Shown here: piece by piece, positions 1-50,412 of the stretch | Position numbering within the stretch: position 1 is the first letter of the stretch | Layout: every line of letters begins with the position of its first letter | Assembly: GCA_946407635.1 (NCBI GenBank) | Contig: CAMJOZ010000005.1 | Span: 1 to 50,412 of the forward strand | Direction of reading: 5' to 3' | Source: an uncultured Caryophanales bacterium | GTDB lineage: Bacteria > Bacillota_I > Bacilli_A > Acholeplasmatales > Anaeroplasmataceae | Length of the DNA: 50,412 nucleotides | The notes under the pieces: model-generated | Database searches by the model: none | What the model was told of the DNA's origin: nothing | The model's input: the letters and a program-made list of their open reading frames with translations, nothing else | Translations under genes and position numbers: made by a program

Positions 1-43
1 TAGGTGAGTGCTAATTTTTTTAAAATTTTTTTATAAAAGAAAA

Positions 44-65
44 AAGTGTGAACTTAATCACACTT
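44..65 (-). terminator. intrinsic terminator after nrdG
   Basis: The minus strand forms a perfect 8-bp stem AAGTGTGA/TCACACTT with a 6-nt loop, followed by a run of T. It overlaps the nrdG stop codon and closes the nrdDG operon. Confidence 0.85.
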
Positions 66-555
66 AATCTTCAAATAATATTATTTTATTTTGTTTCAAT
101 GTTTCAGGAACATCTATTACTCTTTGATTTGATGAACCTTTCCATTTTAATAGTGGACTAAATAAATCATATTTAAATTGTCCATCAACTAATACATCTA
201 TATATTTTAATACTTCTTTTTCTGGAATATCTTCTAATTTGTATCCTGTCCATACCCATAATGTTTTATCAGGATATTTTTCTTTAAATCTTTTGGCTAA
301 AGCTAATGTACCAACAACATTAGTTGGATGCATAGGCTCTCCACCTAAAATAGATAGACCACTAATATAATTATGATTTAAGAGTTCCATAATTTCTTCG
401 ATTTCTGCCTCAGTGAATTCTTTTCCACCATTAAAATCCCATGTGTCTTCATTGAAGCATTTATAGCAATGGAAATGACAGCCTTGGAAGAATATAGATA
501 CTCTAACACCAGGACCATCAGAAATATCCATTTTACGAATAATATTATATCTCAT
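64..555 (-). CDS. nrdG: anaerobic ribonucleotide reductase activating protein (radical SAM)
   Basis: NrdG-type radical SAM activase. It uses a [4Fe-4S] cluster and S-adenosylmethionine to install the glycyl radical on NrdD. The cluster motif CxxxCxxC is visible as CHFHCYKC (about residues 26-33), preceded by DGPGVRVSIFFQGC, and a glycine-rich LGGEPMHP follows as in the family. The length of 163 aa is normal. The ATG at 555 is preferred because it overlaps the nrdD stop as TAATG, indicating translational coupling; a TTG further upstream lacks this arrangement. Second gene of a two-gene operon with nrdD. Confidence 0.95.
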   Translation of the reverse strand: MRYNIIRKMDISDGPGVRVSIFFQGCHFHCYKCFNEDTWDFNGGKEFTEAEIEEIMELLNHNYISGLSILGGEPMHPTNVVGTLALAKRFKEKYPDKTLWVWTGYKLEDIPEKEVLKYIDVLVDGQFKYDLFSPLLKWKGSSNQRVIDVPETLKQNKIILFED

Positions 556-2711
556 TAACAAGCCTTATTATCTATATGAAGAACTCTCTCTTTAATTTCT
601 TGTGTTCTACCCTTATTCCAGAAATTAGTACCAATATAGCCACATGTACGTCTAGCAACATTTAATAGATTATGATCTCTATTACCGCAATTTGGACAAT
701 ACCATTCTAAATTATCGTCAACTAATATTTCACCAGTATATCCGCATTTTTGACAATAATCACTCTTAGTATTTAGTTCAGCGTACATAATATTATCATA
801 AATGAATCTCATTACAGAAATAACTGCAGGTAAATTATTTTGTAGGTTTGGAGTTTCAACATATGAAATAGCTCCACCTGGAGATAATGCTTGGAATTCA
901 CTTTCAAGCTTTAATTTATTAAATGCATCTATTTCTTCAAATACAGGAACATGATATGAATTAGTAATATAATTTCTATCAGTTATACCCTTAACAGTAC
1001 CAAATCTTTCCTTTAAACATTTAGCGAATTTGTAAGTTGTAGATTCAATTGGTGTACCATAAACAGAATAATCAATCTTTTCTTCTGCCTTCCACTTATT
1101 ACATGAATCAACTAAATGTTTCATAATTTTAATACCGAAATCATGACCTTCACCATTATCAGTATGAGATTTACCAGTCATATATTTAACACATTCATAT
1201 AAACCAGCATATCCTAATGAAATAGTTGAATAACCATTATGCAATAAATCATGGATAGATTCACCCTTGCCAAGTCTAGCTAAAGCACCATATTGCCATA
1301 AAATTGGGGCAACATCACTTGTTACATTAGCTAATCTCTTATGTCTAATTTGTAATGCTTTATGACATAAATCTAATCTTTCATCAAAAATCTTCCAGAA
1401 TTTTTCCATGTCTTGTCCACTTGATAAAGCAACATCTGGTAAATTAATTGTAACAACACCTTGATTAAATCTACCATAATATTTAGGCTTACCAGTCTTA
1501 GGATCAATATATGGAGTTAAGAATGATCTACAACCCATACATGGATAGCAGTTTCCATTACCATTCTTATCAACTTTTAATTCAAACATCTTCTTTTCAG
1601 AAATATAGTCAGGAACTAATCTCTTAGCTGTACATTCAGCAGCTAATTTAGTCAAATAGAAATATTTAGTACCTTCATCTACATTATCTTCTTCAAGTAC
1701 ATATAATAATTTAGGGAATGCAGGTGTAATATAAACACCTTTTTCATTCTTGAAGCCTTTAATTCTTTGATGTAAGAATTCTTCAATAATTTCAGCTAAT
1801 TCATCTTTATATTCTTCAGTTTCACCTAAATACATAAATACGCTTAGGAAAGGTGCTTGACCATTAGTATTAGTCATAGAATTTACTTGGTAATTGAATG
1901 TTTGAACACCATCTTCAATTTCCTTATGAGTATCTTCTTTTGCATATTTTTCAGCATCCTCATCAGAGAATCCTCTATTTTTATATCTTTTGAAATAATT
2001 ATCATGTGATAATCTTACAAATGGAGCTAAATGAGAAAGTGTTACAGTTGCTCCACCATAAGATGATGATGTAACGGCTAAAATGATTTGAGTTGCAATA
2101 GTTGCGGCAGTAATAAATCTATGAGGCTTATCAATTTTTACATTATTAATAACTGTACCGTTTTGTAACATATCTTCTAGATTAATTAATTCACAGTTAT
2201 GTAATGCATTTTGAGCAAAATAATCTGCATCATGGAAATGAATAATTCCACTATCATGAGCTTTAACAATATCATCAGGAAGTAAGAATCTACGAGTAAT
2301 ATCTGTAGATGTAATACCAGCTAAATAATCTCTTTGTGTAGTAACAAGTTCAGCATTCTTGTTTGAATTTTCATTATTCCAATACTCGTTTTCGCCTTCA
2401 ATTAATTCCTTGATTGATTGGTCTGTAGTATTTGCCTTTCTTACTAATTCACGAGTATATCTATATGTAATATAGATTTTAGCTAAAGTATATCTATCAA
2501 ATTCCATTAATTTCTCTTCGATAATATCTTGGATATCCTCAACTAAAATTCTTTTCTTACCAAGATCCTCGATGTATTTAATGATTTCATCAATTTCTTT
2601 AGCAGTTGCTCTATCCTTAGCTTTTACCTCAGCATTTGCCTTACCAATTGCAATCTCGATTTTTGACTTGTCATAGTCGACAATATGCCCATCTCTTTTA
2701 ACAATTTTCAT
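555..2711 (-). CDS. nrdD: anaerobic ribonucleoside-triphosphate reductase (class III)
   Basis: Class III ribonucleotide reductase, which makes deoxyribonucleotides from NTPs without oxygen. The N-terminal ~95 residues are an ATP-cone (VKRDGHIVDYDKSKIEIAI...). The C terminus has a zinc site, CQKC...CPNC, and the glycyl-radical loop TCGYIGTNFWNKGR, with the radical glycine near residue 691. The length of 718 aa is typical. The ATG at 2711 is chosen because GGAGTGGAG lies just upstream; a GTG three codons earlier would sit inside that ribosome binding site. It is divergent from a Crp/Fnr-type regulator. No aerobic reductase is in the window, which fits an anaerobe. Confidence 0.96.
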   Translation of the reverse strand: MKIVKRDGHIVDYDKSKIEIAIGKANAEVKAKDRATAKEIDEIIKYIEDLGKKRILVEDIQDIIEEKLMEFDRYTLAKIYITYRYTRELVRKANTTDQSIKELIEGENEYWNNENSNKNAELVTTQRDYLAGITSTDITRRFLLPDDIVKAHDSGIIHFHDADYFAQNALHNCELINLEDMLQNGTVINNVKIDKPHRFITAATIATQIILAVTSSSYGGATVTLSHLAPFVRLSHDNYFKRYKNRGFSDEDAEKYAKEDTHKEIEDGVQTFNYQVNSMTNTNGQAPFLSVFMYLGETEEYKDELAEIIEEFLHQRIKGFKNEKGVYITPAFPKLLYVLEEDNVDEGTKYFYLTKLAAECTAKRLVPDYISEKKMFELKVDKNGNGNCYPCMGCRSFLTPYIDPKTGKPKYYGRFNQGVVTINLPDVALSSGQDMEKFWKIFDERLDLCHKALQIRHKRLANVTSDVAPILWQYGALARLGKGESIHDLLHNGYSTISLGYAGLYECVKYMTGKSHTDNGEGHDFGIKIMKHLVDSCNKWKAEEKIDYSVYGTPIESTTYKFAKCLKERFGTVKGITDRNYITNSYHVPVFEEIDAFNKLKLESEFQALSPGGAISYVETPNLQNNLPAVISVMRFIYDNIMYAELNTKSDYCQKCGYTGEILVDDNLEWYCPNCGNRDHNLLNVARRTCGYIGTNFWNKGRTQEIKERVLHIDNKAC

Positions 2712-2751
2712 ATGCTCCACTCCAATCTATTTTTCGCTCGAATTTACTTCA

Positions 2752-2815
2752 ATTATATTAAATAAAAAAATAATAAAAAGTTGCCGTTGCAACTTTATAA
2801 GAATTTTTATATAAT
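2752..2815. promoter_or_regulatory. divergent nrdD/regulator promoters with Crp/Fnr-like operator
   Basis: A perfect inverted repeat AAAGTTGC-CGTT-GCAACTTT lies at 2777-2796. On the minus strand a TATAAT box (2752-2757) serves nrdDG; its upstream edge is 29.5 bp from the palindrome centre, the geometry of a class II activator site centred at -41.5. On the plus strand TTGCAA (2787-2792), 17 bp, TATAAT (2810-2815) serves the regulator, so the same palindrome covers its -35. Inference: activation of nrdDG and autorepression by the adjacent regulator. Confidence 0.6.
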
Positions 2816-2835
2816 TGTGACAAAGGGTGATAAAA

Positions 2836-3480
2836 ATGATAAATCCGTTTGAAAATATAACCGAAAGAGAAAAGCTCAAATTGATAGAACTTTTAAAGGG
2901 TCATGTCTATTATTTTGAAGAAAATGATGATGTTTTATCTGTTATTAAAAACAAGAATATAGTATGTATTTTACTAGAAGGATACGCTCAAATACTAAAT
3001 ATTAATTATAATGGAGACGAGATGCTAATATCTGATCTATATGAAAACAGTGTATTTGGAACATATATATCTGATATTAATAATTTAGATTGTGAAATAC
3101 AAGCTAAAAGTAAATCTAAAATATTAGTATTTGATTATGCTAATTTTTCTAATCCTAAAAATACATCTTATAGTTATTATAATACATTTATTAATAATAT
3201 GTTTGATATTGTATGTAATATTTTAAAAGAAAACAATTATAGAACAAGAATATTATCAAAAAAGAATATAAGAGATAAAATATTGGAATTTTTAGAAATT
3301 GAATATGAAAAAAAACATACTAAATATATTTATCTTCCAATGAGTTTAAAAGATTTAGCTGATTACTTATCAATAAATAGATCTGCAATGTTTAGAGAAT
3401 TAAAATATTTAAAGGAAGATGGTATTATTAAAATAGATGGTAGAAAAATAACTTTAATGCAAAAGAAAGAGCCTTTCTAA
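2836..3480 (+). CDS. Crp/Fnr-family transcriptional regulator
   Basis: A 214-aa protein with an N-terminal cNMP-binding-like beta-roll (about residues 10-125) and a C-terminal winged helix containing LKDLADYLSINRSAMFRELK (about 165-190), the Crp/Fnr recognition helix. It lacks the N-terminal cysteine cluster of oxygen-sensing FNR, so a [4Fe-4S] sensor is not supported; the ligand is unknown. The ATG at 2836 is preferred over the GTG at 2827, which lies inside AAAGGGTG, the probable ribosome binding site. It is transcribed away from nrdDG, and the operator between them suggests that it controls anaerobic dNTP synthesis. Confidence 0.85.
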   Translation: MINPFENITEREKLKLIELLKGHVYYFEENDDVLSVIKNKNIVCILLEGYAQILNINYNGDEMLISDLYENSVFGTYISDINNLDCEIQAKSKSKILVFDYANFSNPKNTSYSYYNTFINNMFDIVCNILKENNYRTRILSKKNIRDKILEFLEIEYEKKHTKYIYLPMSLKDLADYLSINRSAMFRELKYLKEDGIIKIDGRKITLMQKKEPF

Positions 3481-3490
3481 AGGCTCTTTT
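3466..3490. terminator. bidirectional terminator between convergent genes
   Basis: A perfect 11-bp stem AAAGAGCCTTT/AAAGGCTCTTT with a 2-nt loop, flanked by A and T tracts, lies over the stop codon of the Crp/Fnr regulator and next to the stop of the DUF1846 gene. It can serve both convergent transcripts. Confidence 0.85.
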
Positions 3491-4990
3491 TTAGTTATCA
3501 TCATTTTTTCTATATAATTTATGAGCTTTAAATTCAGGCTCGCATGTTAAATCAATTCCAAGCTTTTTGAATGTATTTTCATCTGTTTCAGATAAAATAA
3601 CTGTTGAATGAGCTTGAGTATGCTTTAATTCAAAAATTTTATCTAATGCTTTTTTAGCTAATTCATCATCCTTAGCACAAATAGATAAAGCAATCAATGC
3701 TTCTTCTAGATGTAATCTTGGATTTGTATTACCTAAATCTTGAATCTTTAATTTTGAAATAGGTTCAATTACCTCAGGTGAAATCAATAATACATCATCA
3801 TCAATTCCAGCTAATTCCTTTAAAGCATTTAATATTAAAGCTGCTGGAGCTGATAATAATGGTGAAGTTTTACTAGTAATAGTTTTACCATTATCTAAAG
3901 TAAGTGCCATTGATGGAGTTCCAGTTTTCTTAGCCTTTAATAAAGCTTCATTAACACACGCTCTATCTTGAACTGTAATATTAAGAGCTTGCATCAAAAG
4001 AGCAATCTTATCTACTGCTTCTTGAGTTGCTCTACCATTTCTTAATAATACTAATGTATTTAAATATCTTCTAATAATTTCATCCTTTGAAGCTTGATCA
4101 GATACCTTATGATCACATATAGCGAATCCAGCCATATTTACACCCATATCTGTAGGTGATTTATATGGACATTTACCTTTGCCATAAATAGCTTCAAACA
4201 TTGTTCTTAAAACAGGGAATGATTCAACATCTCTATTATAATTAATAGCTAATTGATTGTATGCTTCTAAATGATATGGATCAATCATATTAACATCAGC
4301 TAAATCAGCTGTTGCTGCTTCATAAGCTAAATTAACAGGATCCTTTAAAGCAATATTCCAAATAGGGAATGTTTCATATTTAGCATAACCAGCTTTAATA
4401 CCACGCTTATTTTCATGATATAGTTGGCTCATACAAGTAGCCATCTTACCAGAACCAGGTCCTGGTGCTGTTACTACTACTATTTCTCTATCAGTTTTAA
4501 TATATTCATTTTTACCAAAGCCATCTTCACTAATTATTTTAGCAACATTATGTGGATAGCCTTCAATATCATAATTTAAATATGTTTTAATTCCTAAATT
4601 AGTTAATTTTTTTCTAAAGCTTATAACACTAGGAGTTCTTTGGAATCTTGTTATACATACTGAACCTACATATAAGCCTGATGCTTCAAAAGCATCAATT
4701 AATCTTAAAACATCATTTTCATATGTAATATTTAAATCAGCTCTTACCTTGTTATTTTGAATATCAATAGCATTTATAACAATAACAACTTCTACTCTAT
4801 CCTTAATTGTTAAAAGCATTCTTAATTTAGAATCAGGTAAAAATCCTGGTAATACTCTTGACGCATGATAATCATCAAATAATTTACCACCAAATTCTAG
4901 GTATAATTTACCTGAAAATTTAGATACTCTTTTTATAATGTTTTCAGATTGTAATTTTAAATATTTATCATTGTCAAAAGCTAATTTCAT
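3491..4990 (-). CDS. DUF1846 (UPF0371) P-loop protein
   Basis: A 499-aa member of the DUF1846/UPF0371 family. A Walker A-like loop APGPGSGK is visible near residue 177, so nucleotide binding is likely; the reaction is unknown to me. The ATG at 4990 (MKLAFDND) begins the family's conserved N terminus; a longer frame to 5026 would run into the upstream gene. The upstream stop lies 5 bp before this start, so the gene is translationally coupled to the PurF-like gene at 4996-6399. That tight pairing suggests the two proteins act in one pathway, perhaps nucleotide or phosphoribosyl chemistry (inference). Confidence 0.88.
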   Translation of the reverse strand: MKLAFDNDKYLKLQSENIIKRVSKFSGKLYLEFGGKLFDDYHASRVLPGFLPDSKLRMLLTIKDRVEVVIVINAIDIQNNKVRADLNITYENDVLRLIDAFEASGLYVGSVCITRFQRTPSVISFRKKLTNLGIKTYLNYDIEGYPHNVAKIISEDGFGKNEYIKTDREIVVVTAPGPGSGKMATCMSQLYHENKRGIKAGYAKYETFPIWNIALKDPVNLAYEAATADLADVNMIDPYHLEAYNQLAINYNRDVESFPVLRTMFEAIYGKGKCPYKSPTDMGVNMAGFAICDHKVSDQASKDEIIRRYLNTLVLLRNGRATQEAVDKIALLMQALNITVQDRACVNEALLKAKKTGTPSMALTLDNGKTITSKTSPLLSAPAALILNALKELAGIDDDVLLISPEVIEPISKLKIQDLGNTNPRLHLEEALIALSICAKDDELAKKALDKIFELKHTQAHSTVILSETDENTFKKLGIDLTCEPEFKAHKLYRKNDDN

Positions 4991-4995
4991 AATTT

Positions 4996-6399
4996 TTACT
5001 CTTTTCCGTCCCAGCAATAAGTACAAAGCTTACTTTCATCTATTTCACATGCTTTCTTTAAATCATCAATTCTATTGAATGCAAGTGATGTGAAATTAAG
5101 TTCTTTTCTTATTTCATCGACCATTTTCTTATATTTATCACTATCTGGATTAGCATAACACTTTAATATTTCAGGTGTTACTTTATCTTCAAGTCTAGTT
5201 ATAACTCTTCTTGTTATTAATTCAAGTTCTGAAGAAGATCTAGAGAAGTTTAAATATTTACAACCAAATACTAGAGGAGGGCATGCACTTCTAATATGAA
5301 CCTCTTTAGCACCGCTTCTATATAAGAATTCAGTTGTTTCTCTCATTTGAGTTCCACGAACGATTGAATCATCTATTAATAATAATCTTTTACCTTCAAT
5401 TAAATCATGTACTGGTATTAACTTCATTCTAGCAATTAAATCACGCTTAGTTTGAATTGTAGGCATAAAGCTTCTAGGCCATGTTGGTGTATATTTAATA
5501 AATGGACGTTCAAATGGAATACCACTTTGATTTGAATAACCAACAGCATGTGCAGTACCAGAATCAGGTACACCAGCAACACTATCAACATCAACATTAT
5601 CTCTCATTGCGATATATTTACCACAATTATATCTCATCTTTTCAACTGAAATACCTTCATATGAAGATGATGGATAACCATAATATACCCATAAGAATGT
5701 ACAAATTCTCATTTTATCTCCAGGAGCAACTAATGTTTTAACTCCATCTTGAGTAAGTATACAAACTTCACCAGGTCCTAATTCTTTATAATCTTCATAT
5801 CCTAAATTTAAATAAGCAAATGATTCAAATGATACACAAAAACCATCATTATTCTTACCAATAACAAGTGGTGTTCTACCATATTTATCACGTGAAGCAT
5901 AAATACCTTTTTCATTTAATACTAGGAATGTTAATGAACCATCTATTAATTCTTGAGCGTATTTAATACCATCAATTAGGTTTTCTTTTTGATTAATGAT
6001 TGAAGCAACTAATTCAGTTGGATTAATTTCTCCACCACTCATCTCTAAGAAATGTGAATTACCATTTTTAAATAACATTTCTTCAATTTCTTTAATGTTA
6101 TTAATCTTACTAACTGTAGTAATAGCGTAAGTACCATGATGAGATTTAACAATTAATGGTTGTGGTTCATAATCAGATATACAACCAATACCCATCTTAC
6201 CTTTCATCTCTTGTACATCATGTTCAAACTTAGTTCTAAATGGTGCCCCTTCAATATTATGTATAGCTCTATTAAATCCTTTTTCACCTAATACAGCCAT
6301 ACCACCACGTCTAGTTCCTAAATGTGAATGATAGTCTGTTCCGAAAAATAAATCAAATACACAATCATGTTTAGAAATAACTCCAAATATTCCGCCCAT
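4996..6399 (-). CDS. PurF-like phosphoribosyltransferase lacking the glutaminase cysteine
   Basis: A 467-aa protein with the PurF fold: an N-terminal Ntn-type domain (about 1-230) and a PRPP-binding phosphoribosyltransferase domain with IDDSIVRGT at about 342-350. True amidophosphoribosyltransferase begins MCGIFG, with Cys as catalytic nucleophile; this one begins MGGIFG. The start is secure (GGAGGAGAAAT before the ATG). Other glutaminase positions are also altered: the HNG oxyanion motif reads HHG, and the usual RYST stretch reads CISD. It therefore probably cannot use glutamine and may be an ammonia-dependent or repurposed PRPP enzyme. The C terminus ends with CTYCWDGKE. No other pur genes are nearby. 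Confidence 0.85.
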   Translation of the reverse strand: MGGIFGVISKHDCVFDLFFGTDYHSHLGTRRGGMAVLGEKGFNRAIHNIEGAPFRTKFEHDVQEMKGKMGIGCISDYEPQPLIVKSHHGTYAITTVSKINNIKEIEEMLFKNGNSHFLEMSGGEINPTELVASIINQKENLIDGIKYAQELIDGSLTFLVLNEKGIYASRDKYGRTPLVIGKNNDGFCVSFESFAYLNLGYEDYKELGPGEVCILTQDGVKTLVAPGDKMRICTFLWVYYGYPSSSYEGISVEKMRYNCGKYIAMRDNVDVDSVAGVPDSGTAHAVGYSNQSGIPFERPFIKYTPTWPRSFMPTIQTKRDLIARMKLIPVHDLIEGKRLLLIDDSIVRGTQMRETTEFLYRSGAKEVHIRSACPPLVFGCKYLNFSRSSSELELITRRVITRLEDKVTPEILKCYANPDSDKYKKMVDEIRKELNFTSLAFNRIDDLKKACEIDESKLCTYCWDGKE

Positions 6400-6454
6400 A
6401 TTTCTCCTCCAAAAAACAACTAATATTTTAACACACTATTTTTTATTTGAAAAC

Positions 6455-6474
6455 AATTATTATTAATAATAATT
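6455..6474. promoter_or_regulatory. 20-bp perfect palindrome upstream of the PurF-like gene
   Basis: AATTATTATT followed directly by its reverse complement, about 55-75 bp upstream of the start codon. It may be an operator, but AT-only palindromes are common in this AT-rich genome. Confidence 0.3.
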
Positions 6475-6486
6475 ATTTTTTTTTAA

Positions 6487-6515
6487 AAAGAAAAAAGGGC
6501 ATCAATAGATACCCT
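6487..6515 (-). terminator. intrinsic terminator after trpB
   Basis: The minus strand reads AGGGTATC-TATT-GATGCCCT (one G-U pair) followed by TTTTTTC, just past the trpB stop codon. Confidence 0.8.
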
Positions 6516-6528
6516 ATAAATTAAAATA

Positions 6529-7782
6529 TTAAAAATCTAATTTAATACCATTCTTTTCAAGATAATCGATACCGTATTTTTCAATAACATAATCCATATC
6601 TTTATCACCACGACCAGATAAATTAACTAAAATAGTACCTGTCTTCTTTGTAGTTCTAGCTAATTTCATAGCATAAGCTACAGCGTGTGATGATTCTAGT
6701 GCAGGAATAATACCTTCAAGTCTTGATAAAGTATAGAATGCTTCTAATGCTTCAGCGTCAGTTACTGAATCATATTTAACTCTACCTAAATCATGTAAAA
6801 ATGCATGTTCAGGTCCAACAGATGGATAATCAAGTCCTGAAGCAACACTATATACTGGTGCAGGATCACCATTCTTATCCTTTAGCATGATTGAATTAAA
6901 TCCATGCATAATACCTTCAGAACCGAAAGTCATTGAAGCTGCGTTATCTCCTTCTTTTTTTCCACGGCCAAGTGGCTCAACACCAATAATTTCAACAGGA
7001 TCATTTAAGAATGGAATAAATAAACCAGCAGAATTTGATCCACCACCTACAGCGGCACAAATAACATCAGGTAATAAGCCTGTCATTTCTTGGAATTGCT
7101 CTCTAGCTTCGATACCAACAATTGATTGGAAATCTCTAACGATTTGTGGGAATGGATGAGGACCAACAACTGATCCAATACAATAAATACAATCCTTATA
7201 TTCTTTTAAATAAGCATTAAATGCAGCATCTACTGCTTCCTTTAATGTTTGTTGTCCATCAGTTACTTCGACAACTCTAGCACCCAATAATTTCATTCTT
7301 GAAACATTTGGTGCTTGTTTTTTTACATCAACAGCGCCCATATAAATATCGCACTCTAAACCAAAGTAAGCTGCGGCTGTAGCTAAAGCTACACCATGTT
7401 GTCCAGCACCTGTCTCAGCGATAATTTTCTTTTTACCCATATATTTAGCTAATAAGCCTTCACCCATACAGTGATTTAATTTATGAGCACCTGAGTGATT
7501 TAAATCTTCTCTTTTTAAATATATTTGTGCACCACCACAATATTTAGATAATCTTTCACAATGATAAACTGGAGTTGGTCTACCTTGAAATTCTTTTCTT
7601 ATTCTTCTTAATTCATTAATGAATTGTGATGAGTGACAGATTGTTTGATAAGCAGTTTTAATTTCTTCAAAAGCAGGCTTTAATTCGTCTGGAATATAAG
7701 CTCCACCATATCTTCCAAAAAAGCCATCTTCATTTGGATAATTTTTTAAATAAGTTTCAAAATCTACATCTTTAATTTTCAT
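6529..7782 (-). CDS. trpB: tryptophan synthase beta chain
   Basis: PLP enzyme joining indole and L-serine to give tryptophan. The 417-aa length and the motifs are canonical for Trp[16 protein letters not shown] with the Schiff-base lysine at about residue 101, catalytic Glu in AETGAGQHG at about 123, the phosphate-binding GGGSNSAG loop, and LSGRGDKD near the C terminus. It stands alone: no trpA or other trp genes are in the window, and it has its own terminator. This suggests indole scavenging, or a partner encoded elsewhere. The start at 7782 gives the family N terminus. Confidence 0.95.
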
Positions 7783-7846
7783 ATATATTCTCGCTTTCCT
7801 AAAACCACATATTATTTTAACATAATTAGTTTAATAATTCTATAAA

Positions 7847-10408
7847 TTAAAATTGTTCGTGTCCTGGATAATTTTTATATGAATCATCAATTTGAACTAG
7901 TTCACTGAAATTATCAATTTCTACTATATCAGTTTTATGACATTTTCTAATTTCAATTTTATAATTCTTCTTACAAGCTTTTAAAGGAATATTTTCCCAT
8001 AAATATTCTTTACCACCACGAGAATTAAATACCTTTTGAATATCATTTCTTAATTTTTCACAGTCATCCATAGTCCAGTATGAAATACCATAAGCTTGAT
8101 AACAATCAGTACCACCTTGTTGGTAACTTGAAATATAACCATTAGTCTTTTTAAAACACCAGTCATCTGTTTCAGTTACTTTAGCAGCTAAATAATTAGT
8201 TGAATATTCATATTTTCTAATAATATCAGGATTAGAAATAACTAAATCAGCTTCACAAATATAACATCTATCAAGTAAATCTATTACTTTCATAGCACTT
8301 GAAATATTATTCATAACATTGAAATTTTCATTATCAACAAATTTGATGAATGGATATTTTTCTAATAATTCATCAAACTTTTCTTTTTTATATCCTCTTA
8401 CAATTGTAATATTCGTAATATCAGCTCTAATTAAAGCATCAAGTAAAGTATCAATAATTCTTTTACCATTTACAACAACCATAGGTTTTGGTGTATCAAG
8501 TGTAACAGGAGCCATTCTAGAACCAAAACCAGCTGCTAATATGATAGCTTTTCTAACTTTATAAGGATCTAATGCCTTTAAGCCTTTTTCAGTAATAGAT
8601 AATTCATTATTTGAATCATAAGAAATATAATCTAATTCTAATAATTCATTAATTAATTTATTAATAGTTCCTAAAGATAAAGTTAATATATCAGATAAAG
8701 CTCTTTGAGAATAATGACCTTTACCATTCTTTTCTAAATAAGTTAATAATTCAAATTGATATCTTGTCAAATCCATATAATTATCCTTCTTTTTACTATT
8801 TACAAATTTTAAAACAACATTAATTATAATCTTGAAAATAATGTTAATTAATAAAATAACAAATGAAATAACAGCTTGCATTTCATAATTATTTTGTTTT
8901 TCAAATCCAATCATTGATACTGCAAGTGGTTGATTTGCATATTGACATAAGAAAGCAACCGCAGAAATTGTAATCATACTATTAATAAAGAAATAAGAAA
9001 TCATTTCAATAATAGTTTGAATTGAATTTGGAATTAAAACCTTTAATATTATTTTAGTTCTAGAAATACCTAGGGTATTACCTACAACCTCATAATTTCT
9101 ATCCATCTTTGATAAACAGTTTTTAGCCATTATGAATGGAGTACCCATAAAGTGGAATATATTTACTACAACTAAAATTACAAATATTCCAAAGAACCAA
9201 CCATTAGTCCACTTAAATAAAATAATATAACCTAAACCTAAAACTATACCTGGTATAGCTATAGTTGATTTAGCTAATAAATTTATTATTTTACCTGTTC
9301 TACCATCATGTCTTGATGATAAATAAGCTGTTATAAAAGCAATTGCTGTACCAAATATCGCAGTTAAGGATGATACTAAAATAGAATTTAATACATATCT
9401 ACCTAAACCAATACCCATTGATGATGAGAATATTGCCTTAATATTATTTAAGGTAAATGACATATCATTAGGGAAATCCTTAACAAATGATAAAACTATA
9501 AAAGATAATTGAGGAATAAATAATAAAACAACAACTAATATTATTATAATAAGTGAAACAATATCAAACTTCTTAGATGGTTTGATTAATTTGTTTTGAT
9601 TTACACCAACATTATCTTCTTTAAAGAAAATATCAAAAACAAATGAAGCTATGGCAGGTAATAGTAGCATAACACCAACAATAGAACCTCTGCCATATTT
9701 GAACATAGACATAATTTGTTCATATAAATACATAGGTAATGTATTAACCTTACCTTGTAATTCCATTGGAATACCATAATCTGAAAAGATTAAAGTAAAT
9801 GATGCAAAAAACGCAGCGACAATTGGAACAAATAAATATCTTAGTTTTAGTCTAAAGAAACTAGAAAATTTACTAATACCCATGATTTCCGCAGAATCAT
9901 ATGGGCTTTTATCTTCGTATTTTAAGGCATCATAAATAATTAAGAATGTTGCTGGGAAAGATGAAATGACTGAACCTATAATCAATCCTTCAAATCCTAA
10001 TCCATCAATATTTATATTGAAAATTCTATCTAATAAACCATTAGTACCGAATAAAACTCTAACTCCAAGACCAATTGAAATAGTTGGAACAAGCATTCCT
10101 AGTGTTATCAAAAGCACAAACACATTTTTATGCTTTAGGTTTGATTCATTTAGAAAATAAGCAACCACTACAGCTAAAATAGTAGTTATAGCTGAGGAGG
10201 CTAAAGTATATAAAAATGAATTAAGAACTGATTTCCCAAATCTTTCATCACTGAATACAAAGCTTAAATCTTCACCACTAATATTAAATAATAAAATCAC
10301 AAGAGGTAAGATTGAGAATACAAAAATAATACCGATAGCGATAAATCTTATCCACTCATGATGTACATATTTGCCAAAGGCATGAGCTTTACTATTAGTT
10401 GTTATCAT
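7847..10408 (-). CDS. fused ABC permease and winged-helix/LicC-like nucleotidyltransferase
   Basis: One uninterrupted frame of 853 aa encodes two normally separate proteins. Residues 1-544 form a double-MetI-type permease with many membrane helices, of the Fe3+/2-aminoethylphosphonate importer type. From Met545 (position 8776) comes a winged helix (LTRYQFELLTYLEKNGKGHY), then a nucleotidyltransferase (KAIILAAGFGSRMAPVTLDT...KPMVVVNGK) similar to LicC phosphocholine cytidylyltransferase, 309 aa in all. An apparent ribosome binding site, AGAAGGAT, lies 7 nt before the internal ATG. The second protein may therefore also be made separately, or the permease stop codon was lost recently. The gene overlaps the ATPase gene by 14 bp. 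Confidence 0.85.
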   Translation of the reverse strand: MITTNSKAHAFGKYVHHEWIRFIAIGIIFVFSILPLVILLFNISGEDLSFVFSDERFGKSVLNSFLYTLASSAITTILAVVVAYFLNESNLKHKNVFVLLITLGMLVPTISIGLGVRVLFGTNGLLDRIFNINIDGLGFEGLIIGSVISSFPATFLIIYDALKYEDKSPYDSAEIMGISKFSSFFRLKLRYLFVPIVAAFFASFTLIFSDYGIPMELQGKVNTLPMYLYEQIMSMFKYGRGSIVGVMLLLPAIASFVFDIFFKEDNVGVNQNKLIKPSKKFDIVSLIIIILVVVLLFIPQLSFIVLSFVKDFPNDMSFTLNNIKAIFSSSMGIGLGRYVLNSILVSSLTAIFGTAIAFITAYLSSRHDGRTGKIINLLAKSTIAIPGIVLGLGYIILFKWTNGWFFGIFVILVVVNIFHFMGTPFIMAKNCLSKMDRNYEVVGNTLGISRTKIILKVLIPNSIQTIIEMISYFFINSMITISAVAFLCQYANQPLAVSMIGFEKQNNYEMQAVISFVILLINIIFKIIINVVLKFVNSKKKDNYMDLTRYQFELLTYLEKNGKGHYSQRALSDILTLSLGTINKLINELLELDYISYDSNNELSITEKGLKALDPYKVRKAIILAAGFGSRMAPVTLDTPKPMVVVNGKRIIDTLLDALIRADITNITIVRGYKKEKFDELLEKYPFIKFVDNENFNVMNNISSAMKVIDLLDRCYICEADLVISNPDIIRKYEYSTNYLAAKVTETDDWCFKKTNGYISSYQQGGTDCYQAYGISYWTMDDCEKLRNDIQKVFNSRGGKEYLWENIPLKACKKNYKIEIRKCHKTDIVEIDNFSELVQIDDSYKNYPGHEQF

Positions 10409-11204
10409 TGTCTTTTCTATCCTCTAATTCTTTGTTATCATTTTTGATACTATCTTCGATTGATTTAATCTTTAAATCCAAATGATCAACAACAAATCTC
10501 TTAACAAAGTCATTAGCAGGATTATGATAAATATTATATGGAGTATCAAGCTGAGCTATTCTACTTTCATTTAATACCATTACTCGATCAGATAAAGCGA
10601 AAGCTTCTTCCTGATCATGAGTAACATATATCATAGTAATATCATATTTCTTTTGAATATTTTTGATTAATTGTCTTAATACAACCTTGATATCAGCATC
10701 AAGTGCACTCATTGGCTCATCAAATAATATGATATCTGGTTTTAGTACAAGAGTTCTCGCTATCGCAACTCTTTGACATTGACCACCTGATAATTGTCTT
10801 GGTTTTTTATAAATATGTTCATTTAACCCAACAATATCAATCATTTCTATGACCATATCGTGGATTTCTTCTTTAGTATATTTTTTCTTTGCTTGTAATG
10901 CGTAAGCAATATTTTGATATACATTCATATTAGGGAATAAAGAATAATTTTGGAATACTAATCCAATATTTCTTTCATATGGAGTATTATTTAAAATACT
11001 TACTCCATTTTTCTTTATTTCACCTGAAGTTGGAGATTCAATACCTATTAATAATCTTAATAAAGTAGTCTTTCCACAACCAGATGGACCTAATAAAGAT
11101 AAGAACTCACCTTTATAAACACCAAAAGAAATGTCCTCTAAGACACTTCTTTTGTTATATCTCTTATTTAAATTTTCTACCTCTAAAATAAGATTTTCTG
11201 CCAT
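10395..11204 (-). CDS. ABC transporter ATP-binding protein
   Basis: A 269-aa importer ATPase with Walker A GPSGCGKT, Q-loop FQNYSLFP, signature LSGGQCQR, Walker B ILFDEP and switch His in YVTHDQEE. It belongs to the spermidine/Fe3+/2-aminoethylphosphonate subgroup. The C-terminal tail is acidic and Asp/Asn-rich. It starts 4 bp after the substrate-binding protein stop and overlaps the permease gene, so the three form one operon. The substrate cannot be read from the sequence. Confidence 0.92.
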   Translation of the reverse strand: MAENLILEVENLNKRYNKRSVLEDISFGVYKGEFLSLLGPSGCGKTTLLRLLIGIESPTSGEIKKNGVSILNNTPYERNIGLVFQNYSLFPNMNVYQNIAYALQAKKKYTKEEIHDMVIEMIDIVGLNEHIYKKPRQLSGGQCQRVAIARTLVLKPDIILFDEPMSALDADIKVVLRQLIKNIQKKYDITMIYVTHDQEEAFALSDRVMVLNESRIAQLDTPYNIYHNPANDFVKRFVVDHLDLKIKSIEDSIKNDNKELEDRKDNDNN

Positions 11205-11207
11205 ATA

Positions 11208-12224
11208 CTAGAACTTCCATTTATCTAATAAATTTTGTTTATATTGATAATCAGATACACCATTACATTGTAATTCATTAATAGTTGTTGGATAACCTTC
11301 AATTTTAGCTGCCCCTTGAGTTTTATAAATTTTATCAGGGTTAAAATACTCATTTTGAGCCTTATTTAAATCATTGAATAAATATTCAAATACTTCTTTA
11401 ACTCCAGCCTTAGTTTCATGAGTATTAACGATACCCATTGTAAATAAATTGAATGGCATACCTTCTTCAAATGTTACAACTTGTAATTTATCATTCTTGT
11501 TTGCGTAAGTACAGCATTGCCATAACATACCAGCAGCGATACCTGCATCACCTCTATCAACACTCTTAACAGGTGCTGAACCTGATGTAGTAAATTCTTT
11601 AATATTTAAATTTAAATCATCAAAATATTTTAAACCAGCAGTTTCACCCAATTTAGAATAAATACCATTGTATAAGCAATAACCAGTACCACTTGATTTA
11701 GGATTTGGCATAACAACGATACCTGAATTGTTTTGTGAACCACGATATTCAGATTTTAATAAATCATTATATGAAGTAGGAATTGAAGCTCCTTTAGCAG
11801 TTAATACTTCTTTATTTACTAAGAAACCATTATATACCTTACTATTTAAAGCATATTTTTTCTTTGACATATAAGTTTTTACACTATCTTCATAAATATC
11901 AAAATTATATTCAGATAGATCATAGAACATATCTTTATTCTTATTTAAAATAATTTCTGCGTTTGTAATTTCTAGATCATAGAAAATATCACATTTAGTA
12001 TAAATATCTTCACTTTGTAATCTAGTAGCCATTTCACCTGTACCTAATGCTTGGAATACAACTGGTGTTTGTGGGAACTTAGCCTTGATTTCCTTATCTA
12101 GATATTCTATTCTTTCATCTTCAGCGGCAGTATAAATAATAATTTCATTTGAACCACAGCTTGTTAAACTAATAGATACTAAAGCACCTGCAATAATTGC
12201 AGAACCTAATAATAATTTTTTCAT
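11208..12224 (-). CDS. ABC transporter substrate-binding lipoprotein
   Basis: A 338-aa extracellular solute-binding lipoprotein: signal peptide MKKLLLGSAIIAGALVSISL followed by lipobox LTSC. It resembles the periplasmic binding family for Fe3+ or 2-aminoethylphosphonate (EIIIYTAAEDERIEYL near the mature N terminus, NPKSSGTGY later). The ATG at 12224 is fixed by TTGGAGGAAATT and by the signal peptide; a longer frame to 12266 has neither. First gene of the importer operon. The LicC-like domain encoded downstream makes a phosphonate, choline-like or similar head-group substrate plausible, but iron is not excluded. Confidence 0.9.
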   Translation of the reverse strand: MKKLLLGSAIIAGALVSISLTSCGSNEIIIYTAAEDERIEYLDKEIKAKFPQTPVVFQALGTGEMATRLQSEDIYTKCDIFYDLEITNAEIILNKNKDMFYDLSEYNFDIYEDSVKTYMSKKKYALNSKVYNGFLVNKEVLTAKGASIPTSYNDLLKSEYRGSQNNSGIVVMPNPKSSGTGYCLYNGIYSKLGETAGLKYFDDLNLNIKEFTTSGSAPVKSVDRGDAGIAAGMLWQCCTYANKNDKLQVVTFEEGMPFNLFTMGIVNTHETKAGVKEVFEYLFNDLNKAQNEYFNPDKIYKTQGAAKIEGYPTTINELQCNGVSDYQYKQNLLDKWKF

Positions 12225-12256
12225 AATTTCCTCCAATAAAAAATAAATACGAAGAC

Positions 12257-12285
12257 ATGATATCACTAAATATTATTTATGTCAA
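12257..12285 (-). promoter_or_regulatory. sigma-A-type promoter of the importer operon
   Basis: On the minus strand TTGACA (12280-12285), a 17-bp spacer, and TATCAT (12257-12262), 33 bp upstream of the substrate-binding protein start codon. This is the best -35 match seen in the window. Confidence 0.75.
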
Positions 12286-12327
12286 CATTAATGTTCAAAA
12301 TGAACGGTAGATTTTGCAAAAATGAAC
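12284..12327. promoter_or_regulatory. repeat and palindrome cluster upstream of the importer promoter
   Basis: Directly upstream of and touching the -35 box: a 12-bp palindrome AACATTAATGTT (12284-12295), an inverted repeat GTTCA-AAA-TGAAC (12293-12305) and two direct copies of AAAATGAAC starting 22 bp apart (12297 and 12319). Two helical turns between copies suggests a cooperative regulator site. Confidence 0.4.
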
Positions 12328-12369
12328 TAATTATCTCATGATTTGTATATTAAATCTTTATATTAAAAA

Positions 12370-12556
12370 AACGAAAAAGACTGTTCCACCCAAAACAGTC
12401 TTTTAATACGGATAAACCCGTCTTTTCTCAGTTTACCAGGCTGAGCCACATATAATCACCCACCACAATGATTATATAGGAGTTAGCATATTAATAAAAA
12501 TTTAGAAACAAAAAAGTGTTTAAATATTAATTTTATTAATATATACGCCATTGCCC
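12370..12556 (-). ncRNA. candidate structured RNA with own promoter and terminator
   Basis: Most of the ~360-bp gap between two genes is filled by an apparent RNA unit. A promoter TTGATA (12585-12590), 16 bp, TATAAT (12563-12568) predicts a start near 12556 (GGGCAAUGG...). Then come a long AU-rich stem closed by GCGUAUAU/AUAUGC; a hairpin AUAUAAUCA/UGAUUAUAU with loop UUGUGGUGGG; a hairpin CUCAG/CUGAG; a small hairpin ACGG/CCGU; and a terminator AAAAGACUGUU/AACAGUCUUUUU with loop UUGGGUGG (12374-12404). Length is about 187 nt. I could not match it to a riboswitch, 6S, SRP or T-box. It could be a free sRNA or a terminated leader of the importer operon. Confidence 0.5.
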
Positions 12557-12586
12557 GTTAGTATTATACAACATATATTATTTATA

Positions 12587-14401
12587 TCAATAATATTTTT
12601 TAAATATTTCTTTATACAAACTAATTCTTCCATCTGTTGATAAATGAGTTAACTCTTCTTTTAATTTATTATTTTTACTTATTAAATCAACAATTACTGG
12701 ATTATATCTTATACCACTATCTTTTTTGAATTCTTCAACTAAAGTATCAAAAGTTTTTCCTTTGGCATAGTTTCTACCCAAAATATCAGTAGCTGCATCA
12801 CTACAGTCCGCAATTGTAACTATATCAATAATAATATTATATTTTGATTTAGTTCTATCAAAATCTGAAGGATAACCACCCTTATTATTATAAAATTTGT
12901 GATGGCCAATAATTATATCCTCATATTTATTGAAATCTGGATCATCACCTAATATTAATTTACCATTACTAGGATGAGCTTTTATTAAAGCAAATTCTTC
13001 GTCTGTTAATTGTCTATATTGAGTATTAATTGTATTACATATAGTCATTTTCCCTACATCATGTAATACAGCTGCGTAACCAACAAATTCTAACAATTCA
13101 TCTAAATCATTAAATAATCCATCAAATAATGATTTATCGTATTCATATAAAGCTTTAGCTATAATAAGAGAGAATTCCTTAACCATTAATGAATGTATTA
13201 ATGTTATTGGCTGTCTAGAAAATATAATATTAGATAAAACATCATATTTTTCATTAAAAGAATCCATATATTTATGAGCAGCAATATACCAATCACAACA
13301 TAATAAATTAATGAATGAATTAAATGTTCCATATGGAATCGAAGTTAAGATATTCTTTATTCTTAAATTTAATTTTTTAGCTATTTCTTTTTTCTTTGTA
13401 TCTGGATAATTTATTACATCAAATGCATAAAAAATAGAATTTGATACATTAATAATATCCTCCAGTACAATACCACATTCATCAATATCATTATAATTAG
13501 GGTCTTTAATATCATCTAAGAATCCTAATCCTAATTCAATTAATTCATCTCCAGTAATCACACCATTTAAATAATCCAATTGGAATTTAGCTGAATATAC
13601 TTGACCAAATCCAATTGTATTTTTAGTTTTATACTCACCATTAATAATATCATTAATTAATTCTTCTATTACTTTTAAATCACTTTTATCTATCTTAGCA
13701 TCAAGTAAAAAAGTACCACCAACTGCATATTTGATTCTATCATTATATTCTAAAATAGATTTTTTATTTCCATCAATTTTAGAAACATAATTATCATATA
13801 ATTCCTTATATTCTAAATAATAATTAATAGCTTCTTTGGTTATTCTTCCATCATTATCATCTATAATTATTAATATTAAATTATAATATGAAGCTACAAT
13901 AGTTCTTCTTGAACGAAATTGTAAATACTTATAATGATTCTTATATTTAATTACTTCTTTATAATTATATACATTATCTAATATACCTTTATGATATGTA
14001 GATGTAATAAAATCATTTATTTCAAATCCTAAGATATGATTTAAATGAATCATTCTATTAATATCATTTTTCTTTTCAAAATAAGGATAAATTATATCAA
14101 TAACACTATAATATAATTTAAAATCATCATAGCACTCTGTAAATAAATGTTTAACAATATTATATAAGGCTATCGCATCATTTCTTTTAAGAGGTTCATC
14201 TATTTTAAATAATAATTTTTTAAATAATTCTTCATTTTTCTTAAAATTATTTCTTAAAGAATTACTTCTTTTAAGTAAAATGTCTTCGAATTCTTTATCA
14301 TTATTAATATGTTTTTGTAATCTTTCATTCCATTTTAAATCATCATCAAAAATAGTAATAAATTCATCTATAAAGTATTTTTGAAAATCTTTATCAACCA
14401 T
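12587..14401 (-). CDS. HD-domain protein with degenerate HD-GYP motif
   Basis: A protein of about 604 aa. The first ~400 residues are unrecognised, hydrophilic and rich in Asn/Asp/Lys. The C-terminal part has an HD domain: LHDVGK, then IIGHHKFYNNKGGYP, which corresponds to the HHExxDGxGYP motif of HD-GYP phosphodiesterases but with E-to-K and DG-to-NN changes. A cyclic-di-nucleotide or other phosphohydrolase role is possible; standard c-di-GMP activity is doubtful. No membrane segments are evident. Start: the ATG at 14401 has GGGG 9 nt upstream; an ATG at 14416 has no ribosome binding site. The stop is TGA. Confidence 0.75.
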   Translation of the reverse strand: MVDKDFQKYFIDEFITIFDDDLKWNERLQKHINNDKEFEDILLKRSNSLRNNFKKNEELFKKLLFKIDEPLKRNDAIALYNIVKHLFTECYDDFKLYYSVIDIIYPYFEKKNDINRMIHLNHILGFEINDFITSTYHKGILDNVYNYKEVIKYKNHYKYLQFRSRRTIVASYYNLILIIIDDNDGRITKEAINYYLEYKELYDNYVSKIDGNKKSILEYNDRIKYAVGGTFLLDAKIDKSDLKVIEELINDIINGEYKTKNTIGFGQVYSAKFQLDYLNGVITGDELIELGLGFLDDIKDPNYNDIDECGIVLEDIINVSNSIFYAFDVINYPDTKKKEIAKKLNLRIKNILTSIPYGTFNSFINLLCCDWYIAAHKYMDSFNEKYDVLSNIIFSRQPITLIHSLMVKEFSLIIAKALYEYDKSLFDGLFNDLDELLEFVGYAAVLHDVGKMTICNTINTQYRQLTDEEFALIKAHPSNGKLILGDDPDFNKYEDIIIGHHKFYNNKGGYPSDFDRTKSKYNIIIDIVTIADCSDAATDILGRNYAKGKTFDTLVEEFKKDSGIRYNPVIVDLISKNNKLKEELTHLSTDGRISLYKEIFKKYY

Positions 14402-14562
14402 GAATAACAACCCCATTCATTTATACATAATATGAAATTATGTCACAATTTATAATAATTTATCATTTTTTATTTTAATTTTAAATTTTTATGATAAAAT
14501 TTTAAAGGCAACTATTTGCTGTAATTATATTATAAAAACAAAAATAATTAAAGGATAAATAT

Positions 14563-15417
14563 ATGATAAAGATAATTGTTGACTCATGTTCAAGTATGAG
14601 TCTTGTTGAAGCAAAAGAAAAAAATATTGATGTCATTCCAATGACATTTGAAATGAATGAAAAAATTATTAACCCACTTAATAATGAAATTGATCCACAA
14701 GAATTTTATGACAAATTAAAGGATCATTCTACTGTTGTTAAAACATCTTGTATAGCTCCACAGGTATTCTATGAAGCATTTGAAAAATATGTTAAAGATA
14801 ATAATGAAGTAATATTCATATCATTATCTAAAGGCTTAACTGCTGGATTCAATAACGCAGTTATGGCTAAGGAAATGATTTTAGAAGAATATCCAAATGC
14901 TAAGGTTGAGATAATTAATAGCTTATCTGGTTCTATTGGTATTAAAATTATTATTGAAAAAGCTATCGAATTAATTAATAAGAATTTATCTATAGATGAA
15001 ATTAAAATAGAATTAGATAATTTAGCTAATAAAGTATATAGTGCATTTACAATTGGTTCTTTATATCATCTATATAGAGGTGGTAGATTAAGATTAGCTT
15101 CTTTATTAACAGGTAATTTATTAAGAATAAAACCAATTATAACAACAAATTCAGAAGGTAAATTAGAAAAAAAGGAAACTCATCTAGGTTCTAACAAAGC
15201 AATTTCTGGTATGGTTGATTTAGTTGTTGAAAACATTGATAATAATTGTAAAAACATATATGTAGGTTATACAAATAATTTAGAAGATGCTAAAAAATTT
15301 GTATCAAAAATCAAAGAAAGATTACCTGAAGCTAATATTATATTAGAAATAATAGATGAAACAATGGGTTGCCATTGTGGACCTAATACAATCGCAGTAT
15401 TCTTTGTTAAAAAATAA
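14563..15417 (+). CDS. DegV-family fatty-acid-binding protein
   Basis: A 284-aa DegV protein. The family binds fatty acids and, as FakB, presents them to the kinase FakA. Family features are the N-terminal IIVDSCSSMS, KTSCIAPQVFYEAF (the T-S acyl-binding region), LYRGGRLRLA and a C-terminal CHCGPNTIAVFF. AAAGGAT precedes the ATG. It stands alone on the plus strand with its own terminator, so no FakA neighbour supports the lipid role here. Confidence 0.92.
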   Translation: MIKIIVDSCSSMSLVEAKEKNIDVIPMTFEMNEKIINPLNNEIDPQEFYDKLKDHSTVVKTSCIAPQVFYEAFEKYVKDNNEVIFISLSKGLTAGFNNAVMAKEMILEEYPNAKVEIINSLSGSIGIKIIIEKAIELINKNLSIDEIKIELDNLANKVYSAFTIGSLYHLYRGGRLRLASLLTGNLLRIKPIITTNSEGKLEKKETHLGSNKAISGMVDLVVENIDNNCKNIYVGYTNNLEDAKKFVSKIKERLPEANIILEIIDETMGCHCGPNTIAVFFVKK

Positions 15418-15441
15418 AAGAGGTTTAAACCTCTTTTTTTT
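15416..15441. terminator. terminator after degV
   Basis: A perfect palindrome AAAAGAGGTTT/AAACCTCTTTT followed by more T, directly at the degV stop codon. It lies between convergent transcription units and can work both ways. Confidence 0.85.
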
Positions 15442-15604
15442 AATTCATTAAATCTTTTATTTTATCATCAAGCATAGAAAATACTAATTTTTAGATATTC
15501 TTGCCCATTTTTTAGAAAAATCTAAATCGGAAGATAAATAAAATCCTTGACCAAAATCAGCATTTTTTCTTCCATATTTCAAAACCAACATGATATAAAT
15601 ACAT
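15440..15604 (-). pseudogene. remnant of a DUF3990-like gene
   Basis: Translating the minus strand gives MYLYHVGF from 15604 in one frame, then after a one-base shift KYGRKNADFGQGFYLSSD followed by FSKKWAR and a stop at 15484. DFGxGFYL and the WA pair are hallmarks of DUF3990 proteins, whose N terminus is typically YHG/YHVGF. A further short frame ending SMLDDKIKDLMN lies before 15440. The gene is frame-shifted and truncated (intact members are well over 100 aa), so it is a decayed copy. Confidence 0.6.
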
Positions 15605-15616
15605 AATTATCACCAA

Positions 15617-17293
15617 TTAATTATCTATTTCACTATAATATTTTTCTAATTTAGGTCTTGCATTAACATAATATTTTTCTAAATTCTTATCAAATTGAGT
15701 TCCCATACCATCCATAATAATTTTGTTAGCTTCCTCAAATGACATTTTTTCTTTATATACTCTTTTACTAACTAAGGCATCATATACATCCGCTATAGCC
15801 ATAATACGAGCCTCAAGTGGAATTTCTTCTCCTTTTAATTTATTTGGATAACCAGATCCATCAATTCTTTCATGATGATAATGAGCTACATTTTCGGCAA
15901 TTTGTTGGAAATATTTATCATCAGTTCCTTCTAGAATTTGATGAACTATTTTTTGTCCTTCACTTGCGTGAGTTTTCATTATTTCAAATTCTTCAGGAGT
16001 AAATTTACCTGGCTTTCTTAATATAGCATCATCTACTGCTATTTTACCTAAATCATGCATCGGAGCGGCTTTAATTATATTTTTACAGAATTCATCACTT
16101 AAATTTAAATAATTATCTTTCTTAATTTCTTCTATTAAGAATCTTACTCCTTCACTAGTTCTTCTAATATGACCACCAGTTGAATTATCTCTTGATTCAA
16201 CCATTTGAGCCATACTCATAACTAATCTATCGTGCATTTCAATTATATGTTTAGTTTTTAAATCTACTTCATCTTTTAATTCAGTATTATATTTATCTAA
16301 TAATTCAATATATTTTTGATTTTTAGTATCATCAGTTATCATAAACTGATAACCACTTCTAAATCTACCAATATATAGATCGTTTACTTTGATTAAATAT
16401 ATTTTACCATTCTCTGAATAATAAAAATTATTATGACCATCTAAATAATGCATTAGCCATGAATAAGCATTAGGCATTATATTTTCAATTGGCTTATCAA
16501 TTGTTAATTCAGAGAGTATTGGAAATATTTCTTTAGCAACATCATTACTTCCTAAATAATGGTATTTCTTATCAAAAGATATAAATCCTGTTTCTTTTGT
16601 CTTTTCAATTGTGTCTATTCCACAATCAGTAACATCATATAAATTTATTCTATTAAGTATAATTAATCCAATAAATTCAAATATAACAAAGCCTAAAGGT
16701 AATAATTCAACTGATATAGAGAATAATCTACTTAAAAAGAATGATAACGCAACGACAATTTCTATTGTTGCTAAAAGCACTAATATTTTTCTAGATATTT
16801 CTTTTTTCTTGGAAAAGCCATATGCAATAGCTCCAAGACCAACAAGAATATAAACAACAACCATTACATAAAATAATGTGTGCATAATTCCATAATCTTT
16901 TATTAAAGTTGGATTACCATCTACCAATTCAAATCCTACACTGTTATAGAAAAATGGAACATATCCAATTGTTAAAGCTGAAGTAAACATAAAAGTTGAT
17001 AAGGCTATAGATAATAATATAATCCAACTATTAAATTTAACATGACACAAATAAAGTATTAAAAACATCATAAATAAAGTGACATAACATCCACCAATAT
17101 ATGTGAATTTATATGCTAAAACTGCTTCTTCTAATGTTGTTGACAAAGAAAACAAAAAGAAACCTAAATTAGAAATAGCTATAAATATATATATTAATGT
17201 GAAATGAATACTACTATGTTTGTGCCACATAAAGACATATATAAATGTTAATAATAAGGTTAAACCAAGTATAATACTATAATATATTATCAT
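15617..17293 (-). CDS. membrane HD-GYP phosphodiesterase with 7TM sensor domain
   Basis: A 558-aa protein. About seven membrane helices fill residues 1-220 (histidine-kinase N-terminal 7TM-like), followed by a PAS-like linker (about 230-335), a short coiled coil, and a C-terminal HD-GYP domain. The domain is canonical: MHDLGK and HHERIDGSGYP are intact, so hydrolysis of cyclic di-GMP is likely. AAAGGAGG precedes the ATG at 17293. It sits 23 bp downstream of the transglutaminase-like lipoprotein gene and may be co-transcribed with it. Confidence 0.9.
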   Translation of the reverse strand: MIIYYSIILGLTLLLTFIYVFMWHKHSSIHFTLIYIFIAISNLGFFLFSLSTTLEEAVLAYKFTYIGGCYVTLFMMFLILYLCHVKFNSWIILLSIALSTFMFTSALTIGYVPFFYNSVGFELVDGNPTLIKDYGIMHTLFYVMVVVYILVGLGAIAYGFSKKKEISRKILVLLATIEIVVALSFFLSRLFSISVELLPLGFVIFEFIGLIILNRINLYDVTDCGIDTIEKTKETGFISFDKKYHYLGSNDVAKEIFPILSELTIDKPIENIMPNAYSWLMHYLDGHNNFYYSENGKIYLIKVNDLYIGRFRSGYQFMITDDTKNQKYIELLDKYNTELKDEVDLKTKHIIEMHDRLVMSMAQMVESRDNSTGGHIRRTSEGVRFLIEEIKKDNYLNLSDEFCKNIIKAAPMHDLGKIAVDDAILRKPGKFTPEEFEIMKTHASEGQKIVHQILEGTDDKYFQQIAENVAHYHHERIDGSGYPNKLKGEEIPLEARIMAIADVYDALVSKRVYKEKMSFEEANKIIMDGMGTQFDKNLEKYYVNARPKLEKYYSEIDN

Positions 17294-17316
17294 ATGTAAC
17301 CTCCTTTACTTATAAA

Positions 17317-18882
17317 TTAAATAATTGGATAAGGATAATATCTTGTTGAAGCTAATTCAGGTAAATTAATTTGGAATGTAATAACATTATCTGTAATAGG
17401 ATTATTCACATCTGTTGGAGTAGGCTCATGATCAGCTTTTTGTCCTACTAGCCAATAATCATATCTAACAGTTGTTTGATCATCCCAAGTTACATCCATC
17501 AAATACCATTTATCATTAAAGTACGTATAATTCCATTTATGAGCTCCAAAACCAGAACCACCGTCAGCTTTACCTGAAACAGTAATTGTTTCTATTCCAA
17601 AGACTAATGAGAATAATTGATAAGCTTCTGAATATGTCTCACAAACGCCTTTTCTCTTATATAACAAGCCTTCAATAGAATGTGCCCAAGGTGAATTTTC
17701 AGGCTGACCACTTGTTGTTTTAGCATAAGTTAATTCTTTACATAAATAATCATGGATATATCTTATTTTTTCATAATCTGTCATATCAATTAATTCTTTA
17801 GAAGTTTTTTCTTTTAAATAATTAGATAAATTCTTTAATTCATTTTCTAATTTTGATTCATAATCTTCTCTTTTACTTCTTAAATAAAAATCAGAATTCA
17901 TTGATATTTTTAAAGTTTTAGTTGTACTTATAACAGTATCACCTGACATTGTCTGTTGCATAGATGTTGTAAATCCAGGATTAACAAAATAGAATTGATA
18001 ATTTTCATTATTAAATGTTGAATAAACAATAGTCGCTTCATTATCTGTTAGTCCATAATCAGTATATGCGTATGATGCAATAACAGAATCTTCACTTGTA
18101 TAATCCTTTGTTTCATCAAATACTTTATCTAAATCTTCATATATCTTTTTATACATAGCTTGTAATTTATCACCATTTGTATAAGTTCCAAGCTTTTTAT
18201 AACCATATAATTTAGTATAATCAACTTCAATACCTTTATAATAACAATCATCACAGCCACTACATTTACTTTTAATTACACCATGTCCTAAATTATTATA
18301 GAATACTGTATCTTCATAATAATGACTTCCACCATAATTAACTGTTATTTCTTGATGACATCTATTACATGTAGCTTTTTCTTGACCTTCATGTGTACAA
18401 TCACCAGGAACTAAAATAGTCCATGAAGCACCTTCAAAATCATGACCAAGAGCTGGAACAACTTCTTCAGTATGCTTATGACATCTTGTACATTCACCAA
18501 CCATTAAACCATCATCAGTACAAGTAGGTTCATCCACAATAATTGGATCATCAAAATGATGTCCTAAAGCATCTATTAGAACCTCATCAACATGATTACA
18601 TCTAGTGCATGTTCTTTTCTTTAAACCTTTTTCTTCACATTTTGGTTCAGTTTCTATGGTATATTGTGTATATTCATGACCTAATGCTGGAATTTCAAAT
18701 TCTTCTTTAAAATTACATTTTGAACAAATTCTATGTCCACTACCAGCTTCAGTACAGGTAGGTTCAACATCAACTATATCATCACCGAATGAGTGTTCAG
18801 CACCATGAAAAAACATACAAGAAGATAAAACTATAGTAAATAATATTGAAAATAAGACTAATAATCTTTTTGTATACTTCAT
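17317..18882 (-). CDS. Cys-repeat and transglutaminase-like lipoprotein
   Basis: A 521-aa surface lipoprotein: signal MKYTKRLLVLFSILFTIVL with lipobox LSSC. Next come four tandem ~38-residue repeats of the pattern P-x-C-x(4)-G-x(5)-C-x2-C-x(9-12)-ALGH (about residues 40-190), each with a CxxC pair. The C-terminal half carries a transglutaminase-like core with GVCETYSEAY (Cys), GAHKWNY (His) and LMDVTWDD (Asp), a complete triad. Such proteins may cleave or crosslink peptides at the cell surface; the substrate is unknown. Start ATG 18882 is chosen for the signal peptide and GGAG spacing over an earlier GTG. Confidence 0.85.
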   Translation of the reverse strand: MKYTKRLLVLFSILFTIVLSSCMFFHGAEHSFGDDIVDVEPTCTEAGSGHRICSKCNFKEEFEIPALGHEYTQYTIETEPKCEEKGLKKRTCTRCNHVDEVLIDALGHHFDDPIIVDEPTCTDDGLMVGECTRCHKHTEEVVPALGHDFEGASWTILVPGDCTHEGQEKATCNRCHQEITVNYGGSHYYEDTVFYNNLGHGVIKSKCSGCDDCYYKGIEVDYTKLYGYKKLGTYTNGDKLQAMYKKIYEDLDKVFDETKDYTSEDSVIASYAYTDYGLTDNEATIVYSTFNNENYQFYFVNPGFTTSMQQTMSGDTVISTTKTLKISMNSDFYLRSKREDYESKLENELKNLSNYLKEKTSKELIDMTDYEKIRYIHDYLCKELTYAKTTSGQPENSPWAHSIEGLLYKRKGVCETYSEAYQLFSLVFGIETITVSGKADGGSGFGAHKWNYTYFNDKWYLMDVTWDDQTTVRYDYWLVGQKADHEPTPTDVNNPITDNVITFQINLPELASTRYYPYPII

Positions 18883-18960
18883 AACTATCACTACTCCGTA
18901 ATACTATTTTACCTTATTTTTGCAATTTAAACAAAATAATATATTATTTTATTTATTAAA

Positions 18961-18986
18961 AAATAAAAAAGCACTGATATCAGTGC
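18961..18986 (-). terminator. terminator of the tRNA-Asp/tRNA-Arg unit
   Basis: The palindrome GCACTGAT/ATCAGTGC followed on the minus strand by TTTTTTATTT, 14 bp after the tRNA-Arg CCA end. Confidence 0.8.
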
Positions 18987-18999
18987 ATTAATTTCATAC

Positions 19000-19076
19000 T
19001 GGCGCGCCCAGGAGGACTCGAACCCCCAACCTCTTGGTTCGTAGCCAAACAATCTATCCAGTTGATCTATGAGCGC
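19000..19076 (-). tRNA. tRNA-Arg (anticodon ACG)
   Basis: Cloverleaf on the minus strand: acceptor GCGCTCA pairs with TGGGCGC, anticodon loop CTACGAA (ACG) in a TTTGG/CCAAG-type stem, T-loop TTCGAGT, encoded CCA. Length 77 nt. The genomic A at the wobble position would be edited to inosine. Confidence 0.95.
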
Positions 19077-19085
19077 GTATAATAA

Positions 19086-19162
19086 TGGCGGTCCGGACGA
19101 GACTCGAACTCGCGACCTCCTGCGTGACAGGCAGGCATTCTAACCAGCTGAACTACCGGACC
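19086..19162 (-). tRNA. tRNA-Asp (anticodon GUC)
   Basis: Cloverleaf on the minus strand: acceptor GGTCCGG/CCGGACC, anticodon loop CTGTCAC (GTC) in a CCTGC/GCAGG stem, T-loop TTCGAGT, encoded CCA. Length 77 nt. It lies 9 bp upstream of tRNA-Arg in the same transcript. A second copy, identical over the visible 55 nt, starts at 50358. Confidence 0.96.
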
Positions 19163-19179
19163 AACTATTACGCTCGATT

Positions 19180-19208
19180 ATTTTAACATATATAAAATAT
19201 TTATGCAA
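19180..19208 (-). promoter_or_regulatory. promoter of the tRNA-Asp/tRNA-Arg unit
   Basis: Minus strand TTGCAT (19203-19208), 17-bp spacer, TAAAAT (19180-19185), about 18 bp before the tRNA-Asp 5' end. Confidence 0.6.
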
Positions 19209-19251
19209 TAGAAAATATTTTAAATATTTTAGATAAAATAATGTATTAGAT

Positions 19252-19283
19252 AAAAGAAATAAGGTGCATTACTACACCTTATT
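19252..19283 (-). terminator. terminator of the SPFH/NfeD operon
   Basis: Minus strand AATAAGGTG, 8-nt loop, CACCTTATT, then TCTTTTA. The stem overlaps the stop codon of the 135-aa gene. Confidence 0.75.
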
Positions 19284-19686
19284 GTCTGTTATTCTTTTTT
19301 AAAGATTCTATTTCTTCTTCTAATCTCTTAACTCTTGATTCAAGCATAACTATTCTAACTGACATTTCATTTGTATTAGTCATTATTTTACCATTTTCTG
19401 CTCTTTTAATAATTTTATCATATACTTTATCAATATTGATATTTCTAAAAACAATATTTAAAACTACTGCTAAAATTAAATATACTCCACCTATAATCAA
19501 TGGTGCTAAATAAGCATCAAGTTCCTTAACAGTAAAAAGTAAAACAATACCTGTAATCAAGAATACTAATCCGATAGAACCAAAGACTATTGTTAATATT
19601 TTGTTAATTCTTGAAAGAATTTTTTTATGTTGTTCTTTAGTCTTTTTTAAATCATTTTGTTTTTCTAATTCTTCAAAAGCATCCAT
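19279..19686 (-). CDS. two-TM protein with C-terminal coiled coil
   Basis: 135 aa, function unknown. A charged N-terminal helix (about 1-30), two membrane segments (about 31-54 and 60-80), and a C-terminal stretch with heptad-like charge pattern ending SRVKRLEEEIESLKK (coiled coil, about 105-132). It overlaps the SPFH gene stop by one base (TAATG), so it is the last gene of that operon and may be a membrane partner of the SPFH assembly. Confidence 0.75.
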   Translation of the reverse strand: MDAFEELEKQNDLKKTKEQHKKILSRINKILTIVFGSIGLVFLITGIVLLFTVKELDAYLAPLIIGGVYLILAVVLNIVFRNINIDKVYDKIIKRAENGKIMTNTNEMSVRIVMLESRVKRLEEEIESLKKNNRQ

Positions 19687-20627
19687 TACTTTTTATCCTT
19701 TACAATTTCAGCAACAGTTGTTGCTAAAGTTGAAACATTTTGTAAATCAGATGGAACAACAATCTTAGTTGCTTGACCATTTGCTAAATCTTTAACAGCT
19801 TCATAACTTCTTAAAGTTAATACTTCAGGTGTTGCATGAGCATCAGCTAATGCTTTTAAACCATCAGCTTCAGCATTTCTAACCATACGAATACCTTCAG
19901 CTTCTGCTTCTTTTACTTTACGAATTGATTCAGCTTGTGCTTCTGCAGCTAAAATCTTAGCTTGTTTATCTGCATCAGCTCTTAAGATTTGAGATTCCTT
20001 TTGACCTTCTGCTAAAAGGATTTGAGATTTTTTTTCACCTTCTGCAAGTAAAATCTTTTCTCTTCTTTCACGTTCAGCACGCATTTGACGCTCCATTGAT
20101 TCTCTAATATCCTTTGGAGGTAAAATGTTTTTAACCTCAACACGATTTACTTTGATTCCCCAAGGGTCTGTAGCTTCATCCAAAATAGAACGCATCTTTG
20201 TATTAATAATATCTCTTGATGTTAAAGTTTCATCTAAATCAAGTTCACCAATAATATTACGAAGTGTAGTAGCACTTAAATTTTCTATTGCAGAAATAGG
20301 ATTTTCTACACCATAAGCATATAATTTAGGATCTGTAACTTGGAAGAATACTACTGTATCAATTTGCATTGTTACATTATCCTTAGTAATAACTGGTTGA
20401 GGATCAAAATCCTTAACTTGTTCTTTCATTGATACTACATAAGATACCTTATCAATAAATGGAGCTAAAAAGTGAATACCTACATTCCATACAGCGTGGA
20501 ATCCACCTAATCTTTCAACAACATATTTGCTTGTTTGTCTAACAATTCTAATTCTAGTAATACAGTATAATAATATAATACCTAAAACTATTGAAAATAT
20601 AATTATAAAAATTTGCCAACCTTCCAT
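19686..20627 (-). CDS. SPFH/band 7 (stomatin/paraslipin) membrane protein
   Basis: 313 aa: one N-terminal membrane helix (about 5-25), the SPFH domain (SKYVVERLGGFHAVWNVG..., about 30-190), and a long Ala/Glu/Lys-rich coiled coil with repeats LLAEGEKKSQILLAEGQKES (about 190-270). This is the QmcA/stomatin type that forms membrane microdomain scaffolds. It follows an NfeD-like gene 2 bp upstream, the usual SPFH-NfeD pairing. AGAGGAATAAA precedes the ATG. Confidence 0.92.
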   Translation of the reverse strand: MEGWQIFIIIFSIVLGIILLYCITRIRIVRQTSKYVVERLGGFHAVWNVGIHFLAPFIDKVSYVVSMKEQVKDFDPQPVITKDNVTMQIDTVVFFQVTDPKLYAYGVENPISAIENLSATTLRNIIGELDLDETLTSRDIINTKMRSILDEATDPWGIKVNRVEVKNILPPKDIRESMERQMRAERERREKILLAEGEKKSQILLAEGQKESQILRADADKQAKILAAEAQAESIRKVKEAEAEGIRMVRNAEADGLKALADAHATPEVLTLRSYEAVKDLANGQATKIVVPSDLQNVSTLATTVAEIVKDKK

Positions 20628-20628
20628 T

Positions 20629-21066
20629 TTATTCCTCTACCTTTCTTACGACAACTTTATTTCCTTTTAAAGCAACTATTTCAACAATATCATCTTTTTT
20701 TATTTCTTCTACACTATCTTCAGGTAAAATAGCATTATAAATAATACCATTGATTTTTACCTCACCTAAAGAAAATCTAGTGATATCTTTAATAGTTTGT
20801 ACACGCTGACCAACAAAATCATCCGTGTTAGTTTTTCTTACCTGACTACGCATAATCTTTTTTAATACAGGTCTTGTACCTAATAAAGCTGCGATACTTA
20901 CAACTATAAACACAATTAGGCTTACCCACCAAGGAGTAAATTGTGATATACATAAGGCTGCGAAAGCACCTATAGAAAACCATATTGATACTAATTCTTG
21001 TGTCATTGCCTCAATCATAATTGCTAAAACAAAAACTCCAAGCCATACCCAAATCATAAAATCCAT
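20629..21066 (-). CDS. NfeD-like membrane protein
   Basis: 145 aa: two to three membrane helices in the first ~75 residues (MDFMIWVWLGVFVLAIMIEA...), then an OB-fold domain (DDFVGQRVQTIKDI...GEVKINGIIYNA). This is the short NfeD form without the N-terminal protease domain. NfeD proteins partner SPFH proteins, and the SPFH gene follows directly. ATG 21066 is fixed by GGAGGCGAAG upstream; the TAATG overlap couples it to the preceding gene. Confidence 0.88.
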   Translation of the reverse strand: MDFMIWVWLGVFVLAIMIEAMTQELVSIWFSIGAFAALCISQFTPWWVSLIVFIVVSIAALLGTRPVLKKIMRSQVRKTNTDDFVGQRVQTIKDITRFSLGEVKINGIIYNAILPEDSVEEIKKDDIVEIVALKGNKVVVRKVEE

Positions 21067-21440
21067 TATACTTCGCCTCCTAAATCGATAATAATACATT
21101 TCTTATTATTATCATAATTTGCTTTAAATCCAATGCTTTCACCTTTATTGATTTTTAAATTGAACGTATTAGATATAAATTCTATTAATGGTTTAGAAGC
21201 TATTCTTACATAGCTTTTTGAAACAGATATAGATAAAAGTGACGATTCACTTAATTCACCTGATAATGCATAATCCTTATCTATCATAAATACATATATT
21301 TTTTTATCTTCCTTATCTAAGGCAACTCTAACCTTATATGCATTTTCAAAGAACGGGATTAATTTTGTGTTAAATAATATATGCCTATCATAAATAGTGG
21401 CTATACCTGTTGTTTGATTCGCTTCAAAAAATTCAAGCAT
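21066..21440 (-). CDS. unknown 124-aa soluble protein, first gene of the SPFH/NfeD operon
   Basis: I do not recognise this protein. It is a mixed alpha/beta 124-aa chain (MLEFFEANQTTGIATIYDRH...) without membrane segments, with one cysteine near the C terminus and ending DLGGEV. ATG 21440 has AAGGTGAT 4 nt upstream; a longer frame to 21488 lacks one. Its stop overlaps the NfeD start, so it is co-translated with the membrane-microdomain genes. Confidence 0.7.
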   Translation of the reverse strand: MLEFFEANQTTGIATIYDRHILFNTKLIPFFENAYKVRVALDKEDKKIYVFMIDKDYALSGELSESSLLSISVSKSYVRIASKPLIEFISNTFNLKINKGESIGFKANYDNNKKCIIIDLGGEV

Positions 21441-21515
21441 TTTATCACCTTCTGAGATAATTATATACTTGAATTTACGATATTTCAATATTTATTTACA
21501 AAAATTCACAAAAAT

Positions 21516-22358
21516 TTATTTTACGATAAAAGTACCTTTATCATCAAAATCAATTACATGATCTTTATATAATCCACCATAAGCTCTTTTAAATGCTTTT
21601 CTAGATATTTTTAATTCAGATTCAATTTCTTCTGCACTAGATTTAGCTGTTAGCTTAATTCTTCCATGGTGATTATTAATATAATCTAAAATCAATTTCT
21701 TATCTGGTTCAATCATATTCTCTTTATTAGAATTTAAAGAACCATAATATTCTTCATCTAGCATTTTAGTTATAGTTATTTCAATTTCTTCTCCTAGATG
21801 ATGTTCGCCTCTTAATTGAGTCTTAGGAATAAAAACATACATTAAATCTAATGTAATCGCACCTATTCCTTTTTCAGCTATATGACAAACAACACCTTTA
21901 ACCTTTGTCATTTCATCATATTTTATGTTTTTATGTAGACCAATGATATCATATCTATTTAATGGCTTTGCAAGCATCATTTCATGTTTCAATTTAAGAC
22001 CTACAAATACCTTTTCTCCTACCTTAGGCCATAAATTAGAATCATAAGGTAAATAATCTTTTGATATTAAAATATCTTTAGGAACATTTATATCAACAAA
22101 ACAACCTACACCATTTAGTATTTCTACAACAGTAGCCCAGCCTGGCGCATCTAAAGAAACAGTCGGCATGTTTTCTGTAGCAGTAGGTCTTCCTTTTTTA
22201 TCTGAATATATGAATACTTTAACATTATCTCCTACATTATGTTCTTCTTTAGCTTCCTTGAAATGAAGTAAAACCTCATTTTCATCATCTGTTAGCATAT
22301 AACCTAAATCAGATAATCTTCTTACCTTTAGGTTTGTAAATTTACCTATATTAATCAA
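21516..22358 (-). CDS. cvfB: CvfB-like S1 RNA-binding protein
   Basis: A 280-aa protein of the CvfB/YitL family: S1-like OB domains in tandem (GKFTNLKVRRLSDLGYML...; TVVEILNGVGCFVDINV; KGVVCHIAEKGIGAI), and a C-terminal winged helix (LKISRKAFKRAYGGLYKDHVI). CvfB is an RNA-binding virulence/expression regulator in staphylococci. The start codon is TTG at 22358, preceded by GGTGAT; it overlaps the stop of a small ORF. Some TTG uncertainty remains, but the N terminus matches the family. Confidence 0.88.
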   Translation of the reverse strand: MINIGKFTNLKVRRLSDLGYMLTDDENEVLLHFKEAKEEHNVGDNVKVFIYSDKKGRPTATENMPTVSLDAPGWATVVEILNGVGCFVDINVPKDILISKDYLPYDSNLWPKVGEKVFVGLKLKHEMMLAKPLNRYDIIGLHKNIKYDEMTKVKGVVCHIAEKGIGAITLDLMYVFIPKTQLRGEHHLGEEIEITITKMLDEEYYGSLNSNKENMIEPDKKLILDYINNHHGRIKLTAKSSAEEIESELKISRKAFKRAYGGLYKDHVIDFDDKGTFIVK

Positions 22359-22447
22359 TTTCTATCACCGTCTTTATAATTTCTATCAGTTTGTCTTAAA
22401 TACATCTCTTTCTTATCTTTAAAAGATGTCTTTTTAGTTTTTTTCAT
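22355..22447 (-). CDS. possible 30-aa basic peptide upstream of cvfB
   Basis: An ATG-initiated frame fills the gap between the 154-aa gene and cvfB and encodes a Lys/Arg/Asp-rich 30-residue peptide starting MKKTKKTSFKDKKEMY. Its TGA overlaps the TTG start of cvfB. No strong ribosome binding site precedes it. It may be a leader peptide coupling translation of cvfB, or chance. Confidence 0.3.
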   Translation of the reverse strand: MKKTKKTSFKDKKEMYLRQTDRNYKDGDRN

Positions 22448-22457
22448 TTCGTACTTT

Positions 22458-22922
22458 TTAATTAGATTCTTCTCTGCTGTCGTCAGTTCCTTCTTCATCT
22501 GGATCACCTACATAATTTGAATTATCTGTTTGTTTAATGCCTAAGGCTTCTAATTCTTTTAGAATTCTAGCAATATTATCTTCAGATGCATAGGTATCTT
22601 TAGTTCCATACATATAATGTATCTTTAAATATTTACCATCCCTACGATATAAATAAATGATTTTAGTTACATTCTTAGTCTCAATATAATATTCAGTAAA
22701 CATACCCATCTTATATTGTAAATCTTCTTTTGGTTTTAATATATGAAAGAAAAATGATAATCTTTGAAAATATAATATACCATCTCTATAAGTCATTATA
22801 TAATCACCAGTACCACCTGTATAAATTCCACCTAAATCTTGTTTCATTAATACAAAGGCAGGCTTTAACCCTTTTAGTTTTCCTTTATTTCTTAAATCTA
22901 ATAAAATTTGTCTACGATCCAT
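22458..22922 (-). CDS. unknown 154-aa protein, PH-like core with acidic tail
   Basis: I do not recognise a named family. The core (about 10-130) alternates short beta strands (GDYIMTYRDGILYFQRLSFF, YYIETKNVTKIIYLYRRD) and ends in an amphipathic helix (NIARILKELEALG), a pattern like bacterial PH-like domains. The last ~20 residues are acidic (DPDEEGTDDSREESN). ATG 22922 is preferred because GGAG lies 9 nt upstream and a TATAAT box follows the longer frame's region; the frame to 22997 has no such support. Confidence 0.65.
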   Translation of the reverse strand: MDRRQILLDLRNKGKLKGLKPAFVLMKQDLGGIYTGGTGDYIMTYRDGILYFQRLSFFFHILKPKEDLQYKMGMFTEYYIETKNVTKIIYLYRRDGKYLKIHYMYGTKDTYASEDNIARILKELEALGIKQTDNSNYVGDPDEEGTDDSREESN

Positions 22923-22981
22923 TAAAATCAACTCCATTTTGATTATATCATTTATTTTAGTATCTTTATTGTTTTTTGTTA

Positions 22982-23019
22982 TGAAAGCGCTTGACAAAAT
23001 TCATTTCAAGTAGTAATAT
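22982..23019 (+). promoter_or_regulatory. plus-strand promoter with cre-like palindrome
   Basis: TTGACA (22991-22996), 17 bp, TAATAT (23014-23019) on the plus strand. The sequence TGAAAGCGCTTGACA (22982-22996), containing the palindrome AAGCGCTT, overlaps the -35 and resembles the left two-thirds of a CcpA cre site. There is no plus-strand gene downstream, only the candidate sRNA. Confidence 0.55.
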
Positions 23020-23025
23020 ATAGTT

Positions 23026-23108
23026 GAAAATGATAACTTTTCAAAATAATCTCTCCCAAAAAAGTAGAGAAGGATGCTAGCGATAGCATCCTTTTCTACT
23101 TTCTATTT
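23026..23108 (+). ncRNA. candidate ~80-nt sRNA with C-rich UCUCUCCC segment
   Basis: Between the strong promoter and a long terminator lies an RNA of about 80 nt with no ORF. It has a 5' hairpin UUGAAAA/UUUUCAA (23024-23044), a single-stranded stretch with UCUCUCCC (23050-23057) followed by A-tract, and a terminator (23061-23102). This order is the layout of Gram-positive sRNAs such as RsaE/RoxS, whose C-rich segment pairs with Shine-Dalgarno sequences. The homology is architectural only. Confidence 0.5.
23061..23104. terminator. bidirectional terminator (panE-like gene / candidate sRNA)
   Basis: A 19-bp stem with one G-U pair, AAAGTAGAGAAGGATGCTA paired with 23084-23102 across loop GCGA, flanked by A and T tracts. 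It covers the stop codon of the PanE-like gene. Confidence 0.85.
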
Positions 23109-23983
23109 AAATCTTTTTCGTTTAATTTAAAATATAAATCCTTATTATATGGCACATCTATATTTTTATTATCTGCCAATTCTAATATTTTCTTACCAAA
23201 TGAATCAATTTCATTTAATCCACCCTTGTTAAAATCAACAGTTAATGATGTTACTCTATCAGAATTAAAATTATTAACCATATTTTTTAAATCATTTATA
23301 TCATCTAATGTTAATCCAATATTATATTTTAATGATACATTATATACTTCATCAAATATATGGAATAAATATTCTTTAACTTTTGGTTCACTCATATCTT
23401 TATATGTATAATTATTTAAAGCTGATATTTGGTTAATTCCAATATTTAAAGTCCATTTAGACCACATTCTTCTTTTCATATTATGATATATATGATTATT
23501 AATATTATAATTATCAAATATCTTTTTTATTTTTATTAAAGGCTCTCTTAAATAATAATTATATTCATCACCAAATTGTAAATTTATTATTTTAGAAGCA
23601 ATAACCTTATTATCAATTTTATTAGCTTCAATATTAATAACACCATATAATACTCTATTATATTTATAAATAGATTTTAAATAATCATGAGCCTCGATTC
23701 CATTAAGCATAGGTAAAATAATAGTTTTAGAATTGATAAATTTATTTAAATCATTTATTGAATCCTTTAATTGATAATTTTTAACACAAACAATAACTAA
23801 ATCCATTATTAAATTATCAGTATAATTTATATTTAATATTTCTCCATTATAAAAAATTTTATTTTTAGAATATGCTTCAATTCTATTTTTATCACATAAA
23901 GCATATAATTCTTTATATCCATTTAATTCTTTATAAATAGAAATACCAACAGCGCCTAAACCAAATATACCAATCTTAAGCAT
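23096..23983 (-). CDS. PanE/ApbA-type 2-dehydropantoate reductase-like protein
   Basis: 295 aa with an N-terminal Rossmann motif GIFGLGAVG (NADPH binding) and a C-terminal ketopantoate-reductase domain containing KWTLNIGINQISALNN, where the catalytic lysine and the conserved asparagines fall. The family makes pantoate for coenzyme A, but many divergent paralogues have other 2-oxoacid substrates, and no other pan genes are nearby. GGGTGATATT precedes the ATG. Confidence 0.82.
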   Translation of the reverse strand: MLKIGIFGLGAVGISIYKELNGYKELYALCDKNRIEAYSKNKIFYNGEILNINYTDNLIMDLVIVCVKNYQLKDSINDLNKFINSKTIILPMLNGIEAHDYLKSIYKYNRVLYGVINIEANKIDNKVIASKIINLQFGDEYNYYLREPLIKIKKIFDNYNINNHIYHNMKRRMWSKWTLNIGINQISALNNYTYKDMSEPKVKEYLFHIFDEVYNVSLKYNIGLTLDDINDLKNMVNNFNSDRVTSLTVDFNKGGLNEIDSFGKKILELADNKNIDVPYNKDLYFKLNEKDLNRK

Positions 23984-24013
23984 AATATCACCCTAAAACC
24001 ATTATAACATAGA

Positions 24014-24038
24014 AAAATCCGGAATAAGTCCGGATTTT
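24014..24038 (-). terminator. terminator after citrate synthase
   Basis: Minus strand AAAATCCGGA-CTTAT-TCCGGATTTTT followed by CT; a perfect 10-bp stem next to the stop codon. Confidence 0.85.
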
Positions 24039-24039
24039 A

Positions 24040-25353
24040 TTATTTATAATTATCTAATTCTTCACCAACATATTTAGTTGCTGGTCTAACAATCTTATTA
24101 CAATATAATAATGTTTCAATATCATGAGCTACCCAACCAACAATTCTCGCACATGCAAATATTGGAATAAATAAATCTCTAGGAATATTTAATGAATCAT
24201 AAATTAAACCAGAATAATAATCGACATTAGCACAGCTCTTCTTACCTGTCTTAGCTTCTAATAATTCTAATCCTATTTTTTCTACCTTAAGATAGAATTC
24301 ATATTTTTTTTCTATTCCTTTTTCTTTAGCTAATTTTTTAGCTTCTTCTCTTAATATTTCACATCTTGGATCTGATAAAGTATAAATAGCATGTCCTAAA
24401 CCATAAATTAAGCCTGTCTTATCAAAATATTCTTTAGCAATAATCTTTTTTAAAACATTTCTAATTTCATCATCAGTAGCATCTAAACCAATATCATCAA
24501 TAATAGTTGCCATCATATCTTGTACAGCCATATTAGCTCCACCATGACGAGGTCCTTTTAATGATGATAATGATGCAGTAATCATTGCATAAAGATCAGT
24601 TAATGTTGAAGCAACACAAGTACCAACAAAGGCACTATTATTTCCTCCACCATGGTCAGCATGAACCATTAAGCATCTATCTAATGTTTTAGCTTCAACT
24701 TCAGTAAACTTACCATCATTTCTTGATAAATATAAGATATTTTCAGCAAATGAATATTCTTTCTTTGGGAAATGAATATGTAATGAATCTTTATCTAAAT
24801 AATGAGTTTTTGCTTGTAATGAATATGCAATAATTGCAGGCATCTTTCCAATTAATGAAACAGCCTTTTTAATTAATTCAAATCCATCTAAATTATCAGG
24901 ATCATTATCATATGAATATAGTGCTAATATACATCTAGCTATATGATTCATTAAGCTTTTAGAAGGGCTCTTTAAGATAACATCTTCTAAATATCCGTCT
25001 GGTAAATCATAATTAGATTTAATAATTTCTTTAAATTTTTTAGATTCTTCATCATTTGGATAATGACCGAATAATAATAAGAAACATGTATTAATATAGC
25101 CATAGTCATCCTTAGCTAATTTAACTACATCTGTAATATCAATGCCTCTATAATATAAATTTCCTTTTTTAGGTAATTTAATATCATTTTCTACATTATA
25201 TCCTGATACTTCAGCAACCTTAGTTAAACCAACTAAAACACCAGTACCATTATCATTTCTTAATCCTTTTTTAACTCTATATGTATCATAAAGCTCTGAT
25301 TCAATTTTTCCATCTTTTAATAAATCATTATATTTTTCCTTAAGAAAATCCAT
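24040..25353 (-). CDS. gltA: citrate synthase
   Basis: A 437-aa citrate synthase condensing acetyl-CoA and oxaloacetate. Active-site segments are visible: VHADHGGGNNSAF (His), GPRHGGANM (His), GLGHAIYTLSDPR, and CANVDYYSG (catalytic Asp). An N-terminal extension of ~60 residues precedes the core, as in some Firmicutes forms. AGGAAAGGAGCTC precedes the ATG. It lies 20 bp downstream of aconitase in a two-gene operon. Isocitrate dehydrogenase, often the third member of this cluster, is not in the window. Confidence 0.95.
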   Translation of the reverse strand: MDFLKEKYNDLLKDGKIESELYDTYRVKKGLRNDNGTGVLVGLTKVAEVSGYNVENDIKLPKKGNLYYRGIDITDVVKLAKDDYGYINTCFLLLFGHYPNDEESKKFKEIIKSNYDLPDGYLEDVILKSPSKSLMNHIARCILALYSYDNDPDNLDGFELIKKAVSLIGKMPAIIAYSLQAKTHYLDKDSLHIHFPKKEYSFAENILYLSRNDGKFTEVEAKTLDRCLMVHADHGGGNNSAFVGTCVASTLTDLYAMITASLSSLKGPRHGGANMAVQDMMATIIDDIGLDATDDEIRNVLKKIIAKEYFDKTGLIYGLGHAIYTLSDPRCEILREEAKKLAKEKGIEKKYEFYLKVEKIGLELLEAKTGKKSCANVDYYSGLIYDSLNIPRDLFIPIFACARIVGWVAHDIETLLYCNKIVRPATKYVGEELDNYK

Positions 25354-25373
25354 ATTAGAGCTCCTTTCCTTGA

Positions 25374-27239
25374 TTAGAATGTGTTTAATAATCCTCCAAC
25401 ACTAATCAATTTATATTCTTCTTCTGTTAAATCATTTTCTCTTTCATACTTCTTATTTGTTGTCTTGTTAATAACAACAATCTTCTTTTCGTCAAATGAA
25501 ACACTAATTTCATCTAATAAAGAAGCTTCAATATCTAATTCAATTGGTAAAATACCAAAATTAATTAAATTCTTTTTATGAATTCTCGCAAAAGATGAAG
25601 CAATAACTGCCTTAATTCCTAAATATCTAGGAGCTATAGCAGCATGTTCTCTTGATGAACCTTGTCCATAATTTTGTTTAGCAACAATTACACCAGCACC
25701 ATTTGCCTTACAACGATTAGAGAATTCTTCATCAATATTAGAAAATACGAATTCTGAAATCTTTTCAATATTACTTCTATATGGTAATACTTTCGCACCT
25801 GCAGGCATAATATGATCTGTAGTAATATTATCTTCTAAAGAAATCATTACTTTAGCATCAAATTTATTACCAATTGGTTCAAACTTAGGAATCATCTTAA
25901 TGTTTGGACCCATAACAACTTCACTTGTATAAGTTGGCTTGTATAATAAGCTATCACACTTAGGATAATCAACATCTAAAGAAAATTTATTTAATTTCAT
26001 TCCAAGTGGAGATGAAATATATCCATTAACAGCAGAAAGTGCAGCAACCTCAGGAGATACTAAATATACCTTAGCTGAGTTAGTACCACTTCTACCATAG
26101 AAATTTCTATTGAATGTTCTTAAAGATACAGCGTCAGTCGCAGGAGATTGACCCATACCAATACAAGGTCCACAAGCTGATTCTAATATTCTCGCACCAG
26201 CCTCTAACAATACATCTAAAATACCATTCTTAGTAATCATTTGTAATACTTGTTGAGATCCTGGTGCAATTCCTAAAGATACATCCTTATGAATCTTCTT
26301 ACCCTTTAAGATTGAAGCAACCTTAACAAAATCATAATAGCTTGAATTTGTACAAGAACCAATTAATACTTGATCAACCTTAATATCCTTTAATTCAGAT
26401 ACATTTTTAACATTATCAGGTGAATTAGGACATGAAGCGCATGGCTCTAATGTAGCTAAATCAATTTCAATGTTTTCATCATATACTGAATCTTCATCTC
26501 TAGATAATTCTTTATAATCTTTTTCTCTTGATTGAATCTTTAAGAATTCTTTTGTAACTTCATCAGATGGGAATACTGAAGATGTCGCACCTAATTCCGC
26601 ACCCATGTTACAAATAGTAGCACGCTCAGGTACACCTAAAGTTTTAACACCATCACCATAATATTCAATAACCTTATTAACTCCACCCTTAACAGTCATT
26701 AAACCAATTAAATGAATAATGATATCTTTAGCAGAAACACCAGGTCTTAATTTATTTAATAATTTAACACCGACAACCTTAGGTCTAACAATTGTAAAAG
26801 GCATACCAGCCATAGCACAAGCAACATCTAAACCACCCGCACCAATAGCTAAAGCACCAACACCTGAAGATGTAGGTGTATGTGAATCTGAACCTAAAAT
26901 AGTTCTTCCTGGTACAGCAAATCTTTCAAGGTTAACTTGGTGACAAATACCATTTCCAGCCTTAGAGAATACGATACCATATTTATCGGCAACTGTTTGT
27001 AAGAATTTATGATCATCTGCGTTCATAAAACCATTTTGTAAAGTATTATGATCTACATATGAAACAGATAAATCAGTTTTTACCTTATCTAAGCCAAAGC
27101 TTATAAATTCCAAGTATGCCATTGTTCCTGTTGCATCTTGAGTTAATGTTTGATCTATTCTAATGCTCATTTTATTATTTTCTAAATCTTCTGAAACCTT
27201 ATGAGCATCTAAAATTTTATAAGTTAATGTCTTTCCCAT
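25374..27239 (-). CDS. acn: aconitate hydratase
   Basis: A 621-aa aconitase isomerising citrate and isocitrate with a [4Fe-4S] cluster. The cluster ligands are in LIGSCTNSSYYDF and ESACGPCIGMGQS. The C-terminal swivel domain carries NYGQGSSREHAA. The length fits the shorter mitochondrial-like/AcnB-unrelated class rather than the ~900-aa AcnA. AAGGAGGACATT precedes the ATG. First gene of the operon with citrate synthase; together they can feed glutamate synthesis if isocitrate dehydrogenase is encoded elsewhere. Confidence 0.95.
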   Translation of the reverse strand: MGKTLTYKILDAHKVSEDLENNKMSIRIDQTLTQDATGTMAYLEFISFGLDKVKTDLSVSYVDHNTLQNGFMNADDHKFLQTVADKYGIVFSKAGNGICHQVNLERFAVPGRTILGSDSHTPTSSGVGALAIGAGGLDVACAMAGMPFTIVRPKVVGVKLLNKLRPGVSAKDIIIHLIGLMTVKGGVNKVIEYYGDGVKTLGVPERATICNMGAELGATSSVFPSDEVTKEFLKIQSREKDYKELSRDEDSVYDENIEIDLATLEPCASCPNSPDNVKNVSELKDIKVDQVLIGSCTNSSYYDFVKVASILKGKKIHKDVSLGIAPGSQQVLQMITKNGILDVLLEAGARILESACGPCIGMGQSPATDAVSLRTFNRNFYGRSGTNSAKVYLVSPEVAALSAVNGYISSPLGMKLNKFSLDVDYPKCDSLLYKPTYTSEVVMGPNIKMIPKFEPIGNKFDAKVMISLEDNITTDHIMPAGAKVLPYRSNIEKISEFVFSNIDEEFSNRCKANGAGVIVAKQNYGQGSSREHAAIAPRYLGIKAVIASSFARIHKKNLINFGILPIELDIEASLLDEISVSFDEKKIVVINKTTNKKYERENDLTEEEYKLISVGGLLNTF

Positions 27240-27273
27240 TTTAATGTCCTCCTTAAAATAACATTATACGAGC

Positions 27274-27301
27274 ATTATATCATAATATTTTATGATATCA
27301 A
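27274..27301 (-). promoter_or_regulatory. acn promoter with internal inverted repeat
   Basis: Minus strand TTGATA (27296-27301), 16 bp, TATAAT (27274-27279). An inverted repeat TATCATAA-AATA-TTATGATA (27278-27297) fills the spacer, so a bound repressor would block polymerase. A second TATAAT lies ~13 bp downstream. Confidence 0.55.
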
Positions 27302-27312
27302 AATAAAAAAAG

Positions 27313-27337
27313 AAAAATCAACTAAAAATTAGTTGAT
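27313..27337 (-). terminator. terminator after the DUF3089 gene
   Basis: On the minus strand ATCAACTAA/TTAGTTGAT forms a 9-bp stem with a short T loop, followed by TTTTTC. It separates tyrS-DUF3089 from the following part of the strand. Confidence 0.75.
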
Positions 27338-27350
27338 TATTCAAATAAAT

Positions 27351-28346
27351 TTATTTATTTGTATTCTTATATGCTTCTATTCTTTTTAAAACATTTTCTT
27401 CTAAATTTCTATAAAAGAACATGTAATCATAAACATGATATTCACCTTCACTAAATAAATCAATTTTAGGTGGATAATCTTGCGCTTTGATATCAGTTAC
27501 CTTTAAAGCACCTCTTTGGTTATCTATATAACAGCCACATAAATTGGCTATTTCAGCATTTATTTTTTCACTATTAGATCTACTAATTAAAACATAGCCT
27601 TTGTTTAAATCCTTAGATACTTTTTCAGATGTTGTTTTCCAATTTAAAGGATTAATTGATAATGCTTTAACATCCTCAGGAATAACAAATGATTTTTCAA
27701 CATCTACTGCCTCACATTCAAATGAAATAATGCATCCGGTATCCAATTCACCTTTAGCAAATTTCATATGAGGATTCATATCTAATTCATCAGATGTAAT
27801 AGCCCAACCGATTGAATACGAAGCAACTAATAATTTATTAATATTTTCATCACTAAATACATCCTTTAATAATCTATAAGACATATCAGCACCTTGTGAA
27901 AAACCTGCTAAAACAATTGGTCTACCATTATTATAATTTTCTAAATAATAAAGAAATGCTTCTTTTACATCTTGATAAGCTTTTTGTAAATATGGTTCTC
28001 TTTTAGTTACACCAAGCTTATAGCATTTTTCTGATATTTGTGAATAATATGGCGCGAAGAATCTACAGTTATCATCATATATTCCTTTTCCCATATTAAT
28101 TAAACCTAAAAAATCTTTTTTAGCTTCTTCATCATCTAAAGGCATGTTATATTTATCACCAGAATAAGATAGTGGTGTTAAAAAGAAACAATCAGCATCC
28201 ATGTTTTCTTTATCTTTTTCTAAATAAGCCCAATTCGATTCAAGAGAATATTTATTATCATCAACATTTTCTTTTGAACAAGATGAAATAGAAATAACAC
28301 CTAATATTAAAATTAAAGTTAAAACTACTTTTTTTAATATTTTCAT
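27351..28346 (-). CDS. DUF3089 alpha/beta-hydrolase lipoprotein
   Basis: 331 aa with signal peptide MKILKKVVLTLILILGVI and lipobox SISSC, so membrane-anchored outside the cell. The DUF3089 body carries the nucleophile elbow GFSQGAD (catalytic Ser) of alpha/beta hydrolases and NWAYLEKDKENMDADCFFL, near the family N terminus. The substrate is unknown. Its start overlaps the tyrS stop by one base (TAATG), an odd but clear operon partner. Confidence 0.87.
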   Translation of the reverse strand: MKILKKVVLTLILILGVISISSCSKENVDDNKYSLESNWAYLEKDKENMDADCFFLTPLSYSGDKYNMPLDDEEAKKDFLGLINMGKGIYDDNCRFFAPYYSQISEKCYKLGVTKREPYLQKAYQDVKEAFLYYLENYNNGRPIVLAGFSQGADMSYRLLKDVFSDENINKLLVASYSIGWAITSDELDMNPHMKFAKGELDTGCIISFECEAVDVEKSFVIPEDVKALSINPLNWKTTSEKVSKDLNKGYVLISRSNSEKINAEIANLCGCYIDNQRGALKVTDIKAQDYPPKIDLFSEGEYHVYDYMFFYRNLEENVLKRIEAYKNTNK

Positions 28347-29566
28347 TAGAATTTAACTAAAGCGTATAGCTTTTTACCTCTTCTTAATACAATAAATTTA
28401 CCTTCGATGGCATTTTCACTACATAATAAGAAATTTTGATCATTAACTTTATCACCATTAACTAATACAGCACCATTCTTTAAGAATTCTCTAGCTTCTC
28501 TATTGCTTGAAGCAAGTCCTGCCTCAACTAAGCCTTGAAGTAATGTTTGACCATTACCATTGATGCATGGTAAATCATTAAAGCCCATTTCAATTTCTTT
28601 AGCAGTTAATGATTTAATATTACCTGAGAATAAAGCTTCACTGATTTTGATTGCTTCATCATAAGCTTCTTTTCCATGGATAGATGTAATAACTTCACGA
28701 GCTAATGCTTTATGTGCTTCTCTTAAATGAGGATTTTCGTTATTCTTCTTTTCTAAATCTTCGATTTCTTCTTTAGATAAGAATGTTAAGAATTTTAAAT
28801 AATCTATAACCTTTGAATCTTCAGAATTAATGAAGAATTGATACATTTCATATGGAGAAGTTTTATCCTTATCTAACCATATAGCTTTACCATTTGTTTT
28901 GCCAAATTTAGTACCATCACTCTTAGTTAAAAGTGGCATAGTTAAACCATATACTTCTTTTCCAGTTTTCTTTCTAGTTAAATCAATACCTGCAGTAATA
29001 TTACCCCATTGATCTTGACCAGCAACCTCAAGTGTTACATTCTTATGTTCATTAAGATAATAAAAATCTAATGCTTGCATAATCATATAGCTAAATTCAG
29101 TATATGTAATACCAGATTCTAGTCTTCTAGCAACGATATCCTTATTTAACATATAATTAACATTAAAGAATTTTCCATAATCTCTTAAAAAGTCAATAAA
29201 GTTAATATCTTTATACCAATCATAATTATTTACTACTTCACAATTAAACATCTTAGTTAATTGTTCTTTTAAGCAATTAAAGTTATGATCAACTGTTTCC
29301 TTTGTAATCATTGGACGTTCACTATCTGGTTTAGGATCTCCAATTAATCCTGTACCACCACCAACTAAAACAATTGGATGATGTCCTGCTTGTTGTAATC
29401 TTTTACAAATTAAAAATGAAGAATAATGTCCTATATGAAGTGAATCTCCAGTTGGGTCAGTTCCAATATAGAAAGTCATTCCTCCTTGATTTAATTTATC
29501 TCTTAATGAAGGATCTGAAACATCCTTTATTAAGCCTCTCCATTCTAATTCTTCATAAATTCCCAT
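28346..29566 (-). CDS. tyrS: tyrosyl-tRNA synthetase
   Basis: A 406-aa class I synthetase charging tRNA-Tyr. LHIGHY is the HIGH motif, KFGKT takes the KMSKS place, QDQWGN and TYTEFSYMIMQALDF are the tyrosine-site segments, and an S4 RNA-binding domain ends the protein (NREAREFLKNGAVLVNG). A T-box leader lies directly upstream, so expression responds to uncharged tRNA-Tyr. Confidence 0.97.
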   Translation of the reverse strand: MGIYEELEWRGLIKDVSDPSLRDKLNQGGMTFYIGTDPTGDSLHIGHYSSFLICKRLQQAGHHPIVLVGGGTGLIGDPKPDSERPMITKETVDHNFNCLKEQLTKMFNCEVVNNYDWYKDINFIDFLRDYGKFFNVNYMLNKDIVARRLESGITYTEFSYMIMQALDFYYLNEHKNVTLEVAGQDQWGNITAGIDLTRKKTGKEVYGLTMPLLTKSDGTKFGKTNGKAIWLDKDKTSPYEMYQFFINSEDSKVIDYLKFLTFLSKEEIEDLEKKNNENPHLREAHKALAREVITSIHGKEAYDEAIKISEALFSGNIKSLTAKEIEMGFNDLPCINGNGQTLLQGLVEAGLASSNREAREFLKNGAVLVNGDKVNDQNFLLCSENAIEGKFIVLRRGKKLYALVKF

Positions 29567-29595
29567 AAATCTAATCTCTCTTTCTTAAAAATATA

Positions 29596-29775
29596 AAAAG
29601 TCCTTAGAAAAATCTAAGGACGAATTATCGCGGTACCACCTTAGTTCTATATCAAAGATATAGCACTCATTAATAGTAATTCTCATAATATGTATTTCAA
29701 TTATTTTATTCTATCTATTTCCACCAAACATAGACTCTCTAAAATGATATAAAACAATCTACTAATTATTAATCA
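29596..29775 (-). ncRNA. T-box leader of tyrS
   Basis: Minus-strand leader with the T-box core AAGGTGGTACCGCG (plus 29628-29642), a terminator GTCCTTAGA/TCTAAGGAC plus T-run (29596-29621), and a stem I with GGTGG in its distal part. The likely specifier is UAC (plus 29692-29694) in GAAAUACAU, a tyrosine codon, matching the downstream gene. Binding of uncharged tRNA-Tyr would favour the antiterminator. Confidence 0.93.
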
Positions 29776-29781
29776 TCGAAT

Positions 29782-30777
29782 TTATTTAGTTGATTCTCTT
29801 TCAACAATCTTATAAGGTAATAATACCTTAGTGTCTGTTACATCCTCATGAGTCATAAACTTAGTCAATAATCTCATTGAAACAGCGCCTATATCATACA
29901 CCGGAGTATCTACGCATGTCAAGGTTGGTCTTGATAAAAGTGCATATTTAGTATTTTGTAAACCAACTACAACTATATCATCAGGAACCTTAAATCCTTG
30001 CTTGAATGCAACATTAATAAAATTAACAGCGATTGAATCTCTAACAGCTATGATAGCTTCAACCTTGTTATTCTTTAAGAATTCTTGGAAGTGTAATGTA
30101 TTAATAGATACATCTCCACTTGTTCTAAAAACTAATGGCTCTAAACCAGCTTCTTTCATAGCTTTTGTGTAACCAGCAATCTTCTTATAATTGATTGCAT
30201 ATTTGTGAACTGTAGATGCTAAATATATTTTCTTTTTACCTGATTGTAATAATTCTTTAGTAATATCATATGTAGCTTCTTCATAATCTATAGCTACTGA
30301 TGGAATATCTTTCTCATCATAACAAGCATTACATAATACTACTGGTATTTGAGCATCAGAAATGTGATTTAAAACCATACCCATTTCATTTGGATCTAAT
30401 TCATCATTTAAGAATAAAATACCATCAACTTGTTCAGCAACTACTTGACGCATTACTTCTTTCTTATCAGAATCTTCATCCATTTCAAATAATTTAACAG
30501 CATATTCATACTTCTTAGCAACATCCAATATACCACCTAATAGTTGTGCACCAGCAGCTCTAGATACATCAGACATAATAATACCAACAGTAGTTGATTT
30601 ACGGCTAGCAAGACCTCTAGCAATAGCATTTGGTCTATATCCTAAATCTTTAATTACCTTTAAAACCTTTTCTCTTGTTTCAGGATTAACTTTTTCAGGG
30701 TTGTTCATTACACGACTTACAGTCGCAAGTGAAACCTTTGCCGCACCAGCAACATCATAAATTGTTGTATTTGCCAT
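29782..30777 (-). CDS. ccpA: catabolite control protein A (LacI family)
   Basis: A 331-aa LacI/GalR regulator very close to CcpA: N-terminal HTH TIYDVAGAAKVSLATVSRVM, hinge RPNAIARGLASRKSTTVG, effector domain, and YDIGAVSMRLLTKFM near the C terminus as in CcpA. It mediates carbon catabolite control with phospho-HPr in Bacillota. ATG 30777 has GAGGTGACAAG upstream; the longer frame to 30822 runs into the promoter. It ends just upstream of the tyrS T-box. Confidence 0.9.
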   Translation of the reverse strand: MANTTIYDVAGAAKVSLATVSRVMNNPEKVNPETREKVLKVIKDLGYRPNAIARGLASRKSTTVGIIMSDVSRAAGAQLLGGILDVAKKYEYAVKLFEMDEDSDKKEVMRQVVAEQVDGILFLNDELDPNEMGMVLNHISDAQIPVVLCNACYDEKDIPSVAIDYEEATYDITKELLQSGKKKIYLASTVHKYAINYKKIAGYTKAMKEAGLEPLVFRTSGDVSINTLHFQEFLKNNKVEAIIAVRDSIAVNFINVAFKQGFKVPDDIVVVGLQNTKYALLSRPTLTCVDTPVYDIGAVSMRLLTKFMTHEDVTDTKVLLPYKIVERESTK

Positions 30778-30804
30778 ACTTGTCACCTCGCTAAAAATCA
30801 ATTT

Positions 30805-30864
30805 ATTATAACATATTTTCATTCCGTTTTCAATAATTTTTGATTAAAAAATGAAATCGTTTTT
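30805..30864 (-). promoter_or_regulatory. ccpA promoter with two cre-like sites
   Basis: Minus strand TTGAAA (30828-30833), 17 bp, TATAAT (30805-30810). A cre-like TGAAAACGGAATGA (plus 30819-30832) overlaps the -35, and a second, TGAAATCGTTTTTA, lies at 30851-30864 on the plus strand. Both match most of TGWAANCGNTNWCA, suggesting autoregulation. Confidence 0.55.
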
Positions 30865-30940
30865 ATGGCTCAATTAAGCCATTTTTCGATATGTAAATAA
30901 AACTAAAATGTATAAAATTAAATTTTTATTTTCATAAAAA

Positions 30941-30965
30941 GAAAAAAAAGACCAGTAATCTGGTC
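30941..30965 (-). terminator. terminator after rplS
   Basis: Minus strand GACCAG-ATTA-CTGGTC followed by TTTTTTTTC, adjacent to the L19 stop codon. Confidence 0.85.
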
Positions 30966-30971
30966 CTTTGA

Positions 30972-31328
30972 TTATCGACGTTCCTTAATACGAGCTGCCT
31001 TAGCTGATAATGTACGAATGTAGAATAATCTAGCTCTACGTACTTTACCTTTTCTAGTTACCTCGATATGGTCAATACTTGGTGTATGAATAGGGAATGT
31101 ACGTTCAACACCGATACCATAAGAAATCTTTCTTACAGTGAATGTCTCAGAAATTCCAGAGCCTTGACGTTTAATAACTAAACCTTCAAATACTTGGATA
31201 CGATGAGTTTCACCCTCGACAATCTTTACATATACCTTAACAGAATCACCAGCTCTGAAAGTTGGACGGTCCTTTAGGTATTCAGCAGTAATTTCATTAA
31301 TTAATGCTTGTCCTTTTGCCTTTGCCAT
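30972..31328 (-). CDS. rplS: 50S ribosomal protein L19
   Basis: 118 aa, a standard L19: [55 protein letters not shown] and [13 protein letters not shown] 31328 has AAGGAG upstream; the longer frame runs into the leader. It has its own promoter and terminator, separate from the usual rimM/trmD neighbours, which are absent here. Confidence 0.97.
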
Positions 31329-31418
31329 ATATAGTTTCTCCTTATTAACAAGACTCTTAGCCAAATAATCCCATGTTGCCAGCGGAGTAATGTGCTTTGC
31401 TTATAATGATAATAAGCG
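31329..31418 (-). promoter_or_regulatory. putative L19 leader
   Basis: About 90 nt separate the predicted transcription start from the rplS ATG. The segment around GCTGGCAACATGG and TTGGCTAAGAGTC looks structured and resembles what I recall of the Bacillota L19 leader, thought to mediate autoregulation. The assignment rests on position and resemblance only. Confidence 0.4.
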
Positions 31419-31423
31419 TTTAA

Positions 31424-31451
31424 ATTATATCATATAATTTTTACATTTCAA
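31424..31451 (-). promoter_or_regulatory. rplS promoter
   Basis: Minus strand TTGAAA (31446-31451), 16 bp, TATAAT (31424-31429), about 95 bp upstream of the L19 start codon. Confidence 0.6.
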
Positions 31452-31474
31452 TACTTAATATTAATTTTTTATAT

Positions 31475-31503
31475 TTGATATAAATTTCATATTGTAGTAT
31501 AAT
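31475..31503 (+). promoter_or_regulatory. promoter of the 122-aa membrane protein gene
   Basis: Plus strand TTGATA (31475-31480), 17 bp, TATAAT (31498-31503), 32 bp before the ATG. Confidence 0.65.
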
Positions 31504-31534
31504 TTCAGTGTATATTAGTAAGGGGGAAATTAAA

Positions 31535-31903
31535 ATGGGATTTACTAAATGGGTAGATGAACAAACAACTGCAGTTAAGATTCTTCTATTCTTCCCTATC
31601 TGGGGTTGGATTTTTGGATTCTTATATCGTTTATTCAAATTTATCGAAACTGAAGAAACTGCAACTTTAATTGGTGCGATTTTATTCATCATTCCTTTCA
31701 CAGGTTTCATTCTTGAAATTATTGATTTTATCTTTATTATTATGGAAGGTAATGTTAAATTATTCGTTCCAGGTGGCGAAAACTTTGGTATTAATGGTAA
31801 AGTTTCTGATCAACAAGAAAAAGCTGAAACTAAGGATGACGCAGTAGACGCTGAAGTCACTGAAGTTAAGGAAGATAAAGCTGAAGATACAAAAGCTGAA
31901 TAA
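31535..31903 (+). CDS. small membrane protein with acidic tail
   Basis: 122 aa. Two hydrophobic segments (about 15-35 and 45-72: KILLFFPIWGWIFGFLYRLF, then LIGAILFIIPFTGFILEIID) and an acidic C-terminal tail of Asp/Glu/Ala/Lys (about 95-122). The hydrophobic part aligns with the 75-aa protein at 32502 (P..WI.G...RL, then PF.G....IID), so the two are paralogues. AAGGGGG precedes ATG 31535. Codons favour TTC/ATC more than in neighbours, suggesting high expression. Function unknown. Confidence 0.75.
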   Translation: MGFTKWVDEQTTAVKILLFFPIWGWIFGFLYRLFKFIETEETATLIGAILFIIPFTGFILEIIDFIFIIMEGNVKLFVPGGENFGINGKVSDQQEKAETKDDAVDAEVTEVKEDKAEDTKAE

Positions 31904-31912
31904 TAAAGAATT

Positions 31913-31941
31913 AAGTCTAGATAATCTAGGCTTTTCTTTTT
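31913..31941 (+). terminator. terminator after the 122-aa membrane protein
   Basis: AAGTCTAGA-TAA-TCTAGGCTT (one G-U pair) followed by TTCTTTTT. Confidence 0.75.
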
Positions 31942-32020
31942 ACATTTTTTTCTCTTTTATATAAAAATAAAATGTTATATAATAAAAATTAGATTTATAT
32001 ACTAGGAGGAAAAATAAAAA

Positions 32021-32335
32021 ATGAGTAAGGATTTTAGAATGAAGTTGGAAAAATTATTTGATGTTTTAGGAGAAATTTTAGCATTTATCACAATCGTTGT
32101 ATGGGTACTTGTTATTATTAATCAAAACTTCAATTTCTTACCATCAACAATCGCTGATATTTTATCTGTATCTAAATCATGGTTATTATTAGCATTAGTT
32201 GGTATAGTTGGATTTGAAGCTACAATCAAGAGAAACATCTTAATTCGTTTAGTATTCTATATTTTATTAGCAATATTAATTATTTTCCACTGCTTCCCAG
32301 GTACTTATGATTATTTAGTTGGATTAATTAAGTAA
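32021..32335 (+). CDS. small three-TM membrane protein
   Basis: 104 aa with three hydrophobic segments (about 14-34, 50-68 and 74-92) and a short basic N terminus. AGGAGGAAAAA lies upstream of the ATG. It is not obviously related in sequence to its two neighbours, but shares their size, strand and individual terminator. I do not recognise the family. Confidence 0.75.
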   Translation: MSKDFRMKLEKLFDVLGEILAFITIVVWVLVIINQNFNFLPSTIADILSVSKSWLLLALVGIVGFEATIKRNILIRLVFYILLAILIIFHCFPGTYDYLVGLIK

Positions 32336-32354
32336 TTTAAAATTAACAAGAAAA

Positions 32355-32397
32355 GAAAGAGCCTAATTTTTTAAATTAGACTCTTTTCTATTTTTTA
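32355..32397 (+). terminator. terminator after the 104-aa membrane protein
   Basis: GAGCCTAATTT/AAATTAGACTC stem (one mismatch) within A/T flanks, followed by TTTTCTATTTTTT. Confidence 0.7.
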
Positions 32398-32501
32398 TAC
32401 AAAATTTTAAAATATTGTGAATTTTTATAGCTTCTATATATTTAATTTAAAATTTTTTAATGATATAATATAAGTATCTTAAAAAAAGGAGGATTCCCAA
32501 A

Positions 32502-32729
32502 ATGGCATCTAGCAAGAGCGATTATTTTGGACTTAGCCCATTAGTAAGCTTAATTCTAGCAATCATTCCTTTCACAGCTTGGATTTGCGGTGCAATTACA
32601 AGATTAATGGAAGGCAAGATCGTTGCTGGTATTATTAGAATTTTACCTTTCTTCGGTTTACTAATCTGGATCATTGACCTTGTTTGTATGATTACAGGCA
32701 AGCATATTTGGCGTTTATTAGACTGCTAA
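32502..32729 (+). CDS. 75-aa two-TM membrane protein
   Basis: 75 aa with two hydrophobic segments (LVSLILAIIPFTAWICGAI and IIRILPFFGLLIWIIDLV) separated by a basic/acidic RLMEGK turn. Related to the hydrophobic part of the 122-aa protein at 31535 but without its acidic tail. AAAGGAGGATT lies upstream of the ATG. Function unknown; it may form homo- or hetero-oligomers with its paralogue (inference). Confidence 0.75.
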   Translation: MASSKSDYFGLSPLVSLILAIIPFTAWICGAITRLMEGKIVAGIIRILPFFGLLIWIIDLVCMITGKHIWRLLDC

Positions 32730-32753
32730 TTTTAATATGCATATTAAAACAAT

Positions 32754-32782
32754 AAAAGAGCTAATCTAATTAGCTCTTTTTT
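32754..32782. terminator. bidirectional terminator between convergent genes
   Basis: AAAAGAGCTAAT-CTA-ATTAGCTCTTTT with T-tract, between the 75-aa membrane protein gene and the GH28 gene. Confidence 0.85.
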
Positions 32783-32784
32783 GT

Positions 32785-34164
32785 TTACTTATTTATTACT
32801 TCTTTTTCGATTAAATTATCATTGATAACAACATTTTCAAAAACAATATTATCACATAAATTAAATTTAGATTCACCAGCTTTAATAAATCTAGAATCTT
32901 TAATTGTAATATCATGAATATGCTTTTGTTCTAAGCCTAAAACATCTATAACTGTTCCACATTCATAACAATTAACATTTTCTATATTAATATTTTTGAA
33001 TTCTGGAATATCTTCTAAATCATATTTTAAATCATTATCTTTAGCACCTTCAACAGTTGTAAAAACATAACCCATAGTAAATATCATTGCTTCATTAATA
33101 ATATTAGCCATTGAAATATTTTTAATAGTTATATTCTCTACTATTCCGCCACGGCCCATCGCACTTTTAAATCTAATACCAACATCAGTACCAACAAATG
33201 TACAATCTTCAATAAGTACATTATTGATACCTCTACTCATTTCTGAACCAATAACGAATCCACCATGAGCATTATATACCTTACAATCATGAATCCATAC
33301 ATTAGATGTAGGCACTTTTACACTTCTAGCTTCTTTATTTTTACCAGATTTCATACAAATACCATCATCACCAACCTCAAATGTAGAATTCTTAATTTCA
33401 CAATTTTGGCATGATTCTAAATCAATTCCATCACTATTTTGTGCAGAATATTTATTTTTTACTTTAACATTATCAACAGTTACATTAGTACATAAATTTG
33501 GATGTAGATTCCAAGCTGGAGAATTCATAAATGTGGCATCTTCAAGTAATACCTTGTCACATTTAACAATATCAACTAAAACAGGTCTATACATGTCCCA
33601 GCATAGAGATGCTTTTTCTAAAGCCTTAGGATCATCATATTTAGGTTCACCATTTATCATACCATTATAATATGTTTCAGATGGGCACCAAATCTTTGTT
33701 TCTCCTGTTTCATAAACAAATTCTGATTTTTTTAAGAATGATTTCCATTCTTTCTCAGTTAATTTAAATTTTTTAATACCTCTCCATAATTCACCAGAAC
33801 CATCAATAGTACCTTCACCTGTAATAGCTATGTTTTCTTGATTGTTGGCAGAAATAGGTGATATGCATCTAATTTTTCTATTTCCTTCATATTCAGTAAA
33901 TATTAAAGGATATTCTTCTTTTTTCTTAATAAATTTCAAATAAGCATTATTTTCTAAATGTAGATTAACATTTGATTTTAATCTAATAGGTCCAGTTAAA
34001 AACATACCATTAGGTATAATAACCATACCTCCACCATTCTTACTACATTCATCAATTGCTTTTTGAATATATATTCTATTATTAGGCTTTAAAGTACTAG
34101 CTCCAAAATCTAAAATATTATATTTAGTTTCTAAAAATGTTGGCTTTATAACCTTAATATTCAT
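32785..34164 (-). CDS. GH28 polygalacturonase-type glycoside hydrolase
   Basis: A 459-aa right-handed beta-helix enzyme of family GH28. Catalytic motifs: NSDGIDLES (NxD), GDDGICMKSG (DD), HGGFVIGSEMSRG (the G-H-G region) and RFKSAMGRGG (RxK). No signal peptide is present, so it probably works in the cytoplasm on imported pectic oligosaccharides. AAGGAGTTTTATT precedes the ATG. It lies 11 bp after the dUTPase gene. Confidence 0.9.
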   Translation of the reverse strand: MNIKVIKPTFLETKYNILDFGASTLKPNNRIYIQKAIDECSKNGGGMVIIPNGMFLTGPIRLKSNVNLHLENNAYLKFIKKKEEYPLIFTEYEGNRKIRCISPISANNQENIAITGEGTIDGSGELWRGIKKFKLTEKEWKSFLKKSEFVYETGETKIWCPSETYYNGMINGEPKYDDPKALEKASLCWDMYRPVLVDIVKCDKVLLEDATFMNSPAWNLHPNLCTNVTVDNVKVKNKYSAQNSDGIDLESCQNCEIKNSTFEVGDDGICMKSGKNKEARSVKVPTSNVWIHDCKVYNAHGGFVIGSEMSRGINNVLIEDCTFVGTDVGIRFKSAMGRGGIVENITIKNISMANIINEAMIFTMGYVFTTVEGAKDNDLKYDLEDIPEFKNINIENVNCYECGTVIDVLGLEQKHIHDITIKDSRFIKAGESKFNLCDNIVFENVVINDNLIEKEVINK

Positions 34165-34175
34165 AATAAAACTCC

Positions 34176-34685
34176 TTATTTTGTAGTAGAACCAAATCCA
34201 CCATTTCTGATAGATTTAACATCATCATCAAATGTAATACCATATTCAACAAATATTCCTTGCATAAAACCAGTTCCTTTTTTAATTTCTACTGTTTTAT
34301 TTTCATTAGAATCATTTGTTATTTTAGCAAATATATGACCTTCATTATCAGAATAATAATAATCAGAATCAATAATACCTACAGTATTATTTAATTGTAA
34401 TCTATATTTAAATCCTAATCCACTTCTTGGATATAGTTTTAAAACATAATTTTCTTCCATATATGTTCTAATACCTGTTGGTATTTTAATAGTCTCACCA
34501 GGTTTTAATACAATATCAAATGGTGCGTAAAAATCATAACCAGCACTACCCTTTGTAGCTCTTTTAGGAAGAATTAAATCATCATACATTTTTTTAATTT
34601 CTTCTTCACTTAAATTATCAAAGCTTGATTTAAATTGATCAAAAGATACAATTTCAAATCTAGCTATTCTCTTAAAATTATCCAT
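34176..34685 (-). CDS. dut: dUTP diphosphatase
   Basis: 169 aa. The five trimeric-dUTPase motifs can be read: KGSAGYDFYA (1), YPRSGLGFKY (2), NNTVGIIDSDY (3, uracil/water-binding Asp), GFMQGIF (4), RNGGFGSTTK (5). It hydrolyses dUTP to dUMP, protecting DNA and feeding dTMP synthesis. ATG 34685 is preferred: AAGGAGA is 7 nt upstream, while the in-frame ATG at 34691 is only 1 nt from it. Confidence 0.93.
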   Translation of the reverse strand: MDNFKRIARFEIVSFDQFKSSFDNLSEEEIKKMYDDLILPKRATKGSAGYDFYAPFDIVLKPGETIKIPTGIRTYMEENYVLKLYPRSGLGFKYRLQLNNTVGIIDSDYYYSDNEGHIFAKITNDSNENKTVEIKKGTGFMQGIFVEYGITFDDDVKSIRNGGFGSTTK

Positions 34686-34697
34686 AATCATTCTCCT

Positions 34698-34728
34698 TAA
34701 AAAAGGACTAGGCATTATGCCTAATCCT
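34698..34728 (-). terminator. terminator after pgi
   Basis: Minus strand AGGATTAGGCAT-A-ATGCCTAGTCCT (one G-U) plus TTTTTT, between the pgi stop and the dut ribosome binding site. It implies that dut-GH28 is a separate or attenuated unit. Confidence 0.8.
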
Positions 34729-34739
34729 ATAAGCATTTT

Positions 34740-36071
34740 TTATTTTAATTTAGCTTCAAGTTCAGCCTTCATATCTTCATATCCAGGCTTACCTAATAAA
34801 GCAAACATATTCTTTTTATAAGATTCAACACCTGGTTGATTGAATGGGTTTACACCTAAAACATAAGCAGAAACACCACAAGCAAATTCAAAGAAATAAA
34901 CCATATATCCATAAGTATAAGCTGAAATATTAGGTATAGTTACTCTGATATTAGGTACTCCACCATCAACATGGGCAATTAATGTACCATTCATAGCCAT
35001 CTTATTAACATAATCCATTGATTTTCCAGCTAAGAAATTTAAACCATCTAAATTATCATCAGTTTTATTAATCTTGATATCTTCTTCAGGAGTTTCAACA
35101 TTAATAACTGTTTCATAAATAGTTCTTTCACCTTGTTGAATCATTTGACCTAATGAGTGTAAATCAGTTGAGAATGAAGCAGATGTAATCCAAATACCTT
35201 TGCCATCTTTTCCTTCTGATTCACCAAATAATTGTTTCCACCATTCAGAGAAATAATTTAATTTAGGTTCATAATTAACAAGCATTTCAATCTTCTTACC
35301 AGAACGATATAAAGCATTTCTAATTAATGCATATTGTAAACCATCATTCTTATTGATATCTTTTTCAGCATAATCTAAATAAGCATCCTTAGCGCCTTCC
35401 ATCATCTTATCGATATCAACACCAGCCGCAGCTATAGGTAATAAACCAACTGCAGTTAAAACAGAGAATCTTCCACCAACATCATCAGGAACTACAAATT
35501 CTTCATATCCTTCTGCGTCAGATAAAGTCTTTAAAGCGCCTCTTGCTTTATCTGTTGTCGCATAAATTCTATGTTTAGCTTCATCCTTACCATATCTTTT
35601 TTCTAGATATTCTTTAAAAATTCTAAATGCGATAGCTGGTTCAGTTGTAGTACCACTTTTTGATATAACATTAATAGAAAAATCTTTATCTTTTAAATAA
35701 TCTAATAATTCAACTACATAAGTTGAAGATATTTGATTACCAACAAATATAACTTCAACACCAGGATTATTAAAATACTTTTTTAACATTTCAATTGCAC
35801 TACGTGCACCTAAATATGATCCACCAATACCAATTGCAAGTAAAACTTGTGATTGTTTTTTAATTTTATCAGCAGCTTGCTTAATTCTTAAAAATTCTTC
35901 ATGATCATAAGCTACTGGTAAATCTAACCAACCTAAATAATCATTACCTGCACCTTTTTTACTTCTTAAAACTTCATGTGCAGCTATAACTTCCTTTTCT
36001 AAATCTTTTAAAACTTTAGCATCTACAAATTGTTTTGCCTTAGAAACGTCTAATGCTAATTTTTTATTCAT
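34740..36071 (-). CDS. pgi: glucose-6-phosphate isomerase
   Basis: A 443-aa PGI interconverting glucose-6-phosphate and fructose-6-phosphate. Motifs: [31 protein letters not shown], and [10 protein letters not shown] (active-site Lys region). The 443-aa length fits the Bacillota type. ATG 36071 has AGGGGGTTTT upstream; the longer frame to 36158 is a hydrophobic upstream artefact. A TATAAT box lies ~35 bp upstream. Confidence 0.96.
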
Positions 36072-36184
36072 ATTAAAACCCCCTAGTACTCTTATTAAAT
36101 AATTATACATTATTTTTAATAAAAAATAAACAATACAATTCAAAAGTAATAAAACCATAAATCATCCATAATTAGAACTGAATA

Positions 36185-36212
36185 AAATGAAAAGGGGATG
36201 AGTGAACATCCC
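36185..36212 (-). terminator. second terminator downstream of the surface-protein gene
   Basis: Minus strand GGGATG-TTCACT-CATCCC followed by CTTTTCATTTT, in tandem behind the terminator at 36236-36264. Confidence 0.7.
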
Positions 36213-36235
36213 ATTTTCGTATTCTTAGATATAAA

Positions 36236-36300
36236 CCAAAAAACCAGCCACATTGTGACTGATTTTTTGTGTATTTATATTTCGAAGGAAAGGGCATAAA
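36236..36300 (-). ncRNA. 3'-UTR RNA element resembling the sRNA at 40390-40479
   Basis: The 3' UTR of the surface-protein gene has, in order, a C/U-rich segment GCCCUUUCCUUCG (plus 36283-36295), UAUAAAUACAC, and terminator AAUCAGUCACA/UGUGGCUGGUU with U-tail (36236-36264). The sRNA at 40390-40479 has UUUCCUUCCCUU, UAAAAAUACGC and terminator AACCAGUCA/UGGCUGGUU in the same order. The shared segments suggest a related 3'-UTR-derived sRNA or a decoy for its targets. Confidence 0.45.
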
Positions 36301-36302
36301 TT

Positions 36303-39300
36303 CTATTTAACTAATTCTTCTTTAGTATTAAATACTTCATTTTCTTCACGATATATAATCATTAATGTCATATTTAATAATCTAACCTTACCGTTCTTTT
36401 TACCAATTACGAATACTCTAATAGGATTACCATTTGCTAAAGTCCACTTATTGAATACAAAGAATAATAAGAAATAAGCTATAACTAAACCTAGGATGAT
36501 TCCACCCATAATGCCTAAAGCTACCATCCAACCTACAAGTGTTCTATGATCATTTCTTAAACCACTATAAGTTTTTTCATCAGTTGTTAATTTATCATAA
36601 TTGATAACTAAAGTTTTTTCTTCATCTGTTAAATTGTCATAAGCAATTCTTGCAGCCTCAAGACCTTCTTCAGTTTGATCATTATATTTAACTTCCTTAA
36701 CAGCTTCAATCTTCTTATATACATCATCTACATGATAATATAAGTCGACATCATGTGCTAAAGTTTGATAATTTGTTACTAAAGCTTTAGATTCAGTACT
36801 TAATTTATCATATTCAGTTTTAGCATTATCAATCTTAGTCTTTGATTCATTAGAATATGTAACTGTACCAATATTTTTAATTAATTCTATAACATAAGAA
36901 GCTTCTTTTTGAGTTAAAACATTATAATTTGATACAGCATTCTTAGCTTTTTGAGTTAAAGCATCATAAGCTGTACGAGCAGCATCAATTAATGCTTTAA
37001 TTTCAGGTTTATATTCTACATCACCAATATTATTAATTTTACCAATAACTAAACCAGCATTAGTATAATCATTTTCAGCTTCAACTAATGTATTATAATT
37101 AGTAACTTGTGCTTTTTCTTCTTCTTTTAAGAAATCATAAGCACCACGAGCAGCATCGATTTTTTCTTTACATAGATCTGTATATTCTACATTGCCAATA
37201 TCATTTATAAATCCAATAACATCCTCAGGTTTAATTCCTATAAAACTGATATATTTATAATTACCAATGTTATCTACACCAGTTGGACTAATTTCTATTT
37301 TAGTTTCATCTTGAGTTCCATCAACATCAGTCCAGCCAATACCTTCTATTTCATTTATTACAATACCATAGATTGCGTTTGTATATCCACTTGCAATAAG
37401 AGCTCTTACATTTTCACCAATAGTTATTGTTGAACCTGAAGCTATTGCATATGATTCTGTGTTTTCGCCAGTTACTGATATAGATAAAGATCCATTTCCA
37501 ATAAATTTGATTTTAGCACTTTCGTTACCAGAATTATGAATACCACATACTGCAAAAGGTGAATCATCTTGTGTAAGAACTATTGTATTATTACCAACTA
37601 AATTAATAGTAAAAACAACTTCATCTTCACCATCATAATCATAACTAATGGCTGCAATAAAATTATCACCAATATTTACGAAATTACTATATACTTTACC
37701 AGGACCTACATACTCATAACCATTTAATGTTAATGTATTAGTATCCTTATCATAACTCCAGCCTTTACCTTGTAAATTTGAATCATTTACAACTTGACCA
37801 TCAATAATTACTGTATTTGTATGATAATAATAAATTGTTTCGAATTTACGTTCAGGAGTTAAAGTTTTAGCTATTTCTAATGATTTATAGTTACCACCAA
37901 TTGCTTTTTCATATTCTTTAGCAGTTGCTCTAACTCGTGCTATATTATCAGTAATTGCAATAACACCACATGAGCCATCTTTACCAGAACCTATTCCAGA
38001 ACCACAATTTTCAGTACTACTACAACTACTATTTGCCTCAACAAATCCACCATCGATTGTTATATCGCCACAAGCTTCTCCCATAGCACTACCGATACCT
38101 GCACCATCAGTAGCTGTAGAATTAATACGGCCACCATTAATTGTAATATTTCCTGATTGAAGGTCATTATCTAAAGAATAACCGCCACCAATACCTGCAG
38201 CATTTGTTCCACCTATTGCATTAATGTCTCCACCATTAATTACAATATTACCGCTATTTGTATTAGCATTTCCTCCAATACCTGCAGCTCCATCTCTACC
38301 AGTAGAATCTAGTATACCATCTCCATCAATAGTTAATGTGTGTCCTTGTGGTACAAATATACCTGCACCACCATTAAATCCACATATATCATTATTTCCT
38401 TTTATAATTAATGTTGCATCACCTAAACATGTAATACCAGCAAAAGATCCTTCAGTTTTAGAACCACTAATATGAATATCCTTTAATGTAACTGTTGCAT
38501 TATCAGGAATAGAAATCTTAACTAGTCTTTGCAATTCACCTATTAATATTTGTCCATCAGGAACTATATAATCAGATGTAAGAACTGAAATATCAAATAC
38601 TTCTAATGGCTTAACAATTGAAACAAATCCATTTTCATCAGAACTGCCATCAGAATTAATATTTACAATTTCATATCCTGGAGCGACCTTATTAACATCA
38701 GCTAAATAATTGGTAATTATTTCAGCAGATAATACCAAACGACAATCACTCAATTTAACATATGAATTTGTAAGATTATTTCCTATAAAACATGAACCAT
38801 TAACTCCACCTGTATCAGGCCTACTGTTTCTTATTTCAACAACTATATTTTCTGATGAAACAAGTAATGTAGGAGTTCCATGAGAACCATCTTCCATTGT
38901 TGTTGTTAGAATATTACCATTAAGATCAAATGTAAAATTCTTAGTAATATTTATATGTTCATTAGATAAATCTACATTATGTCTTAATGTTATAGTTTCT
39001 CCATCATTTAAAGCAGCAAATGCCTCTGGTAAAAATGCATATTTTGTATTACCAATTTGAGCTTCAGCATTTTCTTCAAATAACTCATTAAATGATTCTT
39101 CTGCATCTAACAATGTTTGATAATTAGTTACAGCATTCTTTTCTTCAGCACTTAATGAATCGTAACCAGCTCTGGCTTCTTTAATTTTACCTTTTGATGT
39201 AGGTGTAAATTCAACTGTGCCTATATTACCAATTAAAGTTTCTACACCAGAAGCATTTATTTTCCACTTAGCATATAAGGCATCAGCATCTTCTAATATT

Positions 39301-40304
39301 AAACTATTAACATCTGATTCAGATAATTCTGTAGAATAATTATTTCCAGTTCCATCAGCTTTTGAATTCCAACCATTAAAACTAAATAATTCTCTACTAA
39401 ATCCAGTATTAGGAGCTTGATTTGCTTCATCATAAGTTAAGTTTATTGTTCCCGAACCAACTCCGCCATTACTATTAAGACTAACAGTTTTAGTTTTAGG
39501 AGTCGCATTAAATGAACCAAAATCAACAGTCTCATTACTTATAGTTCTTGATCCAACTCTATAAATAGCACCAGAAGTATTTGCAGTTCCAGATACCAAA
39601 GCCCAATCAGTTGAAGCATTATATCCAGCTTTTAGTTCAACAAATCCATATACTGTTGATTCTTCATCAAAACCTGAACCACTTGCACTTCCAGATGTAG
39701 CTGAATCACTATTTGATAAATATGCTGATTTTATACCTGTACCTGCAGTGATTGTTACTGTTTGTTGTGGCTGATCTTCAAAAAGTGTTATTTCATGAAC
39801 CCAGAATTGGACTTGATTTATGCTAGCATACGGAGAATCTTCAGTAGCAATAAAAGTAAAAACTATTTTATCGTTAGAACTTGGAAGCTCTACATCAAAT
39901 TCTGTATTATTGTCGTTTGTAATAGCTTTAGTCGTACTGGTAGTACCCTTTGTTATTTTAAAGTCAGCATTGTAAGCTATCGAAACACTTACGCCAAGTC
40001 TAACTTTTCTAATATTATATTGCTTTGTATTATTATAAGTTATCGTAACCGTATCGCCCTTGCCTGTAACAACAAAATCAAATTCAGGCTTAGATGTATA
40101 AGATTGTGTACCTTGACTAAATGTAAAATCACCAGATGTTTTAGTACCAGATGTAATCGAACCAACATCAAGAGCATCTACTTGTTTATAACTAATTTCA
40201 GCATAAGTCTTTGTTGTCGATAATAGCATAAATGCTAATGAACAAACAAAAACAAATAAAGCAATAATAGGAAATAGAATCCTCTTTCTAAATAATTTGC
40301 TCAT
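36303..40304 (-). CDS. giant cell-surface protein, beta-helix and helical repeats, C-terminal TM
   Basis: A 1333-aa secreted protein. In order: signal peptide (1-~36, FLLST...TYAE region); an N-terminal beta-rich module; a Listeria-Bacteroides (InlB B) repeat with SFNGWNSKADGTGNNYS (about 270-345); one ~50-residue helical repeat (IGTVEFTP...YDSLSAEEKNAVTNY); a Gly/Asn-rich right-handed beta-helix (GNIVINGGDINAIGG..., AAGIGGG, GAGIGS, GSGIGSG; about 590-770); four more helical repeats (about 1010-1230); then one membrane helix (GIMGGIILGLVIAYFLLFF) and a ~55-residue cytoplasmic tail. There is no LPXTG. AAGGAGG precedes the ATG. It is likely an adhesin or glycan-binding protein. Its promoter shares a 22-bp element with the adjacent sRNA. 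Confidence 0.88.
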   Translation of the reverse strand: MSKLFRKRILFPIIALFVFVCSLAFMLLSTTKTYAEISYKQVDALDVGSITSGTKTSGDFTFSQGTQSYTSKPEFDFVVTGKGDTVTITYNNTKQYNIRKVRLGVSVSIAYNADFKITKGTTSTTKAITNDNNTEFDVELPSSNDKIVFTFIATEDSPYASINQVQFWVHEITLFEDQPQQTVTITAGTGIKSAYLSNSDSATSGSASGSGFDEESTVYGFVELKAGYNASTDWALVSGTANTSGAIYRVGSRTISNETVDFGSFNATPKTKTVSLNSNGGVGSGTINLTYDEANQAPNTGFSRELFSFNGWNSKADGTGNNYSTELSESDVNSLILEDADALYAKWKINASGVETLIGNIGTVEFTPTSKGKIKEARAGYDSLSAEEKNAVTNYQTLLDAEESFNELFEENAEAQIGNTKYAFLPEAFAALNDGETITLRHNVDLSNEHINITKNFTFDLNGNILTTTMEDGSHGTPTLLVSSENIVVEIRNSRPDTGGVNGSCFIGNNLTNSYVKLSDCRLVLSAEIITNYLADVNKVAPGYEIVNINSDGSSDENGFVSIVKPLEVFDISVLTSDYIVPDGQILIGELQRLVKISIPDNATVTLKDIHISGSKTEGSFAGITCLGDATLIIKGNNDICGFNGGAGIFVPQGHTLTIDGDGILDSTGRDGAAGIGGNANTNSGNIVINGGDINAIGGTNAAGIGGGYSLDNDLQSGNITINGGRINSTATDGAGIGSAMGEACGDITIDGGFVEANSSCSSTENCGSGIGSGKDGSCGVIAITDNIARVRATAKEYEKAIGGNYKSLEIAKTLTPERKFETIYYYHTNTVIIDGQVVNDSNLQGKGWSYDKDTNTLTLNGYEYVGPGKVYSNFVNIGDNFIAAISYDYDGEDEVVFTINLVGNNTIVLTQDDSPFAVCGIHNSGNESAKIKFIGNGSLSISVTGENTESYAIASGSTITIGENVRALIASGYTNAIYGIVINEIEGIGWTDVDGTQDETKIEISPTGVDNIGNYKYISFIGIKPEDVIGFINDIGNVEYTDLCKEKIDAARGAYDFLKEEEKAQVTNYNTLVEAENDYTNAGLVIGKINNIGDVEYKPEIKALIDAARTAYDALTQKAKNAVSNYNVLTQKEASYVIELIKNIGTVTYSNESKTKIDNAKTEYDKLSTESKALVTNYQTLAHDVDLYYHVDDVYKKIEAVKEVKYNDQTEEGLEAARIAYDNLTDEEKTLVINYDKLTTDEKTYSGLRNDHRTLVGWMVALGIMGGIILGLVIAYFLLFFVFNKWTLANGNPIRVFVIGKKNGKVRLLNMTLMIIYREENEVFNTKEELVK

Positions 40305-40356
40305 AATTAAGTTCCTCCTTAATATAAAATTAAAACACTTCGATTAACTTACAAAC

Positions 40357-40392
40357 ATTCTATCACTACTACTGCAACAAAAGTGCAACAAA
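40357..40392 (-). promoter_or_regulatory. promoter A of the surface protein with SARP-like direct repeats
   Basis: On the minus strand TGTTGCA (40384-40390), CTTT, TGTTGCA (40373-40379), 10 bp, TAGAAT (40357-40362). No good -35 is present at the expected place, as expected for an activator-dependent promoter. The heptamers repeat at an 11-bp period, the arrangement known for SARP-type regulators. Confidence 0.7.
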
Positions 40393-40479
40393 GAAAAAAC
40401 CAGCCATTTCTGACTGGTTCTTCTTAGCGTATTTTTAAGGGAAGGAAATTCAAAGAAATTACATCATTTCATGTAATCT
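40390..40479 (-). ncRNA. candidate ~90-nt sRNA upstream of the surface-protein gene
   Basis: Transcribed from promoter B (TATAAT 40486-40491), predicted start near 40479. 5' hairpin AUUACAU/AUGUAAU (40458-40477), a single-stranded C/U-rich segment UUUCCUUCCCUU (40437-40448), UAAAAAUACGC, then terminator AACCAGUCA-GAAA-UGGCUGGUU plus U-tail (40394-40419). No ORF of note. The C/U-rich segment is complementary to AAGGGAAGGAAA-like ribosome binding sites, the usual mode of Gram-positive C-rich sRNAs. A related element ends the surface-protein mRNA. Confidence 0.55.
40394..40419 (-). terminator. terminator of the candidate sRNA
   Basis: Minus strand AACCAGTCA-GAAA-TGGCTGGTT followed by TTTTC; it ends a few bases before the direct repeats of promoter A. 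Confidence 0.8.
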
Positions 40480-40485
40480 GGCCTC

Positions 40486-40521
40486 ATTATAACAAACTAA
40501 CTGCAACAAAAGTGCAACAAA
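40486..40521 (-). promoter_or_regulatory. promoter B of the candidate sRNA with SARP-like direct repeats
   Basis: On the minus strand TGTTGCA (40513-40519), CTTT, TGTTGCA (40502-40508), 10 bp, TATAAT (40486-40491). The 22 bp at 40500-40521 are identical to 40371-40392 of promoter A, and the distance to the -10 is also identical. Confidence 0.7.
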
Positions 40522-40552
40522 TAAAAAAAATGCCACAATAAATGTGACATTT
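40521..40552 (-). terminator. terminator after the response-regulator gene
   Basis: Minus strand AAATGTCACA-TTTAT-TGTGGCATTT plus T-run, overlapping the stop codon. It separates the two-component operon from promoter B. Confidence 0.8.
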
Positions 40553-41330
40553 AATCAGCATATTCATCTTCATCATTAAATAATGCCCATGAATATTGAA
40601 TCATATATTCTCCTCTATAGCTTCTGATAGCATCAGGATTATTATTTTTATATTCATATGCATCACAATCAATTTTTGTAATATCTATAAAGCATTCATT
40701 ATGTCTTTTGACAAAAACGTCTTGAGCGTCTACTTCTTTTAATGTATCTTGAATATCTGCAATTAGATTTCTTAAATATGAATTCTTATCTTCTTCCCAT
40801 AATATGGCATTAAGCTCGTTCATATTTGTAGAAGCTCCTTCTCTATCAACTAAATAAGCAAATAATTCTTTTGATTTTTGTCTTTTAAATTTTAATGGAA
40901 CACCATCTTTAAACACTTCGAAATTTCCAAAACATTTAACTTGTAATAATTTATCAGTACTTGGTTTTAATTCTTCAGTATATCTTAAGCTTTCTAATTG
41001 ATCTTTTATTTTATTTTCAGTTACAGGCTTCATTACATATCCTGAGGCATGAATATTATATGCATCTAAAGCATAATTATTATAAGCTGTAACGAATATA
41101 ATATTTATTAATGGATTAATCTTCTTTAATTTTTTAGCAAGCTGAATACCAGTTAATACAGGCATTTCAATATCTAAAAAAGCTATATCAAATTTATTTT
41201 CTATATTTTCTTCATACGCTTTTTTAGGATTTGTGTATTTAAAAAATTCTTCATTAGGCAAAACCTTTTTACAAACATTTTCTAATCTTACCAATTGTAA
41301 TTCTTCATCATCAACTAACAAGATTTTCAA
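40551..41330 (-). CDS. response regulator with SARP-type winged-helix output
   Basis: 259 aa. Receiver domain (about 1-118) with acidic DDEE, phosphorylated Asp in FLDIEMP, Thr in FVTAYN and Lys in VMKPV. The output domain (about 128-225: QVKCFGNFEVFKDGVPLKF, RQKSKELFAYLVDREG, LNAILWEE) is the winged helix of SARP/COG3947-type regulators, not LytTR. It follows the histidine kinase by 10 bp. The start is TTG at 41330 with GAGGTGAT upstream. The heptamer direct repeats just downstream are its likely targets. Confidence 0.88.
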   Translation of the reverse strand: MKILLVDDEELQLVRLENVCKKVLPNEEFFKYTNPKKAYEENIENKFDIAFLDIEMPVLTGIQLAKKLKKINPLINIIFVTAYNNYALDAYNIHASGYVMKPVTENKIKDQLESLRYTEELKPSTDKLLQVKCFGNFEVFKDGVPLKFKRQKSKELFAYLVDREGASTNMNELNAILWEEDKNSYLRNLIADIQDTLKEVDAQDVFVKRHNECFIDITKIDCDAYEYKNNNPDAIRSYRGEYMIQYSWALFNDEDEYAD

Positions 41331-41340
41331 TTAAATCACC

Positions 41341-42600
41341 TCACTTACTAAATTTAACTATAACTTTTGTTCCTACATTAATTTCACTATTAAATTCAAT
41401 AGTTCCATTCAATGATTCAGTAATTCTATATCTAATATTATTCAAACCATAATGATCTTCATTAAAATTAATATCATTTATATTGAATCCAACTCCATCA
41501 TCAATTACCTCAATAATATATGATAAATCATCCTCATATACCTTTAAAGTAACAGTTCCACCTTCTATTTTCTTTAAAATTCCATGCTTAACTGCATTTT
41601 CAACAAGTGGTTGAATAGTTAAAGGTGGAACATCAAAATCAGTTGTCTTAATATTGTATATTACATTAAGTCTATCATTAAATCTTATTTTTTCTAATGA
41701 TAGATAAGTTTTAATATGTTTCAATTCTTTTTCAAATGGAATTAATCTAGTATCTGTTATAGATGATAAATTCATTCTTAAATAATCAGTAAAATCATCT
41801 AAAGAAGCCTGAGCTTTTTCAGGATCAATTGTAATAAGTGTAGATATAGATGATAATGAATTATAAATAAAATGAGGTTGTATCTGAGATAGCATTAAAG
41901 TTATTTGAGCTTCTCTATTTTTCTTTTCTTCTTGTGCTAAATCAATATTCTTTTGAATATTAACAAAGAAGAATAATATTTCTACAGCTATAATAATAGA
42001 TAAATATGCAATAGCATATCCTTTAAATACGTTTTGTATTATTATCGCAATAAGTGGTAAAAAACAATATATAGCAAATGCTGATTTTTCTCTTATATTT
42101 AGTTTTTTATTTAAAATAGTAACTAAGAATACAACAGCAAGCATCACAAATTGATAACCTTGAGCTATTATCATTGTTTTACTTCTAATATAATTACCAT
42201 CTTCTGCGTAAAAGAATATACCTGTAAATACGTTAATTATATCTAATATAATAAATGATGAAAAAAGGAAGATGTTAAATATAGCTAAAAGATTTCTAAC
42301 ATTTTTCTGTAAAAATACATAATTCATCATATAAACAAATAATAAGAATACTTCAATATTATTAAATATATAAAATAGTGTGTAAAAAGATATAACAAAA
42401 TTATTTGAAGTATAATACATTTTTATTATAGTAAACATTAAATAAACAAAAAAATGTAAAACTGTAAATGAAAAAAATATTAATAATGAATTTTCATCTT
42501 TTCTTCTATTCTTTTTTATTAATATATTAACTACATGAACAAATAATATGAGAATTCCAATTATACATACTGATATATTAAATACTACATTATTTCCCAT
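41341..42600 (-). CDS. membrane sensor histidine kinase (LytS/YesM-type)
   Basis: 419 aa. Seven or so membrane helices fill residues 1-205; the kinase core is of the His_kinase (PF06580) type: QIQPHFIYNSLSSISTLI contains the phosphorylated His, NAVKHGI the N-box, DDGVGFN the G1 box, and GLNNIRYRI the G2 region. The signal sensed is unknown. It ends with TGA, clearly a stop because the ribosome binding site of the next gene overlaps it. It pairs with the SARP-type response regulator downstream. Confidence 0.9.
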   Translation of the reverse strand: MGNNVVFNISVCIIGILILFVHVVNILIKKNRRKDENSLLIFFSFTVLHFFVYLMFTIIKMYYTSNNFVISFYTLFYIFNNIEVFLLFVYMMNYVFLQKNVRNLLAIFNIFLFSSFIILDIINVFTGIFFYAEDGNYIRSKTMIIAQGYQFVMLAVVFLVTILNKKLNIREKSAFAIYCFLPLIAIIIQNVFKGYAIAYLSIIIAVEILFFFVNIQKNIDLAQEEKKNREAQITLMLSQIQPHFIYNSLSSISTLITIDPEKAQASLDDFTDYLRMNLSSITDTRLIPFEKELKHIKTYLSLEKIRFNDRLNVIYNIKTTDFDVPPLTIQPLVENAVKHGILKKIEGGTVTLKVYEDDLSYIIEVIDDGVGFNINDINFNEDHYGLNNIRYRITESLNGTIEFNSEINVGTKVIVKFSK

Positions 42601-42668
42601 ATATATGTCCTTTCCTTTAATAAATTTAAAAAATAATAACCATTATAAATAAATTATAACATAAAAAT

Positions 42669-42700
42669 TAAAAAATCAGCCTCAATTTTGAGACTGATTT
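42669..42700 (-). terminator. terminator of the cdaA-to-DUF212 operon
   Basis: Minus strand AAATCAGTCTCAA/TTGAGGCTGATTT (one G-U) plus TTTTAATTTT, at the stop codon of the DUF212 gene. Confidence 0.8.
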
Positions 42701-42701
42701 A

Positions 42702-43244
42702 TTATTTAGGTTGAACTGCAATAACAATAAAGAACCCTGCTATAGCAAATATAATACCCATTAAAATACCGCCTAATACCTCAAAGCCTTTATGACCTAG
42801 CATTTCTTTTAAAAATCCTTTTTGACCAAAACCAAGCTTTTTCTTTTCTTCAATTGGTAAATCAGCGGTCATATTATTTAATATTCTTGCATGTTTAGAT
42901 GCTTCAAGTCTAACACCCATCGCATCATGTAATACAATTATTGAAAATACTACCGCAACAGCGAAAGACCAATCTAATCTATCTAGATCATGCCACTGAA
43001 ACATTCCTAGTGATATAGTTAAACATACAACAAAACCTGAATGTGATGAAGGAAAACCACCAGTAGTTTTAAAACACCACCATTCTAAATGTTTATTTCT
43101 AATAGATGTAATAACAAATTTAATTATTTGACATATTAATAGGCAGCTAAGGCTAATAAAAATTATTGTCATAGCTCTAGATGTAACTAAATTATTTAAT
43201 TCACTTACAACTTTAGCCCTAGTAGATGAATCTTCTAATATCAT
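42702..43244 (-). CDS. DUF212 divergent PAP2-family membrane protein
   Basis: 180 aa with about four membrane helices. TTGGFPSSHSGFVV matches the PAP2-like TGGMPSSHS signature, HDAMGVRLEASKHARILN and KEMLGHKGFEVLGG match the rest of DUF212. It may act as a lipid or polyprenyl phosphatase; activity of the divergent group is unproven. It starts 2 bp after the NifU-like gene stop and is the last gene of the operon. Confidence 0.87.
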   Translation of the reverse strand: MILEDSSTRAKVVSELNNLVTSRAMTIIFISLSCLLICQIIKFVITSIRNKHLEWWCFKTTGGFPSSHSGFVVCLTISLGMFQWHDLDRLDWSFAVAVVFSIIVLHDAMGVRLEASKHARILNNMTADLPIEEKKKLGFGQKGFLKEMLGHKGFEVLGGILMGIIFAIAGFFIVIAVQPK

Positions 43245-43246
43245 TA

Positions 43247-43501
43247 TTATAAGCTCCCTTCTACAGTTTTAACTTCGATAACCTCCGGAACATATTCAAC
43301 AAGTAAAGCTTCGATTCCATCTTTTAATGTATAATCAAGTGATCCACAGCCCTCACAAGCACCTAGCATCTTAACATATACAACACCATCAACGAAATCT
43401 ACAAACTCTAAATCTCCACCTTCACTATTTAAATATGGTCTGATTTTATCTAAGACCTTTTTAATATCCTCTAAAACAACTTCACTTTTTCTCTCTTCCA
43501 T
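43247..43501 (-). CDS. NifU C-terminal-domain protein (Fe-S carrier)
   Basis: 84 aa, the stand-alone NifU C-terminal (Nfu) domain with GACEGCGSLDYTLKDGIEALL, the CxxC that holds a bridging [4Fe-4S] cluster. Likely delivers clusters to enzymes such as NrdG or aconitase. AGAGGTTATT precedes the ATG. In Bacilli the homologous yutI lies near yutD, as here. Confidence 0.93.
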   Translation of the reverse strand: MEERKSEVVLEDIKKVLDKIRPYLNSEGGDLEFVDFVDGVVYVKMLGACEGCGSLDYTLKDGIEALLVEYVPEVIEVKTVEGSL

Positions 43502-43520
43502 AATAACCTCTATAAATCAA

Positions 43521-44195
43521 TTACTTTTGATTATTTTTCCCAAATTTTTTTTTATGATTATTTTTATTAAAATTCTTGTTATTAAAATTATGTCCTCTAT
43601 TTTCCTTTTTAGACGGATCAAAATCACTACTAGAAGAAACATATACCTGTGTATTCTCATCTTCCTTTGGCATAATACTTTTAGGAATTTGATTATTTTT
43701 GTTATTTTCTTTAATTGCTTCTTCTTTTAAATCTTGAGGTAAATAACCTCTTGGAAGTTCATTTATCTTTCTTAAATCTAAAACTATATGTGGTCTATTC
43801 TTAGGAGTAGATTTTAATACAAGTGACTCCTTATCAAAATTCTCTTTTTCAATAGGAGTTATAGTAAATCCTGTTGTGTCAACTTCACTTAAGGATTTAT
43901 CCTTTTCTATTTTATTACATTCTTCATCATTTTCAATTCTTTTTAAAATAAAAAAAGGACTGCCAATAACATAAGATGTATTAAAATATTTTTCCATCAA
44001 TCCAACATAAGATTTACTTGAAGGGTTTGAATCAAATCCTTTTAATCTTAATATACCAGATGAAATATCTCCAACTATAACTAAATCTTTATCAAATACT
44101 TCTTCTATGTATTTACTTAAAAAATCTTCCATATTGAAAGCATCTCTAAAATTATGTGTTAAATTATAAATTCCCTTAGGAGTTTTTAAAACCAC
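43521..44195 (-). CDS. yutD: YutD-like (DUF1027) protein with low-complexity tail
   Basis: 224 aa. The first ~110 residues match YutD: FRDAFNMEDFLSKYIEEVF, IVGDISSGILRLKGFD, KSYVGLMEKYFNTSYVIG. Function unknown. From about 170 on, the chain becomes low-complexity, rich in Asn, Lys and Ser (ENRGHNFNNKNFNKNNHKKK), which YutD proteins usually lack. There is no ATG: GTG codons lie at 44207, 44204 and 44195. The last has AAGGTGG 8 nt upstream and is chosen; the others fall in the ribosome binding site. Confidence 0.75.
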   Translation of the reverse strand: MVLKTPKGIYNLTHNFRDAFNMEDFLSKYIEEVFDKDLVIVGDISSGILRLKGFDSNPSSKSYVGLMEKYFNTSYVIGSPFFILKRIENDEECNKIEKDKSLSEVDTTGFTITPIEKENFDKESLVLKSTPKNRPHIVLDLRKINELPRGYLPQDLKEEAIKENNKNNQIPKSIMPKEDENTQVYVSSSSDFDPSKKENRGHNFNNKNFNKNNHKKKFGKNNQK

Positions 44196-44212
44196 AATTT
44201 TCACCACCTTAT

Positions 44213-44677
44213 TTAGATAAGCTTTTTATCTTTTAAATATTTTAAAAAGCCATCTAAGCCTATACTTATATCTTCATAAGTTTTATTAAAATCACCAGTA
44301 TACCAAGGATCACTAATATTCCTTTTTAAATCAGTATAATCAAGTAACAAGCTATACTTATTTAATCTATCTGGTTGAATTCTTTCTAAATTATAAATAT
44401 TATTGCTATCCATTGCAATAATAAAATCATAATAATTATAATCTTCTAAAGTCATTCTTTCAGCTTTTTTATTATGATAATCTTTAATATTTAATTTATC
44501 TAATATTCGTTTAGTTCCATAATGAATACCATTACCAATTTCTTCATAAGAAGTCGCTCTTGATTCAACATGAAATTTATTAGATAAATTATTTTTATTT
44601 AATAAATCTTTAAACATGAATTCAGCCATAGGACTTCTACATATATTCCCATGACAAACAAATAACACCTTAATCAT
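44213..44677 (-). CDS. low-molecular-weight protein-tyrosine phosphatase
   Basis: 154 aa with the P-loop VCHGNICRSPMAEFMF (CX5R, Cys8-Arg14) and the general-acid Asp in ISDPWYTGDF. ATG 44677 overlaps the ispF stop by 8 bp; the longer frame begins with TTG at 44686. In Firmicutes such enzymes dephosphorylate tyrosine kinases of capsule synthesis or arginine phosphates; no partner kinase is visible here. Confidence 0.92.
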   Translation of the reverse strand: MIKVLFVCHGNICRSPMAEFMFKDLLNKNNLSNKFHVESRATSYEEIGNGIHYGTKRILDKLNIKDYHNKKAERMTLEDYNYYDFIIAMDSNNIYNLERIQPDRLNKYSLLLDYTDLKRNISDPWYTGDFNKTYEDISIGLDGFLKYLKDKKLI

Positions 44678-45149
44678 TTGATTCAACCAATAAACAACAC
44701 TCAGATGCGATAGCTAAATCATTACCAATAAAGCTCATTCCTTCATATGTTGTTGCCTTAATACTAACAAATGATTCATCTATATTTAATATGTTCGCAA
44801 TAGATTTTTGAATATCCCTTCTATGAGGATTAATCTTAATATGTTCTGCGTATATAGTTAAATCAAGATTAACTAAATGGTATCCTAGATTTTTAATTCT
44901 ATCATAACATTCACTTAAAATTATTTTAGAATCCATATTTAATGTTTTATCAGAATTATCAGGATAAAAAGTACCTAAATCACCTAAAGCAAGTGAACCT
45001 AATAAAGCTTCTGCGATACTATGTAGCACACAATCAGCGTCACTATGACCTAATAAGCCAACTTTAGATTCTATTTTTACTCCACCTAATATTAAATTTC
45101 TACCTTCAACTAATCTATGGGTATCCCACGAATGTCCTATTCTTATCAT
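44670..45149 (-). CDS. ispF: 2-C-methyl-D-erythritol 2,4-cyclodiphosphate synthase
   Basis: 159 aa, fifth enzyme of the MEP isoprenoid pathway. Metal ligands are in WDTHRL (Asp9, His11) and in LGHSDADCVLH (His), and ATTYEGMSFIG closes the active site. ATG overlaps the IspD TGA (ATGA). Together with ispD it shows that isoprenoid precursors are made by the MEP route. Confidence 0.96.
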   Translation of the reverse strand: MIRIGHSWDTHRLVEGRNLILGGVKIESKVGLLGHSDADCVLHSIAEALLGSLALGDLGTFYPDNSDKTLNMDSKIILSECYDRIKNLGYHLVNLDLTIYAEHIKINPHRRDIQKSIANILNIDESFVSIKATTYEGMSFIGNDLAIASECCLLVESND

Positions 45150-45796
45150 CTTTTACTCCAAACTAGCTTTAATAACTCATAATCAAGTGGCGTTGTAACC
45201 TTAAATGATTCTTCATTTGCTAATACTAAATCAATTTTAGTATCACTAAAATAATATTCAATAAGTGATATATCATCTGTGAATTCTTTATTATCATTGA
45301 ATGCTTTTTCGTAAGCACTTAATAACAAAGCCTTAGGTCCACATTGTGGGGTTACAGCACTTATTAATTTATTTCTATCTAATGTTTTTATATTATCTTC
45401 TATTATCTTGATTGTATCCTTACAATTTCTATAACATAAAATACAATTATTATCATTTTTAATTTCAATTATTTTATTAATTACATCTTTACTTATTAGT
45501 GGTCTTGCGGAATCATGAATAATAACATAATCACCATTCACTTCTTTTAGTCCATTATAAACAGACTCCATTCTAGTCTTACCACCAATAACAATTTTAG
45601 CTTTATTTATTATTAATGGTTTAACCAAATCAAGATCATTTTTATTAACGACACAAACAACTTCAAAATTAAATGATAAAAATAAATCAAGCGGTATTTC
45701 AAACATATTTTTATCACCCAATGGCAATAATATTTTATTTTTATCAATATTCATTCTTGAGCCACTACCAGCCATTAATAAAATGACACTAATCAT
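45146..45796 (-). CDS. ispD: 2-C-methyl-D-erythritol 4-phosphate cytidylyltransferase
   Basis: 216 aa, third step of the MEP pathway (CTP + MEP to CDP-ME). Nucleotide-binding LMAGSGSRM with Lys in KILLPL, IIHDSARPL and TPQC match IspD. It overlaps ispF by 4 bp. GGTGATTTT precedes the ATG at 45796. Confidence 0.95.
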   Translation of the reverse strand: MISVILLMAGSGSRMNIDKNKILLPLGDKNMFEIPLDLFLSFNFEVVCVVNKNDLDLVKPLIINKAKIVIGGKTRMESVYNGLKEVNGDYVIIHDSARPLISKDVINKIIEIKNDNNCILCYRNCKDTIKIIEDNIKTLDRNKLISAVTPQCGPKALLLSAYEKAFNDNKEFTDDISLIEYYFSDTKIDLVLANEESFKVTTPLDYELLKLVWSKR

Positions 45797-45806
45797 AAAA
45801 TCACCA

Positions 45807-46316
45807 CTAACCTAATATTTTAAAATCGAGTCTTAAATCATAATCCATCAAATCGATATCAACATTACCTGATTCTTTATAACAAATACCTATCTTTGTT
45901 TTATTATATCCTTTTAAATATCTATCATAATAACCTTTGCCATAACCTATTCTTTGGTTATCTTTAGATATAGCAACACAAGGTATTAAGAAACAATCAA
46001 TTAAATTTCTATCAATTATTTCTCCGATTGGTTCTTTAGTATTAAATAAACCATCAACTAAAACATCATTAAAATTATATTTAACGAAAAATATTTCATC
46101 TTTTGTAATTGGCAAATAAAAATTTTTATTAGGATAAATTTTTACTAAATCCATAATATCAATCTCATTCCCAATTGGATAATAAATACCGATATTATGA
46201 TATTCATCCAAAACATTATTATTAATGATATAATCAATAACATATTTTGAAGAATCGTTTTTATTAAGATTTTTTCTTAAAGATAAAGCATGTTTTCTTT
46301 CTTCTTTTTTTCTCAT
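45807..46316 (-). CDS. 5-formyltetrahydrofolate cyclo-ligase
   Basis: 169 aa, converts 5-formyl-THF to 5,10-methenyl-THF with ATP. The N terminus MRKKEERKHALSLRKNLN and the C-terminal motif NQRIGYGKGYYDRYL (ATP/folate site) are typical. ATG 46316 overlaps the stop of the degenerate-GGDEF gene (ATGA); AAGGACATAAG precedes it. Confidence 0.94.
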   Translation of the reverse strand: MRKKEERKHALSLRKNLNKNDSSKYVIDYIINNNVLDEYHNIGIYYPIGNEIDIMDLVKIYPNKNFYLPITKDEIFFVKYNFNDVLVDGLFNTKEPIGEIIDRNLIDCFLIPCVAISKDNQRIGYGKGYYDRYLKGYNKTKIGICYKESGNVDIDLMDYDLRLDFKILG

Positions 46317-47878
46317 CTTATGTCCTTGTAATAGCAATATGAAGAAATATAATTCTCATTTAAAGAATATTTCAATGCTTGGCGAGTAACTCTAATAATG
46401 TCAGATGCATTTTGAGCCTCACTACTCATTGCAATACCCATATTAACATCAATTTGACCTTTTTCTTTACCATATGAGAAACTTAAATGTAATAATTTAT
46501 TTTCATCTCTTAATTTAGCTCTTAAAGTTTCCATCTTATTGTATTCAGTAATAATACCAACAAATTCTAGACCTGATGTTCTATATAACATATTACCATA
46601 TACAAATTCATCTCTAAATTTATCTAGGTATTGACTCATACATAAATTACCGATAGCTCTACCAAATTTTTCATTTAATTCTGGAATAGAAACTAGCTTT
46701 AAATGAACTAATTCAAATGTTTTATCTTCTCTATATAATTCATTTATATCATTTACTAAATCTTCATCAGATCTAACCTTATCAAGTGAAGTATCAGTCT
46801 TTTCGTAAGAGAAATCATCATAAACACTAACTATACCACATAATTCAATAGAATCATCATATTTAATTCTATGTCCTTCTTCTTTAACATAAACATATTG
46901 TGATCCTCTATTAAATCTATATGTAATTGAATAATTTGATTCTTTTACACTAGTTAAAGTCTCTTTGTATAAATCCTTGTCATCAGGATGGATTCTATTA
47001 TAATATTCTTCACTAGATGTAGTATTACCATTAAGCATAAGCTTCTTAACTAAAATATCATTAGCCCAAATACTATTTTTACTGATTGTATTAAAGAAAA
47101 TACCATCACTTGTTTTATCTAATATTGTAATAAATCTTTCTTTAACAAGCTTCAAATCATTAATAGCTTGGAATTCTCTTTTTTCTAAGCCAATTAGTGA
47201 TTCTTCATCTTTAATATCACCGATTAATATTCTTCCACGATATTTACCATTAGCAAATATTACACTTTCGTTGAAATATAAAGCACTCTTTGATGCATTA
47301 TCATCTTCGATATCAAGTTCAACTTGTTTTCTGTCGCCTTCTTTTACTCTTTTTTCATAGCGCTCATAAAATGTTTTTACTTCTTTTTTTAAACAGCCTT
47401 CACCATTTAAACCAATAATACGATATTTAGCTTCAATAACATCAAAGAAATTATGGGAATAACAATCAGTTTTTTTTAAACCTAAATCATTACAAAATGC
47501 TTGTGAAATTTCTTTTACTCTATCTTTTCTATCTAATAAGACATATAATTTTGTTTCATCTAATGATTTAGTTAATTCTCTTTGGAATGTTTGATTAGAA
47601 AAAGAAACATCGATAGATAAAAATAAAATTATTAGTACTAAAGCTTCAATCATTAACATCCCTATATCCATAATAATGATATAAGTTTGGTTTTCAGATT
47701 TAATTACATCTTGATAGAAAAATAATACTAAAAAAGAACAGAAGGTTAATATTAACGAAAAAATTAATTTTGGCAAAATAACCTTCTTTTTTGTAATAGA
47801 CTGAAAAACAACTATAAATACTAAGAATACGGAAAATACAATTGAAACAATAGGACTTTGATTCAAATATTCCATCAT
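46313..47878 (-). CDS. membrane protein with PAS-like and degenerate GGDEF domains
   Basis: 521 aa. Three or four membrane helices (about 10-95), PAS-like regions (about 105-375: ITILDKTSDGIFFN, NRIHPDDKDLYKETL), and a C-terminal domain with the GGDEF fold in which the signature loop reads RTSGLEFVG. Without GGDEF residues it should not make c-di-GMP; it may bind a nucleotide as in GdpP-like proteins (inference). It is encoded directly after cdaA and a 62-aa membrane protein. GAGAGGTAATT precedes the ATG. Confidence 0.75.
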   Translation of the reverse strand: MMEYLNQSPIVSIVFSVFLVFIVVFQSITKKKVILPKLIFSLILTFCSFLVLFFYQDVIKSENQTYIIIMDIGMLMIEALVLIILFLSIDVSFSNQTFQRELTKSLDETKLYVLLDRKDRVKEISQAFCNDLGLKKTDCYSHNFFDVIEAKYRIIGLNGEGCLKKEVKTFYERYEKRVKEGDRKQVELDIEDDNASKSALYFNESVIFANGKYRGRILIGDIKDEESLIGLEKREFQAINDLKLVKERFITILDKTSDGIFFNTISKNSIWANDILVKKLMLNGNTTSSEEYYNRIHPDDKDLYKETLTSVKESNYSITYRFNRGSQYVYVKEEGHRIKYDDSIELCGIVSVYDDFSYEKTDTSLDKVRSDEDLVNDINELYREDKTFELVHLKLVSIPELNEKFGRAIGNLCMSQYLDKFRDEFVYGNMLYRTSGLEFVGIITEYNKMETLRAKLRDENKLLHLSFSYGKEKGQIDVNMGIAMSSEAQNASDIIRVTRQALKYSLNENYISSYCYYKDIR

Positions 47879-48063
47879 CTAAAAATTACCTCTCTATAAC
47901 TATATAAAACTATTAAGGCAACAATTGCTGCGGAAATCAAGAATACTAACCATAATTTAACAACCTTATTAGGGTTAGGAACAACATTGGCTCTTAATAA
48001 TAATGTGAAAGGAGATATGATTGCTTCAAAAATTATAAATAATACTTTTTTTAACTTTTTCAT
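47875..48063 (-). CDS. 62-aa membrane protein in the position of CdaR
   Basis: 62 aa with a hydrophobic N-terminal part (KVLFIIFEAIISPFTLLLRA) and a clear C-terminal membrane helix (LWLVFLISAAIVALIVLY). TAGGAGGTATAAAT precedes the ATG; its TGA overlaps the next start. In most Bacillota cdaA is followed by cdaR (YbbR-domain regulator); here this tiny protein stands in that position. Unrecognised family. Confidence 0.7.
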   Translation of the reverse strand: MKKLKKVLFIIFEAIISPFTLLLRANVVPNPNKVVKLWLVFLISAAIVALIVLYSYREVIFR

Positions 48064-48074
48064 ATTTATACCTC

Positions 48075-48848
48075 CTATAATCTACCTAAGTATGTACTCA
48101 AGTAATCTAATAAATCATTTTTATTATCAATTCTCTTCATAAAGCCTTGGTTAGCAACATGAACATGTCCTGTTTCTTCTGAAACGATTATTGTAAGTGA
48201 ATCTGTGATTTCAGAAATACCTACACCGGCTCTATGTCTTGAACCAACTGTCTTATCAAGTGATGTATCTTGAGTTAATGTATAATAAGCAGCCGCACAA
48301 ATTATTTTATTTCCGCGGATAATTACACCACCATCATGTAGCGGAGAATCCTTAATAAATATTTGTTCAAGTAATTCTTTTGTAATATCAGAGTTTAAGG
48401 TAATAGCTTTTTCTGCATATTGTTCAAGTGAAATATGTTGTTCAATAGTTATTAAAGCACCAACCTTTAATACACTCATATCGAATACCGCGTCTGCGAT
48501 TGCTTCGATTGTTGTTTGAGTTGTTGATATTGATTGAGTTTTATTTGAATCATTGTTTTTATGATATTCCATATATTTACGTAATTCAGGTGCTAATATT
48601 ACAGCACATATTACTAAATAAGAAACTCAAACAGTTGAATATATTGTTTTAGACATAACTAAACCTGCCGCATCTGCAAAGAAATAAATAGCAAATAAAA
48701 TTATTCCTATAATTGCTAAAAATAATGCTTTTCTTAATTTGATTGCTAAGAATACAGCGAATGCTATAACTAGTAAAGCAAAATAAGAATCTAAAATAAT
48801 TTTAAATACTTCATTATTATTGAAAAACTCTTTTAAAGGATCAAACAT
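48075..48848 (-). pseudogene. cdaA: diadenylate cyclase CdaA interrupted by an in-frame UGA
   Basis: Read through codon 74, this is a 257-aa CdaA: three membrane helices (MFDPLKEFF..., about 1-95), then PELRKYMEYH and the DAC domain with DSPLHDGGVIIRGN and GSRHRAGVGISE, which makes c-di-AMP. A single TGA at 48627-48629 splits it inside the third helix, between TIYSTV and VSYLVICAVILAPELR, with the frame intact on both sides. The B. subtilis protein has a Trp nearby in this helix, so TGG-to-TGA is likely. No ribosome binding site precedes the internal ATG at 48572. It may be a sequencing error, a real nonsense mutation or UGA readthrough. Confidence 0.8.
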
Positions 48849-48883
48849 AAAATCAACTCCAATAAGTAAAATATCACATATAT

Positions 48884-48909
48884 ATTATACAATAAATGAC
48901 TATGTCATT
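48884..48909 (-). promoter_or_regulatory. cdaA promoter region with inverted repeat
   Basis: Minus strand TATAAT (48884-48889) ~35 bp before the cdaA start, with the inverted repeat AATGAC-ATA-GTCATT (48895-48909) in the spacer. The -35 is poor. Confidence 0.4.
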
Positions 48910-48943
48910 AAAGAAAAAAATCTAGGTAAAATTTTTAAAAATA

Positions 48944-48970
48944 AAAATTGGTGAAAAATCCACCAATTTT
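48944..48970 (-). terminator. terminator after the glycosyltransferase
   Basis: Minus strand AAAATTGGTG-GATTTTT-CACCAATTTT followed by TATTTTT. Confidence 0.8.
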
Positions 48971-48991
48971 ATTAATTATAAACAAATATTA

Positions 48992-50128
48992 TTACTTTCT
49001 AATACAATCTTCCATCATATTTCTCATTTGTAACATACATTTATCTTGATTAAATCTTTCTGTATATCCAAGATATTCTTCTGATTTTGCTTTCTTCTCT
49101 TCTGGATGCTCAATCCAATAATCTATTTTATTAGCTAAATCATTTGAATTATTACAAGCAAATAAATTATTTTCACCTAAAGCAAATGCTTTTGTTGCAC
49201 ATCTTTTTGAATTAGAAATAATTGGTACTAAGCCACAAGTTATTGCTTCTAAACATGCTATAGCTTCTATTTCTATTTCAGCAGGATGACAATATAAATC
49301 TGAATAATTAATTACTTTAACTAAATCATCTTTTTGGAAAAAATTCATAATAGGTAAATTAATATTTTTTCTTTTAGAACATTTTATCAATCTATTTTTC
49401 TCAGGCCCATCTCCAGCAAATATTAATTGAATTTTATCTTTGTATTTGCTTTTTGAAACAGCCTTAATTAAAACCTTATGAGATTTTTCTCTACAATATC
49501 TACCTGTGAATAATATAACAAATTTATCTTTTAATTCTTCTGGCTTTTCTACTTCGATTTTTTTAAATCTATTATGAACACCATTTGAAATAACATATGA
49601 ATTAGTTTTATGATGAACACTTTTTTCAAAAACATTTTTTATAAATTCAGTAGGATAATGAATTGCATCGACATTTTTATACATTTTTTTATAAAAATTT
49701 CTATAAGTTAAATGATTTGCAATACCAAAATTCATCATACCAATATGAGATGTAAAATTCTCAGCTTGGCAATGGAATCCTGCAGTAACAGGAATATTCA
49801 TTTTTTTAGCAATTTTAGTTGTCTTCTTTCCTAAAGCAAATGGCATCATTACATGAACAACGTCTGAACCTTTAATAGCTTCTTCAATAATTTTTTTGTC
49901 AGGTTTAGCTAATGAAACTCCATTTCTTTCTATTACTTTATTTAAGAATGGTCCAAAATTTAGTGTTGGAACAACATAATAATTTTCCAAACCCTTTTTA
50001 TCTTTATCACAACATAAAATTCTAACTTCATCACCGCGTGATTGTAGGTATCTAACAAGATTCATACAAGCAGTTGTAGTACCATTATTTTCTTGACCTA
50101 ATACATCGGCTGCGATTGTAACTATCAT
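48992..50128 (-). CDS. glycosyltransferase family 4
   Basis: 378 aa with the GT-B fold of GT4: the N-terminal IAADVLGQENNGTTTAC and HCQAENFTSHIGMM acceptor side, then the donor side FTGRYCREKSHKVLIKAV, LIFAGDGPEKNRL, and the E-x7-E motif EIEAIACLEAITCG. The family includes diacylglycerol glucosyltransferases that build membrane glycolipids in this group of bacteria, so a glycolipid role is plausible; not proven. AAGGAGATTT precedes the ATG. Single-gene unit with its own terminator. Confidence 0.85.
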   Translation of the reverse strand: MIVTIAADVLGQENNGTTTACMNLVRYLQSRGDEVRILCCDKDKKGLENYYVVPTLNFGPFLNKVIERNGVSLAKPDKKIIEEAIKGSDVVHVMMPFALGKKTTKIAKKMNIPVTAGFHCQAENFTSHIGMMNFGIANHLTYRNFYKKMYKNVDAIHYPTEFIKNVFEKSVHHKTNSYVISNGVHNRFKKIEVEKPEELKDKFVILFTGRYCREKSHKVLIKAVSKSKYKDKIQLIFAGDGPEKNRLIKCSKRKNINLPIMNFFQKDDLVKVINYSDLYCHPAEIEIEAIACLEAITCGLVPIISNSKRCATKAFALGENNLFACNNSNDLANKIDYWIEHPEEKKAKSEEYLGYTERFNQDKCMLQMRNMMEDCIRK

Positions 50129-50230
50129 TTTTAAATCTCCTTAATAAAAATACGATTTAATTATATATTCTTTAATAAGAAAAATCAATAAAAATGTATA
50201 GTTTACTTAACTTTTTTATTTTTTAAGATA

Positions 50231-50259
50231 AATAAAAAAATCCCTTAACTAAGAGATTT
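50231..50259 (-). terminator. terminator after tRNA-Phe
   Basis: Minus strand AAATCTCTTA-GT-TAAGGGATTT (one G-U) plus TTTTATTT, 11 bp past the tRNA-Phe end. Confidence 0.75.
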
Positions 50260-50269
50260 AGTACTTAAA

Positions 50270-50345
50270 TGGTGCCTCAGGGCAGAATCGAACTGCCGAC
50301 ACAAGGATTTTCAGTCCTTTGCTCTACCGACTGAGCTACCGAGGC
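50270..50345 (-). tRNA. tRNA-Phe (anticodon GAA)
   Basis: Cloverleaf on the minus strand: acceptor GCCTCGG/CTGAGGC, anticodon loop CTGAAAA (GAA) in AAGGA/TCCTT, T-loop TTCGATT, discriminator A and encoded CCA. Length 76 nt. Confidence 0.96.
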
Positions 50346-50357
50346 ACAAAATAAAAT

Positions 50358-50412
50358 TGGCGGTCCGGACGAGACTCGAACTCGCGACCTCCTGCGTGAC
50401 AGGCAGGCATTC
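50358..50412 (-). tRNA. tRNA-Asp (GUC), partial at the window edge
   Basis: The 55 visible nucleotides are identical to the 3' part of tRNA-Asp at 19086-19162 (same CCA, T-arm and anticodon loop with GTC); the 5' part lies beyond the window. It is a second tRNA-Asp gene, co-transcribed with tRNA-Phe. Confidence 0.93.

Follow-up and report, generated by a model that had tools for sequence, protein, structure and literature searches.

In Staphylococcus aureus, RNAIII is the main output of the adjacent agr two-component system; it is a multi-hairpin RNA with C-rich loops and has a peptide gene inside it. The csRNAs of the streptococcal CiaRH system are 51–202 nt long and are composed of stem-loops, an unpaired anti-Shine-Dalgarno region and a terminator, with a direct-repeat box in the promoter. 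Many sequence types of csRNA occur among species, and they were found by searching for the box together with a terminator (PMC3091779). In Listeria monocytogenes, the LhrC1-5 RNAs depend on LisRK and repress the adhesin LapB at its Shine-Dalgarno region (PMC4132741). The DNA analysed here (a stretch of 50,412 nt from an uncultured gut bacterium, hereafter the window) contains a two-component locus with a putative small RNA (sRNA) that can be compared with these systems. Like the csRNAs, it is a short intergenic unit with two predicted stem-loops, an unpaired anti-Shine-Dalgarno stretch between them and a terminator at its end. Like LhrC, it is putatively two-component-dependent and leaves a C/U-rich motif unpaired (in LhrC, an unpaired stretch and loops).

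The two-component locus and the short transcription unit

All the features of the locus lie on the minus strand, in the downstream order kinase, response regulator (RR), RR terminator, box 1, sRNA, box 2, surface-protein gene and 3'UTR of the latter. The sensor histidine kinase (41341..42600; 419 aa) matched the Pfam families His_kinase (1.1e-22) and HATPase_c (1.7e-09), and its N-terminus is predicted to be a multi-pass membrane region. The RR (40551..41330; 259 aa, with a TTG start) has a CheY receiver (Pfam Response_reg, 1.5e-19) and an OmpR-like winged-helix output domain. No family was assigned to this output domain in the Pfam search; the AlphaFold model of the RR, of moderate confidence (pLDDT 69.8), had OmpR/PhoB response regulators as top Foldseek matches (e.g. 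DrrB, 1p2f, E 3.5e-11). A SARP-type output domain, prompted by the promoter geometry, was rejected on the basis of these matches and with the same moderate confidence. A paralogous RR was also seen at ~40% identity. One terminator with a 10-bp stem and a T tract (40523..40552) closes the RR gene and separates it from the sRNA unit. Elsewhere in the window, a T-box leader is located at 29613-29785 on the minus strand (Rfam RF00230, 97.7 bits).

Box 1 (TTGCACTTTTGTTGCA; 40502..40517), which is a 16-bp direct repeat of 11-bp period and the proposed RR operator, precedes the putative sRNA promoter, whose -10 element is TATAAT (40486..40491) with TGT before it. No sigma-70-type hexamer pair was found in 40290-40600, and the absence of a -35 consensus at the sRNA promoter is consistent with activator dependence, with the box standing in for the -35 element. 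An identical box 2 (40373..40388) is located ahead of the surface-protein gene, at the same 10-nt spacing from the -10 element of the predicted surface-protein promoter (TAGAAT, 40357..40362) as box 1 from its own. Comparable geometries have been described for the CiaR repeat TTTAAG-N5-TTTAAG, a direct repeat of 11-bp period over the -35 region (PMC3091779), and for the promoters of SARP activators, in which direct repeats also lie over the -35 region (PMC10936776).

The sRNA itself is estimated at ~86 nt (40394..40479), its 5' end being placed from the -10 element and its 3' end from the T tract. It begins with the hairpin AUUACAU-GAAAUG-AUGUAAU (40458..40477), followed by the C/U-rich segment UUUCCUUCCCUU (40437..40448), complementary to the Shine-Dalgarno-like AAGGGAAGGAAA and with UUUCCUUC at 40448-40441, by the AU-rich UUAAAAAUACGC (40438-40427) and by the predicted terminator GAAGAACCAGUCA-GAAA-UGGCUGGUUUUUU (40394..40423). 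Folding predicted the 5' hairpin, an unpaired UUUCCUUCCCUU and the terminator (z -3.5). No ORF of at least 10 codons is present in the sRNA. A search against Rfam 15 gave no match at the gathering threshold, and when the E-value cut-off was raised up to 5, only a weak, chance-like match to an S15 leader inside an ORF appeared. As read from the sequence, the separate small RNA suggested in the earlier note is supported, with its own box, -10 element and terminator, and with a regulator box in common with the surface-protein gene. The same note had described the sRNA and the 3'UTR as the two ends of one transcription unit; since sRNA and surface gene each have their own box and -10 element, and the sRNA its own terminator, they are instead two tandem units.

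The box and box-driven RNAs in related genomes

The exact box TTGCANNTTTGTKGCA was found at 61 sites in 27 genomes of the genus, against none for the reversed controls. It was present in all the genomes in which the RR was detected (11/11) and in three of the other 16 genomes, these with one or two matches each, mostly within genes. When the box was searched together with a -10 element, allowing up to three mismatches, 92 sites against two controls were obtained in the 11 RR-bearing genomes, nearly all of them immediately 5' of genes, including those for surface proteins, lipoproteins and repeat-like soluble proteins. Beyond this set, 80 further RR loci (62-81% identity) were taken from public genomes, most of which are rumen MAGs with the label Bacilli or Clostridia; these loci yielded 73 boxes against zero controls, often right behind the RR gene. 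From these sequence comparisons we infer that the RR binds the box.

Boxes 1 and 2 are the only exact boxes in the window's own genome, where three weaker ones were also observed, at L223 2722 (C15:17221), L224 (C54:8487) and L206 (C69:6245). The genes behind them encode two lipoproteins and one membrane histidine-kinase-like protein, and the C15 gene has a leader of 172 nt. In some congeners the box regulon reaches about 20 sites (L168, L175, L176 and L42-type loci; genomes G011, G012, G013 and G041), many of which drive related proteins devoid of a signal peptide, with starts such as MPKYKPLTEEEKE and MPILTRQKLNEIKYVSL.

Conservation in relatives had been set beforehand as a refutation test; the architecture of the sRNA was found to recur in them, whereas its sequence was not. 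DNA searches of the 27 genus genomes with the sRNA gave short matches only, the best one (29 nt in G004, E 1.4e-4) lying in the region of the 5' hairpin, and for this reason compensatory base changes cannot be scored. An ORF-free, C/U-rich, terminator-ended unit was found behind four of the about 90 box sites of the genus, in the window, G042, G009 and G013. The G042 RNA occupies the same place right after the RR gene and carries CUCUCC and the terminator loop CCUCCCUACUCUCUCCCGC. The other two are unlinked to the RR: the G009 RNA (contig C17) contains AAUCCCUCC and AUCCCC, and the G013 RNA (contig C41) contains CAUCUUUUUCCUUUCUUG and then AAAAUACUCC, much like UUUCCUUCCCUU-AAAAAUACGC of the window. 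No alignment among these four RNAs is possible; they are predicted to fold alike, with one or more 5' hairpins, unpaired C/U and a terminator (z -3.5, -5.0, -5.9 and -4.5 for the window, G042, G009 and G013, respectively). At most RR-adjacent loci (e.g. G006, G009 and G011-G014) no sRNA was found between the RR and the next gene. The contig of the G042 two-component locus also bears a c-di-GMP-I riboswitch (L251 1351-1426).

Outside the genus, a related RNA of ~200-250 nt with C/U-rich segments was found directly after the RR gene in at least seven genomes (G043, G044, G045, G046, G047, G052 and G064; hereafter the G043 group), at the loci L281 (6840-7105), L286, L288 (2102-2332), L291 and L295, with homologues in G052 C130 and G064 C18 (92%). 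In L281 and L286 the first hairpin of the RNA encloses UGUUCCUUCCCUUUUU, and the later loops are UCUCCUUUC. Predicted folding was strong in L281 and L288 (z -5.0 and -4.7); in L291 it was weak (z -1.2). Covariation was thin (five uneven sequences), and no Rfam family was assigned at the gathering threshold. In the seven genomes the box without mismatches was always the one before this RNA, which points to this RNA as one of the main outputs of the system. Weaker boxes were detected in five of the seven, in several of them including one ~2.5 kb upstream of the RNA, so that the system may also regulate itself. At another locus, L275 (6776-6950), a box right after the RR is followed by a region of ~150 nt with UUUCUCCUUCCCUAAUCC ahead of a small ORF; this region could represent a further RNA rich in C/U, or else a leader.

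Predicted targets and resemblance to the surface-protein 3'UTR

The gene behind box 2 (36303..40304) encodes a large surface protein of 1333 aa with a signal-peptide-like N-terminus, repeats, a C-terminal TM segment and a short tail. It gave no Pfam match, and its C-terminal region was matched in 11 of the 27 genus genomes, including the window's own. The 3'UTR of its mRNA contains the C/U-rich CCCUUUCCUUC (36284..36294), with UUUCCUUC at 36291-36284, the AU-rich UAUAAAUACAC (36269..36279), which resembles UUAAAAAUACGC of the sRNA, and a terminator with a stem like that of the sRNA terminator (36237..36269). The presence of UUUCCUUC, the AU-rich piece and the terminator stem in both RNAs, at the places given by the earlier note, was therefore confirmed. 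A pattern picked after seeing both segments, TTTCCTTC-N2..30-TAWAAATACRC, occurs in two places in the whole assembly, the sRNA and the 3'UTR.

Local alignment of the sRNA with the 3'UTR scored 53.5, against 25.8 +/- 5.1 (maximum 44) for 123 further terminators of this genome (65-nt ends; ~450 kb of sequence, consisting of the window and ~400 kb from other stretches). With the terminator excluded, the 3'UTR dropped to the fifth rank in the alignment to the sRNA. The likeness between the two RNAs is beyond chance, but most of it comes from the terminator stem and a single 8-mer. Pyrimidine runs with at least four C were present in 9% of the terminator-ending windows, and thus the C/U run of the 3'UTR is unexceptional by itself. 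Pairing of the 3'UTR with the sRNA was considered and rejected, because the C/U motif has the same sense in both; through this motif, only competition for common targets or for a common protein would remain for the two RNAs.

Duplexes between the unpaired segment of the sRNA and 262 genes were predicted, and 12.6% of the translation initiation regions fell below -12 kcal/mol, compared with 1.1% of the coding controls. The gain over shuffled segments was modest (median -8.8 versus -7.4, with a standard deviation of 0.8 for the shuffles), anti-Shine-Dalgarno motifs being generic. The surface gene ranked about 65 of 262 and is consequently not a privileged target; neither this gene nor those of the kinase and the regulator were singled out among the 262. 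Given this preference for initiation regions and the lack of one for the surface gene, the most likely role of the sRNA is that of a trans-acting anti-Shine-Dalgarno RNA. The 3'UTR segment likewise favoured translation initiation regions in the predictions, and the surface gene's own region reached -14.4 kcal/mol with it versus -10.3 with the sRNA.

One important question is what the resemblance of the 3'UTR means. The earlier note had suggested that a second sRNA might be released from the 3'UTR, or that the 3'UTR might be a sponge for common targets or a common protein, with feedback between adhesin and sRNA. In favour of this are the three elements that are more alike than in other terminators of the genome and the predicted duplexes with initiation regions, that of the surface gene among them. 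However, neither a box nor a promoter-like site was found on the minus strand before the 3'UTR segment, and neither the shared C/U segment nor the CAGUCA/UGGCUGG stem was found at the 3' ends of the homologous or co-regulated surface genes examined (G041 C15 and C160, G009 C38, G011 C118 and C91, G012 C8 and C12, G013 C22, G018 and G001). With the C/U run at the 9% background, the terminator carrying most of the likeness and the two RNAs unable to pair via their common motif, this proposal is unsupported, and we consider it improbable. The resemblance is probably best seen as a similar terminator, by common origin or convergence, beside a C/U run, and either origin suffices to explain it. That the likeness reflects origin only, the terminators deriving from local duplication or conversion, or from convergence, and serving termination alone, is in our opinion an evenly balanced proposition: the main shared element is the terminator stem, and similar UGGCUGG stems are found in other terminators of the genus. 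Nevertheless, this explanation covers the likeness alone; it accounts neither for a short unit with a box of its own nor for the occurrence of such units in related genomes, and it is compatible with a two-component-controlled sRNA. Hence, the sRNA is the part of the original finding that is worth following, and its look-alike in the 3'UTR is not yet.

With regard to the short unit, it might be a non-functional by-product, either what is left of the promoter and terminator of an ancestral gene or an extra copy of the promoter before the surface gene. The lack of sequence conservation of the sRNA in relatives would fit such an origin, and a tandem box could merely raise expression through read-through; against this, ORF-free, C/U-rich, box-driven RNAs occur in several lineages, a related RNA is found at the RR in at least seven genomes, and the folding z-scores also speak against it, so that we regard a by-product as unlikely, if less so than a second sRNA from the 3'UTR. 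Although any RNA can hold tiny ORFs, a small peptide encoded by the short unit was rejected as an explanation and is barely conceivable, as ORFs of at least 10 codons are absent from all four RNAs of the genus (window, G042, G009 and G013).

Proposed regulation and comparison with known systems

The reading we favour, with a probability of about two in three, is that the short unit encodes a two-component-controlled anti-Shine-Dalgarno sRNA that is made in parallel with the surface protein. According to this model, the kinase and the OmpR-like RR would activate two tandem promoters through the identical direct-repeat boxes that replace the -35 elements, the first promoter giving rise to the non-coding RNA and the second one to the surface-protein mRNA. 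The unpaired UUUCCUUCCCUU would most likely pair with the Shine-Dalgarno regions of target mRNAs, the translation of which would be lowered by the sRNA when the two-component system is on. Box, promoter, terminator, predicted fold, the missing ORF and the occurrence of similar box-driven RNAs in other genomes are read from the sequences; binding of the box, expression of the sRNA, its targets and the direction of regulation are inferred within this model.

A wider proposal, which we put forward tentatively and at slightly less than even odds, is that the locus belongs to a previously undescribed module that is widespread among gut-dwelling Bacilli and Clostridia, bacteria for which metagenomes are the main source of knowledge. 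In such a module one two-component system would control, through the TTGCAC-N5-TTGCA box, large surface proteins and a C/U-rich anti-Shine-Dalgarno RNA, the latter re-invented or diverged beyond recognition between lineages and constituting the main output in the G043 group, as RNAIII does for agr. If this is true, the box is precise enough for regulons and RNAs to be predicted from sequence only, and RNAs that change in sequence while keeping the same place and the same box provide a natural series on the origin of such sRNAs and on the part of them that is selected.

Unlike the csRNAs, the window RNA is preceded by the box TTGCAC-N5-TTGCA instead of the CiaR repeat and is associated with another kinase and regulator, and one of the RNAs seen here often lies directly behind the regulator gene. 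The window RNA also lacks the anti-start codon of the csRNAs, no CAU, CAC or CAA being present beside UUUCCUUCCCUU in the unpaired stretch, and in this it is unlike the G013 RNA, which reads CAUCUUUUUCCUUU. LhrC is multicopy, with UCCC motifs in three places, whereas the window RNA is present in one copy with one C/U segment; and in contrast to lapB, the surface gene of the window is putatively co-activated and is not a predicted preferred target. The RNA found at the RR in the G043 group resembles RNAIII, from which it differs in the regulator box and in the absence of an Rfam match. Since its box and regulator are different and it has no Rfam match, the window RNA falls outside the csRNA and LhrC families; on present evidence, it would work like the csRNAs and LhrC as a member of neither. 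If the proposed module is real, the logic of the csRNAs, LhrC and RNAIII, by which an anti-Shine-Dalgarno RNA mediates part or most of the action of a two-component system, also holds under a different regulator and in a large group of gut bacteria that are uncultured.

Follow-up and report, generated by a model that had tools for sequence, protein, structure and literature searches.

The closest described counterparts of the locus studied here are short RNAs placed under the control of two-component systems. In Streptococcus, CiaRH drives several intergenic short RNAs, the csRNAs, from promoters that carry a response regulator (RR) direct repeat with an 11-bp period; these RNAs end at a terminator, carry two stem-loops joined by an unpaired linker of anti-Shine-Dalgarno sequence, and vary in sequence and size among species (PMC3091779). 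In Listeria, the LisRK-dependent LhrC is a short C/U-rich RNA that is driven by a two-component system and covers Shine-Dalgarno sequences (PMC4132741). An 11-bp period also marks the promoters of SARP-type regulators (AfsR and its relatives), where two direct repeats overlap the -35 and lie at a fixed distance from the -10 (PMC10936776). A limited literature search found no small RNAs described in uncultured rumen Bacilli. Here, we compare these systems with a locus in the 50,412-nucleotide stretch of DNA that was analysed (the window), which forms contig C5 in the 1.49-Mb draft genome of an uncultured gut bacterium.

The locus lies on the minus strand of the window and comprises genes for a two-component system, a predicted small RNA (sRNA), and a gene for a large surface protein (Table 1). 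In the predicted fold of the sRNA, a 5' hairpin is followed by an unpaired C/U-rich linker and then by the terminator. The preliminary description had regarded the sRNA and the 3' untranslated region (UTR) of the surface-protein mRNA as the two ends of a single transcription unit. The layout contradicts this: the sRNA has an operator, promoter, and terminator of its own, and a second operator starts the surface-protein mRNA past that terminator. The two operators are identical over 19 bp and are spaced 129 bp apart. The sequence does support the earlier proposal of a stand-alone short C/U-rich RNA that is coregulated with the surface-protein gene, and comparable operator-driven RNAs are found in relatives.

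Table 1. Features of the locus in the window
Feature	Position	Strand	Basis or details
Histidine kinase gene, 419 aa	41341..42600	-	Pfam His_kinase 1e-22, HATPase_c 2e-9
RR gene, 259 aa	40551..41330	-	Pfam Response_reg 1.5e-19; receiver and predicted winged-helix output
RR gene terminator	40528..40552	-	10-bp stem and T run
Operator 1, TTGTTGCACTTTTGTTGCA, serving the sRNA	40502..40520	-	-10 TATAAT at 40486-40491
Predicted sRNA, ~85 nt, without ORF	40394..40479	-	Operator and -10 upstream, terminator downstream; fold z = -3.4
sRNA 5' hairpin	40456-40479	-	Predicted fold
C/U-rich linker UUUCCUUCCCUU, predicted target-binding segment	40437..40448	-	Unpaired in fold; ribosome-binding-site complement in genome
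sRNA intrinsic terminator	40394..40423	-	Stem 40423-40394
Operator 2, same 19 bp, serving the surface-protein mRNA	40373..40391	-	-10 TAGAAT at 40357-40362
Surface-protein gene, 1333 aa	36303..40304	-	N-terminal signal-like segment; C-terminal transmembrane-like segment
3' UTR C/U tract CCCUUUCCUUC	36284..36294	-	Present; not conserved in homologues
Surface-protein mRNA terminator	36237..36269	-	Stem 36269-36237

The 19-bp operator consists of two 11-bp-phased repeats, TTGTTGCANNTTTGTTGCA, and exact copies occur only twice in the whole genome, once before the sRNA and once before the surface-protein gene. Among 55 genomes of the family, the operator was present in all 13 that carry an ortholog of the RR and in 2 of the 42 that do not (Fisher, 7e-11), and a reversed control pattern gave 0. 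Across the genus, the motif and its -10 follow the RR gene or precede genes for surface proteins, lipoproteins, and other products; at nearly all of these sites, 10 nt separate the end of the repeat from the -10, and the repeat period is 11 bp. Distant RR orthologs are followed by operator variants such as TTGTGGCACTTTTGTGGCA. Matches to the operator pattern that fell in apparent conserved coding sequence and had no -10 were discarded. We infer that the RR binds the 19-bp operator. The 11-bp phasing near the -10 and the constant spacing resemble SARP promoters; however, the RR is a 259-aa protein with a receiver and a winged helix, and Pfam detected no BTA domain in it. A Foldseek search with a structure model of moderate confidence (mean pLDDT 72) returned full-length OmpR/PhoB-type regulators as top matches (E, 1e-11). 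The closest named relatives by RR are metagenome-assembled genomes labelled Acholeplasmatales, Bacillales, or Erysipelotrichaceae, many of them from rumen samples.

Operator-like sequences were also seen in other settings. Two sites in the window genome with one mismatch and a -10 (G000:C15:17218-17252 and G000:C54:8487-8521) lie upstream of lipoprotein-like genes and are probable further members of the regulon. Just past the RR stop codon in the distant relatives L138, L154, L167, and L169, the operator -10 is located inside the stem of a hairpin with a T run; this hairpin is apparently the RR gene terminator, and promoter and terminator would hence overlap. In L042, L043, L044, and L048, long operator-driven gene arrays lie downstream of the RR and encode MPKYKPLTEEEK-type cytosolic proteins, large surface proteins, and lipoprotein-like MKPKHYI proteins. 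These arrays appear to be a surface system under the RR.

Nine other ORF-less transcripts are predicted to be driven by the operator, and these were collected without selection for C/U content. The congener G025 has an ORF-less terminated transcript in the same place and with the same double-operator layout as the window. In the congeners G009 and G013, the transcripts are located elsewhere and no operator-driven gene comes next; as read by eye, the gene after the short RNA of G009 has its own sigma-70-like promoter. The remaining six come from rumen Bacilli (L156, L158, L161, L163, L166, and L168), where an operator-driven RNA stands directly behind the RR ortholog. Three of these (L156, L158, and L161) were identified via similarity to L163, their variant operators (for example, TCCGTTGCGCTTTTGTGACA) being read by eye, and the contig of L158 ends before the terminator. 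Defined as a pyrimidine run of 9 nt or more that includes at least 3 C, a C/U tract was present in 8 of the 9 short RNAs versus 1 of 67 operator-driven mRNA leaders, a comparison in which the leaders are an imperfect control (they are shorter and need a Shine-Dalgarno sequence) and in which 8/9 overstates the number of events, the nine RNAs representing fewer independent lineages. The six-member group shares a C/U-rich loop on a conserved stem that shows compensatory changes. Its RNAs (L161:10866-11105 and five fellows) are structured, are ~200 to 250 nt long, and contain several C/U-rich segments; Rfam gave no match for this longer RNA.

Sequence similarity between the window sRNA and the other short RNAs is weak. 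Only the similarity to the G013 RNA beats shuffles (p ~0.015), the full set of short RNAs was too divergent for a usable MAFFT alignment, and the window 11-mer UUCCUUCCCUU recurs in L156, L158, and L161. What these RNAs have kept in common is thus their position, their promoter, and a C/U tract, and not their sequence.

The target prediction proposed in the preliminary description gave one candidate of note. Elsewhere in the genome, AAGGGAAGGAAA, a 12-nt perfect complement, occurs exactly only once, and there it forms the ribosome-binding site for a surface lipoprotein. In this InlB-repeat-like lipoprotein (L249, G000:C19), AAGGGAAGGAAA lies 4 nt before the ATG, and continuous pairing with the linker would extend over 13 nt. 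Four sites match the complement of the linker with a single mismatch, and one of them (L252) likewise coincides with a ribosome-binding site, that for a secreted protein. Statistically, the 13-nt complement is weak: within a sample of 344 genes that was picked so as to include L249, a match of at least 13 nt to some ribosome-binding site was obtained with 11 of 400 dinucleotide shuffles (~3% of linkers) and with 24 of 600 permuted cores, and the foreign sRNA of G013 pairs over 12 nt on the same gene sample. G013 searched with the 22-nt complement of its own sRNA returned only the sRNA itself. The contig of L249 has no operator at up to 3 mismatches. Targeting of the L249 ribosome-binding site by the linker is suggestive only. 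Ranking of targets by duplex energy was rejected, the best targets being no better than those obtained with shuffled linkers. Anti-Shine-Dalgarno energy did not exceed that of dinucleotide shuffles, a test that we regard as uninformative because shuffling retains C/U content.

Compared with the CiaR csRNAs, the predicted sRNA is likewise intergenic, starts at an RR-type promoter, and runs into a terminator, and its ~85 nt fall within their range of 51 to 202 nt. In the csRNAs, an unpaired region is complementary to the Shine-Dalgarno sequence and start codon; the C/U linker is unpaired in the predicted fold and complementary to one ribosome-binding site over 13 nt, a match of weak significance. 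The TTTAAG-N5-TTTAAG repeat is absent, and the operator is TTGTTGCACTTTTGTTGCA instead; the regulator is a different one; a single sRNA copy was found; and the linker has no anti-AUG. With LhrC, the comparison extends to C/U-rich loops, which are also present in the RNAs of G025 and of the L156 group. LhrC differs in that its loop, linker, and terminator loop hold several redundant CU-rich motifs, whereas the window RNA has one, in the linker only, and a surface protein would be coactivated in the window locus. An Rfam search of the window gave no match of the sRNA to LhrC or the csRNAs at the gathering score, and at E values up to 1 it gave one weak match, to an unrelated family, with scores far under gathering. 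Rfam also identified a T-box leader at 29613-29785 on the minus strand (97.7 bits). The best reading of these comparisons is that the sRNA arrangement would work like the CiaR csRNAs and LhrC without showing homology to either in the tests run; we file it, as a predicted member of a functional kind, under two-component-controlled C/U-rich sRNAs.

The explanation that we consider best, and rather probable, is a trans-acting sRNA that blocks Shine-Dalgarno regions and is coactivated with the surface protein by the RR. The RR would bind the 11-bp-phased direct repeat and activate two adjacent promoters, the first giving rise to a stand-alone RNA of ~85 nt and the second to the large surface protein. 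The unpaired C/U-rich linker of the RNA would pair with purine-rich Shine-Dalgarno regions and thereby prevent translation of mRNAs that do not belong to the regulon, those of other surface lipoproteins being plausible targets. The net effect would be that one surface protein is made while others are silenced.

A different role for the short transcript is that of an attenuated leader, which would tune the supply of polymerase to the surface-protein gene and have no function in trans. The short unit does lie directly upstream of an operator-driven gene in the window and in G025. However, the surface-protein gene starts from a full second operator and -10 past the terminator, the comparable RNAs in G009 and G013 precede no operator-driven gene, and C/U tracts recur among these RNAs. 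We regard an attenuated leader as unlikely.

Less likely still is that the short unit is what remains of a deleted tandem surface-protein gene, namely its operator, its old 3' UTR, and its terminator. Such an origin would account for the duplicated operator and for the likeness of the sRNA to the living 3' UTR, and tandem surface genes driven by the operator are common in relatives. The preliminary description had reported this likeness, and the shared strings do exist: UUUCCUUC is located at 40441-40448 (inside UUUCCUUCCCUU) and at 36284-36291 (inside CCCUUUCCUUC), and downstream of each copy come an A/U-rich stretch with AAAUAC and then a terminator. TTTCCTTC occurs five times in the window, which was matched by 10 of 100 shuffles. 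Smith-Waterman alignment of the sRNA with the 3' UTR scored 48, a value reached by 0 of 400 shuffled sequences; we set this significance aside because shuffles destroy terminators, for which real terminators are the fair control. Among the 13,366 pairs formed by 164 real terminator regions in 442 kb of the window genome, 39 scored at least 48. Because the window by itself already contains many terminator pairs, one pair this similar is not surprising. As expected of a remnant, the 3' UTR is the best terminator match of the sRNA (the next scores 41), and the order of segments is retained. The 3' UTR itself, however, is closer to a third terminator (58) than to the sRNA, and the 45 nt upstream of both terminators score 24, which is equalled by 891 of the 13,366 pairs (6.7%). 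Moreover, the terminators of the comparable RNAs in relatives are unrelated to that of the window, and the sRNA design is therefore independent of a remnant origin. The likeness is probably a coincidence, consisting mostly of two similar terminators and a chance pyrimidine tract, and the case shows how a resemblance between two terminators can mislead.

We consider it very improbable that a second sRNA or a sponge arises from the 3' UTR and has targets or a protein in common with the sRNA. C/U tracts as defined above (9 nt or more, at least 3 C) precede only 4 of the 164 terminators, those of the sRNA and the 3' UTR included. However, no separate operator serves the 3' UTR, pairs of real terminators reach a likeness as strong as that to the sRNA, the longest contiguous pairing of the 3' UTR with a ribosome-binding site spans only 9 nt (under the shuffle median), and no C/U tract follows the stop codon in 13 homologues of the surface-protein C terminus (L317 and L318 are less certain, their printed stop lying well past the matched end). 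Relatives of this C terminus are mostly found in genomes bearing the operator. Conservation of the shared segment, the lack of which the preliminary description had listed among its grounds for refutation, fails for the 3' UTR (0/13) and holds for the sRNA in design.

Returning to the RR-controlled trans-acting sRNA, the locus adds to the csRNAs and LhrC a further arrangement of this kind, with an unrelated regulator, and outlines a predicted two-component regulon of uncultured rumen Bacilli that comprises operator, RR, surface proteins, and sRNA. Such cases may be used to ask how often RRs acquire C/U-rich sRNAs and how fast these RNAs change. More tentatively, rumen Bacilli may possess a widespread RR-linked sRNA module behind the RR gene, in which sequence turns over fast and C/U-rich target-binding segments are kept; with each signal, one group of surface proteins would then be activated and a second group silenced at translation, a possibility that we hold to be doubtful at present.
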